The position numbers and the translations under genes were made by a program. From the NCBI RefSeq assembly GCF_025371035.1, contig NZ_JANZXB010000001.1, positions 248,001 through 312,000 on the forward strand: a stretch of 64,000 nucleotides of DNA, read 5' to 3'. The DNA is from Sphingomonas sp. LC-1 (GTDB taxonomy: Bacteria; Pseudomonadota; Alphaproteobacteria; Sphingomonadales; Sphingomonadaceae). This document shows, in pieces, positions 1-64,000 of this stretch. The notes under the pieces are model-generated. The model was given only the letters and a program-made list of their open reading frames with translations. It had not been told where the DNA came from and made no database searches. Positions within the stretch are counted from its first letter, which is position 1. Each line of letters opens with the position of its first letter.

Positions 1-1009
1 GGTAGAAGCCCGTCAGCCGGTCCACCGCCGGTCGTACCCGGTAAAGCGCGGTATGCAGCGCCACCGACACCATGAAGAGCAAGAGTAGCGCGACGGCCGC
101 ATTGAAATAGGGCCGCCCCGGATAGCCGCCCATGATGACCCCGCCGAACAGCAGGAGGGTGACCGGCGCGATCCGGGTAAGCGTGTCCGCCGCGGCCCGC
201 CGCGTCGCGAAGGCGATGATGAAGCTCAGCAGATACAGCCCCAGCGGCAGGACCCAGAGCAGCGGCATCGCGACGATGTCGGTCGTGATATAGGTCGAGG
301 TCGCAAGCACCAACCCCGACGGCACCGCCGACAAGGCGGTCCATACCCCTCGGCGTCGCCATCCCGGCGGTGGCGATGCTGGCACCTGATGCCTCTCCCG
401 GTCCTGTCCGGGGGGCAGCCGCGTCGCACAGGCCAGCACCAGCACCGCCAGCAGGGCATAGCCAATGCTCCACAACCAGCTTTGCCCGCGCAACATCATC
501 GCGGGCTCGACCAGCAGCGGATAGGCGATCAACCCGGCAAAGCTGCCCAGGTTGGACGCCGCGTACAACGCATAGGGGTTGCTCCCCGGCTGGGCGAGCG
601 CGAACCAGCGCTGCACCAGCGGGGCCTGCGCCGACACCGCGAAGAAAAGCGGGCCGATCGACAGGCCGAGCAGCCACGGCACCCAAAGCGCGAGCTCGGC
701 ATCCGGCGGCAATTCGACCGCCATCAACCCGATCGGCAGCCAAAGCGCCGCGCCCGCAAGCAATGTCAGGTGGACACCCGCCTGCACGCGTGGCCCCCAC
801 CGCCCCAGCGCATGGGCATAGGCACAACCGCCCAGCAGCAGCGCCTGATAGACGAACATCGCGGAGTTCCACACCGCCGGCGCGCCACCCAAACGTGGCA
901 GCGCCATGCGTGCCACCAGCGGCTGGACGAGGAACAGCAGGAACGATCCGGTCAGGATCGTCGCCACGAACAGCGCCCGCACGGGCAGGCTGGACGTCCG
1001 GGCGTGCAC
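1..1009 (-). CDS. Fused MFS/spermidine-synthase-type membrane protein (3' end outside window)
   Basis: The reverse strand is open without a stop from a GTG at 1009 to the window edge, giving about 336 residues with the C-terminus missing. The visible part is the polytopic membrane half of the proteins annotated as fused MFS transporter/spermidine synthase: an N-terminal segment with VQPLVARMALPRLGGAPAVW, several hydrophobic helices, and the typical ITTDIVAMPLLWVLPLGLYL stretch. The methyltransferase-like C-terminal half would lie outside the window. No ATG is available in frame before the hemB stop, so GTG 1009 is the best start; it lies 20 bases after hemB, suggesting co-transcription. The substrate is unknown. 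Family call is good, function is not established. Confidence 0.8.
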   Translation of the reverse strand, partial: MHARTSSLPVRALFVATILTGSFLLFLVQPLVARMALPRLGGAPAVWNSAMFVYQALLLGGCAYAHALGRWGPRVQAGVHLTLLAGAALWLPIGLMAVELPPDAELALWVPWLLGLSIGPLFFAVSAQAPLVQRWFALAQPGSNPYALYAASNLGSFAGLIAYPLLVEPAMMLRGQSWLWSIGYALLAVLVLACATRLPPGQDRERHQVPASPPPGWRRRGVWTALSAVPSGLVLATSTYITTDIVAMPLLWVLPLGLYLLSFIIAFATRRAAADTLTRIAPVTLLLFGGVIMGGYPGRPYFNAAVALLLLFMVSVALHTALYRVRPAVDRLTGFY

Positions 1010-1029
1010 CGATGCGGGCCGAACCGGGC

Positions 1030-2980
<1,951 letters not shown>

Positions 2981-2986
2981 GCTAAC

Positions 2987-3007
2987 TCTGCCCCTGCACG
3001 GGGAGGA
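2987..3007. repeat. CCCC-TGCAC-GGGG palindromic intergenic element, type 1 copy
   Basis: CCCCTGCACGGGGAGGAATAT lies between two convergent genes. It resembles the longer palindrome near 63962-63989, which has CCTCCCCTGC and GCAGGGGAGGAATTT. It could act as a bidirectional terminator or be a member of a dispersed palindromic repeat family. Confidence 0.4.
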
Positions 3008-3017
3008 ATATCGGCGA

Positions 3018-4463
3018 CTAACCGACCGGCATCGCCTTGTTGGTCGGTTGCCCCTCGGCCAGCGCCTGTTCTTCGCACTCGGTCGTGTCGGTGACGGTCA
3101 TGCGACCCTTGCGCCAGCCGCCATAGCGGTAATAGCCGATCGTCATCACCATCGAGGCGAGCGAGCCCGCGGGAAAGCTCCACCAGATCGCATCCGCGCC
3201 CAGCATTGGCTCCAACGCATTGGCCAGGCCGAAGCGGACCGGAAACATCGAGATGGCCAGAATCACCAGCGGCCCCACCACCGCACCATTGGCCCGCACC
3301 GTGGCCGCGAGCACCATCGACACGCCGAACAGGATGAAGCCCCATCCGCCGATCAGGTTGATCCGCGCCGCGATGCCGATGGCGCTCGCCTCGTTACCCA
3401 GGAACAGCCAGAGCACATGCCGGTCGAGCAGCGCCAGCACCAGGACGAGCGTCCCGGTCAGCAACAGGTTCATGCGAAGGCCGGCACGGGTGATCCGGTC
3501 GACCCGGTCCCACTGCCCCGCGCCGATATTCTGCGCCGCCATGGCGCTGACTGCCGCCCCGACAGCCATGGCTGGCATCTGGATATAGGTCCAAAGCTGG
3601 TTCGCGGCGCCATAGGCCGCCGTGGTCGAGGTGCCGTGCCGGTTGACCAATCCCATCATCGCCAGCGCCGAGGTGGAGACGACCAGCATCTGAAGCCCCA
3701 TCGGGAACCCCTTGACCACGATCGTCCTGAGCAGAGCAGGCGTCGGGATCAGATAGCGCCACTCGCTGCCCCGCAACCGGATGACGAGATCCCTGGCGTA
3801 GACATAGCCGACCATCGCCAGCAACGAGCTGCTATTCGCGATCAGTGTCGCCACCGCCGATCCTTCGATCCCCAGGGCAGGCGCAGGCCCCAGGCCGAGG
3901 ATGAAGACGGGATTGAGCGCGACGTCGAGCACCGATCCCAGCGCCATGAACTTCAGCGGCGTGACGGAGTCGCCCACCCCGCGCAGCGCCATGGTCAGGA
4001 GCACCGCGATGAACCCCGGCGGCATCGCCACGAAGATGACGCGCAGATAGGCCAGCGCCAGCGGATAGACGTCCGGCGGCGTCGCCAGCGCGCGCAGGAT
4101 CGTGGGCGCGGCCAGCCAGCCGACCCCGACCGTCAGGGTCGAGATCACCACGAACAGCCCGAGCGCGGAACCCAGCACCCGCCGTACGGCGTCCACGTCG
4201 CCGCGTCCCATATTCTGGCCGATCAGGATCGTCGCCGCCATGCCGAAGCCAAAGGTCGCGGCGACCAGCAGGAACATGATGATATTGGCGTTGGTCGTCG
4301 CCGCCAGCGCGCGCTCGCCCAGAAACTGGCCGATCCAGATCGCATTGATCGACCCGTTCAGCGATTGCAGCACGCTGGACCCCAAAGTGGGTAGCGCGAA
4401 GAGCAGAAGCGTCTTGCCGATCGGCCCGGCGGTCAGGTCCCGGCGTCCGTTGGGCGCATTCAC
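3018..4463 (-). CDS. MATE family multidrug/Na+ efflux transporter
   Basis: A 481-residue inner-membrane protein with about twelve hydrophobic segments in two related halves, as in NorM-type MATE exporters that extrude cationic drugs using Na+ or H+ gradients. The N-terminal part (FALPTLGSSVLQSLNG, INAIWIGQFLG) and the internal repeat (FPMGLQMLVVSTSALAMMG) match the family. Its ATG overlaps the stop of the upstream secreted protein (4460-4463, ATGA), so the two are translationally coupled. Family assignment is firm; the transported compound is unknown. Confidence 0.93.
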   Translation of the reverse strand: MNAPNGRRDLTAGPIGKTLLLFALPTLGSSVLQSLNGSINAIWIGQFLGERALAATTNANIIMFLLVAATFGFGMAATILIGQNMGRGDVDAVRRVLGSALGLFVVISTLTVGVGWLAAPTILRALATPPDVYPLALAYLRVIFVAMPPGFIAVLLTMALRGVGDSVTPLKFMALGSVLDVALNPVFILGLGPAPALGIEGSAVATLIANSSSLLAMVGYVYARDLVIRLRGSEWRYLIPTPALLRTIVVKGFPMGLQMLVVSTSALAMMGLVNRHGTSTTAAYGAANQLWTYIQMPAMAVGAAVSAMAAQNIGAGQWDRVDRITRAGLRMNLLLTGTLVLVLALLDRHVLWLFLGNEASAIGIAARINLIGGWGFILFGVSMVLAATVRANGAVVGPLVILAISMFPVRFGLANALEPMLGADAIWWSFPAGSLASMVMTIGYYRYGGWRKGRMTVTDTTECEEQALAEGQPTNKAMPVG

Positions 4464-5335
4464 GGCTTCGGATCTCCTGCCGCCAAGTCCTGCTCGACGA
4501 AACGCGCCATCGCCGCATATTGGAACGCCGGGGCGCGATCGCCCTGCCCCGAATACAGCCCCCGCAAATAGCCCCAGTCGAACGGCGTCAATGCCTCCGG
4601 TGCGCCGCCATCGGGGTCGAACAAGGACAGGATGGTCGAAACCCCCTCTGCCTTGCGCGGGCGCACCTCGGCGAGCAGGCGCATCGTCGCATAATCGGCA
4701 ATCTGGTTGATCGTCTTGCCCTCCACCGCGGCACGATCGATCAAGAGGATGGCGGCAGCGATATGGGATTTGGTGGACAGGCTGATCCGGCTGGCAGTCG
4801 GAATGCGCAACGTGGGAAGCCCCCCGCCGATCTGGACCAGCGGATCGCCGTCGCGGCTGGTGATCGCGGTCAGGCTCCAGCTGTGGACCGGTCCCTTGTC
4901 GCGGACCAGTTCGCCGACGTCATGAGCGCTCATGTTGCCAAAGGCGCTGGGGCGATGATCGGCGAGCCATGCGACCTGACTGGCTCCGTTTTCGACGATC
5001 AGGAGCAGGACGTTGGGGCTGCACTTCTCGCCACCCAGCCGGATTCCCAGACGCTCGGCATGACCCAATATACGATCGGCGATCGGTGCGCCGGCCTTCG
5101 CCGACAGCCCCGACGCGGCAACGCACAAGGGTTCGGTCATGCGCGCCAGCGGTTCGTCGCTGGGCGGATAGCCCGAGATCGCACCGAACCAGCGCAGCGT
5201 CTGCCGCCGTTCGGGCAAGCGCCGCGCGGTGACGACCACGGGGTCCGATGGCGATGCGCCGGTCTGCGCGGCCACCGGCGAGGGGAGGAAGAGGGGTAGC
5301 AACCCGACCAACGCCGATAAGGTCATTCGTCGCAT
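4460..5335 (-). CDS. Secreted protein of unknown function
   Basis: A 291-residue protein that I do not recognise. The start at 5335 is fixed by a near-perfect Shine-Dalgarno GAAGGAGGTGA just upstream and by an N-terminal signal peptide (MRRMTLSALVGLLPLFLPSP then VAAQ), indicating export to the periplasm. The mature part has two widely spaced cysteines (LCVAASG and GEKCSPN) and an LLLIVENGASQVAWLA stretch, with no enzyme motif I can name. It lies between alaS and the MATE transporter on the same strand and is coupled to the latter by an ATGA overlap. The longer in-frame reading to 5428 overlaps alaS and is not favoured. Confidence 0.8.
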   Translation of the reverse strand: MRRMTLSALVGLLPLFLPSPVAAQTGASPSDPVVVTARRLPERRQTLRWFGAISGYPPSDEPLARMTEPLCVAASGLSAKAGAPIADRILGHAERLGIRLGGEKCSPNVLLLIVENGASQVAWLADHRPSAFGNMSAHDVGELVRDKGPVHSWSLTAITSRDGDPLVQIGGGLPTLRIPTASRISLSTKSHIAAAILLIDRAAVEGKTINQIADYATMRLLAEVRPRKAEGVSTILSLFDPDGGAPEALTPFDWGYLRGLYSGQGDRAPAFQYAAMARFVEQDLAAGDPKP

Positions 5336-5363
5336 CGCTCGGTCACCTCCTTCTTCATTCGGA

Positions 5364-8012
5364 TCAGCCGGCCAGAGCGTCCCGGACCGCCTGAAGCGCC
5401 TCGGCCCCCTTGGTCCCGTCGGGACCACCGCCCTGCGCCATGTCGGGACGGCCGCCGCCGCCCTGTCCGCCCAGCGCCGCCACCGCCTTGCGCAGCAGTT
5501 CGACGGCGTTGTGCTTCGCGGTCAGATCGTCGGTCACGCCGACCGCCACCGAGGCGCGACCATCATTGACCGCGACCATCACCGCGACGCCCGAACCGCC
5601 CAGCCGCTGCTTGGCGTCGTCCACGGCGCCGCGAAGCCCCTTGGCCTCGAACCCATCCAGCACCTGGCCGATAAAGGCCACGTCACCGATCTGCTCCGGC
5701 CCAGCGGCCGCACCACCGGCCCCGCCGCCCATCGCCAGCGCCTTCTTCGCCTCGGCCAATTCACGCTCCAGGCGACGGCGATCCTCGACCAGCGCGGCGA
5801 TGCGCGCGGGCACCTCGTCGGGTGTGGTCTTCAGCGTCGCGGCGGCGGCCTTCAGCATATCGTCGCGGTGGCCAAGATAGGCGCGCGCGCCTTCGCCGGT
5901 CAGCGCCTCGACCCGGCGCACGCCGCTCGACACCGCGCCTTCCGACACGATCTTGAACACGCCGATCTCACCTAGCGCGTTCACATGCGTGCCGCCGCAG
6001 AGTTCGAGGCTGTAGGTACCGTCGGCATCCTCGCCCATCGACACGACGCGAACCTCGTCGCCGTACTTCTCGCCGAACAGCGCCATCGCGCCCATTTCGA
6101 TCGCCTCGTCGGGCGTCATCAGCCGGGTCACGACCGGGCCGTTACCGCGCACCTGCTCGTTCACCTTGGCCTCGACCTCGGCAATGTCGTCGGCGGTCAT
6201 GCCGACCGGCTGCGAAAAGTCGAAGCGCAGGCGCTCGGGCGCAACCAGCGAGCCCTTCTGCGCGACATGGGTGCCCAGCCGCTGGCGAAGCGCCTCGTGC
6301 AGCAGGTGCGTCGCCGAGTGGTTGGCGCGGATCGCGGCGCGGCGGGTGGTGTCGATCGCCAGCTTCACGCTGTCGCCGACCTTGATCCCGCCTTCCTGGA
6401 TTTCGGCATTATGGACGAAGACGCGGCCGAGTTGCTTGGAGGTGTCGGTGACGACCGCCTTCAGACCGGTATCGCTCGAAATGGTCCCGCTATCGCCGAC
6501 CTGTCCGCCGCTCTCGCCATAGAAAGGCGTCTGGTTGACGATGACCGCGACGCTCTCGCCCGCCGCCGCGCTGTCGACCCGCGCGCCGTCCTTGACCAGC
6601 GCCAGCACTTCGCCCTCGCCGGTGTCGGAGGCATAGCCGAGGAATTCGGTCGAGCCCGTCTCTTCGGCGATGTCGAACCAGACATCGTCCGACGCCTTCG
6701 CGCCCGAGCCCTTCCAGGCGGCGCGCGCGGCGCGCTTCTGCTCGGCCATGGCGGCGTCGAAGCCCGCACGGTCGACCGACAGGTTCTGCGCCCGCAGCGC
6801 ATCCTCGGTCAGGTCATAGGGGAAGCCATAGGTGTCATAGAGCTTGAACGCCGTCTCACCCGCCAGCGTCGCGCCGGGCGCCATGCCCGCGGTCGCTTCG
6901 TCGAGCAGCTTGAGGCCCTTGTCGAGCGTCTGGCGGAAACGGGTCTCCTCCTGCTTCAGAGTCGCTTCGATCAGCGGCTGCGCGCGAACCAGCTCGGGAT
7001 AGGCCGCACCCATCTCCGACACCAGCGCCGGGACCAGCCGGTGCATCAACGGCTCCTTGGCGCCCAGCAGATGCGCGTGCCGCATCGCGCGGCGCATGAT
7101 GCGGCGAAGCACATAGCCACGCCCCTCATTGGCAGGCAGCACGCCGTCCGCCACCAGGAAACCGGCCGAGCGCAGATGGTCGGCGATCACGCGGTGCGAC
7201 GCCTTCTGGCCATTCTCGGCCTTGGTGTGGGTCAGCTCGCACGACGCGGCGATCAGCGCCTTGAAGGTGTCGGTGTCGTAATTGTCGTGCACGCCTTGAA
7301 GCACGGCGGCAATCCGCTCCAGCCCCATGCCGGTATCGATCGACTTCTTGGGCAGCTCGCCGACGATCTCATTGGCTTCCTGCTCGAACTGCATGAAGAC
7401 CAGGTTCCAGATCTCGACGAATCGGTCGCCATCCTCCTCCGGGCTGCCGGGAGGGCCGCCATAGATATGGTCGCCGTGGTCGTAGAAGATTTCCGAGCAC
7501 GGGCCGCACGGCCCATTCTCACCCATCGCCCAGAAATTGTCCTTGGTCGGGATGCGGATGATCTTGTGATCGGGGAGCCCGGCAACCTTCTTCCACAGGT
7601 CGAACGCCTCGTCGTCGGTATGATAGACGGTGGCGGTCAGCTTTTCGGCCGGGATGCCCCAGACCTTGGTCAGCAGGGTCCAGGCATGGGTGATCGCCTG
7701 TTCCTTGAAATAATCGCCGAACGAAAAATTGCCCAGCATTTCAAAGAAGGTATGGTGCCGCGCGGTATAGCCGACATTGTCGAGATCATTATGCTTGCCC
7801 CCGGCGCGCACGCATTTCTGCGAGCTGGTCGCGGTCGAATAGGGGCGCGACTCCAGGCCGGTGAACACGTTCTTGAACGGCACCATGCCCGCATTCACGA
7901 ACATCAGCGTCGGGTCGTTCTGCGGCACGAGCGGCGCGGAGGTGACGATCTGGTGCCCCTGCGAACCGAAATAGTCGAGAAAGCCGCGGCGAATGTCGTT
8001 GGTCGAGGTCAT
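5364..8012 (-). CDS. alaS: Alanyl-tRNA synthetase
   Basis: An 882-residue class II synthetase charging tRNA-Ala. The catalytic domain begins [15 protein letters not shown] and contains [13 protein letters not shown] and the motif [16 protein letters not shown] near residues 80-100. The editing domain carries [12 protein letters not shown] and the zinc-binding CGGTHV motif, and the C-terminus is the glycine-rich DHHA1/C-Ala region. Length is normal for the family. The start [10 protein letters not shown] at 8012 is preferred over an in-frame start 12 codons upstream because homologous enzymes begin close to this motif. Confidence 0.98.
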
Positions 8013-8104
8013 GGACGCGGGCTTAGGCGAGGTTTCGCGCCCGCTCAAGCACTCGCGCGTCAGGGGCGCTTCATCGCATCGGCCATGGTCGACGATTTAC
8101 CCCA

Positions 8105-8336
8105 TCAAAGACAGCCGAGCAGCGCAAGAGCCCCCCCATCCCGGCGACGCGCGCGAGCATGCTTCCCGATTGGCTCGCCGCGCCAAGACGGCCCAGACTC
8201 AGCCCCAGTGCAAAGGTCAACGCCGCCAACCGGGCGTCGGACCTGCGAGGCACCCGCTGCAGAGCCCAGCGACACCAACCGCCACGATCAGGACGCCCAG
8301 CGACCCGTTGGCAAAAACGGCCCAGATGTCCGTCAC
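8105..8336 (-). pseudogene. Degraded small two-helix membrane ORF coupled to the PhyH-like gene
   Basis: Reading starts at GTG 8336, which overlaps the stop of the upstream dioxygenase (GTGA, 8333-8336), and gives VTDIWAVFANGSLGVLIVAV followed by a stop after 39 codons. Hydrophobic coding continues in a second frame (RLAALTFALGLSLGRLGAAS) and then in a third (ALALLGCL, stop at 8105-8107). The last switch sits at a run of seven C on the plus strand (8131-8137). The pattern fits a roughly 75-residue membrane protein interrupted by two one-base losses, or assembly errors. No family is recognised. Confidence 0.35.
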
Positions 8337-9010
8337 GATCCGCCGATTTCGCCTCCGGCATAGCATAGCCCGCCGGGCAGGTCGTCCGCGGAAAGATCGA
8401 TCTGCAACACCCGCCGATGCCGCCCCGGCACTGCGCGAGCGGAGGCATGGAGGATCAGCGTGCGGTACAGCCAGATATCGCCTTCGTCCGCCAGACAGCA
8501 GTCCTCGCCGAGATCATCGACGACGCGTGATATGCCATCCTCGGCGATCAGGCCCAGGCGGTGCGATCCGGGGGCGACCAGCAACGGCGCGTTATCGCCG
8601 TCGACGGCATCCAGATGCAGTCGTGCCGTCACCATTTGCTCGAGCAGCTCGACCGGCGGTGCGACATGCACGCGGCCCTGTTTGACGGTCCAGGGACCGA
8701 ATCCTTCGACCGCCCGCCGCTCGGTCACCTCGATCGTGCGATCCTGATGCCAGCCCAATGCCCAATTGGCTCCATCCTGCTTGTCGAACAGCAATGCGCG
8801 AACCGGCCGAGCCCTGTCGCCCAATAAAGGGCGCAACGACGCGCAGAGCCGCCGCACCCCACCAAGCTTTGCTGCGCGCGCCGGATCGATCCGCTGTCCG
8901 GGCCGCCCTTTCGGCCAGGCGGCGAATAACTCCGCCAGTTCGTCCCATTCTTGGCGGTCGAGCCGGGAGGGCCAGAGCGCATAGCCCCGCGCCGCCAGTT
9001 CGGCGATCAT
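8333..9010 (-). CDS. Phytanoyl-CoA dioxygenase (PhyH)-like Fe(II)/2-oxoglutarate oxygenase
   Basis: A 225-residue protein with the facial-triad pattern of the PhyH family: H88-x-D90 in GWHQDRTI, a distal histidine H188 in LILHAS and a 2-oxoglutarate-binding arginine at about 199-200 in RHRRVLQIDLSA, plus the VAPGSHRLG turn common in these oxygenases. The ATG at 9010 overlaps the stop of the M24 peptidase (ATGA, 9007-9010), which fixes the start. It probably hydroxylates a small molecule; the substrate is unknown. Its own stop overlaps the start of the small degraded membrane ORF downstream. Confidence 0.8.
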   Translation of the reverse strand: MIAELAARGYALWPSRLDRQEWDELAELFAAWPKGRPGQRIDPARAAKLGGVRRLCASLRPLLGDRARPVRALLFDKQDGANWALGWHQDRTIEVTERRAVEGFGPWTVKQGRVHVAPPVELLEQMVTARLHLDAVDGDNAPLLVAPGSHRLGLIAEDGISRVVDDLGEDCCLADEGDIWLYRTLILHASARAVPGRHRRVLQIDLSADDLPGGLCYAGGEIGGS

Positions 9011-10263
9011 CCGATCGGCGCTTCGATCGAGCGCGGCGGTGTCGAGAACCAGACCGGACCCGCTTCGGCCATATGAAAGCAATCCTCGATTCGGATGCCG
9101 AACCGGCCGGGCAGATAAAGCCCCGGTTCGTTGGAGAAGCACATGCCCGGCGCCAGCGGCGTCGCCTCGCCGCGCACCAGATTGACCGGCTCATGCCCGT
9201 CCATGCCAATACCATGCCCGGTGCGATGCGACAGGCCCGGCAGGCGATAATCGGGGCCATAGCCCTGGGCGGTGTAGAAGCGGCGAACCGCATCGTCGAT
9301 GCTGCCTGCGGCCACGCCGATCCTTGCCGCGGCCCGCGCCACCTGTTGTCCGCGTGCGACCGTGTCCCAAACTTTGCGCTGTTCGGTGGTCGCGGTGCCA
9401 TGGACCCAGCTACGCGATACGTCGGACTGGTAACCCTGCACCGTGCAGCCACAATCCATCAATATAACCTGTCCGTCCGCCACGCGGTGGACCTGCTTGC
9501 TGCCGTGCGGATAGGCGGACGCCTCGCCGATCAGCGCCATGCTGAATTCCGGGCTGCCGCCCAGCTTTCGGGTCGCGGCGCTCATCAGCGCGCCGATCTC
9601 CGTGCCGGTCATCCCGGGCTCGACGCGCGGATGCAGCCAGCGATAGGCCGCCATGGTCACATCGGTCGCCATCTGCATCAGCGCGATCTCGGCGGGCGTC
9701 TTCACCATCCGGCATCCCCGCACGACCGGGTTGGCCGACACCAGGCGCACGCCCGGCAGAGCCTTTTGCAGCCCGTCGAACGCGAAGAAGCGCGCCGTTT
9801 CCTCGATCCCCACCGGGCGGTTGGCGAGCTTTCGGTCGCGTAGATAGCCCGCGACGATGGCGAGCGGGTTCTGATCTTCCTGCCACACCCGAACCTCGGC
9901 GGGGACGGCCAGCGTCTCGCGGACCGAAGGCTCCTCGAAAAAGGGCGTTACGATGCACGGCTCGCCCTCGACCGGCAGGATCGCGGCGGTCAGCCGCTCG
10001 CTCCGGCCCCAGCGAACGCCGGTGAAATAGACCATGGTCGATCCCGGTTCGATCAGGATCGCGCCGATCCCATTCGCCTTCATCAGCCCTTGCGCACGCG
10101 CCAGCCGCCGCGCCCGCTCCTCCGGCCCGATCGGCACCGCTGTGCCCGTCATGTCGGACAGGGCCGACAAATCGGGCTCGGCGGCGCGCAGCAAGCCCGG
10201 CCGGACAAGAAGCGGCAGGGCGACGGCCGCGATCAGCGCGCGGCGGGACATCAGGGTCTGCAT
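9007..10263 (-). CDS. M24 family metallopeptidase (Xaa-Pro peptidase-like), exported
   Basis: A 418-residue creatinase/prolidase-fold protein. The five metal ligands of the M24 family are present: D270 (ILMDCG), D281 (QSDVSRSW), H350 (RTGHGIG), E379 (SNEPGLYL) and E393 (RIEDCF). The N-terminus has a signal-like segment with a twin arginine (MSRRALIAAVALPLLV), suggesting export, possibly by Tat. An in-frame ATG four codons downstream (10251) is an equally good start. It is followed by the PhyH-like gene through an ATGA overlap, so the two are likely one operon. Expected activity is removal of N-terminal residues before proline. Confidence 0.88.
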   Translation of the reverse strand: MQTLMSRRALIAAVALPLLVRPGLLRAAEPDLSALSDMTGTAVPIGPEERARRLARAQGLMKANGIGAILIEPGSTMVYFTGVRWGRSERLTAAILPVEGEPCIVTPFFEEPSVRETLAVPAEVRVWQEDQNPLAIVAGYLRDRKLANRPVGIEETARFFAFDGLQKALPGVRLVSANPVVRGCRMVKTPAEIALMQMATDVTMAAYRWLHPRVEPGMTGTEIGALMSAATRKLGGSPEFSMALIGEASAYPHGSKQVHRVADGQVILMDCGCTVQGYQSDVSRSWVHGTATTEQRKVWDTVARGQQVARAAARIGVAAGSIDDAVRRFYTAQGYGPDYRLPGLSHRTGHGIGMDGHEPVNLVRGEATPLAPGMCFSNEPGLYLPGRFGIRIEDCFHMAEAGPVWFSTPPRSIEAPIG

Positions 10264-10339
10264 GACCCGGACGATAGAATTCTTGACCTGAGCGCCGCAA
10301 TGCCCTTGGCTCGCGCGAGGAACTTATATTGGGGTATGC

Positions 10340-11671
10340 ATGGCCAAGCGGCTGACCTTGTACATCTTCATCGGACTGGTTTTGGGGCTGGTCGTCGGTC
10401 TGGCGATCAATCTGTCCCTGGACGACGGCAGTGCGGCCGCGACCGAGCAACTGACGACGATCGCCAAATATTTTGCGATCGTCACCGGCCTGTTCCTGCG
10501 CCTGATCAAGATGATCATCGCACCACTGGTCTTCGCGACCCTAGTATCGGGAATCGCGCAGATGGGCGATACCAGGGCGTTGGGGCGGATCGGGTTCCGC
10601 TCGCTCGCCTGGTTCGTCTCGGCCAGTCTGGTATCGCTCAGCCTGGGCATGGTGCTGGTCAATCTGCTCCAGCCAGGTGTCGGGCTCAACCTGCCGCTGC
10701 CCGCCGTCACCGCGGATAGCGGGGTGGTCAAGGCCGGGTTCGACCTTCAGAAATTCTTCACCCATCTGGTCCCCGCCTCGCTGATCGAAGCGATGGCGAC
10801 CAACGAAGTGCTTCAGATCGTCATCGGCTCGCTGTTCCTCGGCGTCGCGATCACCGCGGTCGGCGAACGCGCCGCGCCGCTGGTCCGTGCGGTCGATGCG
10901 CTGGTCGCCGTCATGCTGCAGGTGACCGACTATGTCATGCGCGTCGCGCCGATCGCCGTCTTCGCCGCCGTCGCCGGGACGCTGACCGAGCAGGGGCCGT
11001 CCGTCATCGGCAAGCTCGCCATCTTCATGGGCAGTTTCTATCTCGGGCTATTGCTGCTCTGGTGCGTGCTGCTGGGTATCGCCACGCTGTTCATCGGCCC
11101 GCGCATACGCGACCTGATCGCGCACATCCGCGCGCCGCTGATCCTAGCCTTCTCGACCGCTTCGTCCGAGGCCGCCTACCCCCGCATCCTGGAGGGGCTG
11201 GACCGGTTCGGCGTGCCGCCCCGCATCGCCAGCTTCGTGCTGCCGCTGGGCTATTCGTTCAATCTCGACGGCTCGATGATGTACATGACCTTCGCGTCAC
11301 TGTTCATCGCGCAGGCTTATGGCATCGACCTGTCGATCGGGCAGCAGATCACGATGCTGCTCGTCCTGATGGTCACGTCGAAGGGGATTGCCGGCGTGCC
11401 GCGCGCCTCGCTCGTCGTGATCGCGGCGACCATGCCGCTGTTCAACATTCCCGAGGCGGGTCTGCTGCTGATCCTGGCGGTCGACCATTTCCTCGACATG
11501 GGGCGCTCGGCCACCAACGTGATCGGCAATGCGGTGGCAAGTGCGGTCATCGCGAAATGGGAAGGTCCGCTCGATCCGCCCGAGCCGGTGGACGTGCCGT
11601 CGCTGTACGCGCCATCGGGGACGCCGGCCGAACCGGCACCGGACAGCTTTCGGCAGATCGGGGGGCATTGA
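10340..11671 (+). CDS. Dicarboxylate/amino acid:cation symporter (DAACS family)
   Basis: A 443-residue inner-membrane transporter of the GltP/DctA family that imports C4-dicarboxylates or acidic amino acids with H+ or Na+. Family landmarks are the serine-rich re-entrant loop (AFSTASSEAAYPRILE), the SFNLDGSMMYMTFASLFIAQ segment (NMDGT motif region) and MVTSKGIAGVPRASLVVIAA in the second hairpin, all toward the C-terminus as expected. It stands alone, divergent from the M24 peptidase. The family does not settle dicarboxylate versus glutamate/aspartate specificity here. Confidence 0.93.
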   Translation: MAKRLTLYIFIGLVLGLVVGLAINLSLDDGSAAATEQLTTIAKYFAIVTGLFLRLIKMIIAPLVFATLVSGIAQMGDTRALGRIGFRSLAWFVSASLVSLSLGMVLVNLLQPGVGLNLPLPAVTADSGVVKAGFDLQKFFTHLVPASLIEAMATNEVLQIVIGSLFLGVAITAVGERAAPLVRAVDALVAVMLQVTDYVMRVAPIAVFAAVAGTLTEQGPSVIGKLAIFMGSFYLGLLLLWCVLLGIATLFIGPRIRDLIAHIRAPLILAFSTASSEAAYPRILEGLDRFGVPPRIASFVLPLGYSFNLDGSMMYMTFASLFIAQAYGIDLSIGQQITMLLVLMVTSKGIAGVPRASLVVIAATMPLFNIPEAGLLLILAVDHFLDMGRSATNVIGNAVASAVIAKWEGPLDPPEPVDVPSLYAPSGTPAEPAPDSFRQIGGH

Positions 11672-11685
11672 GGGCGTTCGCGGGC

Positions 11686-11714
11686 AGGATGGTGCGCTAA
11701 AGCGTCACCATCCT
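11686..11714. terminator. Intergenic hairpin between convergent symporter and GST genes
   Basis: AGGATGGTG (11686-11694) pairs perfectly with CACCATCCT (11706-11714), extended inward by CGCT/AGCG around an AA loop with one bulged T. It lacks a clear U tract but sits between two convergent genes, where it could stop transcription from both sides. Confidence 0.5.
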
Positions 11715-11780
11715 CTGCGATTCCGCCACGCCGCAGGAGTGACAGCGCGCTAGGCTTGAGGTGAATCTGGGCCTTCGCCT

Positions 11781-12407
11781 TCACGCATAGGCATAGGCCC
11801 CGCCCTTGGCGAGTGCGACCTGATAGGCAGGGCGCGCGTGGATGCGCTCCAGCCATGCGATCGTCGCGGGGCGGCTTTCGTCGAGCCCGGCACGGGCGCG
11901 CGCGGCCTCCAATGGGAAACTCATGATGATGTCGGCAGCGGTCATCTGATCGCCCGCGAACCAAGGCGCGCGTTGCAATTCGCTTTCGATATAGTCGAGA
12001 TGGCGGTCGATCATCGGCTGGAATCGCTTGATCGCAACCTTGCCCATCACCGGTATCCGGCTGAGGACCAGCAGGACGAGCAGCGGCGGCATCAGCGATC
12101 CTTCGGCATAATGGAGCCAGAAGCGCCAGCGTTGCATCGCTTCCCTATGGGCGGGCGGGCCCAGGCGGCCATCGCCCTTGCCGACCAGATACTCGATGAT
12201 CGCGCCCGTTTCGGCGATCACCATGCCGTCATCCTCGATCACGGGTGACTTGCCGAGCGGATGCACGGCACGCAGTTCGCGGGGCGCCAACATCGTCTTG
12301 GGATCACGCTCATAGCGCTTCACATCATAAGGCAGCCCGAGTTCCTCCAACATCCAGAGGATACGCTGCGACCGGCTATTTTCCAGATGATGGACGATGA
12401 TCGTCAT
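11781..12407 (-). CDS. Glutathione S-transferase family protein
   Basis: A 208-residue cytosolic GST with an N-terminal thioredoxin-fold domain (HHLENSRSQRILWMLEELGL, with the catalytic serine expected in the NSRS segment), the cis-proline and glutathione-binding region (PLGKSPVIEDDGMVIAETGA) and an all-helical C-terminal domain ending with MTAADIIMSFPLEAARAR. It should conjugate or reduce substrates using glutathione. It is monocistronic, flanked by the hairpin at 11686-11714 and a 247-base gene-free stretch in which I see nothing specific. Confidence 0.92.
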   Translation of the reverse strand: MTIIVHHLENSRSQRILWMLEELGLPYDVKRYERDPKTMLAPRELRAVHPLGKSPVIEDDGMVIAETGAIIEYLVGKGDGRLGPPAHREAMQRWRFWLHYAEGSLMPPLLVLLVLSRIPVMGKVAIKRFQPMIDRHLDYIESELQRAPWFAGDQMTAADIIMSFPLEAARARAGLDESRPATIAWLERIHARPAYQVALAKGGAYAYA

Positions 12408-12654
12408 GCCTGTTCCCCATGATGCACCGGCGATAACGCATTAATCGTTTCGCGGGCCCAATCCTGGCTCCGCAGAGGTCGGCGCTCGCCGCGGTCGAGA
12501 GGCGCAAGTCATGGGAGCCGCCCTGTATGTCAGCATTGCACCCACTTATGAGATGCTCACGCGAAACCAGCTCCGCATTCTCCGAGCCTCTGCCCGAACT
12601 CCGATTGCGTTTGGCTAGGCGAGATTGACCGTCGATGCACGGCCGCGTCAGCCC

Positions 12655-13512
12655 CTATCCCGCATCACCCCGCGCATGGGCACGCCAGATCCAGGCGGAC
12701 GCGGGCAGAACGACGCGGTCCTCCACCTGATAGTCTGCCAGAGCCCGCCCCAGGGCCTCGACGATCCGACTACGCTCATCGGCAGCGGCCGTGGCGATGG
12801 CCCGAGCAGCAGGCCCGATGCGCGACAGGAAGGCGACCGCGTCGGCAACCGGATCGCCACCCGCTCCGACGACATAATCGAAGGAGATGCGCGCCGCCGC
12901 GCCCGGCGTCCATCCCGCCTGTTCCAGCCAGTCCGCCACCCTATGGCTGTCGGCGAAAGCAAAGGGGCCGGGCTCATATCCGGCGGGCGTGGACGGCGTA
13001 TGTCCGATCACCGCATCAGCGATGGTCGCGAACCCGTTATGCCCGCGCGCATCGAAACAGGAAAAGACGAATGCGGCGTCATCGGTCGCCGCCTGGCGTA
13101 AGCCCCGAAAGGCCGCGACCGGATCAGGGAAGAACATCACGCCGTGACGCGAGACGAAGAGATCGAAAGGCCCCTCGCGCGCCGCCAATTGGATCGCATC
13201 GTCACAGCAAAAACGCAGAGGCGCCTCGTCCGTCCCGCCGCCCTCGTCCGCCGCGCGTTCTTGGGCGACCGCCACCAGCTCCGGCGACAGATCGACCCCC
13301 AACACGCGCAAACCGGGCCGCGCCGCATGCAACGCCAGGCTGGTCGCACCAGCCCCGCTTCCGATATCGAGCGCAAGCCCACGTTGCGGGGCGACCGCGG
13401 CAATCGCCGCGTTCAGGTGGCGCGACAGGTCGGCGAAGCTGCGATCGGTGCGACGCCATTCCGCCGCCCAGACATCCCCGACCTTGCCACTCCAATCCAG
13501 TCCGCTGGTCAT
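12655..13512 (-). CDS. Class I SAM-dependent methyltransferase
   Basis: A 285-residue soluble protein with a Rossmann-type methyltransferase core: motif I LALDIGSGAGATSLAL near residues 45-60, an acidic residue at the end of strand 2 (VLGVDLSPEL), and the motif II-III region DLFVSRHGVMFFPDPVAAF. Such proteins methylate small molecules or lipids; the substrate cannot be told. The start MTSGLDW at 13512 is used; a 28-codon in-frame extension would read through the recA terminator and is rejected. It lies downstream of recA on the same strand but is separated by that terminator. Confidence 0.85.
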   Translation of the reverse strand: MTSGLDWSGKVGDVWAAEWRRTDRSFADLSRHLNAAIAAVAPQRGLALDIGSGAGATSLALHAARPGLRVLGVDLSPELVAVAQERAADEGGGTDEAPLRFCCDDAIQLAAREGPFDLFVSRHGVMFFPDPVAAFRGLRQAATDDAAFVFSCFDARGHNGFATIADAVIGHTPSTPAGYEPGPFAFADSHRVADWLEQAGWTPGAAARISFDYVVGAGGDPVADAVAFLSRIGPAARAIATAAADERSRIVEALGRALADYQVEDRVVLPASAWIWRAHARGDAG

Positions 13513-13535
13513 CGCTCCACCCCGTAAGCGCCCAA

Positions 13536-13569
13536 AGCAAAACGGCCCGCCATCGCTGGCGGGCCGTTT
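13536..13569 (-). terminator. Rho-independent terminator of recA
   Basis: AAACGGCCCGCC (13540-13551) and GGCGGGCCGTTT (13558-13569) form a perfect 12-bp stem with a six-base loop. On the minus strand it is followed by a T-rich stretch (TTTTGCTTT), directly after the recA stop. Confidence 0.85.
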
Positions 13570-13576
13570 CCTCGGT

Positions 13577-14650
13577 TCAGATATCGTCCTCGGCATCCGG
13601 GCCGGTCATCATCTCCTCGGCGACCTTTTCCGTCCGCTGCCGAATCGCGCGCTCCAGACGATCGGCCATGTCGGGGTTGTCGCGCAGATAATTCTTGGCG
13701 TTCTCACGCCCCTGCCCGATCCGCACCGAGTCGTAGGAGAACCAGCTCCCCGACTTCTCGACCAGTCCCGCCTTCACGCCCAGGTCGAGGATCTCGCCAA
13801 TCTTGGAGATACCTTCGCCATACATGATGTCGAATTCGACCTGCTTGAACGGCGGCGCGACCTTGTTCTTCACCACCTTCACGCGGGTCGCGTTTCCGGT
13901 GACTTCCTCGCGATCCTTGATCGCGCCGGTCCGACGGATGTCGAGCCGCACCGAGGCATAGAATTTCAGCGCGTTACCGCCCGTCGTCGTCTCCGGGTTG
14001 CCGTACATCACGCCGATCTTCATGCGCAGCTGGTTGATGAAGATCACCATGCAGCGCGAACGGCTGATCGAACCGGTCAGCTTGCGCAAGCTCTGCGACA
14101 TCAGGCGGGCCTGGAGACCCACATGGCTGTCGCCCATCTCGCCCTCGATCTCGGCACGCGGCACGAGCGCGGCGACCGAGTCGACCACCAGCACGTCGAT
14201 CGCGTTCGAACGGACCAGCGTGTCAGTAATCTCCAGCGCCTGCTCGCCGGTATCCGGCTGCGACACGATCAGTTCGTCGATATTGACGCCCAGCTTCCGG
14301 GCATAGACCGGGTCGAGCGCGTGTTCGGCGTCGACGAAGGCGGCGGTGCCGCCCATCTTCTGCGCCTCGGCGATCACGTGCAGCGCCAGCGTGGTCTTAC
14401 CCGACGATTCGGGGCCATAGACCTCGATCACGCGGCCGCGCGGCAGGCCACCGACGCCCAGCGCAATGTCGAGCCCCAGCGAACCGGTCGAGATCGCCTC
14501 GACCTGCATCGTTTCCTTTTGCCCCAGCTTCATCGCGGAGCCCTTGCCGAATGCCCGGTCGATCTGAGCGAGCGCGGCGTCGAGCGCCTTTTGCCGGTCT
14601 GCGTTTGCGGTTGCCATGCCTGTTTCGATCACTTTCAGATTGGCGGCCAT
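13577..14650 (-). CDS. recA: Recombinase RecA
   Basis: A 357-residue DNA-dependent ATPase that forms nucleoprotein filaments for homologous recombination and triggers LexA autocleavage. The Walker A motif GPESSGKT is at 79-86, the Walker B region reads [20 protein letters not shown], and the DNA-binding loop 2 region [20 protein letters not shown] is intact. The C-terminus is acidic (GPDAEDDI). The start at 14650 has GAGGGAAG just upstream; ATG 14617 is an in-frame alternative. Expression is predicted to be SOS-controlled (see 14701-14738). Confidence 0.99.
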
Positions 14651-14700
14651 CAGATGCTTCCCTCGCTAGACCAACCTCGTGGTCCATTCAACGCATCTGC

Positions 14701-14738
14701 TATGTATGCGCTTTGTTCCACGAGAACAAGATGGGAAC
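14701..14738 (-). promoter_or_regulatory. recA promoter with LexA (SOS) box
   Basis: On the minus strand GTTC-N7-GTTC (14738-14724) is the alphaproteobacterial direct-repeat SOS box. Its second half is part of a -35 hexamer TTGTTC (14729-14724), followed after exactly 17 bases by a -10 like TACATA (14706-14701). LexA bound here would block RNA polymerase. The recA start is about 50 bases downstream of the -10. Confidence 0.8.
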
Positions 14739-14743
14739 AAAGA

Positions 14744-15580
14744 TTACCGCAAAAAAGTCGGCAGTTCCCACCAGCCCTGCGTCCGTGCCGCCAAGGCGGC
14801 CGCATCGCGCGCGTGCGTACTGGCAAAGATGGCGAAGCACGTCGCGCCCGATCCCGACATGCGTGCCAGTTCGACTCCGGGCGCCGCTTGTAACAGGGCG
14901 AGCACATCATCGATCTGCCGCGCGAGGGCGCGGGCCGGTGGCTCGAGATCATTGCGCCCGGTCGCCGCCACGTCCATCGCCGCACCTTCGCCGAGCGGGC
15001 CGCGATCGACGCCGTCCCAGCGACCGAACACCGCCGCGGTCGATACAGCCACGCCGGGATTGACCAGCAACACCGGCACTTCGCCGAGCGGAGGCAGCGG
15101 CTGGAGTGCATCCCCCTTTCCCTCGCCGCGTGCCGTTCGCCCCAAGAGGCAGGCGGGGACGTCCGCCCCCAGATCGGCCGCAAGCGAGAACAGATCGGCG
15201 TGATCGAGCGCTACGCCGTGCAACCGCGCCAAGGCCCGCAGGGTCGCCGCCGCATCCGCCGATCCACCACCGATCCCGGATGCCACGGGCAGATGCTTGT
15301 CGAGCGTGATGGCGTGGCCCCCGGCCACCCCGAAACGCTCGCAGAATCGGCGCGCGGCGCGGGTGACGAGATTATCCTCCTGCGCCTCACCCGCCAGCAC
15401 GGCGGCGAAAGGGCCAGTCAGCGTCAGCCGATCCACCTCCGCCAGCGCGACCGTGACCGTGTCACCGTCGCGGCAAAAGGCGAACAACGTCTCCAGCTCA
15501 TGATAGCCATCGGCCCGGCGACGGCGGACATGCAGGGCAAGGTTGATCTTGGCGGGCGCGGTCTCGACGATGGCGGTCAT
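14744..15580 (-). CDS. ispE: 4-diphosphocytidyl-2-C-methyl-D-erythritol kinase
   Basis: A 278-residue GHMP kinase that phosphorylates CDP-methylerythritol in the non-mevalonate isoprenoid pathway. Diagnostic parts are the N-terminal APAKINLALHVRRRRADGYH, the glycine-rich ATP-binding motif PVASGIGGGSADAA, and the C-terminal ARMSGSGATCFAIF. The start at 15580 (MTAIVETAPAKINL) matches family length. It follows the TPR protein gene by about 40 bases on the same strand and ends close to the recA promoter. Confidence 0.96.
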   Translation of the reverse strand: MTAIVETAPAKINLALHVRRRRADGYHELETLFAFCRDGDTVTVALAEVDRLTLTGPFAAVLAGEAQEDNLVTRAARRFCERFGVAGGHAITLDKHLPVASGIGGGSADAAATLRALARLHGVALDHADLFSLAADLGADVPACLLGRTARGEGKGDALQPLPPLGEVPVLLVNPGVAVSTAAVFGRWDGVDRGPLGEGAAMDVAATGRNDLEPPARALARQIDDVLALLQAAPGVELARMSGSGATCFAIFASTHARDAAALAARTQGWWELPTFLR

Positions 15581-15621
15581 GTCTTGCCCATGCTTTGCCC
15601 TGCGCGGCGCGGCAAGAGCGT

Positions 15622-17175
15622 TCAGCGCGCCAGCTTGGCCGCCAGCCCTGCCTGTGCCGCATCGTCGGCGGTCAGCGCCGCCGCCCGCCAGGCGTAGCGC
15701 GCCTCGTAATGCCGCCCCAAGGCCCAATAGATATCGCCCAGATGATCGGCGATCTCGCTGTTGGCGGGCTCGGCCATCGCGGCCTGCTCGACCAGCGGCA
15801 GCGCGCGATTGGTCTGTCCCGCCTTGAAATAGCCCCAACCCAGCGAGTCGGTGACCGAGGCATCGTCGGGCGCCAGCTTGCTCGCGCGTTCGAGCAGCGC
15901 CAGCGAGTCCGACACGTCGCGCCCGCGCTCGATCCGCGCATAGCCCAGATAGTTGAGCGCCAGCGGCTCGTCCGGCCCCAGCGCAACGGCGCGCGCCAAT
16001 GCCGCATCGGCCTCGTCCGCCTGACCCGCCTGGTCCAGGGCACCGCCATATTGCAGCCAGGCCACCCAAGGGAGCGGAGGATCGGCGCGGGTGACACGTT
16101 CATACCAGATGGCGGCATCGGCGGGGCGCTTTGCGGCGATGAGCTGGTCGGCATAGACCTGCCAGTCATCCACTCCCGCCGACGTGCCCATCGCCAGCCC
16201 TCGCGCCAGCAACAGCGCTTCGCCGGGCCGCCCCGCTTCGCCGAGCAGGCCGATCCGGACGACCGCCGCGCGGTGGGCGAAGGCGCGGTCGGGGTCGACT
16301 CCTTCCAGTGCGACGATCGCGGCATCCCATGCCTCGTCCTTCGCCAGCGCCTCCGCCATCAACAGTCGGGCGCGATCATTGCCTGGGTCGGCAATCAATG
16401 CGGTGCGCGCCAGCGCGATCACCAGCGGGCGTGGCCCCTCCCCGACCAGTTCGGCACCCACACGCGCGAGCAGTCGCGACACGCCAAAGCCGAGATCAGC
16501 CTTTCGCCCCAGGGCCTTGCGATCCGAAGCGACCAGAGGATCGGTGAGCAGGCCACGCGCATTGCCCTCGTCGCCCCGCCCCGCCATCAGTTCCGCCGCC
16601 GCGATCCGCGTATCGGCGGGCGCGCGCATCGTCTCCAGCATCAGCCGCGCCGCCGTATCGTCTATCTTGCGGCCGGCCAGCGCCAGCAGGACCCGGTGCT
16701 CCTCGGCCAGACGGCGGGCGACTGGCTCCTTACCCGCGCTGTCGAGCGCCGGTTCGATGGCCTGTCTGCGGTCCCAGCCACCCCATGCCCGCAGCACCGG
16801 CGACAGGATGCGCAGTGCGCCATCATCGATTCGCTTCAAGGCCGAATCATAAGCTGCGCGGTCATGCTTGCGCGCCGCGATGGCGAGGTCGAGCAACGCC
16901 ACGTCGATCGGTGCGACCTTCTCCGCCTCCATGACGCGCGCGGCGCGCAGGGCGAGGGCCTCGTCGCCGCTGATCATCGCTTCCCGATAGGCCCGCACCG
17001 CCACCGCCGGATCGTCGGGCCACTGTGTCAGCACGACCGCGTAATCGCTCGCCGCCGTCGCCGAGCGCCCCTCCGCTGCCGCGACACGGGCGGACAGATA
17101 GGCGGCGAGCGGTTCGGGCCCCGCCTTCACCGCCGCCGCAGCCGGGGCGGCGACCATGGCCGCGATCAGCGCCAA
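15622..17175 (-). CDS. Exported tetratricopeptide-repeat protein
   Basis: A protein of at least 517 residues, mostly helical TPR-like repeats. The clearest repeats are in the C-terminal third (PLALNYLGYARIERGRDVS, DASVTDSLGWGYFKAG, NSEIADHLGDIYWALGRHYE). TPR arrays mediate protein contacts; no enzymatic motif is seen. The first usable codon by standard rules is TTG 17175, but in-frame codons further upstream encode KRSSVVAGPALALIAAMVAA, a convincing signal peptide, with no ATG, GTG or TTG ahead of it. The true start may therefore be a rare ATT or ATC near 17213-17210, next to a GGAGG. The gene lies between ETF-QO and ispE on the same strand. Confidence 0.82.
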   Translation of the reverse strand: MALIAAMVAAPAAAAVKAGPEPLAAYLSARVAAAEGRSATAASDYAVVLTQWPDDPAVAVRAYREAMISGDEALALRAARVMEAEKVAPIDVALLDLAIAARKHDRAAYDSALKRIDDGALRILSPVLRAWGGWDRRQAIEPALDSAGKEPVARRLAEEHRVLLALAGRKIDDTAARLMLETMRAPADTRIAAAELMAGRGDEGNARGLLTDPLVASDRKALGRKADLGFGVSRLLARVGAELVGEGPRPLVIALARTALIADPGNDRARLLMAEALAKDEAWDAAIVALEGVDPDRAFAHRAAVVRIGLLGEAGRPGEALLLARGLAMGTSAGVDDWQVYADQLIAAKRPADAAIWYERVTRADPPLPWVAWLQYGGALDQAGQADEADAALARAVALGPDEPLALNYLGYARIERGRDVSDSLALLERASKLAPDDASVTDSLGWGYFKAGQTNRALPLVEQAAMAEPANSEIADHLGDIYWALGRHYEARYAWRAAALTADDAAQAGLAAKLAR

Positions 17176-17203
17176 GGCCGGGCCCGCGACGACGGACGAA
17201 CGC

Positions 17204-18859
17204 TTACATATTGGGATAATTGGGCCCTCCGCCGCCTTCGGGTACGACCCAATTGATGTTCTGGGTCGGGTCCTTGATGTCGCACGTCTTGCAGTGGATG
17301 CAGTTCTGGGCGTTGATCACGAATTTCGGATCGCCCTCGTCCACATCCACCACCTCATAAACGCCCGCCGGGCAGTAGCGTTGCGCGGGCTCGTCGAACA
17401 ACGGCAGGTTGTGCGCGATCGGCACGCTCGCATCCTTGAGCGTCAGATGGACCGGCTGATCCTCCTCATGGTTGGTGTTCGACAGGAACACCGAGGAGAG
17501 GCGATCGAAGGTCAGTACGCCATCGGGCTTGGGATAGTCGGGCTTCTTCACCTGATCCTTGCGCCACAGCGTCTCGTGATCGGGCTTGTGCTTCATGGTG
17601 AAGGGCATCTTCAGCCCGAAATGCTCGGACCACATGGTGACGTTGGCAAGCCCGCTGCCGACGAAATCGCCATATTTCTTGACCAAAGGCACGACGTTGC
17701 GGACGCCCGCCAGCTCCTTGTAGAGCCAGGAGGCGCGGAACGCCTCGGGATAGTCGGTCAGCTCGTCGCCTTCGCGTCCCGCCTGCACCGCCGCGAACGC
17801 CGCCTCGGCGGCCAGCATCGCCGACTTCATCGCGCCGTGCGTGCCCTTGATCCGCGGCACGTTGAGGAAGCCCGCCGAACAGCCGACCAGCACGCCGCCG
17901 GGGAAGGTCAGCTTGGGGATCGCCTGCAATCCGCCGTCATTGATGGCGCGCGCGCCGTAAGAGACGCGCTTGCCGCCCTTCAGCAGCTCGGCGATGACCG
18001 GATGGGTCTTCCACTTCTGCATCTCCTGGAACGGGGAGATGTACGGGTTGGAATAGTTCAGCCACGTCACGAAGCCGAGCGCGACCTGCCCACCCGCCTG
18101 GTGATAGATGAAGCCGCCGCCATTCGCGTCGTCGCCCAGCGGCCAGCCCTGGGTATGGATCACGCGGCCCGGCACGTGCTTGGCGGGATCGATGTCCCAC
18201 AATTCCTTGATGCCCAGCCCGTAAATTTGCGGATCGCTGTCGCGCGCCAGGTCGAACTGGCGGATGATCTCCTTCGACAGATGCCCGCGCACGCCCTCGG
18301 CGAAGAAGGTGTATTTGGCGTGGAGTTCCAGGCCCGGCTGGTAATCGGGCTTGTGCGTGCCGTCGCGCGCCACGCCCATGTCGCCCGTCGCCACGCCCTT
18401 CACCCGGCCATCCTCGTGGAACAGGATCTCGGCGGCGGCGAAACCGGGGAAGATCTCGACCCCCAGTTCCTCGGCCTTGCCCGCCAGCCAGCGGCACAGA
18501 TTGCCCAGGCTGCCCGTATAGGTGCCCTTATTGTGCATGAAGGGCGGGACCAGCGCGTGCGGCACGCTGCGATGCTTGCCCGCGGTCAGGATCCAGTGAT
18601 GATTCTCCGTCACCGGCACCTCGGCCAGCGGACAGCCATCCTCGCGCCAGTCGGGCAGCAGTTCGTCGAGCGCAATCGGGTCGATCACCGCGCCCGACAG
18701 GATATGTGCACCGACTTCCGATCCCTTTTCCAACACGCAGACCGACAATTCGCCGCCGGTTTCGCCTGCCAATTGCTTCAGGCGGATCGCGGCCGACAGG
18801 CCTGCCGGGCCGGCGCCGACGATCACCACGTCATAGGGCATCGATTCGCGTTCGCTCAT
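17204..18859 (-). CDS. Electron transfer flavoprotein-ubiquinone oxidoreductase
   Basis: A 551-residue membrane-associated flavoprotein that passes electrons from ETF (fatty-acid and amino-acid oxidation) to ubiquinone. The N-terminal FAD-binding motif is VVIVGAGPAGLSAAIRL. A [4Fe-4S] ferredoxin-type region near the C-terminus reads NAQNCIHCKTCDIKDP, with an upstream cysteine in QRYCPAGVYE; these are the expected four ligands. The start MSERESMPYD at 18859 follows a GAGGA ribosome binding site. The upstream region carries the palindrome at 18963-18978. The long open frame extending to 19630 is antisense to the next gene and not real. Confidence 0.97.
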   Translation of the reverse strand: MSERESMPYDVVIVGAGPAGLSAAIRLKQLAGETGGELSVCVLEKGSEVGAHILSGAVIDPIALDELLPDWREDGCPLAEVPVTENHHWILTAGKHRSVPHALVPPFMHNKGTYTGSLGNLCRWLAGKAEELGVEIFPGFAAAEILFHEDGRVKGVATGDMGVARDGTHKPDYQPGLELHAKYTFFAEGVRGHLSKEIIRQFDLARDSDPQIYGLGIKELWDIDPAKHVPGRVIHTQGWPLGDDANGGGFIYHQAGGQVALGFVTWLNYSNPYISPFQEMQKWKTHPVIAELLKGGKRVSYGARAINDGGLQAIPKLTFPGGVLVGCSAGFLNVPRIKGTHGAMKSAMLAAEAAFAAVQAGREGDELTDYPEAFRASWLYKELAGVRNVVPLVKKYGDFVGSGLANVTMWSEHFGLKMPFTMKHKPDHETLWRKDQVKKPDYPKPDGVLTFDRLSSVFLSNTNHEEDQPVHLTLKDASVPIAHNLPLFDEPAQRYCPAGVYEVVDVDEGDPKFVINAQNCIHCKTCDIKDPTQNINWVVPEGGGGPNYPNM

Positions 18860-18962
18860 GGCATCCTCGCATCTGGTCCCTGCCGCTGCCGTAGCGTCCC
18901 GTGGATCGGGCTCGTCCGGGCGCGGACGGGAAACAACTTGTCCTGACTGCCGATCCGACAGA

Positions 18963-18978
18963 TTGACGCGCACGTCAA
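18963..18978. promoter_or_regulatory. TTGACG-N4-CGTCAA palindrome between ETF-QO and the glycosylase-like gene
   Basis: A perfect 6+6 inverted repeat, TTGACGCGCACGTCAA, in the divergent intergenic region, about 100 bases upstream of ETF-QO and 25 bases upstream of the gene at 19003. It resembles operator sequences of fatty-acid/branched-chain amino-acid catabolism regulators such as LiuR, whose regulons often include ETF genes. The link is inferred; no regulator gene is nearby. Confidence 0.45.
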
Positions 18979-19002
18979 CCTTGCAGCATGGGCTAATCCC
19001 AT

Positions 19003-19776
19003 ATGGGGGCCTTTCCGACGTTCGATACCGCACCGATCGATAGTGCATTGGCGGCCAGCATGCTCGACTGGTGGCATGACGCGGGCGTCGACCTGCTGGT
19101 CGAGGATGCGCCCCGCGACTGGATGGCGGCCGAACCGGCGCAGCCGATGGTCTTCGCTCCCGCCGCCCGGCCGAGCGCCAGCGCTTCGGTCGCAGCGCCG
19201 GCGCCGGTTGCCGCCACCGCCTTGCTGCCCGACACGCTGGAGGCGTTCCTCGCCTGGCGCCTGTCCGACGCCGCGCCGGAGACGGCATGGGACGGCGTCT
19301 CGCTGACCGCGACCGGCCCCGCCGATGCCGCGCTGATGGTGCTGGTGGACTGTCCCGACCGCGAGGATGGCGAGGCGGGGCAAATCCTGTCCGGCGCATC
19401 GGGCCGGTTGTTCGACCGTATGCTGGCCGCCATCGGACAGTCTCGCGACACGGTACATCTCGCCTCGGTCTGCGCCCGGCGACCGCTTGCGGGGCGGACG
19501 CCTGCCGGGTTGGAAGCGCGGCTGGCAGAAATCGCGCTGCACCATGTCGGCCTGATCCGGCCGCGCGGCCTGTTGCTGATGGGCAATGCGGCGAGTCGTG
19601 CCGTGCTCGGGACCGAATTGACGAGCGCACGCGGACATTCGCACGATGTTGACCATAAGAACGGCAAGAGTCGGGCCGTCGCCAGCTTCCATCCGCGCTT
19701 CCTGATCGAGAAGCCGATGGCCAAGGCGGAAAGCTGGAAGGACCTGCAGATGCTGATGGGGGATATGCGAGGATGA
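19003..19776 (+). CDS. Uracil-DNA glycosylase superfamily-like protein, atypical active site
   Basis: A 257-residue protein with a 100-residue alanine/proline-rich N-terminal region and a C-terminal domain resembling family 4/5 uracil-DNA glycosylases: LMVLVDCPDREDGEAGQ, GASGRLFDRMLAAIG, ASVCARRPLAGRTP, LLMGNAASRAVLG and ASFHPRFLIEKP (H230, P231). The expected GEAPG motif is replaced by DCPDREDG (116-123), and only two cysteines (117, 157) are present, too few for the [4Fe-4S] cluster of family 4. It may excise damaged bases or have lost activity. The next gene overlaps by ATGA. Confidence 0.7.
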   Translation: MGAFPTFDTAPIDSALAASMLDWWHDAGVDLLVEDAPRDWMAAEPAQPMVFAPAARPSASASVAAPAPVAATALLPDTLEAFLAWRLSDAAPETAWDGVSLTATGPADAALMVLVDCPDREDGEAGQILSGASGRLFDRMLAAIGQSRDTVHLASVCARRPLAGRTPAGLEARLAEIALHHVGLIRPRGLLLMGNAASRAVLGTELTSARGHSHDVDHKNGKSRAVASFHPRFLIEKPMAKAESWKDLQMLMGDMRG

Positions 19777-21647
19777 AATTGGGGTCGCTTGCCGCCTATG
19801 GGCTGACAGTCGGGGCCATGATCGCCGCCACGCCAGGCACCGCCGCCCCGATCGACCCCGCCACCGGTGGCGATGCCCGCGTCGCCCTTCCCGCCCCCGC
19901 CGCCAAGATGCCGCCCAGCATTCCCGCGCTGCTCGATCCCGATCAGAAAGCCGGCTATACCCGCGTCTTCGCCGCGATCCGCGAAAGCCGCTGGACCGAT
20001 GCGCAGTTGGAACTCGACGCGCTCAAGCCCGGCCCGCTCCACGCGATCGCTCGCGCCGAACTCTACACCGCCAAGGGCTCACCCAAGTTCGAGGTCGACC
20101 GGCTGGTCGCGCTGCTCAACGAAGCCCCCGAGCTGCCCCAGGCCGAACAGCTCGCCCGCCTGGCCCGTTCGCGTGGCGCGCGCGACCTGCCCCCGCTGCC
20201 CGAAGCCCATAATCTGATCTGGCAGGATGGCGCCCCCCGCCGGCTCCGCGCCAAAAGCGTAAAGAGCGATATGATCGCCGCCGATTTGGCGGTGAAGATG
20301 CAGCCTTTCGTCAAGGCGGATGACGGCCCCTCTGCCCTGGCGCTGCTCGAATCGACACAGGGCCTTTCGCCCGAGGCGCTGACCGAGTGGCAGCAGCGTG
20401 TTGCCTGGATCTATTTCCTGATGGGCGACGACGCCAACGCCCGGACCTTGGCCGCCAAGGCGGCGGACGGCGTCGGCGACTGGGCGATCCAGGGACGCTG
20501 GACCGTCGCGCTTTCCGCCTGGCGTCAGAATGACTGCCAGACCGCCGAAACCGCGTTCGAGGGAACGGCGGCGCGCGCGACCGATGTCGATCTGCGCGCC
20601 GCCGCACTTTACTGGGCGGCACGCGCCGATATGGTGTGCGGACGCCCCGACCGGGTCGAGGGACGGCTGCGTTCCGCCTCGCAATTCCGTGAGAGCTTTT
20701 ATGGTCAGCTCGCCCGGCAGGCGCTGGGGATGCGTGGCGACCGGGAGGCACGCGGGCAACTGGTTGCGACCGACTGGGCCGCGCTGGACCGTCGCCCCAA
20801 CATCCTGGTCGCCGCCGCGCTGGTCGAGATCGGGGAGACCGACCTCGCCGATGCCGTGATCCGGCAACAGGCCCGGATCGGCCAGCCCGGCGAGTTTCGC
20901 AGTCTGGTCCGCCTGGCCGAATCGCTCGACCTGCCCGCGACGACCGTCTGGCTCGCGCATAACTGCCCGGCCGGTGTCACTGCGACCGCCGAGGCCCGCT
21001 ATCCGACACCGAGTTGGACGCCCGACAGCGGCTGGCGCGTCGAAAAGGCCTTGGTCTACGCCCATACGCTTCAGGAGAGTGGGTTCCGCAACAAGGTCAT
21101 CAGCCCCGCCGGTGCCTATGGCCTGATGCAGATCATGCCCGCCGCCGCCACCGATTTCGCGCGCGAACGCGGTGTGTCGATCGACCGCAGCGCGCTGACC
21201 AAGCCCTCGACCAATATGGACATCGGCCAGCGCCATCTGGAGCGGCTGCGCGACATGACCGGCGTCACCGGCGGCCTGCTGCCCAAGGTCATCGCCGCCT
21301 ATAATGCCGGGCCCAAGCCTGTTGCCGAGTGGAACAGCATCGTGCGCGACAATGGCGATCCGCTGCTCTACATCGAAAGCATCCCCTATTGGGAGACGCG
21401 CGGATATGTCACCATGGTCCTGCGCAATTACTGGATGTACGAAGGCCAGACCGGCAAGAGCAAGTCGCCCAGCCGGTCGGCGCTGGCTCAGGGGCTATGG
21501 CCGCGCTTCCCGGGGCTGCCGGGCGCGAGTGCGATCCGACTGCAACGCCCCAATGTCGCACAAGCGAGCCTACCCGCGAAGACGACGATCGCCCTGAACG
21601 CCACGATCAGCCCGCAATCGAGCACGGCGGTTCCCCAGGCGAATTGA
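19773..21647 (+). CDS. Soluble lytic murein transglycosylase (Slt family)
   Basis: A 624-residue periplasmic enzyme that cleaves peptidoglycan glycan strands with formation of 1,6-anhydromuramic acid. An N-terminal signal peptide is followed by a long superhelical region, as in Slt70, then a lysozyme-like SLT domain: the catalytic glutamate E435 in HTLQESGFRNK, GAYGLMQIMPAAATDFA, and IAAYNAGPKPVAEW. The C-terminal tail beyond about residue 580 is low-complexity. Its start overlaps the stop of the glycosylase-like gene (ATGA 19773-19776), so the two are coupled. Confidence 0.94.
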   Translation: MKLGSLAAYGLTVGAMIAATPGTAAPIDPATGGDARVALPAPAAKMPPSIPALLDPDQKAGYTRVFAAIRESRWTDAQLELDALKPGPLHAIARAELYTAKGSPKFEVDRLVALLNEAPELPQAEQLARLARSRGARDLPPLPEAHNLIWQDGAPRRLRAKSVKSDMIAADLAVKMQPFVKADDGPSALALLESTQGLSPEALTEWQQRVAWIYFLMGDDANARTLAAKAADGVGDWAIQGRWTVALSAWRQNDCQTAETAFEGTAARATDVDLRAAALYWAARADMVCGRPDRVEGRLRSASQFRESFYGQLARQALGMRGDREARGQLVATDWAALDRRPNILVAAALVEIGETDLADAVIRQQARIGQPGEFRSLVRLAESLDLPATTVWLAHNCPAGVTATAEARYPTPSWTPDSGWRVEKALVYAHTLQESGFRNKVISPAGAYGLMQIMPAAATDFARERGVSIDRSALTKPSTNMDIGQRHLERLRDMTGVTGGLLPKVIAAYNAGPKPVAEWNSIVRDNGDPLLYIESIPYWETRGYVTMVLRNYWMYEGQTGKSKSPSRSALAQGLWPRFPGLPGASAIRLQRPNVAQASLPAKTTIALNATISPQSSTAVPQAN

Positions 21648-21675
21648 GTGGATTTGGGGCGTCGGCATAGCATGG

Positions 21676-21756
21676 CCTTCGACGCCGCTCAGCGTGAACG
21701 AAACTTTGAGCGGGACCCGGTCCCCAACCTCGGTTCACGTTGAGCAACGTCGAAGG
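21676..21756. repeat. Inverted repeat of the TTCGAC/CTCAG/TGAAC type
   Basis: CCTTCGACGCCGCTCAGCGTGAACG (21676-21700) and the inverse of 21732-21756 match at most positions (about 21 of 25), separated by 31 bases. The unit resembles the widely dispersed CCTTCGACAAGCTCAGGNTGAAC palindromic repeats found between genes in many bacteria. It lies downstream of the transglycosylase and could form a large stem-loop that ends that transcript. Confidence 0.65.
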
Positions 21757-21835
21757 GCAAGTCCCGCCTTTCGCCAAGCCGCCCCCTCTATCCCCGTCGG
21801 AGCGTTACCCGCCAATCTCTGTTTCGAAAGCCGCC

Positions 21836-22363
21836 ATGCCCATCGATACGACCCGCCCGTTCCTGCCCGTCCGCATCGCGGTGCTGACCGTCTCCGACAC
21901 CCGCTCGCTGGCGGAGGATCGTTCGGGCGATACGCTGGTCGGGCTGCTGACCGAGGCAGGCCATGACCTGGCCGAGCGGACGATCCTGCGCGACGATGCC
22001 GACCATATCGTCGCGCAACTCCATCGATGGATCGACGACGTCAGCATCGACTGCATCCTGACCACCGGCGGCACCGGCGTGACCGGCCGCGACGTGACCC
22101 CCGAAGCGGTCGAGCGCGTCGCCACCAAGATGATTCCCGGCTTCGGCGAACTCTTCCGCTGGCTCAGCTTCCAGACGATCGGCACCTCGACCATCCAGTC
22201 GCGCGCCTGCGCCTGCGTCGCGCGCGGGACCTATATCTTTGCACTACCGGGCTCGACGGGTGCGGTGAAGGACGCCTGGAACGGCATATTGCGCGATCAG
22301 CTCGACAGCCGTCACCGCCCCTGCAACTTCGTCGAACTCATGCCCCGGCTGCTGGAGCGCTGA
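21836..22363 (+). CDS. moaB: Molybdenum cofactor biosynthesis protein B
   Basis: A 175-residue MoaB/MogA-fold protein, acting in the adenylylation step of molybdopterin before metal insertion. Family motifs are [19 protein letters not shown], the phosphate-binding [16 protein letters not shown] and [14 protein letters not shown]. The start [14 protein letters not shown] at 21836 is typical. An in-frame ATG at 21740 would translate the intergenic inverted repeat and is rejected. It stands alone on the plus strand. Confidence 0.93.
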
Positions 22364-22367
22364 TCGC

Positions 22368-22700
22368 TCAGTCGGCCTGCATCGCGGCGAGTTCGTGACC
22401 GTCAACATCGCGAAAGTGGAAACGCCTGCCGCCCGGAAAGGCGAAGATCGGCACGCTGATCGCGCCACCCGCCCGCTCGACCGCCGCCTGTGCCGCCTCC
22501 AGGTTGTCGACGCGTATCACCGGCAACGGCGCGCCGACCTTCTCGGGTGAGGCGTCGAGGCCGAAATCGGTGTCCCCGCTCATCGTCGCGGCATAATCGG
22601 GACCGAAATCGGTAAAGTCCCAACCGAACGCATCGGCATAGAAGCGCTTGGCCTCCGCCCGATCGGAAACCGGAAGCTCCAGATACTCGAACCGTGCCAT
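22368..22700 (-). CDS. VOC superfamily (glyoxalase/bleomycin-resistance-like) protein
   Basis: A 110-residue single vicinal-oxygen-chelate domain. The N-terminal strand FEYLELPVSDRAEAKRFYAD, the GWDFTDFGPDYA segment, VDNLEAAQAAVERAGG and the C-terminal FHFRDVDGHELAAMQ are characteristic. Members are lyases, isomerases or binding proteins; this one cannot be assigned a substrate. ATG 22700 is preceded by GGGGAG; a GTG directly upstream (22703) is too close to that site. It converges with moaB with only four bases between stops. Confidence 0.88.
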   Translation of the reverse strand: MARFEYLELPVSDRAEAKRFYADAFGWDFTDFGPDYAATMSGDTDFGLDASPEKVGAPLPVIRVDNLEAAQAAVERAGGAISVPIFAFPGGRRFHFRDVDGHELAAMQAD

Positions 22701-22804
22701 CACACTCCCCTTGTTCTTGATACGTTCCCATTGATGCGATAGCCTGACCAGATGGTCAAGGACGATTCTTCCGATATGATCGCGCGCCGCTCAGGGGCGC
22801 TACC

Positions 22805-23872
22805 GTGACGAGGATCACGGGCCGGGGCGCGACCGGGAATGCGACGAGCCGGCGCTTCAACCTGCCCGAACAGGAGGCGGACGGCGACTGGCTGGACCAG
22901 CGTACGGTGGTCGATGGCGAACCGCCACCGCTGCGGACGAGCGTGACGATCGTCAAACCCCGCACGATCCTGACCCGCAATAGCTCGCCCGACGTACCGT
23001 TCAGCCAGTCGATCAATGCCTATGGCGGGTGCGAGCATGGCTGCATCTATTGCTTCGCGCGACCGACCCATGCCTATCACGACCTTTCGCCGGGGCTGGA
23101 CTTCGAGACCAAGTTGTTCGCCAAGCCGGATGCCGCCGCGCTGCTTCGCGTCGAACTCGCCAGGCCCGGCTATCGCGTCGCGCCGATCGCGCTGGGGACC
23201 AATACCGATCCCTATCAGCCGATCGAGCAGCAATGGCGGATCACCCGGCAAATCCTGGAGGTGCTGGCCGAGACGAACCATCCCGTCGCGATCACCACCA
23301 AGTCCGATAGAGTGGTGCGCGACATCGACATTCTAGCACCGATGGCTGCCAAAGGGCTGGCGACGGTGTGCGTCTCGGTCACGTCGCTCGACGCCAGATT
23401 GTCGCGGACGGTCGAGCCTCGTGCGCCCACGCCCGAGCGACGGCTGGCAGCGGTGGCGAAGCTGTCGGCGGCGGGCATCCCGACCTATGTCTCGCTGGCG
23501 CCGGTGATCCCGGCCATCACCGACCATGAGATCGAGCATCTGGTTGCCCGTGCGGCGCAGGCGGGGGCCGGTCATGCCTTCTTCATCCCCGTCCGTCTGC
23601 CGCACGAAGTCGCGCCGCTCTTCCGCGCCTGGCTGGATACGCATTTCCCCGAACGGGCGAGCAAGGTGATGGCGATCATCCAGTCGCTGCGCGACGGGCG
23701 AGACAATGATCCCGGCTTCTTCACCCGGATGCGCGGACAGGGCCCCTGGGCGGAATTGCTGCGCGTCCGCTTTCGCCGCGCCTGCCGGTTGCACGGCCTC
23801 AATCGCGATCGGCCGCCGCTCGACACCAGCCTGTTTCGCCCGCCAAGGGGAGCGCAAGGCGAGTTGTTTTGA
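22805..23872 (+). CDS. PA0069 family radical SAM protein
   Basis: A 355-residue radical SAM enzyme. The [4Fe-4S] ligands are in GGCEHGCIYCFARPTHAY (C76, C80, C83; the CX3CX2C pattern), and the N-terminal GRGATGNATSRRFN and the C-terminal DPGFFTRMRGQGPWAELL are the usual landmarks of the PA0069 group, which is related to spore photoproduct lyase-like proteins. The reaction catalysed by this group is not established. The start is GTG 22805; no in-frame ATG lies upstream. It is followed after about 50 bases by the small acidic ORF. Confidence 0.9.
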   Translation: MTRITGRGATGNATSRRFNLPEQEADGDWLDQRTVVDGEPPPLRTSVTIVKPRTILTRNSSPDVPFSQSINAYGGCEHGCIYCFARPTHAYHDLSPGLDFETKLFAKPDAAALLRVELARPGYRVAPIALGTNTDPYQPIEQQWRITRQILEVLAETNHPVAITTKSDRVVRDIDILAPMAAKGLATVCVSVTSLDARLSRTVEPRAPTPERRLAAVAKLSAAGIPTYVSLAPVIPAITDHEIEHLVARAAQAGAGHAFFIPVRLPHEVAPLFRAWLDTHFPERASKVMAIIQSLRDGRDNDPGFFTRMRGQGPWAELLRVRFRRACRLHGLNRDRPPLDTSLFRPPRGAQGELF

Positions 23873-23920
23873 GGATCATCCCGCTTCGTCCACGCGTTGG
23901 AACCGGGAAGGAGAGCGACG

Positions 23921-24055
23921 ATGATCCACGACCCCGAACAGACCCCGCCCGAACAGGTGCCCAACGAGGACGAGGCCGACAGCTCCGGCGGCGGCTATGG
24001 CAATCATGGTGAGGCGGGCGACGAAGAGCAGGATCGGCGCGAAGTCGGGGGCTAA
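23921..24055 (+). CDS. Small acidic hydrophilic protein of unknown function (44 residues)
   Basis: A short ORF (MIHDPEQTPPEQ through DRREVGG) preceded by a strong Shine-Dalgarno GGGAAGGAG at good spacing. The product is very acidic (many E/D), contains SSGGGYGNHGEAG, and has no membrane segment; composition suggests a disordered small protein, of the kind often annotated hypothetical in sphingomonads. Upstream, GGATC-N17-CGTTGG (23876-23901) is a near match to an EcfG general-stress promoter, but weakly supported. A terminator-like hairpin follows at 24063-24092. Confidence 0.6.
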   Translation: MIHDPEQTPPEQVPNEDEADSSGGGYGNHGEAGDEEQDRREVGG

Positions 24056-24062
24056 TGCCGGG

Positions 24063-24092
24063 CCGTCGCCCCAGCGTGCGCTGGGGCGACGG
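24063..24092. terminator. Perfect 13-bp hairpin between convergent genes
   Basis: CCGTCGCCCCAGC and GCTGGGGCGACGG pair perfectly around a four-base loop, between the small acidic ORF and dnaE. There is no strong U tract; a bidirectional terminator is the likely role. Confidence 0.7.
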
Positions 24093-24100
24093 TTCAGCCA

Positions 24101-27100
24101 TTACCCCACCAATGCCAGACGCGCCTCCGACGACTTCATCGCGACTGCGGTCACGCCCGGCAGGTCCTCGATATGGCTGGCCAGTTCGGCGTCGAGCAGG
24201 AAGTTACGTCCCAGCATCAGCAGCGTATCGCCGTCCGGCCCCGCGATCCGCGCCCGGACCTCGCCCCGGCCGTTGCGCAGCGGGTCGAGCATCGCGTGAA
24301 GCGCCTTGAACGCCGCCTTGTCGGCCACCGTCACCTCGACCACGAACTTCGCGGTGCTGGCGAGCCCGTCGAATGGCTGGACCCGCTTGATGCTGACACG
24401 TGGGGCCTCTTCGCCCGGACGGCGATCAAGTTCGACGGTGATGAGCGCGCAATCGCCCTCCTTGGCGGCCTTTTCCAGATCGCCCGCCACCGAATCGTCG
24501 AAACAGGTCGCCAGGAACTGCCCCGTCGCGTCGGATAGCTGCGCCATCATATAGCGCTTGCCCCGCGCCGAGGTCCGCCAGCGCGCATCCTCGACCAAAG
24601 CCGCCATCGTCGCGCCGATCCGCGCGCCGTCGTCGGGGATGATCAGGTCGGTCAGCGAGGTGTAGGTCCGCGCGCCGTGCATCTTGGCGATATGCGCGTG
24701 GCGATCGACCGGATGGGCGGAGAAATAGAAGCCGAACGCCTCCTTCTCCTGCTCCATCCGCTGCGACAGGCTCCAGCGGGTGCCGGTCGGCAACTTGATC
24801 GCGTCGCCCGCCACCTCCGTCTCGCCGAACAGCCCGCCCTGCCCGCTGGTCCGCCCCTCATGGGTGCGCGCGGCGATGGCAAGGACGGTTTCGGCGACCG
24901 CATGGACGCCTGCGCGGTTGACCTCGATCCCGTCGAACGCCCCCGCGGACGCCAGCGTCTCCAGCTGGCGCTTGTTCATCAGGCGCGGATCGACCCGCTT
25001 GGCCAGCGCATCGAGCGAGGCGAAACGTCCGCCCGCATTACGCTCGGCGACCAGCTTCTCCATCGCGCCCTCGCCCACCGACTTGAGCGCACCCAGCGCA
25101 TAGCGGACGCCCAGGCCGTCCTCATGTGGCTCGACATCGAACTCGGCCTGGCTGGCGTTGATGCAGGGGGGCAGCATCGTCACGCCCATTCGCCGCGCAT
25201 CGTCGACGAAGATCGCCAGCTTGTCAGTCAGCGCCATGTCGTAGCACATCGACGCGGCATAGAATTCGTGCGGGTGATGCGCCTTCAGCCACGCCGTCTG
25301 ATAGGCGAGCAGCGCATAGGCCGCCGCATGGCTCTTGTTGAAGCCATAGCCGGCGAACTTGTCGATCAAGTCGAACAGCTCATTGGCCTTTTGCGACGGG
25401 ATGCCGTTCACCTCCTGGCATCCCTTGACGAAGATGGCGCGCTGCGCGTCCATCTCCGCCTTCACCTTCTTGCCCATCGCGCGGCGGAGAAGATCCGCGC
25501 CGCCCAGCGAATAGCCCGCCAGGATCTGCGCGGCCTGCATCACCTGTTCCTGATAGACGAAGATGCCATAGGTCTCGGACAATATCTGTTCGAGCAGGGG
25601 ATGCGGGTAGATAATCTCCTCGGTTCCCTGCTTGCGGCGACCGAAGCTGGGGATATTGTCCATCGGACCCGGCCGATAGAGCGACACGAGCGCGATGATG
25701 TCGCCGAAATTGGTCGGGCGCACGGCGGACAGGGTGCGCCGCATACCTTCCGATTCCAGCTGAAACACGCCGACCGTGTCGCCCTTCTGCAGAAGAGCGT
25801 AGGTCGCCTCATCATCCCAGGCCAAGGCCCCGAGATCGACCTCGACCCCGCGCTTGGCGAGCAGCTGCACCGCTTTTTGCAGCACGGACAGCGTCTTGAG
25901 GCCGAGGAAGTCGAACTTCACGAGGCCCGCGCCTTCGACAAACTTCATGTCGAACTGCGTCACCGGCATGTCCGAGCGCGGGTCGCGATAAAGCGGCACC
26001 AGCTGCGCCAGCGGCCGGTCGCCGATCACCACACCGGCGGCGTGAGTGGACGAGTGACGCGGCAGCCCCTCCAGCTTGGTCGCCAGGTCGAGCAGGCGGC
26101 GGACCTGATTGTCGTTGGCATATTCCTTCGCCAACTCCGGCACGCCGTTCAGCGCACGCTTCAGGTCCCAGGGGTCGGTCGGATGGTTAGGCACCAGCTT
26201 GGCGAGCCGGTCGACCTGACCATAGCTCATCTGGAGCACGCGGCCGGTGTCCTTCAGCACCGCGCGCGCCTTCAGCTTACCGAAGGTGATGATCTGCGCG
26301 ACCTGATCGCGACCATATTTCTCCTGGACGTAGCGGATGACCTCGCCACGCCGGGTTTCGCAGAAGTCGATGTCGAAGTCGGGCATCGACACGCGTTCCG
26401 GATTCAGGAAGCGCTCGAACAGCAGGCCCAGCTTCAGCGGGTCGAGGTCGGTGATGGTCAGCGCCCAGGCGACCACCGAGCCCGCGCCCGAACCACGGCC
26501 CGGCCCCACGGGAATGTCGTGGTCCTTGGCCCATTTGATGAAGTCGGCGACGATCAGGAAATATCCGGGGAAGCCCATCTGGATAATGATGTCGACCTCG
26601 AACTTGAGCCGTTCGTGATAGGCCTCGCGCCAGCCGGGTTCGCCCTCGCCCTCCAGCTCGGCGATACGGTCGAGCCGCGCCTCCAGCCCCGCCGTCGCGT
26701 CGCGGCGGAGCATCGCCGCCTCGCCCTCGCGGTCGCCCGCGAGGCTGGGGAGGATCGGTTTGCGCCAAGGCGCCATCACCGCGCAGCGCTGTGCGACGAC
26801 CAGCGTGTTGTCGATCGCTTCCGGCAGGTCGGCGAAGAGCTGCTTCATCACCTCGGCGGGCTTCAGCCAGGCCTCGGGGCTGCTCTTGGGGCGGTCGTCC
26901 ATTTCGACATAGGTCGAATTGGCGATGCACAGCATGGCGTCATGCGCGTCGCGGAACCCGCTATCGGCAAAGCAGCAGGGATTGGTCGCGACCAGCGGCA
27001 GGTCCCGGTCATAGGCAAGGTCGATCAGATCCTGCTCGGCCGCGATCTCGATGGGATCGTCGCGGCGGGCGAGCTCGACATAGAGCCGGTCGCCGAAAAT

Positions 27101-27589
27101 CGCCTGGAGCCGGTCGGCATAGGCCTTGGCCCGGTCCGGCTGGCCTTCGGCGAACAGCCGCGCGATGCCGCCCTCCCCGGCCGCGGTCAGCGCGATCAGG
27201 CCGGTGCTGAACTTCTCCAGCGTGTCGAAGCCGACATGCGCCGCCAGCTCGATCGGCCGGTCGAGATGCGCCGCCGACACCAGCGCGCACAGATTGTCAT
27301 AGCCGGTCATGTCCTGCGCATAGAGCGCGATCCAGTCGACCACCGCGCCGACATTGTCGGGCATGTCGGGCCGCGCGACGCCCAGCATCGTGCCGATGAT
27401 CGGCTGCACCCCCGCTTTCTTCGCGGCGTCGGAAAAGGCCATGGCGGCATAGAGGCCGTTGCGATCGGTCAGCCCGGCGGCGGGGAAGTTATTGGCCTGG
27501 GCCTGCGCGGCTATCGCCTTGGGATCGATCGCGCCATCGAGCATCGTGAAGGACGAAAAGATGCGGAGGGGCACATAACCGGAATGCAT
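24101..27589 (-). CDS. dnaE: DNA polymerase III alpha subunit
   Basis: The 1162-residue replicative polymerase catalytic subunit. An N-terminal PHP domain begins VPLRIFSSFTMLDGAIDP. The C-family polymerase catalytic aspartates lie in PDFDIDF around residue 400, and GPGRGSGAGSVVAWAL and FNKSHAAAYALLAYQTAWLK are strongly conserved family segments. The C-terminal part carries the helix-hairpin-helix and OB-fold regions. Length is normal for the DnaE1 type. It is monocistronic and divergent from hdeD. Confidence 0.98.
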   Translation of the reverse strand: MHSGYVPLRIFSSFTMLDGAIDPKAIAAQAQANNFPAAGLTDRNGLYAAMAFSDAAKKAGVQPIIGTMLGVARPDMPDNVGAVVDWIALYAQDMTGYDNLCALVSAAHLDRPIELAAHVGFDTLEKFSTGLIALTAAGEGGIARLFAEGQPDRAKAYADRLQAIFGDRLYVELARRDDPIEIAAEQDLIDLAYDRDLPLVATNPCCFADSGFRDAHDAMLCIANSTYVEMDDRPKSSPEAWLKPAEVMKQLFADLPEAIDNTLVVAQRCAVMAPWRKPILPSLAGDREGEAAMLRRDATAGLEARLDRIAELEGEGEPGWREAYHERLKFEVDIIIQMGFPGYFLIVADFIKWAKDHDIPVGPGRGSGAGSVVAWALTITDLDPLKLGLLFERFLNPERVSMPDFDIDFCETRRGEVIRYVQEKYGRDQVAQIITFGKLKARAVLKDTGRVLQMSYGQVDRLAKLVPNHPTDPWDLKRALNGVPELAKEYANDNQVRRLLDLATKLEGLPRHSSTHAAGVVIGDRPLAQLVPLYRDPRSDMPVTQFDMKFVEGAGLVKFDFLGLKTLSVLQKAVQLLAKRGVEVDLGALAWDDEATYALLQKGDTVGVFQLESEGMRRTLSAVRPTNFGDIIALVSLYRPGPMDNIPSFGRRKQGTEEIIYPHPLLEQILSETYGIFVYQEQVMQAAQILAGYSLGGADLLRRAMGKKVKAEMDAQRAIFVKGCQEVNGIPSQKANELFDLIDKFAGYGFNKSHAAAYALLAYQTAWLKAHHPHEFYAASMCYDMALTDKLAIFVDDARRMGVTMLPPCINASQAEFDVEPHEDGLGVRYALGALKSVGEGAMEKLVAERNAGGRFASLDALAKRVDPRLMNKRQLETLASAGAFDGIEVNRAGVHAVAETVLAIAARTHEGRTSGQGGLFGETEVAGDAIKLPTGTRWSLSQRMEQEKEAFGFYFSAHPVDRHAHIAKMHGARTYTSLTDLIIPDDGARIGATMAALVEDARWRTSARGKRYMMAQLSDATGQFLATCFDDSVAGDLEKAAKEGDCALITVELDRRPGEEAPRVSIKRVQPFDGLASTAKFVVEVTVADKAAFKALHAMLDPLRNGRGEVRARIAGPDGDTLLMLGRNFLLDAELASHIEDLPGVTAVAMKSSEARLALVG

Positions 27590-27628
27590 GCCCCATCCCT
27601 ACCCGACCTCGCGTGATTCGACCAGCGC

Positions 27629-27653
27629 GGAACCCGGCCACAGGCGATCCGTT
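27629..27653 (+). promoter_or_regulatory. EcfG-type general stress promoter of the HdeD gene
   Basis: GGAAC (27629-27633), 16-base spacer, CGTT (27650-27653): the consensus of alphaproteobacterial sigma EcfG (PhyR-NepR-EcfG general stress response). It is 40 bases upstream of the hdeD start at 27693, a sensible leader length. Confidence 0.6.
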
Positions 27654-27692
27654 ACGGCAACAGAAGGGCTGATCTACCGCAGGATATTGACG

Positions 27693-28259
27693 ATGACCGA
27701 CACCGATCGATCCTATGCGACTTCGCTTCGTCCCGGCGCAGGCTGGGGCTGGATCTTGGCCTATGGCATATTGTCGGCGCTGCTCGGCCTGGCGGCGTTC
27801 GTCTTTCCCGTGCCGGCCACGCTGGCGGCGACGCTCGTCATCGGGGCGTTCTTTCTGGCGTCGGGGATCGTGGCGATCGGTGCGGGGATTTTCGGCAAAG
27901 GGCATGAGGGGCGCGGCTATGCCATCGGCTTTGGCCTGATCTCGCTCGTCATCGGACTGATCATGGCGTTCAAGCCGGCGACGGGCGCGATCTCGATTAC
28001 CTTGCTCGTCGCGGTATGGCTGGGCCTGCGCGGCGCGTTGGAGATCGGCTTGGGCGCGCGGATGCGCCGTCGGCGCGGATGGATGATCGCGCTGGGCGTG
28101 CTCAACATCATCCTGGCGGTATTCGTGCTGGCCACGCTGCCATGGAGCGCGATGACGCTGCCGGGCTATATTTTGGGGCTGAGCTTCTTCTTTGGGGGCA
28201 TCACGTCGATCGCTTCGGCACTGGATCACAAGAAGGGCGCGAGCGCGTTTTCGATTTGA
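27693..28259 (+). CDS. HdeD family acid-resistance membrane protein
   Basis: A 188-residue inner-membrane protein with about six hydrophobic helices in three hairpins (GWGWILAYGILSALLGLAAF, LVIGLIMAF, IALGVLNIILAVFVLATLPW, ILGLSFFFGGITSIASAL), as in HdeD, implicated in acid and general stress tolerance. ATG 27693 follows an AGGA site; the longer in-frame reading from 27588 overlaps the dnaE start and translates the promoter region. The upstream EcfG motif fits a stress role. Confidence 0.88.
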   Translation: MTDTDRSYATSLRPGAGWGWILAYGILSALLGLAAFVFPVPATLAATLVIGAFFLASGIVAIGAGIFGKGHEGRGYAIGFGLISLVIGLIMAFKPATGAISITLLVAVWLGLRGALEIGLGARMRRRRGWMIALGVLNIILAVFVLATLPWSAMTLPGYILGLSFFFGGITSIASALDHKKGASAFSI

Positions 28260-28307
28260 GCGGGTGGCTCGGCCTTAAACTTCGCCCAGGCTGAACGGAT
28301 ATTGGGT

Positions 28308-28787
28308 TTACAGCAGCCCTTCGATGTCGCGCACCATATCCTCGGGCTTGGTCGTCGGGGCATAGCGGCCGACCACCTTGCCCGAGCGATCGACCAGAAA
28401 TTTGGTGAAGTTCCACTTGATCGCCTTGGTGCCGAGCACGCCCGGTGCCTGCGCCTTCAGCCACTGGAACAGCGGTTCGGCCGCGTCGCCATTGACCTCG
28501 ACCTTCGCCATCACCGGGAAGGTCACGTCATAGGTCAGCGAACAGAAATTCGCGATCTCCGCCGCATCGCCCGGTTCCTGCGCGCCGAACTGGTTGCACG
28601 GAAAGCCCAGCACCGTCAGCCCTTGCGTCTCATATCGGCGATGCAGCGCCTCCAGCCCCTCATATTGCGGGGTGAAGCCGCATTTGGACGCAGTGTTCAC
28701 CACCAGCAGGACGCGCCCGGCATATATCGCCATGTCGACAGGCTGACCATCCGCCGCCCGGACGGTGAAATCCGCAATCCCGCTCAT
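28308..28787 (-). CDS. Glutathione peroxidase
   Basis: A 159-residue thiol peroxidase of the GPx family reducing peroxides with glutathione or thioredoxin. The peroxidatic residue is cysteine C36 in NTASKCGFTPQY, not selenocysteine; the glutamine and tryptophan of the catalytic tetrad lie in GFPCNQFGAQEPG and KWNFTKFLVD. ATG 28787 overlaps the stop of the GNAT gene (ATGA), fixing the start. It is the last gene of the lolC-lolD-GNAT-gpx run. Confidence 0.95.
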   Translation of the reverse strand: MSGIADFTVRAADGQPVDMAIYAGRVLLVVNTASKCGFTPQYEGLEALHRRYETQGLTVLGFPCNQFGAQEPGDAAEIANFCSLTYDVTFPVMAKVEVNGDAAEPLFQWLKAQAPGVLGTKAIKWNFTKFLVDRSGKVVGRYAPTTKPEDMVRDIEGLL

Positions 28788-29377
28788 GCGTATTTCCCCA
28801 GCAGATAATCGAGATTGGCGCGCACGCCCGGCCATTCGCGGTCGATGATCGAATAGACGATGCTGTCGCGAATGCGCCCGTCGGCCATCACCTGATGCCC
28901 GCGTAACACCCCGTCCTTCTTGGCGCCCAGCCGCTCAATCGCCGCCTGGCTGCGCTTGTTGAGCGCGTCGGTGCGGATTTGGATGGCCTGGCACTCCATC
29001 ACCTCGAACGCATGGGCGAGCAGCATCCGCTTCGCCTCGGTATTGACGCCGGTCCGCTGGACGCGGGTGGCGTAGAAGGTACCACCGATTTCCAAGCGCC
29101 GATGCTGGGGCGCCATGCGCATATAGCGCGTCGTGCCCACCACCTCGCCATTCGGCGTCTCGACGGTGAAGAGCAGCGCCCGGCCGACATCGCGTTCCTT
29201 GAGCGCCGCCGCCAGCCAGCGCTCGGGCGTCTTCATCATCGAGACATTGGCATAGAAGATGTTCCAGAGATCGCCCTGCCGAGCCGCCTCGACCAGGGCG
29301 GGCAGATCCGCCTCTGTGAACGGGCGGAGCGTGACGTGACGGCCGGTCAGCGTCGGCGTCTCAGACCATGGATTCAT
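28784..29377 (-). CDS. GNAT family N-acetyltransferase (RimJ/RimL-like)
   Basis: A 197-residue acetyltransferase resembling the RimJ/RimL group. It starts [20 protein letters not shown], contains [20 protein letters not shown] and ends with [20 protein letters not shown] and [17 protein letters not shown], the usual acetyl-CoA-binding and C-terminal landmarks. The acceptor could be a protein N-terminus or a small amine. Overlaps of four bases with lolD upstream and gpx downstream show one translationally coupled operon. Confidence 0.9.
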
Positions 29378-30093
29378 TGCAACCGCCCCTCATGCAGCCG
29401 GACCACCCGGTCCATCTTCAGCGCCAGCCGCTCGTTATGCGTCGCGATCAGCGCCGCCGACCCCTCGCCCCGCACCAGCCGCAGGAACTCGGCCAGCACC
29501 ACTTCAGAGGTATGTTCGTCCAGATTGCCGGTGGGTTCGTCCGCCAGCACCAGAGGCGGCTGGTTGGCCAGCGCACGGGCGACCGCCACGCGCTGCTGCT
29601 CGCCGCCGGACAATTGGCTGGGCCGGTGGGTCAGCCGATGGCCGAGGCCGAGCGCGGTGAGAAGACCCTTGGCCCGCTCGTCGGCGGCGGCAGGCAGCTT
29701 GCCCTGCACCAGCTGCGGCAGCACGACATTCTCGATCGCGTTGAAATCGGGCAACAGATGGTGGAACTGATAGACGAAGCCCAGATGATCGCGCCGCGCA
29801 ATGGTGCGGCCATGCGCGTCGAGCTTCGACACCTCCTCGCCCGCGATCCGGATCGAGCCGGAGAAACCGCCCTCCAGCAAGCCGACCGCCTGCAACAGCG
29901 TCGACTTGCCCGAGCCCGAGGGGCCGAGCAGCGCCACGATCTCGCCCGGCGCGATGGCCAGGTCGACACCGCGAAGCACCTCGATCGTCTGGCCGCCCTG
30001 GGTGAAGCTGCGCGAGAGTCCGCGCGTCTCCAGCACCGGCTCGGCGGCGGGGCGCTGTATGGCGGCCCCCATGCGGATGATCGGATCATTCAT
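29374..30093 (-). CDS. lolD: Lipoprotein-releasing ABC transporter ATP-binding protein
   Basis: A 239-residue cytoplasmic ABC ATPase that powers release of outer-membrane lipoproteins from the inner membrane. It has Walker [10 protein letters not shown], the LolD-typical [21 protein letters not shown] around the Q-loop, signature [16 protein letters not shown] and Walker [13 protein letters not shown]. It overlaps the permease gene upstream by eight bases and the GNAT gene by four. The partner permease identifies it as LolD rather than another MacB-type ATPase. Confidence 0.95.
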
Positions 30094-31336
30094 AGCGCAG
30101 CACCTGAACCGGGTCCGTGCTCGCCGCCTTCCAGGCGGGGTAGAGCGTGGCGAGGAAGGAGAAGACCAGCGCCATCGACGCGATGACGATGACCTCGACG
30201 GGATCGGTCTTGGACGGCAACTCGGTCAGATAGCGGATCGAGGGGTCCCACAGATTCTGCCCCGTCACGAACTGCACGAAGTTCACCACGCCCTGGCGGT
30301 AGAAGAGGAAGATCGCCCCCAGTACCAGCCCGGCCAGCGTCCCTAGCGCGCCGATCGTCGTGCCCACCGTCATGAAGATGCGCATCAACCCGCCCCGCGT
30401 CGCGCCCATGGTGCGCAGGATCGCAATGTCACGCGTCTTGGCACGAACGAGCATGATCAGCGAGGACAGGATGTTGAACACCGCGACCAGGATGATGATC
30501 GACAGCACGGTGAACATCGCCACCCGCTCGACCGCCAGCGCCTCGAACAACTGCGCGTTCATCGTCCGCCAGTCGGCGATCACCGCACGCCCGCCCAGCT
30601 TGTCGGCCAGGGGCGCGAGGATCTGGCCCACCCGGTCGGCGTCCACCGTCTGAATCTCGACCATGCCGACCGTGTCACCCATCAGGAGCAGCGTCTGCGC
30701 ATCCTCGATCGGCATGATGACATAGGCCTTGTCATAGTCATACACTCCGATCTCGAAGATCGCGCCGACCGTATAGCTGACGATCCGCGGCACGGTGCCG
30801 AAGGGCGTAGTCTGTCCCTGCGGACTGATCAGCGAAATCTCCGACCCCACGCTCGCGCCCAGTGCCTCGGCCAGGCGGCTGCCGATCGCGATCCGGCCGC
30901 TGCCGGGCGTGATGTTGTTCAGATTGCCCATGACGATCTTGGACCGGATCGCGGAGTTGCCGCGTATATCGGCGACGCGCATGCCGCGCACCAACACCGC
31001 CTCGACCCGGCCATTATAGCTGGACATCAGCGGTTGTTCGATCATCGGCACCGCGCTGGTGACACCGGGTGTCGCACGGGCGTCGCGCACGATGTCGCGC
31101 CAGTCGGGCAGGCGGCCGCCCACCCCCTGCACCACCGCATGCCCGTTGAGCCCGACGATCTTGTCGAACAGTTCGGCGCGAAAACCGTTCATCACGCTCA
31201 TGACGATGACCAGCGCGGCGACGCCCAGCATGACCGCGACCAGGCTGATCGAGGCGACGAGGAAGATGAACGCCTCCCCCTTGCCCGGCAGCAGATAGCG
31301 CCGCGCGATCATCCGTTCGTAACGAGACAGGATCAT
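30086..31336 (-). CDS. lolC: Lipoprotein-releasing ABC transporter permease (LolC/LolE type)
   Basis: A 416-residue inner-membrane permease with one N-terminal helix, a large periplasmic domain and three C-terminal helices. The start [20 protein letters not shown] and segment [20 protein letters not shown] are hallmarks of LolC/E, as are [15 protein letters not shown] and the final [19 protein letters not shown]. Only one permease gene is present, so it may form a homodimer as proposed for LolF-type systems. ATG 31336 is chosen because the 44-codon upstream extension has no membrane-protein character. Confidence 0.93.
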
Positions 31337-31649
31337 TGAGGTCCGATCGATCCATGAAGACAAGGAAATGCCGTGAGGCTGTAGGAGCGGCACCCGATGC
31401 TGGCAATGCCGCACCGGGTCCGGCCTGCAAAACCGGCCAATCCGGGGATTGTTGCGCGCACGCCACACCGGCCGAGCAATCGTAGCGCGGATGCCGCAAG
31501 AGGGATGACAAGCCAGCCTTCCCTAACGTAACACAATCTTACTGAGACACAGGCAGAAACGGCCGTGGTTCGGGGATTGCTCCAACGCTCACCCAAAGAG
31601 GTTGATGCGGGAGCGGGAAAAGGGGGCTGACGAGCGATCGTCACGCAGG

Positions 31650-31680
31650 CGCCCGGATCGGAAACGGTCCGGGCGTTTGT
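31650..31680 (+). terminator. GAAA-loop hairpin with T tract, possible small-RNA terminator
   Basis: CGCCCGGATCG pairs with CGGTCCGGGCG around GAAA, with one T-G wobble, followed by TTTGT. No plus-strand protein gene ends nearby, so it may terminate a non-coding transcript. Confidence 0.45.
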
Positions 31681-31890
31681 CATTCGGGCCCTTCCGCACA
31701 TCCTGTCCCACCGAAAAGCCGCCGGAACCGGCGAGGGGAACGGGGAGCTTCCAGACTCCATCCCCAGATGCCGGCCCGGCGCCCGTTTACGGGACTGTCG
31801 CTATACCAGATCAAGATGAACCGAATGTGGACGAATCCTGTGATTCGTCATGGGGGCGCCGCGCTTCACCCACAGATTTCGCGAACGGGG

Positions 31891-31917
31891 TCCTCCCCAA
31901 GCGGCGCTTGGGGAGGA
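31891..31917. repeat. Perfect 12-bp palindrome TCCTCCCCAAGC/GCTTGGGGAGGA
   Basis: The two arms (31891-31902 and 31906-31917) pair perfectly across three bases, five bases past the stop of the TonB receptor gene. A related, imperfect copy lies at 45084-45106. It may serve as a terminator and belong to a dispersed family. Confidence 0.65.
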
Positions 31918-31922
31918 TGGGA

Positions 31923-34406
31923 TCAAAACGACTTGGAGATCGTGAACCCGTAAGTTCGCGGATCGCCCGGCTGGCCGACGATCAATCCGGTCGATCCGGA
32001 CTGGGTCGCCAGCAATTCGTAATAATCATGGTCAAACAGGTTCCGCACCCAGACAAAGGCGTTCAGATTACCTGGCGCCTTGAACCCGGCGCGGACGTTG
32101 GACAGGCTGTAGCCGTTGATATCGGTATAGGCCGAGCGTGACGGATTGGACGAGAATTTCGACCGATAGCTACCGTCATAGCCCAGATAGAATTGCCCCT
32201 CGGTCCCGGCCACGGTCGCGGGCAGATCATATTCCGCGCCATAGGAGAAAGCCCAGCGCGACACGCCCGGCAACCATTGGCCCGAAATATCGCAATAGGG
32301 CAGCGAATTGCCCGGCGTCCCCGCCGCCGCCGGCGTGCCGACGATCTGGCCGTTCACCACCGGCAGGGCCGTGCCACCCGACAGTTCCGGCGGGCATGGC
32401 GCGTTGGTGAAGCGCGTGTAGCGCGCGTCCGTGAAGGCGCCATTGGCATAGACGTTGAACCGCTGCGTCGGGCGGAAGGCCGAATCGATCTCGATACCGC
32501 GCGTCCGCACCCGGCCCGCATTAGCGAGATAACCGCGCAGGACGTTGACCTGCAGATTGTTCACCGTCGCCTGATAATCGGCGATCTCGGTCCAGAAGCC
32601 CGCGATGTTCACCGTCGCGCGGCGATCGGCGAATTGGGTCTTCAGCCCCAGCTCGAAATGGTTGACCTTTTCGGGTTTCACCGTCTGGGTCGCCAGGATC
32701 GGATTGTTCTGCCCGTCGAGCGGCAGGCCGGACAGGTTGATGCCGCCCGACTTATAGCTGCGCGCATAGGTCGCGTAATAATGGACGTTGGGATTGAACT
32801 CGTACGCGATGGTCAGGTCGCCCGACAGGTTCCAATTGGTGAAGGACGGCGTGTAACTCTGCGGCGCAAGAACGCCGCGCTGGTCATTGTTCAGGTTGCT
32901 CGAACCCGCCCCGTTGGTGACCGTGGACACATAGGAGCCATCCTTGCGGTCATAGTTGAGCCGCAACCCCGGCGACACCGACAGGCGATCATCGACATGC
33001 CAGGTCAGTTTGCCGAACAAGGCCGCCGAGGTGTTGGTGAAGCCGATCGTATTGCGGGACGTTAGGCCGTTCAGTACCGCCGGATTGCACGCATTGGTAG
33101 TGGCCGTCGCGCAGCCATTGGCACCGAATGGCGGCGTACCGGGGTTGAGCAGGAAACGGCTCGCCGCCGGACCTTGAACCTGCAAGCCTTGCGTATCGAT
33201 CGACTGCCAGAAATAGAAGACGCCCAGGACATAATCCAGCGTCCGCTTGCCGTTCGACGCAATGCGGATTTCCTGAGTCACCTGGCTCTGCTGCGACGGG
33301 TTGGCGGAAACGGTGGTGATCGGCAGACCGATGAAATCGCGGTCGTTGGACGGGTCCCAATGCCAGAAGCGCCATGCCGACACGCTGGTCAACGTCGCCT
33401 CGCCCACATCCCAATTGGCGACGAGAGACAGCCCGCCCAGTTCCTGCTTGGCCCGCAGATCGGTATCGACATCGGTCACCCGGTCGAAGGCATTGGTCGA
33501 GGGCACGCTATAGCCCTGCGCCGCCGCCAGGGAGGCATATTGACGGGTGACCGGCCGCTGCGTCGCCCCCACGCGCGCATAATATTGGACGCAGCAATTG
33601 GGGTTCTGCCGCGCATAATCGCCCGACAGGGTCAGATCGAGCGTCGGCGTCGCGTGCCACAGGAACTGGCTGCGCAGCGACAGATTGTCCTGGCTGTTCT
33701 GCCATTCCTGCTGGCGCGTGTTCCAAATGGTACCGCGCCGCGTGGTGATCGAGGTGGACAGCCGCACTGCGACCTTGTCGTCGACCAGCGGGCCGGACAC
33801 CGACGCCTTGCCCTGGAAGAAGTCGTAATTGCCGCCGCTGACCTCGACCCGCGCCTCGGGCGTAAAGCTGGGCGGGCGGGTGATGATGTTGATCGCGCCC
33901 GCCGTGGTGTTCTTGCCATAGAGCGTGCCCTGCGGCCCGCGCAGCACCTCGATCCGCTCGGTATCGGTGAAGTCGAATGTCGCCGAAGCGATGCGGCTGT
34001 AATAGACCTGATCGACATAGATGCCGACGCCCTGCTCGATCCCGTCATTGGTGAGGCCGAACGGAGCGCCCAGGCCACGGATATTGGCCGCCGAATTGCG
34101 CGGGTTGGTCGAATAGAATTGCAGGGTCGGCTGTATCTGGGTCAGCCGATTAACATTGTATGTCCCCGTCTCGGCCAGCGCGGTGCCGCCGATCACCGAC
34201 ATGGCGATGGGCACCGACTGAATCGTCTCTGCCCGGCGGCGCGCGGTGACGACCACGTCGCCCCCGCCCTGCTGTGCGGTGCCGAGCCGTCCTTCGTCGC
34301 GGCGGGCTTGGGACGGTGGTGCCTGTGCGGCGGCTATATCCTGCGGTTCGGTGGCGGCCACCGCCGTCGTCTGCGCCGCCAGAACCAGCGCGAGGGTCAA
34401 GGACAT
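31923..34406 (-). CDS. TonB-dependent outer-membrane receptor
   Basis: An 827-residue outer-membrane beta-barrel with a plug domain, for energised import of a siderophore, carbohydrate or similar ligand. A signal peptide (MSLTLALVLAAQTTAVAA) is followed by a TonB-box-like DVVVTARRRAETIQSVPIAM, plug segments IRGLGAPFGLTNDGIEQGVG and RIEVLRGPQGTLYGKNTTAG, and a C-terminal strand ending TYGFTISKSF with terminal Phe. ATG 34406 has GGGGAG upstream; the 12-codon upstream extension is not needed. No sigma/anti-sigma pair or substrate gene is adjacent, so the ligand is unknown. Confidence 0.94.
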   Translation of the reverse strand: MSLTLALVLAAQTTAVAATEPQDIAAAQAPPSQARRDEGRLGTAQQGGGDVVVTARRRAETIQSVPIAMSVIGGTALAETGTYNVNRLTQIQPTLQFYSTNPRNSAANIRGLGAPFGLTNDGIEQGVGIYVDQVYYSRIASATFDFTDTERIEVLRGPQGTLYGKNTTAGAINIITRPPSFTPEARVEVSGGNYDFFQGKASVSGPLVDDKVAVRLSTSITTRRGTIWNTRQQEWQNSQDNLSLRSQFLWHATPTLDLTLSGDYARQNPNCCVQYYARVGATQRPVTRQYASLAAAQGYSVPSTNAFDRVTDVDTDLRAKQELGGLSLVANWDVGEATLTSVSAWRFWHWDPSNDRDFIGLPITTVSANPSQQSQVTQEIRIASNGKRTLDYVLGVFYFWQSIDTQGLQVQGPAASRFLLNPGTPPFGANGCATATTNACNPAVLNGLTSRNTIGFTNTSAALFGKLTWHVDDRLSVSPGLRLNYDRKDGSYVSTVTNGAGSSNLNNDQRGVLAPQSYTPSFTNWNLSGDLTIAYEFNPNVHYYATYARSYKSGGINLSGLPLDGQNNPILATQTVKPEKVNHFELGLKTQFADRRATVNIAGFWTEIADYQATVNNLQVNVLRGYLANAGRVRTRGIEIDSAFRPTQRFNVYANGAFTDARYTRFTNAPCPPELSGGTALPVVNGQIVGTPAAAGTPGNSLPYCDISGQWLPGVSRWAFSYGAEYDLPATVAGTEGQFYLGYDGSYRSKFSSNPSRSAYTDINGYSLSNVRAGFKAPGNLNAFVWVRNLFDHDYYELLATQSGSTGLIVGQPGDPRTYGFTISKSF

Positions 34407-34515
34407 GGAAGCTCCCCTTTTGGTTTCACACCCTATTCGCACATCAATTTAATAGACATTCAAGTCGCACGACGCTTGGGATGGGTGAAGATTTGCTTTT
34501 CGATCCTGCAAGGCT

Positions 34516-34543
34516 CTTGAAGGCCATTTTTCATGAACCATAT
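34516..34543 (+). promoter_or_regulatory. RpoH (sigma-32) heat-shock promoter of hsp20
   Basis: CTTGAA (34516-34521), a 16-base spacer and CCATAT (34538-34543) match the heat-shock sigma factor consensus closely. The transcript would begin near 34550, leaving a leader of about 100 bases that contains the thermometer described at 34552-34652. Confidence 0.75.
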
Positions 34544-34551
34544 TGGTTCAC

Positions 34552-34652
34552 GTGCGGTGCCGATCATCGGGCCGCACGATCGATCAAAGCCGTTCCGTGC
34601 CGGAGCGGCGCTGACGATCCTGGTTCAATTCGCTTCTGATGGAGGTTTTGAC
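34552..34652 (+). promoter_or_regulatory. ROSE-like RNA thermometer in the hsp20 leader
   Basis: Three successive hairpins fill the leader: GTGCGG/CCGCAC (34552-34577), GCCGTTCCG/CGGAGCGGC (34589-34609) and a 3' hairpin in which TTCGCTTC (34629-34636) pairs with the Shine-Dalgarno GGAGG. In the last stem a bulged G and adjacent U-U mismatches reproduce the arrangement of ROSE elements, which open at heat-shock temperature. The outer TCAA/TTGA closes the stem. Structure was drawn by hand. Confidence 0.7.
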
Positions 34653-35132
34653 ATGCGTATCGACCTGACCCCTTATCGTCGTTCGACCATCGGGTTCGAC
34701 CGGCTGTTCGATCTGCTGGAGACCAACGCGCGTGGCGCTTCGGCGGAAAATTATCCCCCCTTCAACCTCGAACGTCTGGCCGAGGACCGTTACCGCATCA
34801 CCCTGGCGGTGGCCGGTTTTTCGCGAGACGAAATCGAGATCACTGCGCAGCAGAATATGCTGCTCGTCACCGGCAAGAAGGATGACAAGGCGACTGCGCC
34901 CAACTTCCTGCATGTCGGGATTGCCAATCGCTCGTTCGAGCGGCGCTTCGAACTGGCGGACTTCGTGTTCGTCGAGGATGCGCGCCTGAACGACGGCCTG
35001 CTCGTCATCGACCTCGTCCGCGAGGTCCCCGAGGCGATGAAGCCCAAGACGATCGCGATCAAGACGGGCCAGCCGCTCGCCGCAGTGGAACATCACGCCG
35101 ACCACAAGGCCGACGAGGCCAAGGCGGCGTAA
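34653..35132 (+). CDS. Small heat-shock protein Hsp20 (IbpA-like)
   Basis: A 159-residue alpha-crystallin-domain chaperone holding unfolded proteins. The N-terminal DLTPYRRSTIGFDRLFDLLE and the ACD core FNLERLAEDRYRITLAVAGF, SRDEIEITAQQNMLLVTGKK, FERRFELADFVFVEDARLND GLLVIDL are typical of the IbpA class. ATG 34653 follows GGAGGT with seven-base spacing and is the start fixed by the thermometer; an in-frame ATG at 34533 lies inside the promoter. It is controlled by RpoH and the ROSE-like leader, and ends in a strong terminator. Confidence 0.95.
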   Translation: MRIDLTPYRRSTIGFDRLFDLLETNARGASAENYPPFNLERLAEDRYRITLAVAGFSRDEIEITAQQNMLLVTGKKDDKATAPNFLHVGIANRSFERRFELADFVFVEDARLNDGLLVIDLVREVPEAMKPKTIAIKTGQPLAAVEHHADHKADEAKAA

Positions 35133-35170
35133 GCAAGCTCGACGTCTTTCCCTCCCTAAAGACGTCGCGA

Positions 35171-35211
35171 GGCGTCCGGACCGACGGGTCCGGGCGCCTT
35201 TTGATTTTTTT
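35171..35211 (+). terminator. Rho-independent terminator of hsp20
   Basis: GGCGTCCGGACC (35171-35182) pairs with GGTCCGGGCGCC (one T-G wobble), followed by TTTTGATTTTTTT. A second hairpin GACGTCTTT/AAAGACGTC (35141-35166) precedes it. Confidence 0.85.
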
Positions 35212-35261
35212 CGAGCCTCCGTTCGGGCGGAGCGAAGTCGAAGCCTTTGCCTCGCCGCCAA

Positions 35262-35303
35262 CCCAAAAAGAAAACCCCGCCTCCATCATCTGGAGGCGGG
35301 GTT
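35262..35303 (-). terminator. Rho-independent terminator of pyrG
   Basis: AACCCCGCCTCCA (35273-35285) and TGGAGGCGGGGTT (35291-35303) form a perfect 13-bp stem; on the minus strand it is followed by TTTTCTTTTT. It lies just after the pyrG stop. Confidence 0.85.
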
Positions 35304-35309
35304 CTCAAA

Positions 35310-36971
<1,662 letters not shown>

Positions 36972-37009
36972 CTAGCTTGGATGGGGTGGATACGACAACA
37001 GCAAAGATG

Positions 37010-37037
37010 CGCGCCGCCGACAATTTGCGGCGGCGCG
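37010..37037 (-). terminator. Hairpin downstream of secG
   Basis: CGCGCCGCCG and CGGCGGCGCG form a perfect 10-bp stem with an eight-base loop between the secG stop and the pyrG start; on the minus strand a weakly T-rich CATCTTTGCTGTTG follows. Confidence 0.55.
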
Positions 37038-37065
37038 AGGGCCTAAGCTGCGATGAAAACGGGAT

Positions 37066-37452
37066 TTAGCGGGCGAGCGGAACCGCCGAATTGTCGGCAG
37101 GCTGCGGCGCGGCCGAGCCCTGGGCGGGGGCCGCCGCACTGCCGGTCGGCACCGGAGCCTGGGCCGGCGCGGTGATCGGTGCCTGAGTCGCAGGCGTCCG
37201 GGCGAGCGAGGTGTCGATCGCAGGCGCCCCGCGCGTCGCGGCGAGGACCGCGAGCAGGATCGAGAAGCCGACGAACAAGGTCGCCAGCACCGCCGTCGCG
37301 CGGCTGAGGAAGTCCGCCGCACCACGCGCCGACATCAGCCCCGACGGGCTGCCCCCCATGCCCAGACCGCCGCCTTCCGACTTCTGCATGAGGATCACCG
37401 TGACCAGGGTCGCGGCGATGAGAGCGTGGATGACGAGCAGAAATGCGAACAT
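37066..37452 (-). CDS. secG: Preprotein translocase subunit SecG
   Basis: A 128-residue inner-membrane component of the SecYEG channel. Two transmembrane helices (LLVIHALIAATLVTVILMQ and ATAVLATLFVGFSILLAVLA) flank the conserved cytoplasmic QKSEGGGLGMGGSPSGLMSA loop. The C-terminal half is a proline/alanine-rich periplasmic or cytoplasmic tail (about residues 80-128), common in alphaproteobacterial SecG. The upstream 289 bases to the MarR gene contain no supportable gene. Confidence 0.95.
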   Translation of the reverse strand: MFAFLLVIHALIAATLVTVILMQKSEGGGLGMGGSPSGLMSARGAADFLSRATAVLATLFVGFSILLAVLAATRGAPAIDTSLARTPATQAPITAPAQAPVPTGSAAAPAQGSAAPQPADNSAVPLAR

Positions 37453-37741
37453 GAGGCGCGTGTGATCCCGATTGAGGGGTGTGCGAAACCGCGCACATAG
37501 GCGAGCCGGGGGATGGGATCAACCATGTGGCGCCGAACCCGATCGCCCTGCCCTCGCTCACCCGGAGGAAACGGAGTCGAACGGCGGCGCGGCGGCGGCC
37601 CTTCTGCCCATCCCCGCCCGCTCCGCCATCGTGGGCACGAAGCCCGCCTCGGCGGGAATGATCCGGCAAGATGGGAATCCCCTCACCCAAGTTGTTCATC
37701 TCAAAGGAACAGGAGTGAAACCACCATGGATAAAGGGCGTT

Positions 37742-38155
37742 ATGACTTCGAAACAACGCCCGGCAAAGCCCGGCTCAGCCATTGGAATCATCGTCGTGTC
37801 CCACCCGCACGAAGCTCAGTCGCTGTTGGCCTGGATGAGCGCCTTGGTCGATTATGTCCGTTCGGGCGAGCCCGATCTGACCAACCGGCAGATGGCCTTG
37901 CTGCTGGTCGTCTATCTGCGTCCGGGGCCCCATACGGTGCGCGGTTTGGCGCGCGCTTTGAACGTCTCGAAACCCGTCGTCACCCGTGCCTTGAATAGAC
38001 TAGGAACGCTGGGCTATCTGCGCCGCCAACGCGATGATAGCGACAAGCGTAACATCTTTGTCGCCAGGACACCTGAAGGGGCGGACTTTCTTGAAGAATT
38101 CGGACATTTCATCGGCGCTGGCGACGCCCCCGGCCTCCAGCGGGCCAGCGCGTAA
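37742..38155 (+). CDS. MarR family transcriptional regulator
   Basis: A 137-residue winged-helix protein: LTNRQMALLLVVYL, HTVRGLARALNVSKPVVTRA (helix-turn-helix) and RLGTLGYLRRQRDDSDKRN (wing) are clear. It probably controls a nearby or stress-related gene; the target is unknown. ATG 37742 is chosen, but GTG 37715 in the same frame has a good AAAGGA ribosome site and would add nine residues. The AGGAG at 37711-37715 also suits ATG 37726 in another frame, an odd duplication of signals. The 3' end overlaps the SH3 gene. Confidence 0.85.
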   Translation: MTSKQRPAKPGSAIGIIVVSHPHEAQSLLAWMSALVDYVRSGEPDLTNRQMALLLVVYLRPGPHTVRGLARALNVSKPVVTRALNRLGTLGYLRRQRDDSDKRNIFVARTPEGADFLEEFGHFIGAGDAPGLQRASA

Positions 38156-38465
38156 GAGCTTTGCGCTACAGGGTCGGCGGGTCAGTCTCGACCCGCGGAC
38201 CAACGCGGTGCGTCCCGATCTGGCCGATGTCCGGCTCGCCGAATACGTATTCGCGCCGCATTATGCCGCTCCCCTGCCCTATAAGACCAGCGCGCCGGTC
38301 ACCTTGCGCGAGGGACGCGCGACGGGCAGCATGGTCTTGGCCGAACTGGCGTCGGGCGAGACTTTCGAGGTACTGGAGGTCGCCGGCGGCTTGGCCTGGG
38401 GCATCGCCCCGGTGATGGGGCTGGTCGGCTATTGCGACGCCAGCGGTCTGGAGCAGGTGCAGTGA
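38091..38465 (+). CDS. SH3-domain protein (NlpC/P60 N-terminal-like) without catalytic domain
   Basis: A 124-residue protein resembling the N-terminal SH3b part of sphingomonad NlpC/P60 peptidases (RRVSLDPRTNAVRPDLADVR, EYVFAPHYAAPLPYKT, then the SH3 fold LREGRATGSMVLAELASGET and GLAWGIAPVMGLVGYCD). No NlpC catalytic Cys-His domain follows, so it is a stand-alone binding module. TTG 38091 is the only plausible start, overlapping the MarR gene by 65 bases; an in-frame ATG at 38034 would overlap more. Its stop overlaps the argC start (GTGA). Confidence 0.72.
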   Translation: MKNSDISSALATPPASSGPARKSFALQGRRVSLDPRTNAVRPDLADVRLAEYVFAPHYAAPLPYKTSAPVTLREGRATGSMVLAELASGETFEVLEVAGGLAWGIAPVMGLVGYCDASGLEQVQ

Positions 38466-39388
38466 CGAAGACGGTTTTCATCGATGGTGGCGCGGGGACG
38501 ACCGGGCTGGAGATCGCCGACCGGCTGTCCGGGCGGCCCGATCTGTCGATCCTGACGCTGCCCGATGAACGCCGCAAGGATGCACAGGCCCGGCGCGAGG
38601 CGATCAACGACGCCGACTTCGTCATCCTCTGCCTTCCCGATGATGCCGCGCGCGAGGCCATATCGCTGATCGCGAACGACCGCACGCGGGTCGTCGACGC
38701 CTCGACCGCGCATCGGACCGCTGAAGCTTGGGTCTACGGTTTCGCCGAACTGGAGCCGGAACAGCAGCAGCGTGTCGCGAATGCCCGCTTCGTCTCCAAC
38801 CCGGGCTGCTACCCAACCGGTTTCCTGGCGCTGGTCCGCCCGCTGGTTCGTGCCGGGATCATTCCCGCCGACTGGCCTGTCTCGGTCAACGCCGCATCGG
38901 GCTATTCGGGCGGGGGCAAGGCGATGATCGCGGAATATGAAAGCGCCACCCAGCGCGCCTTCCGTCCCTATGGCCTGTCGGTGGCGCATAAGCATGCGCC
39001 CGAGATGCAGCGCCATTCGGGGCTGACCCACGCCCCCATCTTCGCCCCCGCCGTGGTCGACACCTATCGCGGCATGGTGGTCGAAGTGCCCCTGCCGCTT
39101 TATGCCCTGCCCGGCGCGCCGTCGCTCGACACGGTCGCGGCCACCCTGGCCGAAGCCTATGCGGACAGCCGCATCGTCACGGTCGCCCCCGGCGACATCG
39201 CGGCGGTGAATATCGAGGAAAATGCCGGATCCGACCGGATGACCTTGCGCGTCTGCGGCAATGCGGCCACGGGTCAGGCTCGACTGATCGCCACGCTCGA
39301 CAATCTGGGCAAGGGTGCCGGGGGTGCAGCGGTGCAGAATTTGAACATCATGGCCGGACTCGATCCGACCGCCGGCCTCGTGCTCTAA
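38462..39388 (+). CDS. argC: N-acetyl-gamma-glutamyl-phosphate reductase, type 2
   Basis: A 308-residue NADPH-dependent reductase of arginine synthesis. The nucleotide-binding VFIDGGAGTTGLEIADRL and the catalytic cysteine C116 in SNPGCYPTGFLALV are intact. The short length (about 310 rather than 340) and the sequence style mark the type 2 (ArgC2) group. It starts at GTG 38462, overlapping the SH3 gene stop by GTGA, so it is co-translated with it. zwf follows after nine bases. Confidence 0.95.
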   Translation: MTKTVFIDGGAGTTGLEIADRLSGRPDLSILTLPDERRKDAQARREAINDADFVILCLPDDAAREAISLIANDRTRVVDASTAHRTAEAWVYGFAELEPEQQQRVANARFVSNPGCYPTGFLALVRPLVRAGIIPADWPVSVNAASGYSGGGKAMIAEYESATQRAFRPYGLSVAHKHAPEMQRHSGLTHAPIFAPAVVDTYRGMVVEVPLPLYALPGAPSLDTVAATLAEAYADSRIVTVAPGDIAAVNIEENAGSDRMTLRVCGNAATGQARLIATLDNLGKGAGGAAVQNLNIMAGLDPTAGLVL

Positions 39389-39397
39389 GGAGACGTC

Positions 39398-40861
39398 ATG
39401 ACGCGCAATCCCGTTGGCAAGCTGCTGCTGTTCGGTGCGACCGGCGACCTGTCGCAGCGTATGCTGCTGCCGTCGCTGTTTAATCTTCATTCCGACGGCC
39501 TGTTGCCCGAAGACCTGACGATCACCGGCACCGCGCGCTCGGATCATGACGACGCCAGCTTCCGGGATTTCGCGGCAAAGGCGCTCGACACCTTCCTGCC
39601 CGATGACCGCAAGGACCAGGAAAAAATTGCGGGCTTCTTAAATCGATTGCAGTATCAGTCGCTCGACGCGTCGACGACGGAGGGTTTCCCCGCGCTGGCG
39701 GAGAAGGTCGGCGATGTGTCCAACGGCCTGGCCATCTATCTCTCGACCGCGCCCAGCCTGTTCGAATCGACGATCAAGGGCCTCGAATCGGTCGGCCTGG
39801 CGGGTGAGACGGTGCGGATCGGCCTGGAAAAGCCGCTCGGCTATGACCTCGCCTCGTCCAAGGAGATCAACGACGCTGTCGCTTTCGGCTTCCCCGAGGA
39901 GCGGACCTTCCGCATTGACCATTATCTGGGCAAGGAAACCGTCCAGAACATCCTGGCGCTGCGCTTCGGCAATTTCTTCTTCGAGCCGATCTGGAACGCC
40001 AACGGCATCGACAATGTCCAGATCACCATCGCCGAGACCGTCGGGCTGGAGGATCGCGCCGGTTACTATGAGGGCGCAGGTGCGCTGCGCGACATGGTGC
40101 AAAACCATATCCTGCAACTTCTCGCGCTGATCGCGATGGAGCCGCCGGCGCGTTACGACGGCACCGCGATCCGCGATGAAAAGGCCAAGGTCTTCCGCTC
40201 GCTGCGCCTGATGACGCCGGAGGAAGTGCCCCAGAACACCGTCACCGGCCAATATGTCGACGGCGCGGTCGGCGGCAAGATCGTCGGTTCCTATGCCAAT
40301 GAACTGGGCAAGCCGTCCAAGACCGAGACCTTCGTCGCGATCAAGGCGCATGTCGACAATTGGCGCTGGCAGGGCGTGCCCTTCTACCTGCGCACCGGCA
40401 AGCGCATGGCGACCCGCCGTTCGGAAATCGCGATCCAGTTCAAGCCGGTTCCGCACTCGATGTTCGCCGGGCGCGGCGGCATCCTTCAGCCCAACACACT
40501 GGTCATCCGCCTCCAGCCAGAGGAATATATCCAGTTGCTGGTGATGGCGAAGGAGCCGGGTCTGGACCGCGAAGGCCTGCGCCTGCGCGAAGTGCCGCTG
40601 AACCTGTCGCTGGACGCGGAGTTCGCCGGAACCCGCCGTCGCATCGCTTATGAACGGCTGTTGCTCGACCTGATCGAAGGCGACCAGACGCTGTTCGTCC
40701 GCCGCGATGAGGTGGAGGCGCAATGGACTTGGATCGACGCGATCCGCACCGGTTGGAACGCTGCCGACGTCAAGCCCAAAAGCTATCCGAGCGGCAGCTG
40801 GGGCCCGTCCGCCGCGATCGCGCTGACCGAGCGGGATGGCGTGACCTGGCAGGACGACTGA
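39398..40861 (+). CDS. zwf: Glucose-6-phosphate dehydrogenase
   Basis: A 487-residue NADP/NAD-dependent dehydrogenase, first step of the Entner-Doudoroff route. The N-terminal Rossmann motif LLFGATGDLSQRMLLPSLF and the substrate-binding FRIDHYLGKETVQNILALRF are diagnostic. A ribosome site AAGGAGA precedes ATG 39398. It begins the zwf-pgl-edd-glk-eda cluster, which together converts glucose to pyruvate and glyceraldehyde-3-phosphate. Confidence 0.98.
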   Translation: MTRNPVGKLLLFGATGDLSQRMLLPSLFNLHSDGLLPEDLTITGTARSDHDDASFRDFAAKALDTFLPDDRKDQEKIAGFLNRLQYQSLDASTTEGFPALAEKVGDVSNGLAIYLSTAPSLFESTIKGLESVGLAGETVRIGLEKPLGYDLASSKEINDAVAFGFPEERTFRIDHYLGKETVQNILALRFGNFFFEPIWNANGIDNVQITIAETVGLEDRAGYYEGAGALRDMVQNHILQLLALIAMEPPARYDGTAIRDEKAKVFRSLRLMTPEEVPQNTVTGQYVDGAVGGKIVGSYANELGKPSKTETFVAIKAHVDNWRWQGVPFYLRTGKRMATRRSEIAIQFKPVPHSMFAGRGGILQPNTLVIRLQPEEYIQLLVMAKEPGLDREGLRLREVPLNLSLDAEFAGTRRRIAYERLLLDLIEGDQTLFVRRDEVEAQWTWIDAIRTGWNAADVKPKSYPSGSWGPSAAIALTERDGVTWQDD

Positions 40862-40908
40862 CACGCCCTATTCGCCGAACAAGGGCGGATGCGTTTTGGC
40901 GCCGACTT

Positions 40909-40929
40909 GGCCCGCCCCAATGGCGGGCC
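40909..40929 (+). other. Short hairpin between zwf and pgl
   Basis: GGCCCGCC and GGCGGGCC pair (8 bp) around CCAAT in the 103-base gap. With no U tract it is more likely an mRNA-stabilising or processing element than a terminator. Confidence 0.4.
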
Positions 40930-40964
40930 GGGGACGGCTCCGCGAATATCAGGACAGAGATGAC

Positions 40965-41675
40965 ATGACCGACGAAATCGAATGGTGGGACTATGAGGAT
41001 ACCACCGAAATGGCGAACGCGCTCGCCGGCGACATCCAGTTCATCATCGAAAGCGCGATCGAGGCGCGCGGCGCGGCGGTGATCGCGCTGTCGGGCGGCA
41101 AGACGCCGATCCCGGTCTATGAAAAGCTGGCCCAGGCCAAGCTCGATTGGAAGCGGGTGACCATCGTTCCCGCCGACGAGCGTATCGTGCCGTTGGGCGA
41201 TCCGCTGTCCAACGTGACGATGATCGGCAAGATCTTCCTGCCCAAGGGCGCAAGGGTCATGCCGATCGTGCCGCAGGCGACGTCCGACTATAAGGCCGCC
41301 GGACGTTCGGCCGATGCGCTGATGCAGGAGCTGCACTGGCCGCTCGATCTGGTGCTGCTGGGCATGGGTGCGGACGGTCACACCGCCTCGATCTTCCCCG
41401 GCCCCGATTATGACGAAGCGCTCAACGGGCCGAAGGAGCGCCGCGCGCTGGGCCTGATGCCAGAGCCCCTGCCGCCTGAGGCGCCGGTCGCGCGCGTGAC
41501 GCTCAGCCGCGCCGGGATCGTCTCGGCCCGCTCGATCATGTTCGCCATTTCGGGCCCCGCCAAGAAAAAGGTTCTGGAGGACGCGATCAAGGAAGGCGCA
41601 TCCTCGCCCTATCCCGTCGGCCGCGTCCTGGCCGAGGTCGAACTGCCAATCGACATCCACTGGAGCGAGCAATGA
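40965..41675 (+). CDS. pgl: 6-phosphogluconolactonase
   Basis: A 236-residue hydrolase opening 6-phosphogluconolactone to 6-phosphogluconate. The family motifs VIALSGGKTPIPVYEKL, IVPADERIVPLGDPLSN and LVLLGMGADGHTASIFPG are present. ATG 40965 is preferred; the in-frame extension from 40896 has no ribosome site. Its stop overlaps the edd start (ATGA 41672-41675). Confidence 0.96.
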   Translation: MTDEIEWWDYEDTTEMANALAGDIQFIIESAIEARGAAVIALSGGKTPIPVYEKLAQAKLDWKRVTIVPADERIVPLGDPLSNVTMIGKIFLPKGARVMPIVPQATSDYKAAGRSADALMQELHWPLDLVLLGMGADGHTASIFPGPDYDEALNGPKERRALGLMPEPLPPEAPVARVTLSRAGIVSARSIMFAISGPAKKKVLEDAIKEGASSPYPVGRVLAEVELPIDIHWSEQ

Positions 41676-43489
41676 GCTTGAACGCCGCCGTTTCCGCCGT
41701 CACCGACCGGGTCATCGAGCGTTCGAAGCCCGGGCGGCAGGCCTATCTCGACCTGATCGCGCACGAGGCCGAAACGGCGGTGCGCCGCCCCAATCTGGGC
41801 TGCGCCAACCTGGCCCATGCCTATGCCGGGACCGAGGAAGATCGCGACGCCATGAAGGCGGATCGCGGCATGAACATCGGCATCGTGTCGGCCTATAACG
41901 ACATGCTGTCCGCACACGCCGTCTATTACCGCTATCCGGAACTGATGAAGGTCTGGGCGCGCGAGGTCGGTGCCACGGCGCAGGTGGCGGGCGGCGTGCC
42001 CGCCATGTGCGACGGCGTGACGCAGGGCTATGCGGGCATGGAGCTGTCGCTGTTCAGCCGCGACACCATCGCGCTGTCGACGGCGGTCGCGCTGAGCCAC
42101 GGCACCTTCGAGGGGGCCGCGCTGCTGGGCATTTGCGACAAGATCGTTCCGGGCCTGCTAATGGGCGCGCTGCGCTTCGGCCATCTGCCGATGATCCTGG
42201 TTCCCGGCGGCCCGATGCCGACGGGCCTGCCCAACAAGCAGAAGGCCGCCGTTCGCGAGGCCTTTGCCGAGGGCAAGGCGGGGCGCGAGGAACTGCTCGA
42301 TGCCGAAATCGCCGCCTATCATTCCAAGGGCACCTGCACATTCTACGGCACCGCCAACACCAACCAGATGATGATGGAGGTGATGGGCCTGCACATGCCG
42401 GGCGCCGCCTTCGTCAATCCGGGCACCAAGCTGCGCCAGGAGCTCAGCCGCGCCGCCGTCCACCGTCTGGCCAAGATCGGGCAGCGGGGCGAGGACTACC
42501 GGCCGCTGGGGCGCTGCGTCGATGAAAAGGCGATCGTCAACGCGGCAGTCGGCCTGCTGGCCACCGGCGGGTCGACCAACCACCTGATCCACCTGCCCGC
42601 CATCGCGCGCGCGGCGGGGATCATCATCGACTGGGAGGATATGGACCGCCTGTCGGCCGCCGTGCCGCTGATCGCGCGGGTCTATCCCAACGGCTCTGCC
42701 GACGTGAACGGGTTCGAGGCGGCGGGCGGCATGCCCTATGTCATCCGCGAACTCCTGTCGGAGGGGTTGCTCCACCGCGACATCCTGACGGTGGCGGGCA
42801 AGGACCTGTCCGATTACGGCCAGACGGCGGTGATCGCGGACGACAAGCTGGCCTGGACCCCGGTCGGCGACAGCGGCGACGAGACGATCCTGCGTCCGGC
42901 CGCCGCGCCCTTCTCGCCCGATGGCGGGATGCGCATCCTCTCGGGCAATCTGGGCCGCGCCTGCATCAAGGTGTCCGCCGTTGAGCGCGAGCGCTGGATC
43001 ATCGAGGCGCCCGCGCGCGTCTTCTCCGACCAGTCCGAAGTGCAAGCCGCGTTCAAGGCGGGCGAGCTGGAGCGCGACGTCGTCGTCGTCGTCCGTTTCC
43101 AGGGGCCCAAGGCCAATGGCATGCCCGAGCTGCACAAGCTGACCCCGCCGCTGGGCGTGCTCCAGAACCGGGGCTTCAAGGTGGCGCTGGTCACCGATGG
43201 CCGTATGTCGGGCGCGAGCGGCAAGGTGCCCTGCGCCATCCATCTCAGCCCCGAGGCGATCGGCGGTGGCGCGATCGGGCTGATCCGCGATGGCGACATC
43301 GTCCGGCTGGATGCCGTCGAGGGTACTCTGAATGCGCTGGTCGATCCGGTCGAATGGGCCGCGCGCGAACAGGCCGTGACCCCCGCCCCCGTTCAGGGCA
43401 TGGGCCGCGAGCTTTTCGCATTGTTCCGCCAGGCCGCCGACGAGGCTGAGAAGGGCGCATCGCCCATTCTCGCCGGCGCCGGTCTGTAA
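41672..43489 (+). CDS. edd: Phosphogluconate dehydratase
   Basis: A 605-residue iron-sulfur dehydratase of the IlvD/Edd family making 2-keto-3-deoxy-6-phosphogluconate. Recognisable segments are [60 protein letters not shown] and [18 protein letters not shown]; the cysteines in MCDG, ICDK and [11 protein letters not shown] are candidate cluster ligands. It is coupled to pgl by ATGA and followed by glk. Confidence 0.98.
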
Positions 43490-43509
43490 AAGATAAGGGG
43501 GAGGACATC

Positions 43510-44475
43510 ATGGAAATCGTTGCCGTCGATATCGGGGGCACGCATGCGCGCTTCGCGATCGCCGAGGTCGAGAATGGCCGCGTCGTCAAGCTGGGCGAAC
43601 CCTGCACGCAGAAGACCGCCGAGCACGCTTCGCTCCAAACCGCGTGGCAGGCGTTCGAGGCGCATATCGGCCGTCCGCTGCCCAAGGCGGCGTCGCTCGC
43701 CATCGCCTCGCCGATCACGGGCGACGTGATCCGCATGACCAACAATCCCTGGGTCATCCGCCCCTCGCTGATCCCCGAGCGGCTGGGCGCGGACATCTAT
43801 ACGGTCATCAATGATTTCGGTGCGGTCGGCCATGCCGTCGCGCAGGTGCCGGAGGAGGATTTCCTCCATATCTGCGGTCCCGAAGAGCCGATGCCCGAAC
43901 AGGGCGTCGTCACCGTCTGCGGCCCCGGTACCGGCCTGGGCGTCGCACAGGTGTTGCTGACGCCGCAACGTTATCATGTCATCGAGACTGAAGGCGGGCA
44001 TATGGACTATGCCCCTCTGGACGGCATCGAGGATGCGATCCTCAAGCGCCTGCGCCGGACCTATACCCGCGTGTCGTGCGAGCGGATCTGCTCGGGGCCC
44101 GGCATCGTCGCCATCTATGAAACGCTTGCCTCGATGGAAGGCCGCGCGATGCCCAGCCGCGATGATCGCGAAATCTGGACCGAGGCGCTGGACGGCACCG
44201 ACTCGATCGCGCTGGCCGCGCTCGATCGTTTCTGCCTGGCGCTCGGCGCGGTCGCGGGTGACTTCGCCCTGGCGCAGGGGGCCAAGACCGTCGTGATCGC
44301 GGGTGGCCTGGGCTATCGGATCAAGGACAAGCTGTTGCGCTCGGGCTTCGACCAGCGCTTCGTCGCCAAGGGGCGTTTCCAGTCGCTGATGGCGCGCATT
44401 CCCGTCAAGCTTATCACCCATCCCCAGCCCGGCCTGTTCGGCGCGGCTGCGGCCTTCGCACAGGAGCATACATGA
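43510..44475 (+). CDS. glk: Glucokinase
   Basis: A 321-residue sugar kinase of the proteobacterial Glk type (not ROK) phosphorylating glucose. The phosphate motif VAVDIGGTHARFAIAEVE, the glucose-binding region VINDFGAVGHAVA, and VCGPGTGLGVAQVLL and IETEGGHMDYAPLDGIED fit the family. A strong ribosome site (AAGGGGGAGGA) precedes ATG 43510. Its position inside the Entner-Doudoroff operon suits an organism taking up free glucose. Confidence 0.96.
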   Translation: MEIVAVDIGGTHARFAIAEVENGRVVKLGEPCTQKTAEHASLQTAWQAFEAHIGRPLPKAASLAIASPITGDVIRMTNNPWVIRPSLIPERLGADIYTVINDFGAVGHAVAQVPEEDFLHICGPEEPMPEQGVVTVCGPGTGLGVAQVLLTPQRYHVIETEGGHMDYAPLDGIEDAILKRLRRTYTRVSCERICSGPGIVAIYETLASMEGRAMPSRDDREIWTEALDGTDSIALAALDRFCLALGAVAGDFALAQGAKTVVIAGGLGYRIKDKLLRSGFDQRFVAKGRFQSLMARIPVKLITHPQPGLFGAAAAFAQEHT

Positions 44476-45077
44476 CCGACATCGCCACCATCATGCGCAC
44501 CAGCGCGGTCATCCCCGTGCTGGTCATCGACGACGCCGCCACCGCCAAGCCCCTGGCCGAGGCGCTGGTCGCGGGCGGCCTGAAAGTCCTGGAGGTGACG
44601 TTGCGCACCCCCGCCGCGCTGGAAGCCATGGCCGAGATGAAGAAGGTCCCGGGCGCGATCGTCGGCGCGGGCACTGTGGTCAACGAGAAGCAGCTGCGCG
44701 ACGTGGCGGATGCCGGCGCCGAGTTCATCGTCTCGCCGGGTCTGACCGACCGTCTGGGCGCGGCGGTGATCGACAGCGGTATTCCCTATCTGCCGGGCGT
44801 GGCCAATGCAGGCGACATCATGCGCGGGCTGGACATGGGCCTGACGCACTTCAAGTTTTTCCCCGCAGAGACCAGCGGCGGGCTGAAGGCGCTGAAGGCG
44901 CTGGCCGCGCCCTTCTACCAGGCTCGCTTCTGCCCGACCGGCGGCATCACCGAGGCCAGCGCACCCGATTGGCTCGCATTCGACCGCGTGCTGTGCGTCG
45001 GCGGTAGCTGGGTGACCGGCGGATCGATGGCGGACGTCGAGGCCAAGGCCCGCGCGGCATCGGCTCTGCGCGGCTGA
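44472..45077 (+). CDS. eda: 2-dehydro-3-deoxy-phosphogluconate aldolase
   Basis: A 201-residue class I aldolase cleaving KDPG to pyruvate and glyceraldehyde-3-phosphate. The active-site E41 and R45 lie in EVTLRTPAAL and the Schiff-base lysine is K128 in THFKFFPAET. The start overlaps glk by ATGA, ending the operon. The palindrome at 45084-45106 follows and may terminate it. Confidence 0.97.
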   Translation: MTDIATIMRTSAVIPVLVIDDAATAKPLAEALVAGGLKVLEVTLRTPAALEAMAEMKKVPGAIVGAGTVVNEKQLRDVADAGAEFIVSPGLTDRLGAAVIDSGIPYLPGVANAGDIMRGLDMGLTHFKFFPAETSGGLKALKALAAPFYQARFCPTGGITEASAPDWLAFDRVLCVGGSWVTGGSMADVEAKARAASALRG

Positions 45078-45083
45078 TCGCAA

Positions 45084-45106
45084 ACCCTCCCCAAGCGCTA
45101 CTTGGG
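45084..45106. repeat. Imperfect CCCTCCCCAAGCG/CTTGGGGGG palindrome
   Basis: CCCTCCCCAAG and CTTGGGGGGG flank a short CGCTA loop just after eda. It is a variant of the perfect palindrome at 31891-31917 and may terminate the Entner-Doudoroff operon. Confidence 0.45.
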
Positions 45107-45186
45107 GGGGGCGTACGCTAGTTAAGTGGGACGGCAGGGCGGTCGCGCCATTAAAAGAGCGATCCCCTCCGTCACGCTGGCGGCGA

Positions 45187-46056
45187 TCAACCGCCCGCCA
45201 GCTCCAGCAACCACGTTCGAAACGCGCGCATCGCCAGCCCTTCCTTGCGCGACAGCAACCGCGTCAGCCAATAACGCCCCGCGTCGACCTCCACGGCGAA
45301 GGGCTGGGCCAACCGCTCGGTCGTCAGCTCGTGCCCGAACATCGCCTTGGGCGCGAGCGCGACGCCGAGTCCCGCCATCGCCGCGCCCACCATCAACGCC
45401 GAGCTGTCGAACATGGGACCGCGCAGGGCGGGCGGCTGAACGCCCGCCGCCTCGAACCAGCGCTCCCATTCACTGACCCGGTAGGACCGGAGCAACCGCT
45501 CGCGGACCAGATCGGCGGGATCACGCAATCGCTCCGCCACCAGTGGCGCACAGAGCACCGTCAAAGGTGCCGCCATCAGCGGTTCGGCATGGGTGCCGTG
45601 CCAGGCGCCGTCGCCGAAACGGATCGCGAAGTCCAATCCCTCCCCCGCCAGATCGACCCGGTTGTTATTGATCGACACCCGCAGGTCGATATGGGGATGC
45701 GTCGCCGCGAAATCGTCGAGCCGGGCGAGCAGCCATCCGGTCGCGAAGGTGCCCACCACGCCGATATTCAGGACATATTGGAACCGCCCATCGGCGAAAC
45801 GGTCGAGCGTCGCACCGATCCGGTCGAACGTCTCCGCCAGCACGGGCACCAGCGCCTGCCCGTCATCGGTCAGCGCCAGTCCGCGCGGGAGGCGATGAAA
45901 CAGCCGCGCCCCCAGCCGCTTCTCCAGCGCCGATACCTGATGGCTGACCGCCCCCTGGCTGACGCATAATTCGATCGCCGCGCGGGTGAAATTCAGATGC
46001 CGCGCCGCCGCCTCGAAAGCGCGAAGGGCGTTGAGGGGAAGTTGCGCGCGGTCCAT
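45187..46056 (-). CDS. LysR family regulator, AmpR/GcvA-like
   Basis: A 289-residue transcription factor with N-terminal winged helix (LPLNALRAFEAAARHLNFTR, VSQGAVSHQVSALEKRLGAR) and a periplasmic-binding-like effector domain. The LPLNALRAFEAAARH opening is shared by AmpR and GcvA regulators. It is divergent from a metallo-beta-lactamase gene, the arrangement of ampR-ampC pairs, so it may induce that gene in response to cell-wall fragments. The LysR box at 46065-46079 lies nine bases from its own start, implying autorepression. The inducer is inferred. Confidence 0.9.
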   Translation of the reverse strand: MDRAQLPLNALRAFEAAARHLNFTRAAIELCVSQGAVSHQVSALEKRLGARLFHRLPRGLALTDDGQALVPVLAETFDRIGATLDRFADGRFQYVLNIGVVGTFATGWLLARLDDFAATHPHIDLRVSINNNRVDLAGEGLDFAIRFGDGAWHGTHAEPLMAAPLTVLCAPLVAERLRDPADLVRERLLRSYRVSEWERWFEAAGVQPPALRGPMFDSSALMVGAAMAGLGVALAPKAMFGHELTTERLAQPFAVEVDAGRYWLTRLLSRKEGLAMRAFRTWLLELAGG

Positions 46057-46064
46057 GGCCTATC

Positions 46065-46079
46065 ATGAGATTGGCTCAT
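46065..46079. promoter_or_regulatory. LysR-type T-N11-A operator
   Basis: ATGAGATTGGCTCAT is a perfect 5+5 inverted repeat containing T-N11-A, the core of LysR binding sites, in the 94-base divergent gap between the regulator and the beta-lactamase. Confidence 0.6.
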
Positions 46080-46150
46080 GGCTGTGTCTAGGGAAGATGC
46101 TTTGTGCGCCGCGCGTCGCACCCGCATGATCGCGACCGAGGAGAACGACC

Positions 46151-47005
46151 ATGCTAGCCACATTCGCCATCGCCGTCACACTGGCGGCCGCCGCCGGACA
46201 ACCGCAAGCCGATCCCCTGACCCAGCCGATCGCGACCGAGCGTGAGGCGGAATGGCTGGCCCCACGCCCGCCGGTACGGGTGTTCGGCAACAGCTATCTC
46301 GTGGGCTTTGGCGGGTTGAACGTTGCATTGATCGACACGGGACGGGGCCTCATCCTGATCGACGGCGCGCTTCCCCAGGCGGCTCCGGCCATTCTTGCCA
46401 ATGTCGCCAAGCTCGGCTTCCGCCCCCGCGACATCAAATATATTCTCAGCACCGAGCCGCATTTCGACCATGCCGGGGGGATCGCCGCACTCGCACGCGA
46501 CACCGGCGCGACCGTCATCGCCAGCGCGCGCGGGGCGGAAGGGTTGCGGACCGGGCGGCTGGCGGCCGACGATCCCCAGCGCGGTTATGACAGCCGCTTT
46601 CCCGCCGTCCGCTCGGTAAGGGTGATCCGCGATGGCGAGCGGCTGACGCTGGGCAACACCGTCGTCACCGCGCGCGCGACGCCCGGCCACACCATGGGCA
46701 GCATGAGCTGGACCTGGCGTTCCTGTCAGCGTGACCAGTGCCGGTCGATCGTCTTCGCGAGCAGCCTGAATCCGGTCTCGACCGACGATTATCGCTTCTC
46801 GGCCTCCTCCAGCCGCCCCGTGGTCGCCGCCTTCGCGCGCGGCCAGTCTGCGATGCGCGCCCTGCCCTGCGACATATTGATCACCGCCCATGCCGATCAG
46901 GACGGCGCGACTGACCGTTTCCGCACCACAGCCGGTGCCTGTCGCGCTTATGCGCAGTCGTCCGAACGCGCGCTGGCCAGGCGGCTGCGCAGCGAACGGC
47001 GCTGA
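46151..47005 (+). CDS. Subclass B3 metallo-beta-lactamase, B3-E variant
   Basis: A 284-residue exported MBL-fold hydrolase. A signal peptide (MLATFAIAVTLAAAAG) is followed by the conserved NSYLVGFGGLNVALIDTGRG and the metal motif TEPHFDHAGG: H104, D106 and H107 are present, but the first histidine of the usual HxHxDH is glutamate E102. H180 (TPGHTMGSMSW) and H247 (LITAHADQDG) complete the two zinc sites. Such ExHxDH enzymes are the B3-E type, known from sphingomonads. GAGGAG precedes ATG 46151. Activity on beta-lactams is likely but not certain. Confidence 0.88.
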   Translation: MLATFAIAVTLAAAAGQPQADPLTQPIATEREAEWLAPRPPVRVFGNSYLVGFGGLNVALIDTGRGLILIDGALPQAAPAILANVAKLGFRPRDIKYILSTEPHFDHAGGIAALARDTGATVIASARGAEGLRTGRLAADDPQRGYDSRFPAVRSVRVIRDGERLTLGNTVVTARATPGHTMGSMSWTWRSCQRDQCRSIVFASSLNPVSTDDYRFSASSSRPVVAAFARGQSAMRALPCDILITAHADQDGATDRFRTTAGACRAYAQSSERALARRLRSERR

Positions 47006-47008
47006 GCC

Positions 47009-47977
47009 TTACATCTCGCCGCGCTGGCGACGGATCGCGTACCATTTGCGCACATTGGCATTATGCTCTGCCAGCGTGTCGGCAAAGACATGGCCGCCCG
47101 ATCCGTCCGCCACGAAATACAGCGCCTTGCTGTCCGCCGGGTTCAGCACCGCATCGATCGAGGCGCGGCCAGGATTGGCGATCGGGCCGACCGGCAAGCC
47201 GGGGCTGGCATAAGTGTTGTACCCGTTCTTTGCGTGCAATTCGGACCGCAGGATGCGACGCCCCAGCGGGCGGCCTTTGGTGATCGGATAGATCACGGTC
47301 GGATCGGCCTGGAGCGGCATCCCGATACGCAGCCGGTTGCCATAGACCGCCGCCACCGTGCGTCGCTCAGACGGTTTGCCGGTTTCCTTCTCGACGATCG
47401 AGGCGAGGATGATCGCCTGCTCCGGCGAAGTGACCGCGATGCCGGGCTTCCGATTCGCCCACGCCTTGGCGAGATAGTCGCGCATCGCCTTCTGCATCCG
47501 CGCCACCACCGAAGCGCGGGTGTCGCCCTTCTGATAGGCATAGCTGTCGGGCAGGATCGATCCTTCCTTCGGGACCGACACATCGCCGGTCAGGCCATCG
47601 GCGCGCATCAGCGCGTCATGGACCAGCACCGAGGGATAGCCCTCCGGCACGGGGACCAGCCGCTGGCGAACCTTGCCCTCCTTCAACAGGGTCAGCACAT
47701 CGGAGGCACTGGCATGTTCGGGAATGGCATATTCGCCCGCCTTGATCGCGGCCCCGCCACCGAACAGCCGCGCATAAAGACGGAAGCGCCCGGCCGAGCG
47801 AATCGCGCCAGCCTTTTCCAGTTCGTTGGCAGCGCGGGCGAGGCTCGCCCCTTCGGGCACGACGACGGCGAGCGGCCTGTCCGCCGGGCCGCTGCCCGCC
47901 CAGTCATGCGCGACCCAGGCGAAGACGGCGATGCCGATCAGCCCCAGCAGCAACCCGATACAGCCGACCTTGCGCAT
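47009..47977 (-). CDS. mltG: Endolytic murein transglycosylase MltG
   Basis: A 322-residue inner-membrane-anchored YceG-family enzyme that cuts nascent peptidoglycan and limits chain length. One N-terminal helix (GLLLGLIGIAVFAWVA) precedes a LysM-like region and the catalytic domain with E196 in LASIVEKETGKPSER and the closing YNTYASPGLPVGPIANPG. It lies downstream of fabF on the same strand, as is common in alphaproteobacteria, and converges with the beta-lactamase gene. Confidence 0.95.
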   Translation of the reverse strand: MRKVGCIGLLLGLIGIAVFAWVAHDWAGSGPADRPLAVVVPEGASLARAANELEKAGAIRSAGRFRLYARLFGGGAAIKAGEYAIPEHASASDVLTLLKEGKVRQRLVPVPEGYPSVLVHDALMRADGLTGDVSVPKEGSILPDSYAYQKGDTRASVVARMQKAMRDYLAKAWANRKPGIAVTSPEQAIILASIVEKETGKPSERRTVAAVYGNRLRIGMPLQADPTVIYPITKGRPLGRRILRSELHAKNGYNTYASPGLPVGPIANPGRASIDAVLNPADSKALYFVADGSGGHVFADTLAEHNANVRKWYAIRRQRGEM

Positions 47978-48020
47978 ATATCACCCGGTTAGGAAAGGGC
48001 GCGAGGCCCGAACACATAAC

Positions 48021-48111
48021 AACCCCGGCACCGATCCGGGCCCGCTTGCATATCCAGCCCGATGGCGCGGGCCTGAACGTTTTGCAAGCGGACCCAGCGG
48101 TCGCCGGGGTT
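48021..48111. repeat. Imperfect long inverted repeat between fabF and mltG
   Basis: AACCCCGGC...CCGCTTGCA (48021-48050) is matched in inverse by 48083-48111, with perfect 9-bp blocks at both ends and a 32-base loop. It may be a dispersed intergenic repeat or a processing/termination element separating fabF and mltG. Confidence 0.55.
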
Positions 48112-48169
48112 GGAATTCAACGCTTCACTCGATTCGCGCCGAGCGGAGGTCGGGAAGCGGTATGAAAGC

Positions 48170-49426
48170 TCAGATCGCCTTCATCACCAGCGAGGCGTTG
48201 GTGCCGCCGAAGCCGAACGAGTTGTTCAGCACCGCCTTCACTTCACGCTTCTTGGCGACGTGCGGAACCAGGTCCACGCCCTCGGTCCCTTCGTCCGGAT
48301 TGTCGAGGTTCAGCGTCGGCGGCACGATCTGGTCGCGCAGCGCCAGGATGCAGAAGATGCTCTCGACAGCACCGGCACCACCCAGAAGGTGACCGATCGC
48401 CGACTTGGTGCTCGACATCGACGCACCCGACAGGTCGTCGCCGAACACGCGCTTGGCGGCGGCCAGCTCGATCGTGTCGGCCATGGTCGAGGTGCCGTGC
48501 GCGTTGATATAGTCGATGTCCGACGGCTCCATGCCCGCCTTGCGCAGCGCCATGCGCATCGCATTCTCGGCGCCCTTGCCCTCGGGGTGCGGCGCGGTGA
48601 CGTGATAGGCGTCGCCCGACAGGCCATAGCCGACGACCTCGGCATAGATTTTCGCGCCGCGCGCCTTGGCATGCTCATATTCCTCGAGCACGACGACGCC
48701 CGCGCCTTCGCCCATCACAAAGCCGTCGCGGTTCTTGTCATAGGGACGGCTCGCCTCGGTCGGGCGGTCGTTCATGCTCATGTTGAGCGCGCGCGCCTGG
48801 GCGAAGCCGGCCACGCCCAGCGGGTTGATCGTGCTTTCCGCACCGCCCGCCAGCATGATGTCGGCATCGTCGTCGCGGATCATGCGCGCCGCGTCGCCGA
48901 TCGAATGCGCGCCGGTCGAGCAGGCGGTGACGACCGCATGGTTCGGCCCCATCAGCCCGTATTTGATGCTGACCTGGCCCGAGATCAGGTTGATCAGGCG
49001 TCCATGGACGAAGTGCGGGCTGACCCGGCCGGGGCCCCGCTCGTGCAGGTTGACCGATTCGATCTCGATACCCGGCAGGCCGCCGATGCCCGAGCCGATC
49101 GACACGCCCGCGCGCAGCTTCGTCGCCTCGTCCATCTCGGTCAGGCCGGCATCTTCCAGCGCCTGTCCGGCGGCGTCGATGCCATAGACGATGAAGGGAT
49201 CGACTTGGCGCTGGACCTTGTGGTCGACGCGCTTGTCGGGGTCGAAGCCAAATTCATGGTCCTTGGGCTTCACCTCGCACGCGATGGTGCATTTCTGCCC
49301 CGTGGTATCGAACCGCGTGATCGGACCGGCGCCGGACTTGCCAGCGATCAGATTGGCCCAGGCGGTTTCCACGTCCGCGCCCAGAGGCGTGACAAGACCC
49401 AGTCCGGTGACGACGACGCGCCGCAT
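48170..49426 (-). CDS. fabF: Beta-ketoacyl-ACP synthase II
   Basis: A 418-residue condensing enzyme of type II fatty-acid elongation. The catalytic triad is C169 (VVTACSTGAHS), H310 (YINAHGTSTMADT) and H346 (SAIGHLLGGAGA), and the C-terminus has NNSFGFGGTNASLV. The start MRRVVVTGLG at 49426 has a GGAG site; four extra codons upstream are possible. It follows acpP in the operon. Confidence 0.98.
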   Translation of the reverse strand: MRRVVVTGLGLVTPLGADVETAWANLIAGKSGAGPITRFDTTGQKCTIACEVKPKDHEFGFDPDKRVDHKVQRQVDPFIVYGIDAAGQALEDAGLTEMDEATKLRAGVSIGSGIGGLPGIEIESVNLHERGPGRVSPHFVHGRLINLISGQVSIKYGLMGPNHAVVTACSTGAHSIGDAARMIRDDDADIMLAGGAESTINPLGVAGFAQARALNMSMNDRPTEASRPYDKNRDGFVMGEGAGVVVLEEYEHAKARGAKIYAEVVGYGLSGDAYHVTAPHPEGKGAENAMRMALRKAGMEPSDIDYINAHGTSTMADTIELAAAKRVFGDDLSGASMSSTKSAIGHLLGGAGAVESIFCILALRDQIVPPTLNLDNPDEGTEGVDLVPHVAKKREVKAVLNNSFGFGGTNASLVMKAI

Positions 49427-49451
49427 ATTCCACTCCATTCCACAACGAAAA

Positions 49452-49487
49452 CGGCTCCCCGCCCGCTATGTCGGGGTCGGGGAGCCG
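49452..49487 (-). other. Hairpin between acpP and fabF
   Basis: CGGCTCCCCG (49452-49461) pairs with CGGGGAGCCG (49478-49487) around a 16-base loop. With the 9-bp hairpin at 49515-49537 (CGGCCCGCA/TGCGGGCCG) it probably attenuates read-through or stabilises the abundant acpP mRNA. Confidence 0.5.
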
Positions 49488-49548
49488 CTTTAAACCTGGC
49501 CTTGGCGGCCCGTTCGGCCCGCATCACCTGCGGGCCGAGGCCCCGGTA

Positions 49549-49785
49549 TCAGGCCTTGTTCTCGTCGATGTACGTGATCGCGTCCTTGACGGTCGTGATC
49601 TTCTCGGCGGCATCGTCCGGGATTTCGACACCGAACTCTTCCTCGAACGCCATGACGAGCTCGACGATGTCGAGGCTGTCGGCACCGAGGTCGTCGATGA
49701 AGCTCGCGTCCTCGGTCACCTTGTCGGCTTCGACGCCGAGATGCTCGACGACGATCTTCTTCACGCGGTCGGCGGTCTCGCTCAT
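49549..49785 (-). CDS. acpP: Acyl carrier protein
   Basis: The 78-residue acidic carrier of fatty-acid synthesis. S37 in [20 protein letters not shown] is the phosphopantetheine attachment site. A good ribosome site (GAGAAGGGA) precedes the ATG. It lies between fabG and fabF, with its own putative promoter upstream, consistent with high expression. Confidence 0.99.
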
Positions 49786-49831
49786 GGTAATCCCTTCTCG
49801 TAATTCATCGGGGGTTGATACTTCCTGAACG

Positions 49832-49860
49832 CACGTAGAACGCGCGTCCTAGTCTGGCAA
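49832..49860 (-). promoter_or_regulatory. Putative acpP promoter
   Basis: On the minus strand TTGCCA (49860-49855), a 17-base spacer and TACGTG (49837-49832) form a plausible sigma-70 promoter about 45 bases upstream of acpP. The -10 is weak. Confidence 0.4.
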
Positions 49861-49915
49861 GCCCGTCCAGCGACGGACTTTGGCCAGGATAGGATCATTC
49901 GTGTCCGTCAGCGGC

Positions 49916-50656
49916 TCAAAGCATCGCCATGCCGCCGTTGACGTGCAGCGTCTGCCCGGTGACATAGCCCGCCTCCCGCGACGCCAGATAGACGACAGCG
50001 GCGCCAATATCCTCGCCCTTGCCCAGATCGCCCGCCGGAATGCGGGTCAGCAGCGCGGCCTTCTGCGCCTCGGGCAGAACGTCGGTCATCGCCGAACGCA
50101 TGAAACCGGGGGCCACGCAGTTGACGGTGATGTTGCGACTGGCCAGTTCCTGCGCCACCGCCTTGGACATGCCGACGATCCCGGCCTTGGAGGCGGCATA
50201 GTTGGCCTGCCCCGGATTGCCGGTCGCACCGACGACCGAGGTGATCGAGATGATGCGGCCGAAGCGCGCCTTCATCATCGGCTTGGCGGCGGCACGGATC
50301 AGGCGGAACGCGGCTTCGAGGTTGACGCGGATCACCTGATCCCACTCCTCGTCCTTCATCCGCATGGTCAGGTTGTCGCGGGTGACCCCCGCATTGTTGA
50401 CCAGGATGTCGAGCTTGCCGCCCAGCGCTTCCACGGCTTGCGGGATCAGCGCATCGACCGCGGCGGGGTCGGACAGGTTGCAGGGGACGGCAACATGGTC
50501 CCCGCCCAGTTCGGCGCGAAACGCCTCCAGCTTGTCGATATTGGAGCCGGACAGCGCCAGCTTCGCACCCTGCGCCGCCAGCGCCTTGGCGACGGCCGAA
50601 CCAAGGCCACCGGACGCGCCGGTCACGAGGGCGGTCATTCCTGTCAGGTCGAACAT
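49916..50656 (-). CDS. fabG: 3-oxoacyl-[ACP] reductase
   Basis: A 246-residue NADPH-dependent short-chain dehydrogenase reducing beta-ketoacyl-ACP. The cofactor motif TGASGGLG and catalytic S140, Y153, K157 (ISITSVVG, YAASKAG) are intact, with the FabG-typical NAGVTRDNLTMRMKDEEWD. Its ribosome site (CGGAGAAT) lies inside the 3' end of the GxxExxY gene, two bases past which it starts. Confidence 0.97.
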   Translation of the reverse strand: MFDLTGMTALVTGASGGLGSAVAKALAAQGAKLALSGSNIDKLEAFRAELGGDHVAVPCNLSDPAAVDALIPQAVEALGGKLDILVNNAGVTRDNLTMRMKDEEWDQVIRVNLEAAFRLIRAAAKPMMKARFGRIISITSVVGATGNPGQANYAASKAGIVGMSKAVAQELASRNITVNCVAPGFMRSAMTDVLPEAQKAALLTRIPAGDLGKGEDIGAAVVYLASREAGYVTGQTLHVNGGMAML

Positions 50657-50658
50657 GC

Positions 50659-51087
50659 TTATTCTCCGATTCTTTGGTTCACGCGGAGACGCGGAGACGC
50701 GGAGGGAGTGTGGGAATTGACGATCCGTCGCACCCCTTCTCTCAGCGTTGCGCCGCCAAAGTTGATCAGCAGACCGACTGGCTGGCCGGTCAGTCTCAAA
50801 TAGGTCAGCAATTGTTTGGCATGAGCGGCGGAAAGCCGCTCGACGGATTTGATCTCCACGAGCAAGCGCTCGTCGACAAGCAAGTCAATGCGAAACGCGG
50901 CATCGAACGTCATGCCGTCAAAATGAATATCGACGGGGCGCTGCCGCGCCACGGGCAAGCCCATCTGAACGAGCTTGCCCGCCAGCACGGTTTCATAAAC
51001 GCTTTCCAGAAGACCAGGCCCCAAGTCGCAATGCATCCGCAACGCAACGTCGAGAACCGCTCCACTGATTTCGTCTATGTCCCGCAT
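50659..51087 (-). CDS. GxxExxY family protein, PD-(D/E)XK-like
   Basis: A 142-residue protein with the motif G25-x-x-E28-x-x-Y31 (LGPGLLESVYE) and a nuclease-like D68...E78-x-K80 pattern (FRIDLLVDERLLVEIKSVE), then the conserved QLLTYLRLTGQPVGLLINFG. Members are found sporadically across bacteria and have no known function. It interrupts the fabD-fabG order, and its ends lie in inverted repeats (50677-50704 and 51088-51115); the last residues SPRLRVNQRIGE are encoded by the repeat. ATG 51087 directly follows CGCGGAG. The longer reading to 51147 overlaps fabD. Confidence 0.85.
   Translation of the reverse strand: MRDIDEISGAVLDVALRMHCDLGPGLLESVYETVLAGKLVQMGLPVARQRPVDIHFDGMTFDAAFRIDLLVDERLLVEIKSVERLSAAHAKQLLTYLRLTGQPVGLLINFGGATLREGVRRIVNSHTPSASPRLRVNQRIGE
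50677..50704. repeat. Inverted repeat arm flanking the GxxExxY gene (fabG side)
   Basis: GTTCACGCGGAGACGCGGAG followed by ACGCGGAG, built of CGCGGAGA-type units. It is inversely repeated at 51088-51115, bracketing the gene at 50659-51087. Confidence 0.75.
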
Positions 51088-51115
51088 CTCCGCGCCTCCG
51101 CGTCTCCGCGCGAAA
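51088..51115. repeat. Inverted repeat arm flanking the GxxExxY gene (fabD side)
   Basis: CTCCGCGCCTCCGCGTCTCC then GCGCGAAA; the inverse of the arm at 50677-50704 with a few mismatches. It separates the fabD stop from the GxxExxY start codon. Confidence 0.75.
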
Positions 51116-52075
51116 TCAGAGCTTCGCCAGAAGCCCCTCGATATCATCCATCGTCACGACGCTGACCGCGTCCGCATCCGGCGCGATGCGCTTGACCATG
51201 GGGCCGAGCACCTTGCCGCCGAACTCCACGAACTGCGCCACGCCCGCCGCTTCCATTGCCAGCACCGATTCGCGCCAGCGGACCATGCCCGTCACCTGCG
51301 CCACCAGCAGCGCACGGATCGCGCCCGGATCGGCGACCGGCGCCGCCTCGACATTGGCATAGACCGGGACCAGCGGCGCGCGGATCGTCGCTTCGGCGAG
51401 GGCGGCGTCCATCGCGTCGGCGGCGGGCTGCATCAGCGGGCAGTGGAACGGTGCCGACACCGGCAGCAGGACGGCGCGCTTGGCGCCCAGGTCCTTGGCC
51501 AGCGCCACCGCCTTCTCAATCGCGGCACGGTGGCCCGAAATCACCACCTGGCTCGGGTCATTGTCATTGGCGACCGTGCAGACCAGCGGCTCGCCACCCT
51601 CGGCCAGCATCGCATCGACCGCCGCGCCCGCAATGACCTTCGCCTTTTCGAGGTCCGCGCCCAGCAGAGCGGCCATCGCGCCCTCGCCCACCGGCACCGC
51701 CGCCTGCATCGCCCGGCCGCGCAGCTTGAGGAGACGCGCCGTCGTCGCCAGATCGAAGGCATCGGCCGCGCACAGCGCAGTATATTCGCCCAGCGAGTGG
51801 CCCGCGACGAAATCGGCCTTTTCCGACAGACGGGCGCCGCCTTCCTTCTCCAGCACGCGCAGGGTCGCGATGGCATTCGCCATGATCGCGGGTTGCGCAT
51901 TCTCGGTCAGGGTCAGTTCGTCGGCGGGCCCCTCGACCATCAGGCGATAGAGATGCTGGCCCAGCGCCTCGTCGACCTCCTGGAACACCTCGCGGGCGAC
52001 CGGGCTCGCCTCGGCCAGTGCCTTGCCCATGCCGACGGCCTGGCTGCCCTGGCCCGGAAAGATGAATGCACGCAT
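51116..52075 (-). CDS. fabD: Malonyl-CoA:ACP transacylase
   Basis: A 319-residue acyltransferase loading malonyl onto ACP. The N-terminal FIFPGQGSQAVGMG and the nucleophile S94 in VAGHSLGEYTAL are diagnostic, with the catalytic histidine in PVSAPFHCPLMQ. MRAFIFPGQG at 52075 is the usual family start; an in-frame ATG five codons upstream (52090) cannot be excluded, as neither has a clear ribosome site. It heads the fabD-[GxxExxY]-fabG-acpP-fabF order. Confidence 0.96.
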   Translation of the reverse strand: MRAFIFPGQGSQAVGMGKALAEASPVAREVFQEVDEALGQHLYRLMVEGPADELTLTENAQPAIMANAIATLRVLEKEGGARLSEKADFVAGHSLGEYTALCAADAFDLATTARLLKLRGRAMQAAVPVGEGAMAALLGADLEKAKVIAGAAVDAMLAEGGEPLVCTVANDNDPSQVVISGHRAAIEKAVALAKDLGAKRAVLLPVSAPFHCPLMQPAADAMDAALAEATIRAPLVPVYANVEAAPVADPGAIRALLVAQVTGMVRWRESVLAMEAAGVAQFVEFGGKVLGPMVKRIAPDADAVSVVTMDDIEGLLAKL

Positions 52076-52253
52076 ATGTCGTTCTGCCATGAAACGGTAA
52101 TAGGATGGCCCGCGCGGTAGAAAGGTCGCCCGCCGCTGGCAAGTCCGAGGCCCCTTCGCCGCTTGCCTTTTGCCGCCAAATCGCTATGAGCCAGCGCACC
52201 ATTGGGCGGGAAGCACCTGCTTCACCCGCCCTCATGCCATTTTGGCGTGACGG

Positions 52254-52332
52254 TATTGAAGTATGGAAGACAGCCGGAGGGGTGTCCCACATGGGGTGGG
52301 CATCAGCGATCGGCCAACATAAGGTAAGCTGC
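52254..52332 (+). promoter_or_regulatory. Possible structured rpsF leader
   Basis: The leader just upstream of rpsF can fold around CCCAC/GTGGG and contains a CCG in AGCCGGAGGGG, reminiscent of the S6:S18-binding mRNA motif that autoregulates this operon in many bacteria. The fit is by eye and weak. Confidence 0.3.
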
Positions 52333-52743
52333 ATGGCTCTTTACGAGCACGTGTTCCTTGCGCGCCAGGATCTGGCACAGGCGCAGGTGGACGCGCTGGC
52401 GGAAGCCGCCACGAAGATCGTCGAGGACAATCAGGGCAAGGTCGTGAAGACCGAGACCTGGGGCCTGCGTTCGCTGGCGTACAAGATCGCCAAGAACCGC
52501 AAGGCGCATTACGTCATGCTCGAAATCGACGCCCCCGCGGGTGTCGTCGCCGAGCTGGAGCGCCAGACCCAGATCAACGAAGACGTGATCCGCTACATGA
52601 CCGTCAAGGTTGACGGCCATGAAGAAGGTCCGTCGGTGATGATGCGCAAGCAGGAGCGCGACCGCGAGCGTCGTGCCGATCGTGGCGAACGCCCCGACCG
52701 CGCTGACCGCCCCCGTCGTGATCGTGAAGAGGAAGCCGCATAA
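52333..52743 (+). CDS. rpsF: 30S ribosomal protein S6
   Basis: A 136-residue 30S protein that binds 16S rRNA with S18. [40 protein letters not shown] and [12 protein letters not shown] are typical; the C-terminal 35 residues are a charged [18 protein letters not shown] tail common in alphaproteobacteria. ATG 52333 is the family start; the frame is open from 52105 but translates the leader. rpsR begins in the stop codon (TAATG). Confidence 0.97.
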
Positions 52744-52967
52744 TGGCCCGCCCGTTTTTCCGTCGCCGCAAGAGCTGCCCCTTCTCCGCGAAGGACGCGC
52801 CCCGGATCGACTATAAGGACGTCCGTCTGCTCCAGGGCTTCGTGTCCGAGCGCGGCAAGATCGTGCCTTCGCGCATCACCAGCGTGTCGGCCAAGAAGCA
52901 GCGCGAACTGGCCCAGGCCATCAAGCGCGCCCGTCACCTGGGCCTCCTGCCCTACGTCGTGAAGTAA
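52743..52967 (+). CDS. rpsR: 30S ribosomal protein S18
   Basis: The 74-residue S18 protein: [40 protein letters not shown] and [15 protein letters not shown] are strongly conserved. It overlaps rpsF by one base and precedes rplI by twelve, the standard rpsF-rpsR-rplI operon. Confidence 0.98.
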
Positions 52968-52979
52968 GGAGTCCTAGAG

Positions 52980-53576
52980 ATGGACGTTATTCTGCTTGAG
53001 CGCGTCGAGAAGCTCGGCGCCATCGGCGACGTGGTCACGGTGAAGGACGGCTTTGCCCGTAACTTCCTGCTGCCGCGCAAGAAGGCGCTGCGCGCCAACG
53101 AAGCCAACAAGAAGGTGTTCGAGGCCAACCGCGCCCGCATCGAAGCCGAGAACGCGAACCGTCGCGCCGAGGCCGAGGTCGAGTCGAAGACCTTCGAGAA
53201 CGCCACCGTCACCCTGATCCGTCAGGCGTCGAACGTCGGCCAGCTGTACGGCTCGGTCGCGGTGCGCGACCTAGTCGAGGCGCTGGTCGCCGACGGCCAC
53301 AAGGTCAACAAGAGCCAGATCGTGCTCGACCGTCCGATCAAGGCGATCGGCCTGTACGACGTGCGCGTCGCGCTTCACCCGGAAGTGGCCGTGACCGTCA
53401 AGGTCAACGTTGCCCGCTCGCCGGAAGAAGCCGAGATGCAGGCGCAGGGCGTCGACGTCATGGCCTCGATGTTCGAGCGTGACGAAGCCGGCTTCACCGA
53501 GGATTACGATCCCAACGCAGAGCCCGGCGCCACCGCCGAGGTTCAGCCGGAGCAGGAAGAAGAAGCGCAGGGTTAA
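52980..53576 (+). CDS. rplI: 50S ribosomal protein L9
   Basis: A 198-residue 50S protein with the N-terminal domain MDVILLERVEKLGAIGDVVT and DGFARNFLLPRKKALRANEA, the long connecting helix and a C-terminal rRNA-binding domain (VGQLYGSVAVRDLVEAL). About 45 residues of acidic tail (EEEAQG end) extend beyond the usual 150, as in other sphingomonads. A strong terminator follows. Confidence 0.97.
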   Translation: MDVILLERVEKLGAIGDVVTVKDGFARNFLLPRKKALRANEANKKVFEANRARIEAENANRRAEAEVESKTFENATVTLIRQASNVGQLYGSVAVRDLVEALVADGHKVNKSQIVLDRPIKAIGLYDVRVALHPEVAVTVKVNVARSPEEAEMQAQGVDVMASMFERDEAGFTEDYDPNAEPGATAEVQPEQEEEAQG

Positions 53577-53608
53577 TCTCCAGCGCTTCGGCTTTCCGCC
53601 GATACAGG

Positions 53609-53642
53609 AAGGGCCGCCCGGTCATGCCGGGCGGCCCTTTTT
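53609..53642 (+). terminator. Rho-independent terminator of rpsF-rpsR-rplI
   Basis: AAGGGCCGCCCGG and CCGGGCGGCCCTT pair perfectly (13 bp) around TCATG and are followed by TTTTTGCG. Confidence 0.9.
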
Positions 53643-53694
53643 GCGTTCTGGAAGACGACAATGTCCGGCGCGGCTTGCGACTGCGCCAGCCGGC

Positions 53695-53772
53695 TTACGG
53701 GCAGCTGACGCAGGCTCCGACCATGGCGGCCAGAGGGATCAGCGCGAAAAACAGAGGCATAATATGTTTCAT
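53695..53772 (-). CDS. Possible 25-residue small lipoprotein
   Basis: MKHIMPLFFALIPLAAMVGA then CVSCP: a positively charged start, a hydrophobic core and a lipobox-like VGAC, resembling entericidin-sized lipoproteins. No strong ribosome site is visible, so expression is doubtful. It could also be chance coding in an AT-rich gap. Confidence 0.35.
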   Translation of the reverse strand: MKHIMPLFFALIPLAAMVGACVSCP

Positions 53773-53998
53773 ATGGAAAACCGTCCAAGCCCTTATTGGA
53801 ACCGATAATACACGGCGCCGTGCAAAAGTTGCGTTAAGATGAACAGGAAACCCGAAATATTTTCGGCTGATCGCTCTATTGGCTCGTGTCGTCGTCAAAA
53901 CAAGGGTGTCCAGCCCGGATCACGGGCCGTCCCTCCAATCGGTTCTGTCGTCCCCTCCCCCGTTTCTCCTGATGCCGACGGGCCGACTTATCCGACGG

Positions 53999-54970
53999 TC
54001 ATTTGGTCACATCGGCATCACCACTGCCATCCTTCTCGGCCCCTGGACCGACCAGTGATTTCAGGGTCAGCCGCACGACTTCCTGTCGGAGCACCGCTGC
54101 TTCGGCACTGTCGACGGGAAGCTGCTTCAGCGATTGCTCGACCCCCAGTATCGCCTCACGCGTACGCGAAAGTTCGGCGCGCCGGACCAGTTCGCGGCGA
54201 TAGGCACTCACATCGCTATTGTTGTTCGCCGCCTTGAGCAGAAGTTCGAGGCCTTTGTAGAACGAGCATTGGGCGTGATAGGCATTCACGTCGCGAATGG
54301 CGTCGTCGATCGACCACGCCTCGAGCGCCTGACCATAATGTTTCTGAATGTCGGCCTGACGCAACTGGCGCTCCGACCAGATCACCTGGCTGATCGCCTG
54401 TGCGATCGTGTTACGATAGACGTGAACGTTGATATGGTCGCGGCTGGCCCCCGCGAGGGTCGCTCCGCCCGCCAGGATCGATTTGGCAAGATCGCCCGAG
54501 ACGATCGACGCTGCCGTGGAAAAGCCCGTCCCAAGAATGCTGAGCGTGGTGTTCACCGTCGCCTCATTGGCGGTCAGTCGCCCGAGTTCCTGAACGCAGA
54601 TATCATCCGACTGCTTGATAAGGATCGAGGTCAAGCGATTGCGATAGATCGAATTTTCAGTAGCCATCGCGTAGGCCAGATTGCGCCGATCGCTAATCCC
54701 GTAATGCGGCGTCCTGCCCTCCTCGCGATCATATCGGGCATCGACTTCCGGAAAGGCGAAGCAATCGAGGTTGATCGCGCCCATGCGGGTGTCCGATCCG
54801 CTGGCCATGACCAATGGACAGAATTTCTGCGGATAGGCGGCGGTCGAGACCGGGTTGACGCGACTTTGCGCTTCCAGAGCGTTGCGCTGACTGGCGCATC
54901 CCGTCAGGGACGCGCCGATACCCAAAACGCCGATCACCGATCGCCACGACGATGCCCTGCCAAACGTCAT
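53999..54970 (-). CDS. Orphan lipoprotein of unknown function
   Basis: A 323-residue protein not recognised as any family. The N-terminus is a lipoprotein signal with lipobox LTGC (GASLTGCASQRN), so the mature protein should be membrane-anchored. The middle has a small-residue stretch (GTGFSTAASIVSGDLAKSIL) and the rest is mainly helical, with conserved-looking cysteines (KFCPLV, LDCFAF, ICVQEL, AQCSFY). Base composition is less GC-rich and codon use less biased than neighbours, which may indicate transfer. It is isolated between rplI and mutL. Confidence 0.75.
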   Translation of the reverse strand: MTFGRASSWRSVIGVLGIGASLTGCASQRNALEAQSRVNPVSTAAYPQKFCPLVMASGSDTRMGAINLDCFAFPEVDARYDREEGRTPHYGISDRRNLAYAMATENSIYRNRLTSILIKQSDDICVQELGRLTANEATVNTTLSILGTGFSTAASIVSGDLAKSILAGGATLAGASRDHINVHVYRNTIAQAISQVIWSERQLRQADIQKHYGQALEAWSIDDAIRDVNAYHAQCSFYKGLELLLKAANNNSDVSAYRRELVRRAELSRTREAILGVEQSLKQLPVDSAEAAVLRQEVVRLTLKSLVGPGAEKDGSGDADVTK

Positions 54971-55095
54971 AATGCCCCCATTATTTCGTCACGAGTCCCG
55001 GGCGACGATACTATGGGGTCAAACAGGCATCGCCATCCTATCGTATCCGGATCGGTGGAACTGATCCGCTCCGGCCGGTGATAGCGGGCAGGCGA

Positions 55096-56886
55096 TCACT
55101 TCCGCCCGAACAGCTTCTCAATATCGCCATGCTGCAACTTCACCCAGGTTGGACGACCGTGATTGCACTGGCCGGAGTGCGGCGTGATCTCCATTTCGCG
55201 AAGGAGGGCGTTCATTTCCGCGACCGACAGGATGCGACCCGCACGGACCGACCCGTGGCAGGCCATGGTCGCCGCGACATGGTCCAGGCGCTCGCGCAGC
55301 GACAGCGCCTGATCGAACGCCGCCAGTTCGTCGGCCAGATCGCTCACCAACCCCTTGGGATCGCTCTGCCCCAGCAGTGCCGGGGTCGCACGGACCAACA
55401 TCGCGGTCGGCCCGAAGCGTTCCAGGTCCAGTCCGAAGTCGCTCAATTCCTCCGCGCGCGCCTCCAGACGGTCGCAGGCGGGTTCGTCCAGTTCCACCAC
55501 TTCGGGGATCAGCATCGCCTGCGACGCGACCCGCCCGCCGGTGAGTGCGGCGCGCATTCGCTCCAGCACCAGCCGTTCGTGCGCGGCATGCTGGTCGACC
55601 AGCACAAGGCCATCCTCGGCCTCGGCGACGATATAGGTCTTGGCCACCTGACCGCGAGCGACGCCCATCGGGAATTGCCGGACCTCGGGCGGGGCCGCGA
55701 AGGCGGCTTCGGCGCGGGCGAGCGGCGGCGGGGAGGAGAAGCCGGGACGCGGGGCGAAGAGCGACTGGCGCTCCATCACGCGCGCCTCGGGTGCCGCGGG
55801 ACCCCAGTCGTCGGCGGGCGGCGGTGCGGACGGGGCCACGCCAGCGACGCTCTCGCTCTGCCACATCGCCAGCGCCGACTCCGGCGGTCGCTGCACGCTG
55901 CGATGCCCGGCTTCGTCGAGCGCGCGACGCAGGCCCGAGACGATCATGCCTCGGATCAGAGCGGGGTCGCGAAATCGGACCTCGGTCTTGGCGGGATGGA
56001 CGTTCACATCGACTTCAGTCGGTGGCAGATCGAGGAACAGGGCAACCACGGCGTGGCGATCACGTGGCAACATCTCCGCATAAGCCCCTCTGATCGCACC
56101 CATCAGCAGGCGGTCGCGGACCGGACGCCCGTTGACGAACAGATATTGGTGATCGGCAATACCGCGATTGAAGGTCGGGATGCCCGCTACCCCGCCCAGC
56201 GTCACGGAGTCCCGAACCCAGTCGATCGCGACCGAATTCTCCGCCAGCGCCCGGTCGGTCAACCCGGCGACACGGCCGGGCCGCTCCTCACCACCCGGCA
56301 CGGTCAGCACCCGCCGGCCGTCATGTTCCAGTGTGAAGGCAATGTCCGGCCGGGCCATGGCCAGGCGACGGACCATATCGAGACAGGCGGCATATTCCGA
56401 CCGGGGGGAGCGCAGGAATTTGCGCCGGGCGGGGACGCGAGCGAACAGATCCTCAACCACGATCCGCGTGCCCGGCGGCACGGCGGCGGGCCCGTCACGC
56501 AGCACCTCGCCATTGTCGACCACCCGGCTCCAGCCGTCGCGGCCTGCCGGGCGGCTCTCAATCGTCACCCGCGCCACGCTGGCGATGGAGGGCAGGGCTT
56601 CGCCGCGAAATCCGAGGGTTACGACCGATTCGATCGCCTCGTCCGGCAGCTTGGAGGTACAATGCCGCTCCAGCGCGAGCGCCATATCCTCCGCCGACAT
56701 GCCGCAACCATCGTCCGCGACCTCGATCCGGCCGACCCCGCCTTGACCCAGCGCGACCGCGATCCGTGTCGCCCCGGCATCGATCGAATTTTCGACCAAT
56801 TCCTTCAACGCACTGGCGGGCCTTTCCACCACTTCACCGGCCGCGATACGATTGACGAGATGGGGAGGCAGACGCCGTATTGACAT
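55096..56886 (-). CDS. mutL: DNA mismatch repair protein MutL
   Basis: A 596-residue GHKL ATPase acting after MutS in mismatch repair. ATP-site motifs are ELVENSIDAGA (29-39), DDGCGM (58-63) and GFRGEAL (92-98), with DVNVHPAKTEVRF ending the N-terminal domain. The C-terminal domain keeps DQHAAHERLVLE, the DQHA(X)2E(X)4E endonuclease motif of organisms without MutH. The open frame continues far upstream on this strand, antisense to mreB, but MSIRRLPPHLVNRIAAGEVV at 56886 is the family start. Confidence 0.98.
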   Translation of the reverse strand: MSIRRLPPHLVNRIAAGEVVERPASALKELVENSIDAGATRIAVALGQGGVGRIEVADDGCGMSAEDMALALERHCTSKLPDEAIESVVTLGFRGEALPSIASVARVTIESRPAGRDGWSRVVDNGEVLRDGPAAVPPGTRIVVEDLFARVPARRKFLRSPRSEYAACLDMVRRLAMARPDIAFTLEHDGRRVLTVPGGEERPGRVAGLTDRALAENSVAIDWVRDSVTLGGVAGIPTFNRGIADHQYLFVNGRPVRDRLLMGAIRGAYAEMLPRDRHAVVALFLDLPPTEVDVNVHPAKTEVRFRDPALIRGMIVSGLRRALDEAGHRSVQRPPESALAMWQSESVAGVAPSAPPPADDWGPAAPEARVMERQSLFAPRPGFSSPPPLARAEAAFAAPPEVRQFPMGVARGQVAKTYIVAEAEDGLVLVDQHAAHERLVLERMRAALTGGRVASQAMLIPEVVELDEPACDRLEARAEELSDFGLDLERFGPTAMLVRATPALLGQSDPKGLVSDLADELAAFDQALSLRERLDHVAATMACHGSVRAGRILSVAEMNALLREMEITPHSGQCNHGRPTWVKLQHGDIEKLFGRK

Positions 56887-56952
56887 GCGGCAAACCCTAG
56901 CCCAAGCGACGGCATCCCGCGACCCCGCAAATGACGGTGCAGGTGCCTGTGA

Positions 56953-58062
<1,110 letters not shown>

Positions 58063-58086
58063 CCTCCAGCATAAGGGGACCGGCGC

Positions 58087-58956
58087 ATGGCGCCCGCCCG
58101 CGACCGTCGCACCGGTTTCTCGCGACGGCGGCAATATGGAGCTTTCCTGGCCTATGTGCTCGCGGTGGCGGGTGCGGTGGTGGGTGCGGTGCTGCTTGTC
58201 GCATCGACCTTCAACCCGCCCGCCTTCGGCGCGTTGCGCATGACGCTGGGCAGCGTGACCGCGCCGGTTTCGTCGGGGTTCGTCATGATCGGGGATGCGG
58301 TGAAGGGCGTCCCCGATGCCATCGGCCAATATTTCTTCGTCCATTCCGAAAACCAGCGCCTGCGCGCCGAACTGGAGCAGTCGCGCAAGCTGCTGCTGAC
58401 TGCACGGACCATCGCCTATGACAATCGCCGGTTGCGGCGGCTGCTGGCGGTGCGCGACCGGACGCCCGACACGGTCGCCACCGCCCGGCTGGTCAGTTCG
58501 ACGGGGGCCAGCGGCCGGCGCTTCGCCCTGCTCAACGCCGGACGCTGGCAGGGCGTAGCGGCCGGTATGGCGGTGCGCGGTCCCGAGGGGCTGATTGGCC
58601 GCGTGACCGAGACGGGCCCCGCCGCCGCCCGCGTCCTGCTGCTCACCGATCCGGAAAGCATCGTGCCGGTTCGTCGCACCCGTGACGGCTTGCCTGCCAT
58701 CGCGGTCGGGCGCGGCGACGGTTTGCTCGACGTCCGCTCGGTCAACACCAATGTCCGGCTGGCCAAGGGCGACCTGTTCGTCACTTCGGGCACGGGCGGT
58801 CTTTATACCCCCAACATCCCGGTCGCGCGCATCCGGACCGATGGCGGCGACGTGGCGATTGCGCGCCCCTTCGTCCATCCCGACACGCTGGATTTCGCGA
58901 TCGTTCAGCGCGCCTTCATGCCGATGCCGCCATCGGCGCCGGCACCCCGGCCGTGA
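58087..58956 (+). CDS. mreC: Rod shape-determining protein MreC
   Basis: A 289-residue bitopic protein: one N-terminal helix (AFLAYVLAVAGAVVGAVLLV), a coiled-coil with HSENQRLRAELEQSRKLLL, and periplasmic beta-domains (GVAAGMAVRGPEGLIGRVTE, VTSGTGGLYTPNIPVARI). It links MreB to PBP2 in the elongasome. mreD overlaps its end by GTGA. Confidence 0.95.
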   Translation: MAPARDRRTGFSRRRQYGAFLAYVLAVAGAVVGAVLLVASTFNPPAFGALRMTLGSVTAPVSSGFVMIGDAVKGVPDAIGQYFFVHSENQRLRAELEQSRKLLLTARTIAYDNRRLRRLLAVRDRTPDTVATARLVSSTGASGRRFALLNAGRWQGVAAGMAVRGPEGLIGRVTETGPAAARVLLLTDPESIVPVRRTRDGLPAIAVGRGDGLLDVRSVNTNVRLAKGDLFVTSGTGGLYTPNIPVARIRTDGGDVAIARPFVHPDTLDFAIVQRAFMPMPPSAPAPRP

Positions 58957-59477
58957 CCCTCGACAACTTCAACCCCTTCGACCCCGGACTCCCCCCCGCC
59001 CGCGCTCGTGCGCTGCCGTGGCTGACCGTGATGGCCGGTTCGCTCGTCGCCATCGTGCCGGTGGTGGCGATCGTTCCGTTGCAGCCGCCGATGGGCTTGT
59101 TGATGCTGCTCGCCTGGCGGCTGGTCGCGCGCTTCGCGTTGCGGCTTTGGGCGGCGGCACCGCTGGGGTTGTTCGACGATCTGTTGTCGGGCCAGCCCCT
59201 GGGCTCGGCGATGCTGCTCTGGTCGCTGACCTCGCTCGCCATCGATCTGTTCGAGCATCGGCTGGTCTTCCGCGACTTCTGGCAGGACTGGCTGATCGCG
59301 AGCGGCGCCATCGCCTTCTGCCTGATCACGGGGCGTTTCCTGGCGGTGCCGGTCGGCGCGCAAGTGGATGCGCCGCTGATCCTACAGATCGTCATCACCA
59401 TCCTGCTCTTTCCCATGGCCACCCGACTGGTCGCCTGGATCGATCGCAAACGCGGCCGCAATGAGGTAGGGGTCTGA
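58953..59477 (+). CDS. mreD: Rod shape-determining protein MreD
   Basis: A 174-residue integral membrane protein with about five hydrophobic segments, typical of MreD. It begins at GTG 58953, overlapping the mreC stop, and ends one base before mrdA, so all are one operon. Family call rests on position and topology plus the GLFDDLLSGQPLGSAMLLWS segment. Confidence 0.92.
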   Translation: MTLDNFNPFDPGLPPARARALPWLTVMAGSLVAIVPVVAIVPLQPPMGLLMLLAWRLVARFALRLWAAAPLGLFDDLLSGQPLGSAMLLWSLTSLAIDLFEHRLVFRDFWQDWLIASGAIAFCLITGRFLAVPVGAQVDAPLILQIVITILLFPMATRLVAWIDRKRGRNEVGV

Positions 59478-59478
59478 C

Positions 59479-61548
59479 ATGGAACGCCAGGGGCGGATCA
59501 TGACCGAGGCGGCGCAGGCCTATAGCTTCTCGCGCCGCGCCTTCGTGCTCGGCGCGGCACAGGGCGCGGTCGGGCTGATGCTAGCCGGGCGGATGGCGTG
59601 GCTGTCGATCGCGCAGAACGAGAAGTATAATCTCCTCTCCGAGAGCAACCGCGTCAACACGACGATGATCCCGCCGCGTCGCGGCTGGCTGATCGACCGG
59701 CACGGCCACCCGATCGCGAACAATCGCACCGATTTCCGCGTCGACATCATTCCCGACCGGCTGGAGGACAAGGACCGCGTTCTCGCGCTATTGCGCCAGA
59801 TCCTGAAGCTCGACGACGAGGCGATGAACCGCATCCGCCTCGACCTCGAACATGCCGCCGGGTTCCAGCCGGTGCAGGTGGCCGAGCGGCTCGATTGGGA
59901 GCGCTTCGCAGCGGTCAGCGTCCGTCTGCCCGAATTGCCCGGTGTGCAACCGACGCGGGGCTTTGCGCGCTTCTACCCGGCCGGCCCCGCGGTCGCGCAT
60001 CTGACCGGCTATGTCGGCACGCCCACCGCCGAACAGTTCAAGGCGACCCACGACCAGTTGCTTGTCACCCCCGGCTTCAAGCTGGGCAAGGACGGGCTGG
60101 AGAAGATGCTGGAGCCGTATCTGCGCGGCAAGCCCGGCGCCAAGCGCGTCGAGGTGACCGCGCGGGGCAAGGTCGTGGCCGAACTCGCCACCCGCCCCGA
60201 CGTGCCGGGCAGGAATATCCGCCTGACCATCGATGCGGGGTTGCAGGAATATGCCGCGCGGCGTCTGGGCACCAATTCGGGATCGGCAGTGGTGCTCGAC
60301 TGTCGCACGGGCGAGACGCTGGCCATGGTGTCGATGCCCGCTTACGACCCCAACAGCTTTTCGGACGGGATCAGCCATCTCGAATGGGCGATGCTGTCGG
60401 AAAACGACCATGTTCCCCTGATGAACAAGGTCACCCAGGGGCTGTATCCGCCGGGATCGACGGTCAAGCCGATGAACGGCCTGGCCCTGCTCGAAGCCGG
60501 GGTCGGTGCGGACGACCGCGTGCTGTGCACCGGCGCGATGCGGGTCGGCACCGGCGTCTTCCACTGCCACAAGCGCGGCGGGCACGGTGCCCTCAACCTG
60601 AAGGGCGCGATCGAGCAGAGCTGCGACATCTATTTCTACGAGATGATCCGGCGCATGGGGTATGACCGGATCGCGCCTGTCGCGCGGATGCTGGGGCTGG
60701 GCCAAAAGTTCGACCTGCCGCTGAATACCCAGCGTTACGGCACCGTGCCCGATCCGGCGTGGAAGCTGAAGAAATACAAGACGAAATGGACCATCGCCGA
60801 TGGCCTGAACGCGTCGATCGGCCAGGGCTATGTACTCGCCAATCCGCTTCAACTCGCGGTGATGGCGGCGCGGATCGCGTCGGGCCGCCATCTCAAGCCC
60901 AGCCTGTTGTCGCATCAGCTCCATCTCGACGCGCCCGCGCTCCCTGTTGCCTCCGAACATCTGGCGGTCGTGCGCGACGCGATGTTCGGTGTCGTCAACC
61001 AGGGCGGCACCGGCGGCGCGGCGCGGATGCTGGTTCCCGGCGTCTCGCTGGCGGCCAAGACCGGGACCGCGCAGGTCCGCCGGATCACCATGGCCGAACG
61101 TCGCATGGGCGTGCTGAAGAACGGGCAGCTTCCCTTCAAGCTGCGTGACCATGCGCTGTTCGTCTGCTTCGCGCCTGCCGACAATCCGCGTTATGCCGCC
61201 GCGGTCGTGCTGGAGCATAACGGCCATACCGTGCGCAATCTCGATACGCCGCTGATCGGGCGGGACATCATGACCTATTTGTTCGACCGCGACCGCGCGC
61301 TGGCCTCGCTGGCGCAGGACGAACCGACCTGGGGCGGCGACATCGCCACGCGGATGCGGGCCGAGGAAGCCGCCTATCGCGCCGCCCATTCGCCCAAGCC
61401 CGCCTCCGCCGCGACCAAAACCGATGCGGGGGCCGCCACCGACGCGCCTGCCGTCGAGGCGGCGACCAATGTTTCGGATGCACAGGCCGAGGCGATGGCG
61501 ACGCGCGAAACCGATCCCAGCGACGATGCGGCGGACCCCAATCCATGA
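59479..61548 (+). CDS. mrdA: Peptidoglycan transpeptidase, penicillin-binding protein 2
   Basis: A 689-residue class B PBP cross-linking wall during elongation. An N-terminal anchor (RRAFVLGAAQGAVGLMLAG) precedes the PBP dimerisation domain (IPPRRGWLIDRHGHPIANNR) and the transpeptidase with SxxK serine in YPPGSTVKPM, SCD motif in IEQSCDIYFYE and AAKTGTAQ. About 80 alanine/threonine-rich residues follow the enzyme domain. rodA overlaps the end by ATGA. Confidence 0.97.
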   Translation: MERQGRIMTEAAQAYSFSRRAFVLGAAQGAVGLMLAGRMAWLSIAQNEKYNLLSESNRVNTTMIPPRRGWLIDRHGHPIANNRTDFRVDIIPDRLEDKDRVLALLRQILKLDDEAMNRIRLDLEHAAGFQPVQVAERLDWERFAAVSVRLPELPGVQPTRGFARFYPAGPAVAHLTGYVGTPTAEQFKATHDQLLVTPGFKLGKDGLEKMLEPYLRGKPGAKRVEVTARGKVVAELATRPDVPGRNIRLTIDAGLQEYAARRLGTNSGSAVVLDCRTGETLAMVSMPAYDPNSFSDGISHLEWAMLSENDHVPLMNKVTQGLYPPGSTVKPMNGLALLEAGVGADDRVLCTGAMRVGTGVFHCHKRGGHGALNLKGAIEQSCDIYFYEMIRRMGYDRIAPVARMLGLGQKFDLPLNTQRYGTVPDPAWKLKKYKTKWTIADGLNASIGQGYVLANPLQLAVMAARIASGRHLKPSLLSHQLHLDAPALPVASEHLAVVRDAMFGVVNQGGTGGAARMLVPGVSLAAKTGTAQVRRITMAERRMGVLKNGQLPFKLRDHALFVCFAPADNPRYAAAVVLEHNGHTVRNLDTPLIGRDIMTYLFDRDRALASLAQDEPTWGGDIATRMRAEEAAYRAAHSPKPASAATKTDAGAATDAPAVEAATNVSDAQAEAMATRETDPSDDAADPNP

Positions 61549-62654
61549 GCGGCCGCATCATTCCCGAACCCATCGCAAAGCTGCCATGGCGCGTGATCCT
61601 GCTGGTCATGGCGATCGGCTGTTTCGGGCTGGTCGTGCTCTATTCGGCGGCGGGCGGTTCGCTGACCCCCTGGGCCAAACCACAGGGGGTGCGGTTCTTC
61701 GTCCTGCTGGCGGGTTCGCTGGTCCTGTCGCGGCTGCCGCTCGACCTGTGGCGACGCATCGCCATGCCGGGCTATCTGCTGCTCGTCGTCGCGCTGGTGC
61801 TGGTCGAATTGCTGGGCGCGGTGCGCGGCGGCAGCCAGCGCTGGCTCGACGTCGGTTTCATCCGCTTGCAGCCGTCCGAGTTGATGAAGCTGTTCATCGT
61901 GCTGGGCGCGGCGCGCTTCTACGAACTCATGCCGCCCGCCGAGACGCGGCGCTTTTCCGGCATCTGGCCGGTCGCGGCGATGATCGGCGTGCCCGCCGCG
62001 CTGGTGATGAAGCAGCCCGATCTGGGCACCGCGCTGATGATCTGCGCGGGCGGGGCGACGGTGATGTTCCTGGCGGGTGTGCCGTTACGCCTGTTCATCG
62101 GGGGCGGCATCGCACTGGCGGTCGCCGCCCCGCTCGCGGTCAATTTCGTACTGCATGACTATCAACGCAACCGCGTGCTGATCTTCCTCGACCCCGAGAG
62201 CGATCCGCTGGGCACCGGCTATCATATCAGCCAGTCCAAGATCGCGATCGGTTCGGGCGGCATCTGGGGCAAGGGATTCCTGAACGGCACTCAGAGCCAT
62301 CTGGACTATCTGCCCGAGGGGCATACCGATTTCGTCTTTGCGACCATGGCGGAGGAATGGGGGCTGGTCGGCGGGTGCCTGCTGATCCTCGCCTTCCTAA
62401 TGGTCATTCGCTGGGGGTTGAACGTGGCGCAGGCCGCGCCGAACCGGTTCGCGCGCCTGACGGCGGCGGGGCTGTCCACGACCATCTTCATCTATGTCAT
62501 GGTCAATCTGATGATGGTGATGGGCCTCGCGCCGGTGGTCGGCATTCCCCTGCCGCTGGTCAGCTATGGCGGGTCGTCGCAGATGACGGTGTTATTGTGC
62601 CTGGGCATCCTGATGGCCATCGACCGCGAAAACCGCCGCGCCGCGCGCTGGTAG
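61545..62654 (+). CDS. rodA: Peptidoglycan glycosyltransferase RodA
   Basis: A 369-residue SEDS polymerase with about ten membrane segments, partner of PBP2. Landmarks are ARGGSQRWLDVGF-like VRGGSQRWLDVGFIRLQPSE, KQPDLGTALM, SQSKIAIGSGGIWGKGFLNG, LPEGHTDFVFATMAEEWGL and GIPLPLVSYGGSSQM. ATGA overlap with mrdA couples the pair. It closes the elongasome operon. Confidence 0.97.
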   Translation: MSGRIIPEPIAKLPWRVILLVMAIGCFGLVVLYSAAGGSLTPWAKPQGVRFFVLLAGSLVLSRLPLDLWRRIAMPGYLLLVVALVLVELLGAVRGGSQRWLDVGFIRLQPSELMKLFIVLGAARFYELMPPAETRRFSGIWPVAAMIGVPAALVMKQPDLGTALMICAGGATVMFLAGVPLRLFIGGGIALAVAAPLAVNFVLHDYQRNRVLIFLDPESDPLGTGYHISQSKIAIGSGGIWGKGFLNGTQSHLDYLPEGHTDFVFATMAEEWGLVGGCLLILAFLMVIRWGLNVAQAAPNRFARLTAAGLSTTIFIYVMVNLMMVMGLAPVVGIPLPLVSYGGSSQMTVLLCLGILMAIDRENRRAARW

Positions 62655-62768
62655 CGCCGCATAATTTCGCAGGTGGGCGCAAAAACCATTTGCAAAGCCC
62701 GACACGGATGCTAAAGGCGCGCCTCCCGATCACGAGGCAGGCCGGACGGCCAGGGCAGCGTGACGATC

Positions 62769-62844
<76 letters not shown>

Positions 62845-62921
62845 GTTTCTCCGACGGCTCCGCAGCGATGCGGGGCCGTTGTGCTATGGGGCCGTCCGGC
62901 CCCCAACGGGATAGATGATTG

Positions 62922-63284
62922 ATGGCAGGATATAAGGTTCCCGGTTTCGCCGATCGTGCATCGGCCTCGCGCGATGCCAAGGCGGCAGCGCTCGAAAAGT
63001 TGCGCAACAAGGCCGCGCCCGATCCGGCAGTGGTTGCCGCCCGCGCCGCCGCGCGCGCAGCCAAGGAAGCCGCCGAGGCCGAACGCCGCGCCGCGCACAA
63101 GGCTGCGATCGAGCAGGAAAAGGCCGCTCGCGAAGAAGCCCGCGCCAAGGCCCAAGCCGAGGCCGAAGCGGCCGCCGAAGCCGCTGCTGCCGCCGCACGC
63201 CCGCCGGTGGTCCCCACCGCCGCCGAACTGAAGGCGGCCCGTGACGCCCGCTACGCCGCGCGCAAGGCTCGCCAGGGCAAATGA
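62922..63284 (+). CDS. Alanine-rich helical protein, DUF6481-like
   Basis: A 120-residue protein beginning MAGYKVPGFADRASASRDAK and continuing as a long alanine, lysine and glutamate-rich helix (probable single alpha-helix or coiled coil) up to residue 95, then AAELKAARDARYAARKARQG. It resembles the short proteins annotated DUF6481 in sphingomonads; function unknown. ATG 62922 is used, the preceding TTG is not needed. The next gene overlaps by ATGA. Confidence 0.75.
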   Translation: MAGYKVPGFADRASASRDAKAAALEKLRNKAAPDPAVVAARAAARAAKEAAEAERRAAHKAAIEQEKAAREEARAKAQAEAEAAAEAAAAAARPPVVPTAAELKAARDARYAARKARQGK

Positions 63285-63952
63285 CCCCCCGCGAGCTGCT
63301 CGGCATTGCCGAAGTGCCGGGCGGCGAGCCCCTGCGGCTGTTCCGCCGGGGCAAGGACTTCATGATCGTGCTCGACCGCAACGAACTGATGAGCACGCGG
63401 ATGAGCGGCTCGGAAGTGGCGTTGGGCACAATGACCTGCGACCGGCTGGCGGGACGGCGTGCGCCGCATCTGCTGATCGGTGGCTATGGCATGGGCTTCA
63501 CCTTGCGCGCCGTCCTGGCGCGGCTGGGGGCGGATGCGCGGATCACCGTGGCGGAACTGGTGCCCGGCATCATCGAATGGGCGCGCGGGCCGATGGCGGC
63601 GCTGACCGACGGATGCTTGGACGACCCCCGCGTGACGCTCGCCATGGGCGATGTCGGCAACGCCATCTATGCGGGGCGCGGCCAGTATGACGCGATCCTG
63701 CTCGACGTGGACAATGGACCGGACGGGCTGACCCGGCCGGACAATGACGGGCTCTACTCGCTCCGGGGCCTGGAGGAAGCGCGCGTCGCGCTGCGCCCTG
63801 GCGGCGTGCTCGCCATCTGGTCCGCCGCGCCCGATCCGGTGTTCACTCGGCGGCTGTCTCGCGCGGGCTTCACCGTCGACGAGGTGAAGGTGCGTGCCCG
63901 CGAGAATGGCAAGGGCGCGACCCACACCATCTGGTTCGCGGTCCCGCGCTGA
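63281..63952 (+). CDS. Spermidine synthase-like SAM-binding protein
   Basis: A 223-residue soluble methyltransferase-fold protein similar to stand-alone spermidine-synthase-like proteins: LLIGGYGMGFTLRAVLAR (motif I), ITVAELVPGIIEWARG, DAILLDVDNGPDGLTRPDND and the R-P-G-G turn ALRPGGVLAIWSAAPD. It lacks the N-terminal beta domain of true spermidine synthases, so polyamine synthesis is doubtful. It is coupled to the alanine-rich protein by ATGA. Confidence 0.85.
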   Translation: MTPRELLGIAEVPGGEPLRLFRRGKDFMIVLDRNELMSTRMSGSEVALGTMTCDRLAGRRAPHLLIGGYGMGFTLRAVLARLGADARITVAELVPGIIEWARGPMAALTDGCLDDPRVTLAMGDVGNAIYAGRGQYDAILLDVDNGPDGLTRPDNDGLYSLRGLEEARVALRPGGVLAIWSAAPDPVFTRRLSRAGFTVDEVKVRARENGKGATHTIWFAVPR

Positions 63953-63961
63953 AACCATTTC

Positions 63962-63989
63962 CCTCCCCTGCCCGTGCAGGGGAGGAATT
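63962..63989. repeat. Perfect palindrome CCTCCCCTGC/GCAGGGGAGG
   Basis: CCTCCCCTGC-CCGT-GCAGGGGAGG followed by AATTT lies just after the spermidine-synthase-like gene. It is the full-length form of the element near 2987-3007 and may be a terminator. Confidence 0.6.
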
Positions 63990-64000
63990 TAGGCCGATAC

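Follow-up and report, generated by a model that had tools for sequence, protein, structure and literature searches.

Why does the gene for a small GxxExxY protein stand between fabD and fabG in Sphingomonas sp. LC-1, closely framed by inverted arms built of short repeated units? Bacteria commonly carry GxxExxY genes, whose name refers only to a motif. To our knowledge, their family (TIGR04256 / PF13366) is defined by sequence only, and we know of no mobilising activity for it. We analysed the locus in the window (the whole stretch of 64,000 nucleotides under study), its relatives in other genomes and the repeats that resemble its arms. The reading that we favour, and hold to be probable rather than assured, is that the GxxExxY protein acts as cognate enzyme to a dispersed family of arm repeats, working in a manner like that of REPIN–RAYT. 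The features at the junction are as follows.

Positions 51116 to 52090, minus strand: fabD, the host-operon gene upstream of GxxExxY; it served as a protein query.
Positions 51088 to 51114, minus strand: upstream inverted arm, TTCGCGCGGAG-ACGCGGAG-GCGCGGAG read in the direction of the gene, directly abutting the ATG.
Positions 50659 to 51087, minus strand: GxxExxY coding sequence, 142 amino acids, based on the open reading frame, profile matches, conserved residues and dN/dS.
Positions 50678 to 50704, plus strand: downstream inverted arm, TTCACGCGGAG-ACGCGGAG-ACGCGGAG, encoding part of the C-terminal tail.
Positions 49916 to 50656, minus strand: fabG, the gene downstream of GxxExxY.

The arms are 27 nt each, 93% complementary and separated by 383 nt. 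The right (upstream) arm takes up the gap between the fabD stop codon (51116-51118) and the GxxExxY ATG (51085-51087), and a GGAG within it is a possible ribosome site for GxxExxY. At the other end only 2 nt lie between the GxxExxY stop codon (50659-50661) and the fabG start codon (50654-50656), so the ribosome site of fabG, GGAGA (about 50663-50667), falls inside the GxxExxY coding sequence, in its last codons. An alternative longer start of the reading frame (51147), which would overlap fabD, is less likely. The compact cassette described in an earlier note on this DNA, with one arm filling the gap before the ATG, the other translated in the tail and the fabG GGAGA inside the gene, is therefore what the junction holds; the inverted arms are there as well, with outer ends at 50678 and 51114, one base inside the 50677-50704 and 51088-51115 given before.

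Profile searches make the protein a clear member of the GxxExxY family (TIGR04256 / PF13366 PDDEXK_3), with E=1.3e-35 and 122.8 bits against a cut-off of 22 for PF13366, and E=5.2e-35 and 120.3 bits against a cut-off of 35 for TIGR04256, which bears out the 142-residue GxxExxY reading frame proposed between fabD and fabG. Across 24 diverse homologues D68, K80, Q92, Y96, E28 and N109-F110 do not vary, E78 is kept in at least 90%, and the nuclease-like D68/E78-x-K80 pattern noticed earlier is real as sequence. Together with QxxxY (Q92/Y96), the residue pattern is by its sequence that of the PD-(D/E)XK nuclease superfamily. The conserved residues are evidence for a nuclease, the activity of which is putative. 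The gene is under purifying selection, with a dN/dS of about 0.05: 0.045 and 0.046 against its two closest relatives (L057 and L061, 120 core codons); with five others it is 0.08-0.15, and saturation affected three of the ten comparisons. No solved structure similar to the protein was found at E 0.1.

A nuclease of this kind might serve the host, in defence or repair, as a relative of Cas4 or RecB, with the arms as marker or regulatory sites. The QxxxY motif is consistent with such a function, as are weak PADLOC hits, some to Cas4 models and some to a PDDEXK model associated with reverse transcriptase (best 3.8e-06), one Cas4 model being matched by 9 of the 24 members. However, Pfam recognises PF13366 in all 24, and at E 0.01 no further family appears apart from a single Cas4 match, which stays under its cut-off; the protein between fabD and fabG scores 17.1 bits with the Cas4 family PF01930, whose cut-off is 22.7. 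The two genes that adjoin GxxExxY are fabD and fabG. Moreover, 56 of 121 genomes in the genus lack the gene, and the arms are paired and element-like in their organisation. We consider a host function of this type very improbable.

We compared the locus with GxxExxY genes of other bacteria. A scan of named genomes took the best 80 of at least 568 GxxExxY relatives (three of the 80 identical to panel loci), and six were dropped for short flanks. Inverted arms scoring at least 30 within 220 nt of the gene were found at 65 of the resulting 74 loci, against none of 370 control windows elsewhere in the same loci (maximum 29), so the arms at GxxExxY are not due to chance. An origin by chance or composition was likewise rejected by comparisons with reversed patterns and shuffled sequence; in an earlier set 49 of 59 loci were bracketed at scores set against a shuffled maximum of 24. 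Exact CRCRRAG occurs at least once in both aligned arms at 60 of the 65 bracketed loci, and at least twice at 46; in four of the remaining five the arms carry sister units (CGCCAAG, CGCAACG or CGCGACG, for example), whereas the units of the fifth, L177, are ambiguous. According to record titles, the bracketed genes belong to Pseudomonadota, Verrucomicrobiota, Chloroflexota, Bacteroidota, Acidobacteriota, Cyanobacteria, Planctomycetota, Spirochaetota, several desulfobacterial groups and candidate phyla, although outside Sphingomonadales the loci are mostly from metagenome bins, where misbinning is possible.

The arms also occur away from the gene in these genomes. Of 50 gene-bearing genomes, 45 contain an exact match or more to three heptamers with one-base spacers and 25 contain at least 10, many of the hits being convergent pairs 66-120 bp apart. 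Flavobacterium rivuli, one of the nine loci of 74 without arms at the threshold, has 38 such hits in its genome. In G277 the hits listed all lie on one contig, and in one genome of the 50 (G310) the reversed control (11) exceeded the hits (7). Widespread CRCRRAG-type repeats would gain a candidate enzyme, should the gene and the repeats prove to be functionally tied.

Do inverted arms simply end any small gene cassette? As a contrast set we used S23 genes (PF05635), which encode a four-helix-bundle protein unrelated to GxxExxY, at 29 loci from many phyla (L248-L273 and L275-L277). Inverted arms were present at 18 of the 29, against 1 of 145 controls. These arms consist of short tandem units with a period of 7-8, such as TGACTGG and CAGGATT, and heptamer arms of the GxxExxY type were seen at one locus of the 29. 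A general cassette end is therefore rejected, since S23 arms are built of other units: the architecture is common to both protein families, and the arm unit differs with the family. The S23 elements, known as 23S rRNA intervening sequences (IVS), resemble the GxxExxY cassette in having a small gene within inverted arms of short tandem units, and differ from it in their unrelated protein family (here PF13366) and in their arm units. S23 genes with their own arms are a possible parallel system. No S23 gene was found in the genome of the window and seven other Sphingomonas genomes.

We then mapped the arm repeat in the genome of the window (G000; 4.15 Mb in 48 contigs), where the PF13366 gene is single-copy. 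The pattern CGCGGAGRCGCGGAG, with at most one mismatch, has 66 sites there, compared with 19 for the reversed pattern, and most of the sites are in convergent pairs. The same arms are thus dispersed over the genome. At least 25 gene-less paired elements were delimited among the loci fetched: 17 of 122-147 bp, six of 223-262 bp and two shorter. They are apparently intergenic (flanks judged by eye), and their conserved parts, again by eye, are the two ends, about GATTTGGTTCGCGCRGAGGCGCGGAGRACGCRGAGGTGTC. The arms are tandem heptamers, not each a palindromic REP. Most loops are unrelated (of 153 loop pairs, 7 score at least 26, against none in shuffles; one L024 element, missed by the delimiting script, was added by hand for this comparison), so the elements did not arise from each other by plain deletion; their origin as internal deletions of the gene copy was not supported either, as the loops share little among themselves. 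The only gene noticed between paired arms in this genome is GxxExxY. The earlier note had supposed that mobility would need a helper; this is probably backwards, since no gene is a better candidate than GxxExxY for an enzyme that serves the arms.

Further families of dispersed palindromes (around TTCAGCCTGAGCGAAGTCGAAGGC and CCCCGGCGAAGGCCGGGGTCC) were seen beside the elements or inside some of the loops, at L026, L029, L030, L034, L041, L046 and more element loci of G000. Some elements are nested or stacked, with CGCGGAG-type arms inside or beside CGCGAAG-type or CGCAGAG-type arms (L032, L037, L046, and C2 of G034 near 396130-396430).

All six elements that we folded form a long stem joining arm to arm, with z from -3.85 to -12.05 (DNA parameters). 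Such folding would suit a role in RNA, in which the arms form a transcript hairpin processed by GxxExxY or RNase III, in the manner of an IVS, and the nuclease regulates the operon mRNA or its own expression instead of moving DNA. The same architecture with other arms at 18 of 29 loci of S23, the protein of rRNA IVS elements, points in this direction too, as does the Coxiella IVS, for which PMC4990558 gives a terminal stem of 28 bp, a further likeness to our elements, and excision by RNase III. However, a role in RNA leaves unexplained both the dispersal of gene-less copies and its dependence on the gene. Also, arms pair within an element no better than between elements (p 0.14 and 0.06), and hairpin pairing as a conserved feature is not supported beyond this weak trend; the hairpin may therefore not be the substrate, and the result points to recognition of sequence over that of a perfect hairpin. 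A search with Rfam at 20 element loci found no family on any element at the gathering threshold (one neighbouring tRNA matched), so no known RNA family identifies them. We regard a role confined to RNA as unlikely.

If GxxExxY is indeed the enzyme of the repeats, their number may be expected to follow the gene. We counted arms across the genus with the pattern TTCRCGCRRAGRCGCRRAG, allowing one mismatch, in 121 Sphingomonas genomes, of which 65 carry GxxExxY (60 with one match) and 56 do not. The median was 47 hits in carriers and 1 in non-carriers (Mann–Whitney p 1.8e-18), and at least 10 hits were found in 59 of the 65 carriers against 5 of the 56 non-carriers. Six carriers have fewer than 10 hits of this first pattern. 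In three of them (G004, G022 and G068) a different arm type stands at the gene, and arms of that kind are dispersed: CGACG-type in G004 (23 hits), CACAAAG-type in G022 (22) and G068 (14). The others have few hits with any pattern tried: G011 has CGCAAAG arms at its gene, yet 4 hits; G087 has 9, with arms at its gene not detectable; and G106 has 6 genome-wide. As for the non-carriers with at least 10 hits, G031 and G089 show element relics between fabD and fabG (by eye), G020 is an assembly 79% complete and without fabD, and G047 (14 hits) and G119 (12) have arms with neither GxxExxY nor a relic.

The association also holds when descent is taken into account. A FabD+FabG tree of 53 genomes provided 11 independent pairs differing in gene presence. 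On average, hits of the first pattern alone followed the gene in 7.2 pairs and opposed it in 0.5 (median p 0.039, range 0.008-0.29); addition of the CACAAAG pattern gave 8.2 pairs with the gene and 0.04 against (median p 0.008), and addition of both CACAAAG and CGACG gave 7.8 and 0 (median p 0.008). Another run of the test was similar, the averages over both spanning 7.2-8.3 pairs with the gene and 0-0.5 against. In a Pseudomonadota panel, 24 of 150 genomes carry GxxExxY; at least 5 arm hits were found in 15 of the 24 carriers and none of the 126 non-carriers, any hit in 20 and 6, respectively, and p was 3.8e-05 within one family (20 carriers, 15 non-carriers), the arm pattern having been written after inspecting the arms of that very family. 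The association between gene and arm repeat is well supported.

These counts bear on whether GxxExxY could instead be a passenger, a useful gene captured by repeats that another enzyme (a RAYT or an insertion sequence) or host recombination spreads. GxxExxY is not known to have any mobilising activity; exchange of the cassette among relatives could be ordinary homologous recombination, the contents of slots change freely, and two arm-rich genomes, G047 and G119, lack both gene and relic, all of which would agree with capture. On the other hand, arm copy number can be predicted from the gene in both panels and on the tree, and in G004, G022 and G068 a difference in arm type accompanies a difference in the gene. 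S23 genes carry other arms (the heptamer at 1 of 29 loci), so capture is not random. We therefore doubt that GxxExxY is a passenger, and the cognate-enzyme reading is followed below.

Arm type goes with protein type. Arm distance correlated with protein distance over 100 distinct protein cores (Mantel r 0.45, p 0.0002), and did so in 49 Sphingomonadales rows (r 0.46) and in 51 others (r 0.39; p 0.0002 each). On a quick protein tree the heptamer classes required 46 changes against 70.8 when shuffled, none of 200 shuffles being as low. The CGCAGAG, CGCGGAG and CGCGAAG classes cluster on this tree; CGCAAAG, CACAAAG and CACAGAG showed no clustering individually. One clade (SH-aLRT 95), made up of genes from bins of Lysobacterales, Chloroflexi and Chthoniobacter, has CGCGGAG arms in common. 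The arms are thus matched in type to their GxxExxY gene.

We examined the history of the fabD–fabG site itself. GxxExxY lies there in 25 of 30 panel loci fetched (out of the 65 carriers) and in a Novosphingobium, by which a recent isolated insertion is rejected; among loci L121-L187 no other GxxExxY gene flanked by both fab genes was found at the thresholds used. In 24 gene-negative genomes the junction measures 11-43 nt in 15, is longer and unrelated in six, and holds a decayed relic in three; cassette relics were seen at L212 (G089), L200 (G031) and L201 (G027). In two pairs of loci, L050/L076 and L053/L078, the fabD and fabG flanks are 86-99% identical (100-nt windows), whereas the stretch that begins about 130 nt ahead of the start codon and runs through the whole gene is 56-85% identical and has another arm type. 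Gene and arms therefore appear to have been replaced together in one junction. On the left the breakpoint is in the end of fabD, a few tens of bases beyond the arm, which makes ordinary recombination possible. What the earlier note had called a small mobile cassette thus stands as an arm-bounded unit, given the empty junctions and the joint replacement, and falls as a recent isolated insertion, given the shared site; relatives do have empty sites and the arms do go with other copies of the gene, the reverse of the two outcomes it had named as telling against it. One locus titled Arthrobacter sp. TPD3018 (L108, QDFQ01000005.1) has the Sphingomonas fabD–GxxExxY–fabG arrangement and is probably mislabelled.

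How might such a system work? We infer that GxxExxY binds the arms, cleaves at them and mobilises what they enclose. The gene and arms at fabD–fabG would be a gene-bearing copy of the dispersed repeat family. The protein would recognise an inverted pair of arms, each about three heptamers long (mostly CRCRRAG, with a period of about 8 and the outer end TTCRCGC), perhaps when the pair is extruded as a hairpin, and would cut there; segments bounded by arms could then be copied or moved to other sites through host repair. One resident copy in the fabD–fabG operon would serve many gene-less copies in trans, as RAYT is supposed to serve REPINs. Several results weigh against this mechanism: movement of elements was not seen, G047 and G119 are rich in arms but have neither GxxExxY nor a relic, G011, G087 and G106 carry the gene with few hits, nine of the 74 loci are not bracketed, and pairing within elements shows no excess. 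The tie to a repeat family gives the GxxExxY protein a testable substrate.

According to PMC3116915, RAYT is a single-copy gene, mostly vertical at the species level and flanked by its repeat, and REPINs are many dispersed short inverted doublets with a repeat flavour matched to the gene. Dispersed inverted doublets and a single-copy, repeat-flanked cognate gene are likewise seen here (at least 25 elements and one gene in G000). In contrast to the Y1 transposase of REPIN–RAYT, the protein here is of the PD-(D/E)XK type by its residues; REP is palindromic, whereas the arms here are rows of heptamers; and the GxxExxY–arm system is found in many phyla, another difference. No transposase family was matched by the bracketed gene at the thresholds used, only PF13366 and, weakly, Cas4. 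It is possible, at slightly less than an even chance in our judgement, that GxxExxY represents a separate mobilising class, marked by a PD-(D/E)XK protein, the lack of a transposase, tandem-heptamer ends and a cross-phylum distribution, with S23 as a parallel system. If so, there would be cross-phylum mobile mini-elements independent of REPIN–RAYT, a second and unrelated solution to the arrangement of many tiny elements with one resident gene; S23 with its arms would be a second system of the same logic, and the parallel suggests a wider principle. We found no description of a GxxExxY–repeat pairing in the open-access literature (which leaves most subscription papers and bioRxiv preprints outside), nor any paper there with the arm sequences as query. 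GxxExxY is named in PMC8934634 and PMC12085832, and PF13366 in PMC9756366.

Finally, we compared element-holding slots between relatives. Genomes about 90-95% identical differ in these slots, which are often occupied by other palindromes. No clean empty site with a target-site duplication was found in G025 and G064 opposite the slots of G000; comparison of 400 kb each of G018/G091 and G070/G034 revealed presence/absence differences and no target-site duplication, and no transposition of elements was seen in the comparisons made. Like classical MITEs, the elements are short, non-coding, dispersed and apparently intergenic (by eye), with inverted ends; unlike them, they have no transposase gene seen within the same ends in G000, no target-site duplication in the polymorphic slots examined and inner sequences that are mostly unrelated between copies. 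At one orthologous element (G070 C180 about 394600, G091 C1 about 852500), the loop is reverse-complemented between nearly identical arms; template switching at inverted repeats could be an alternative source of this change. The other orthologous sites compared had no clear loop inversion.
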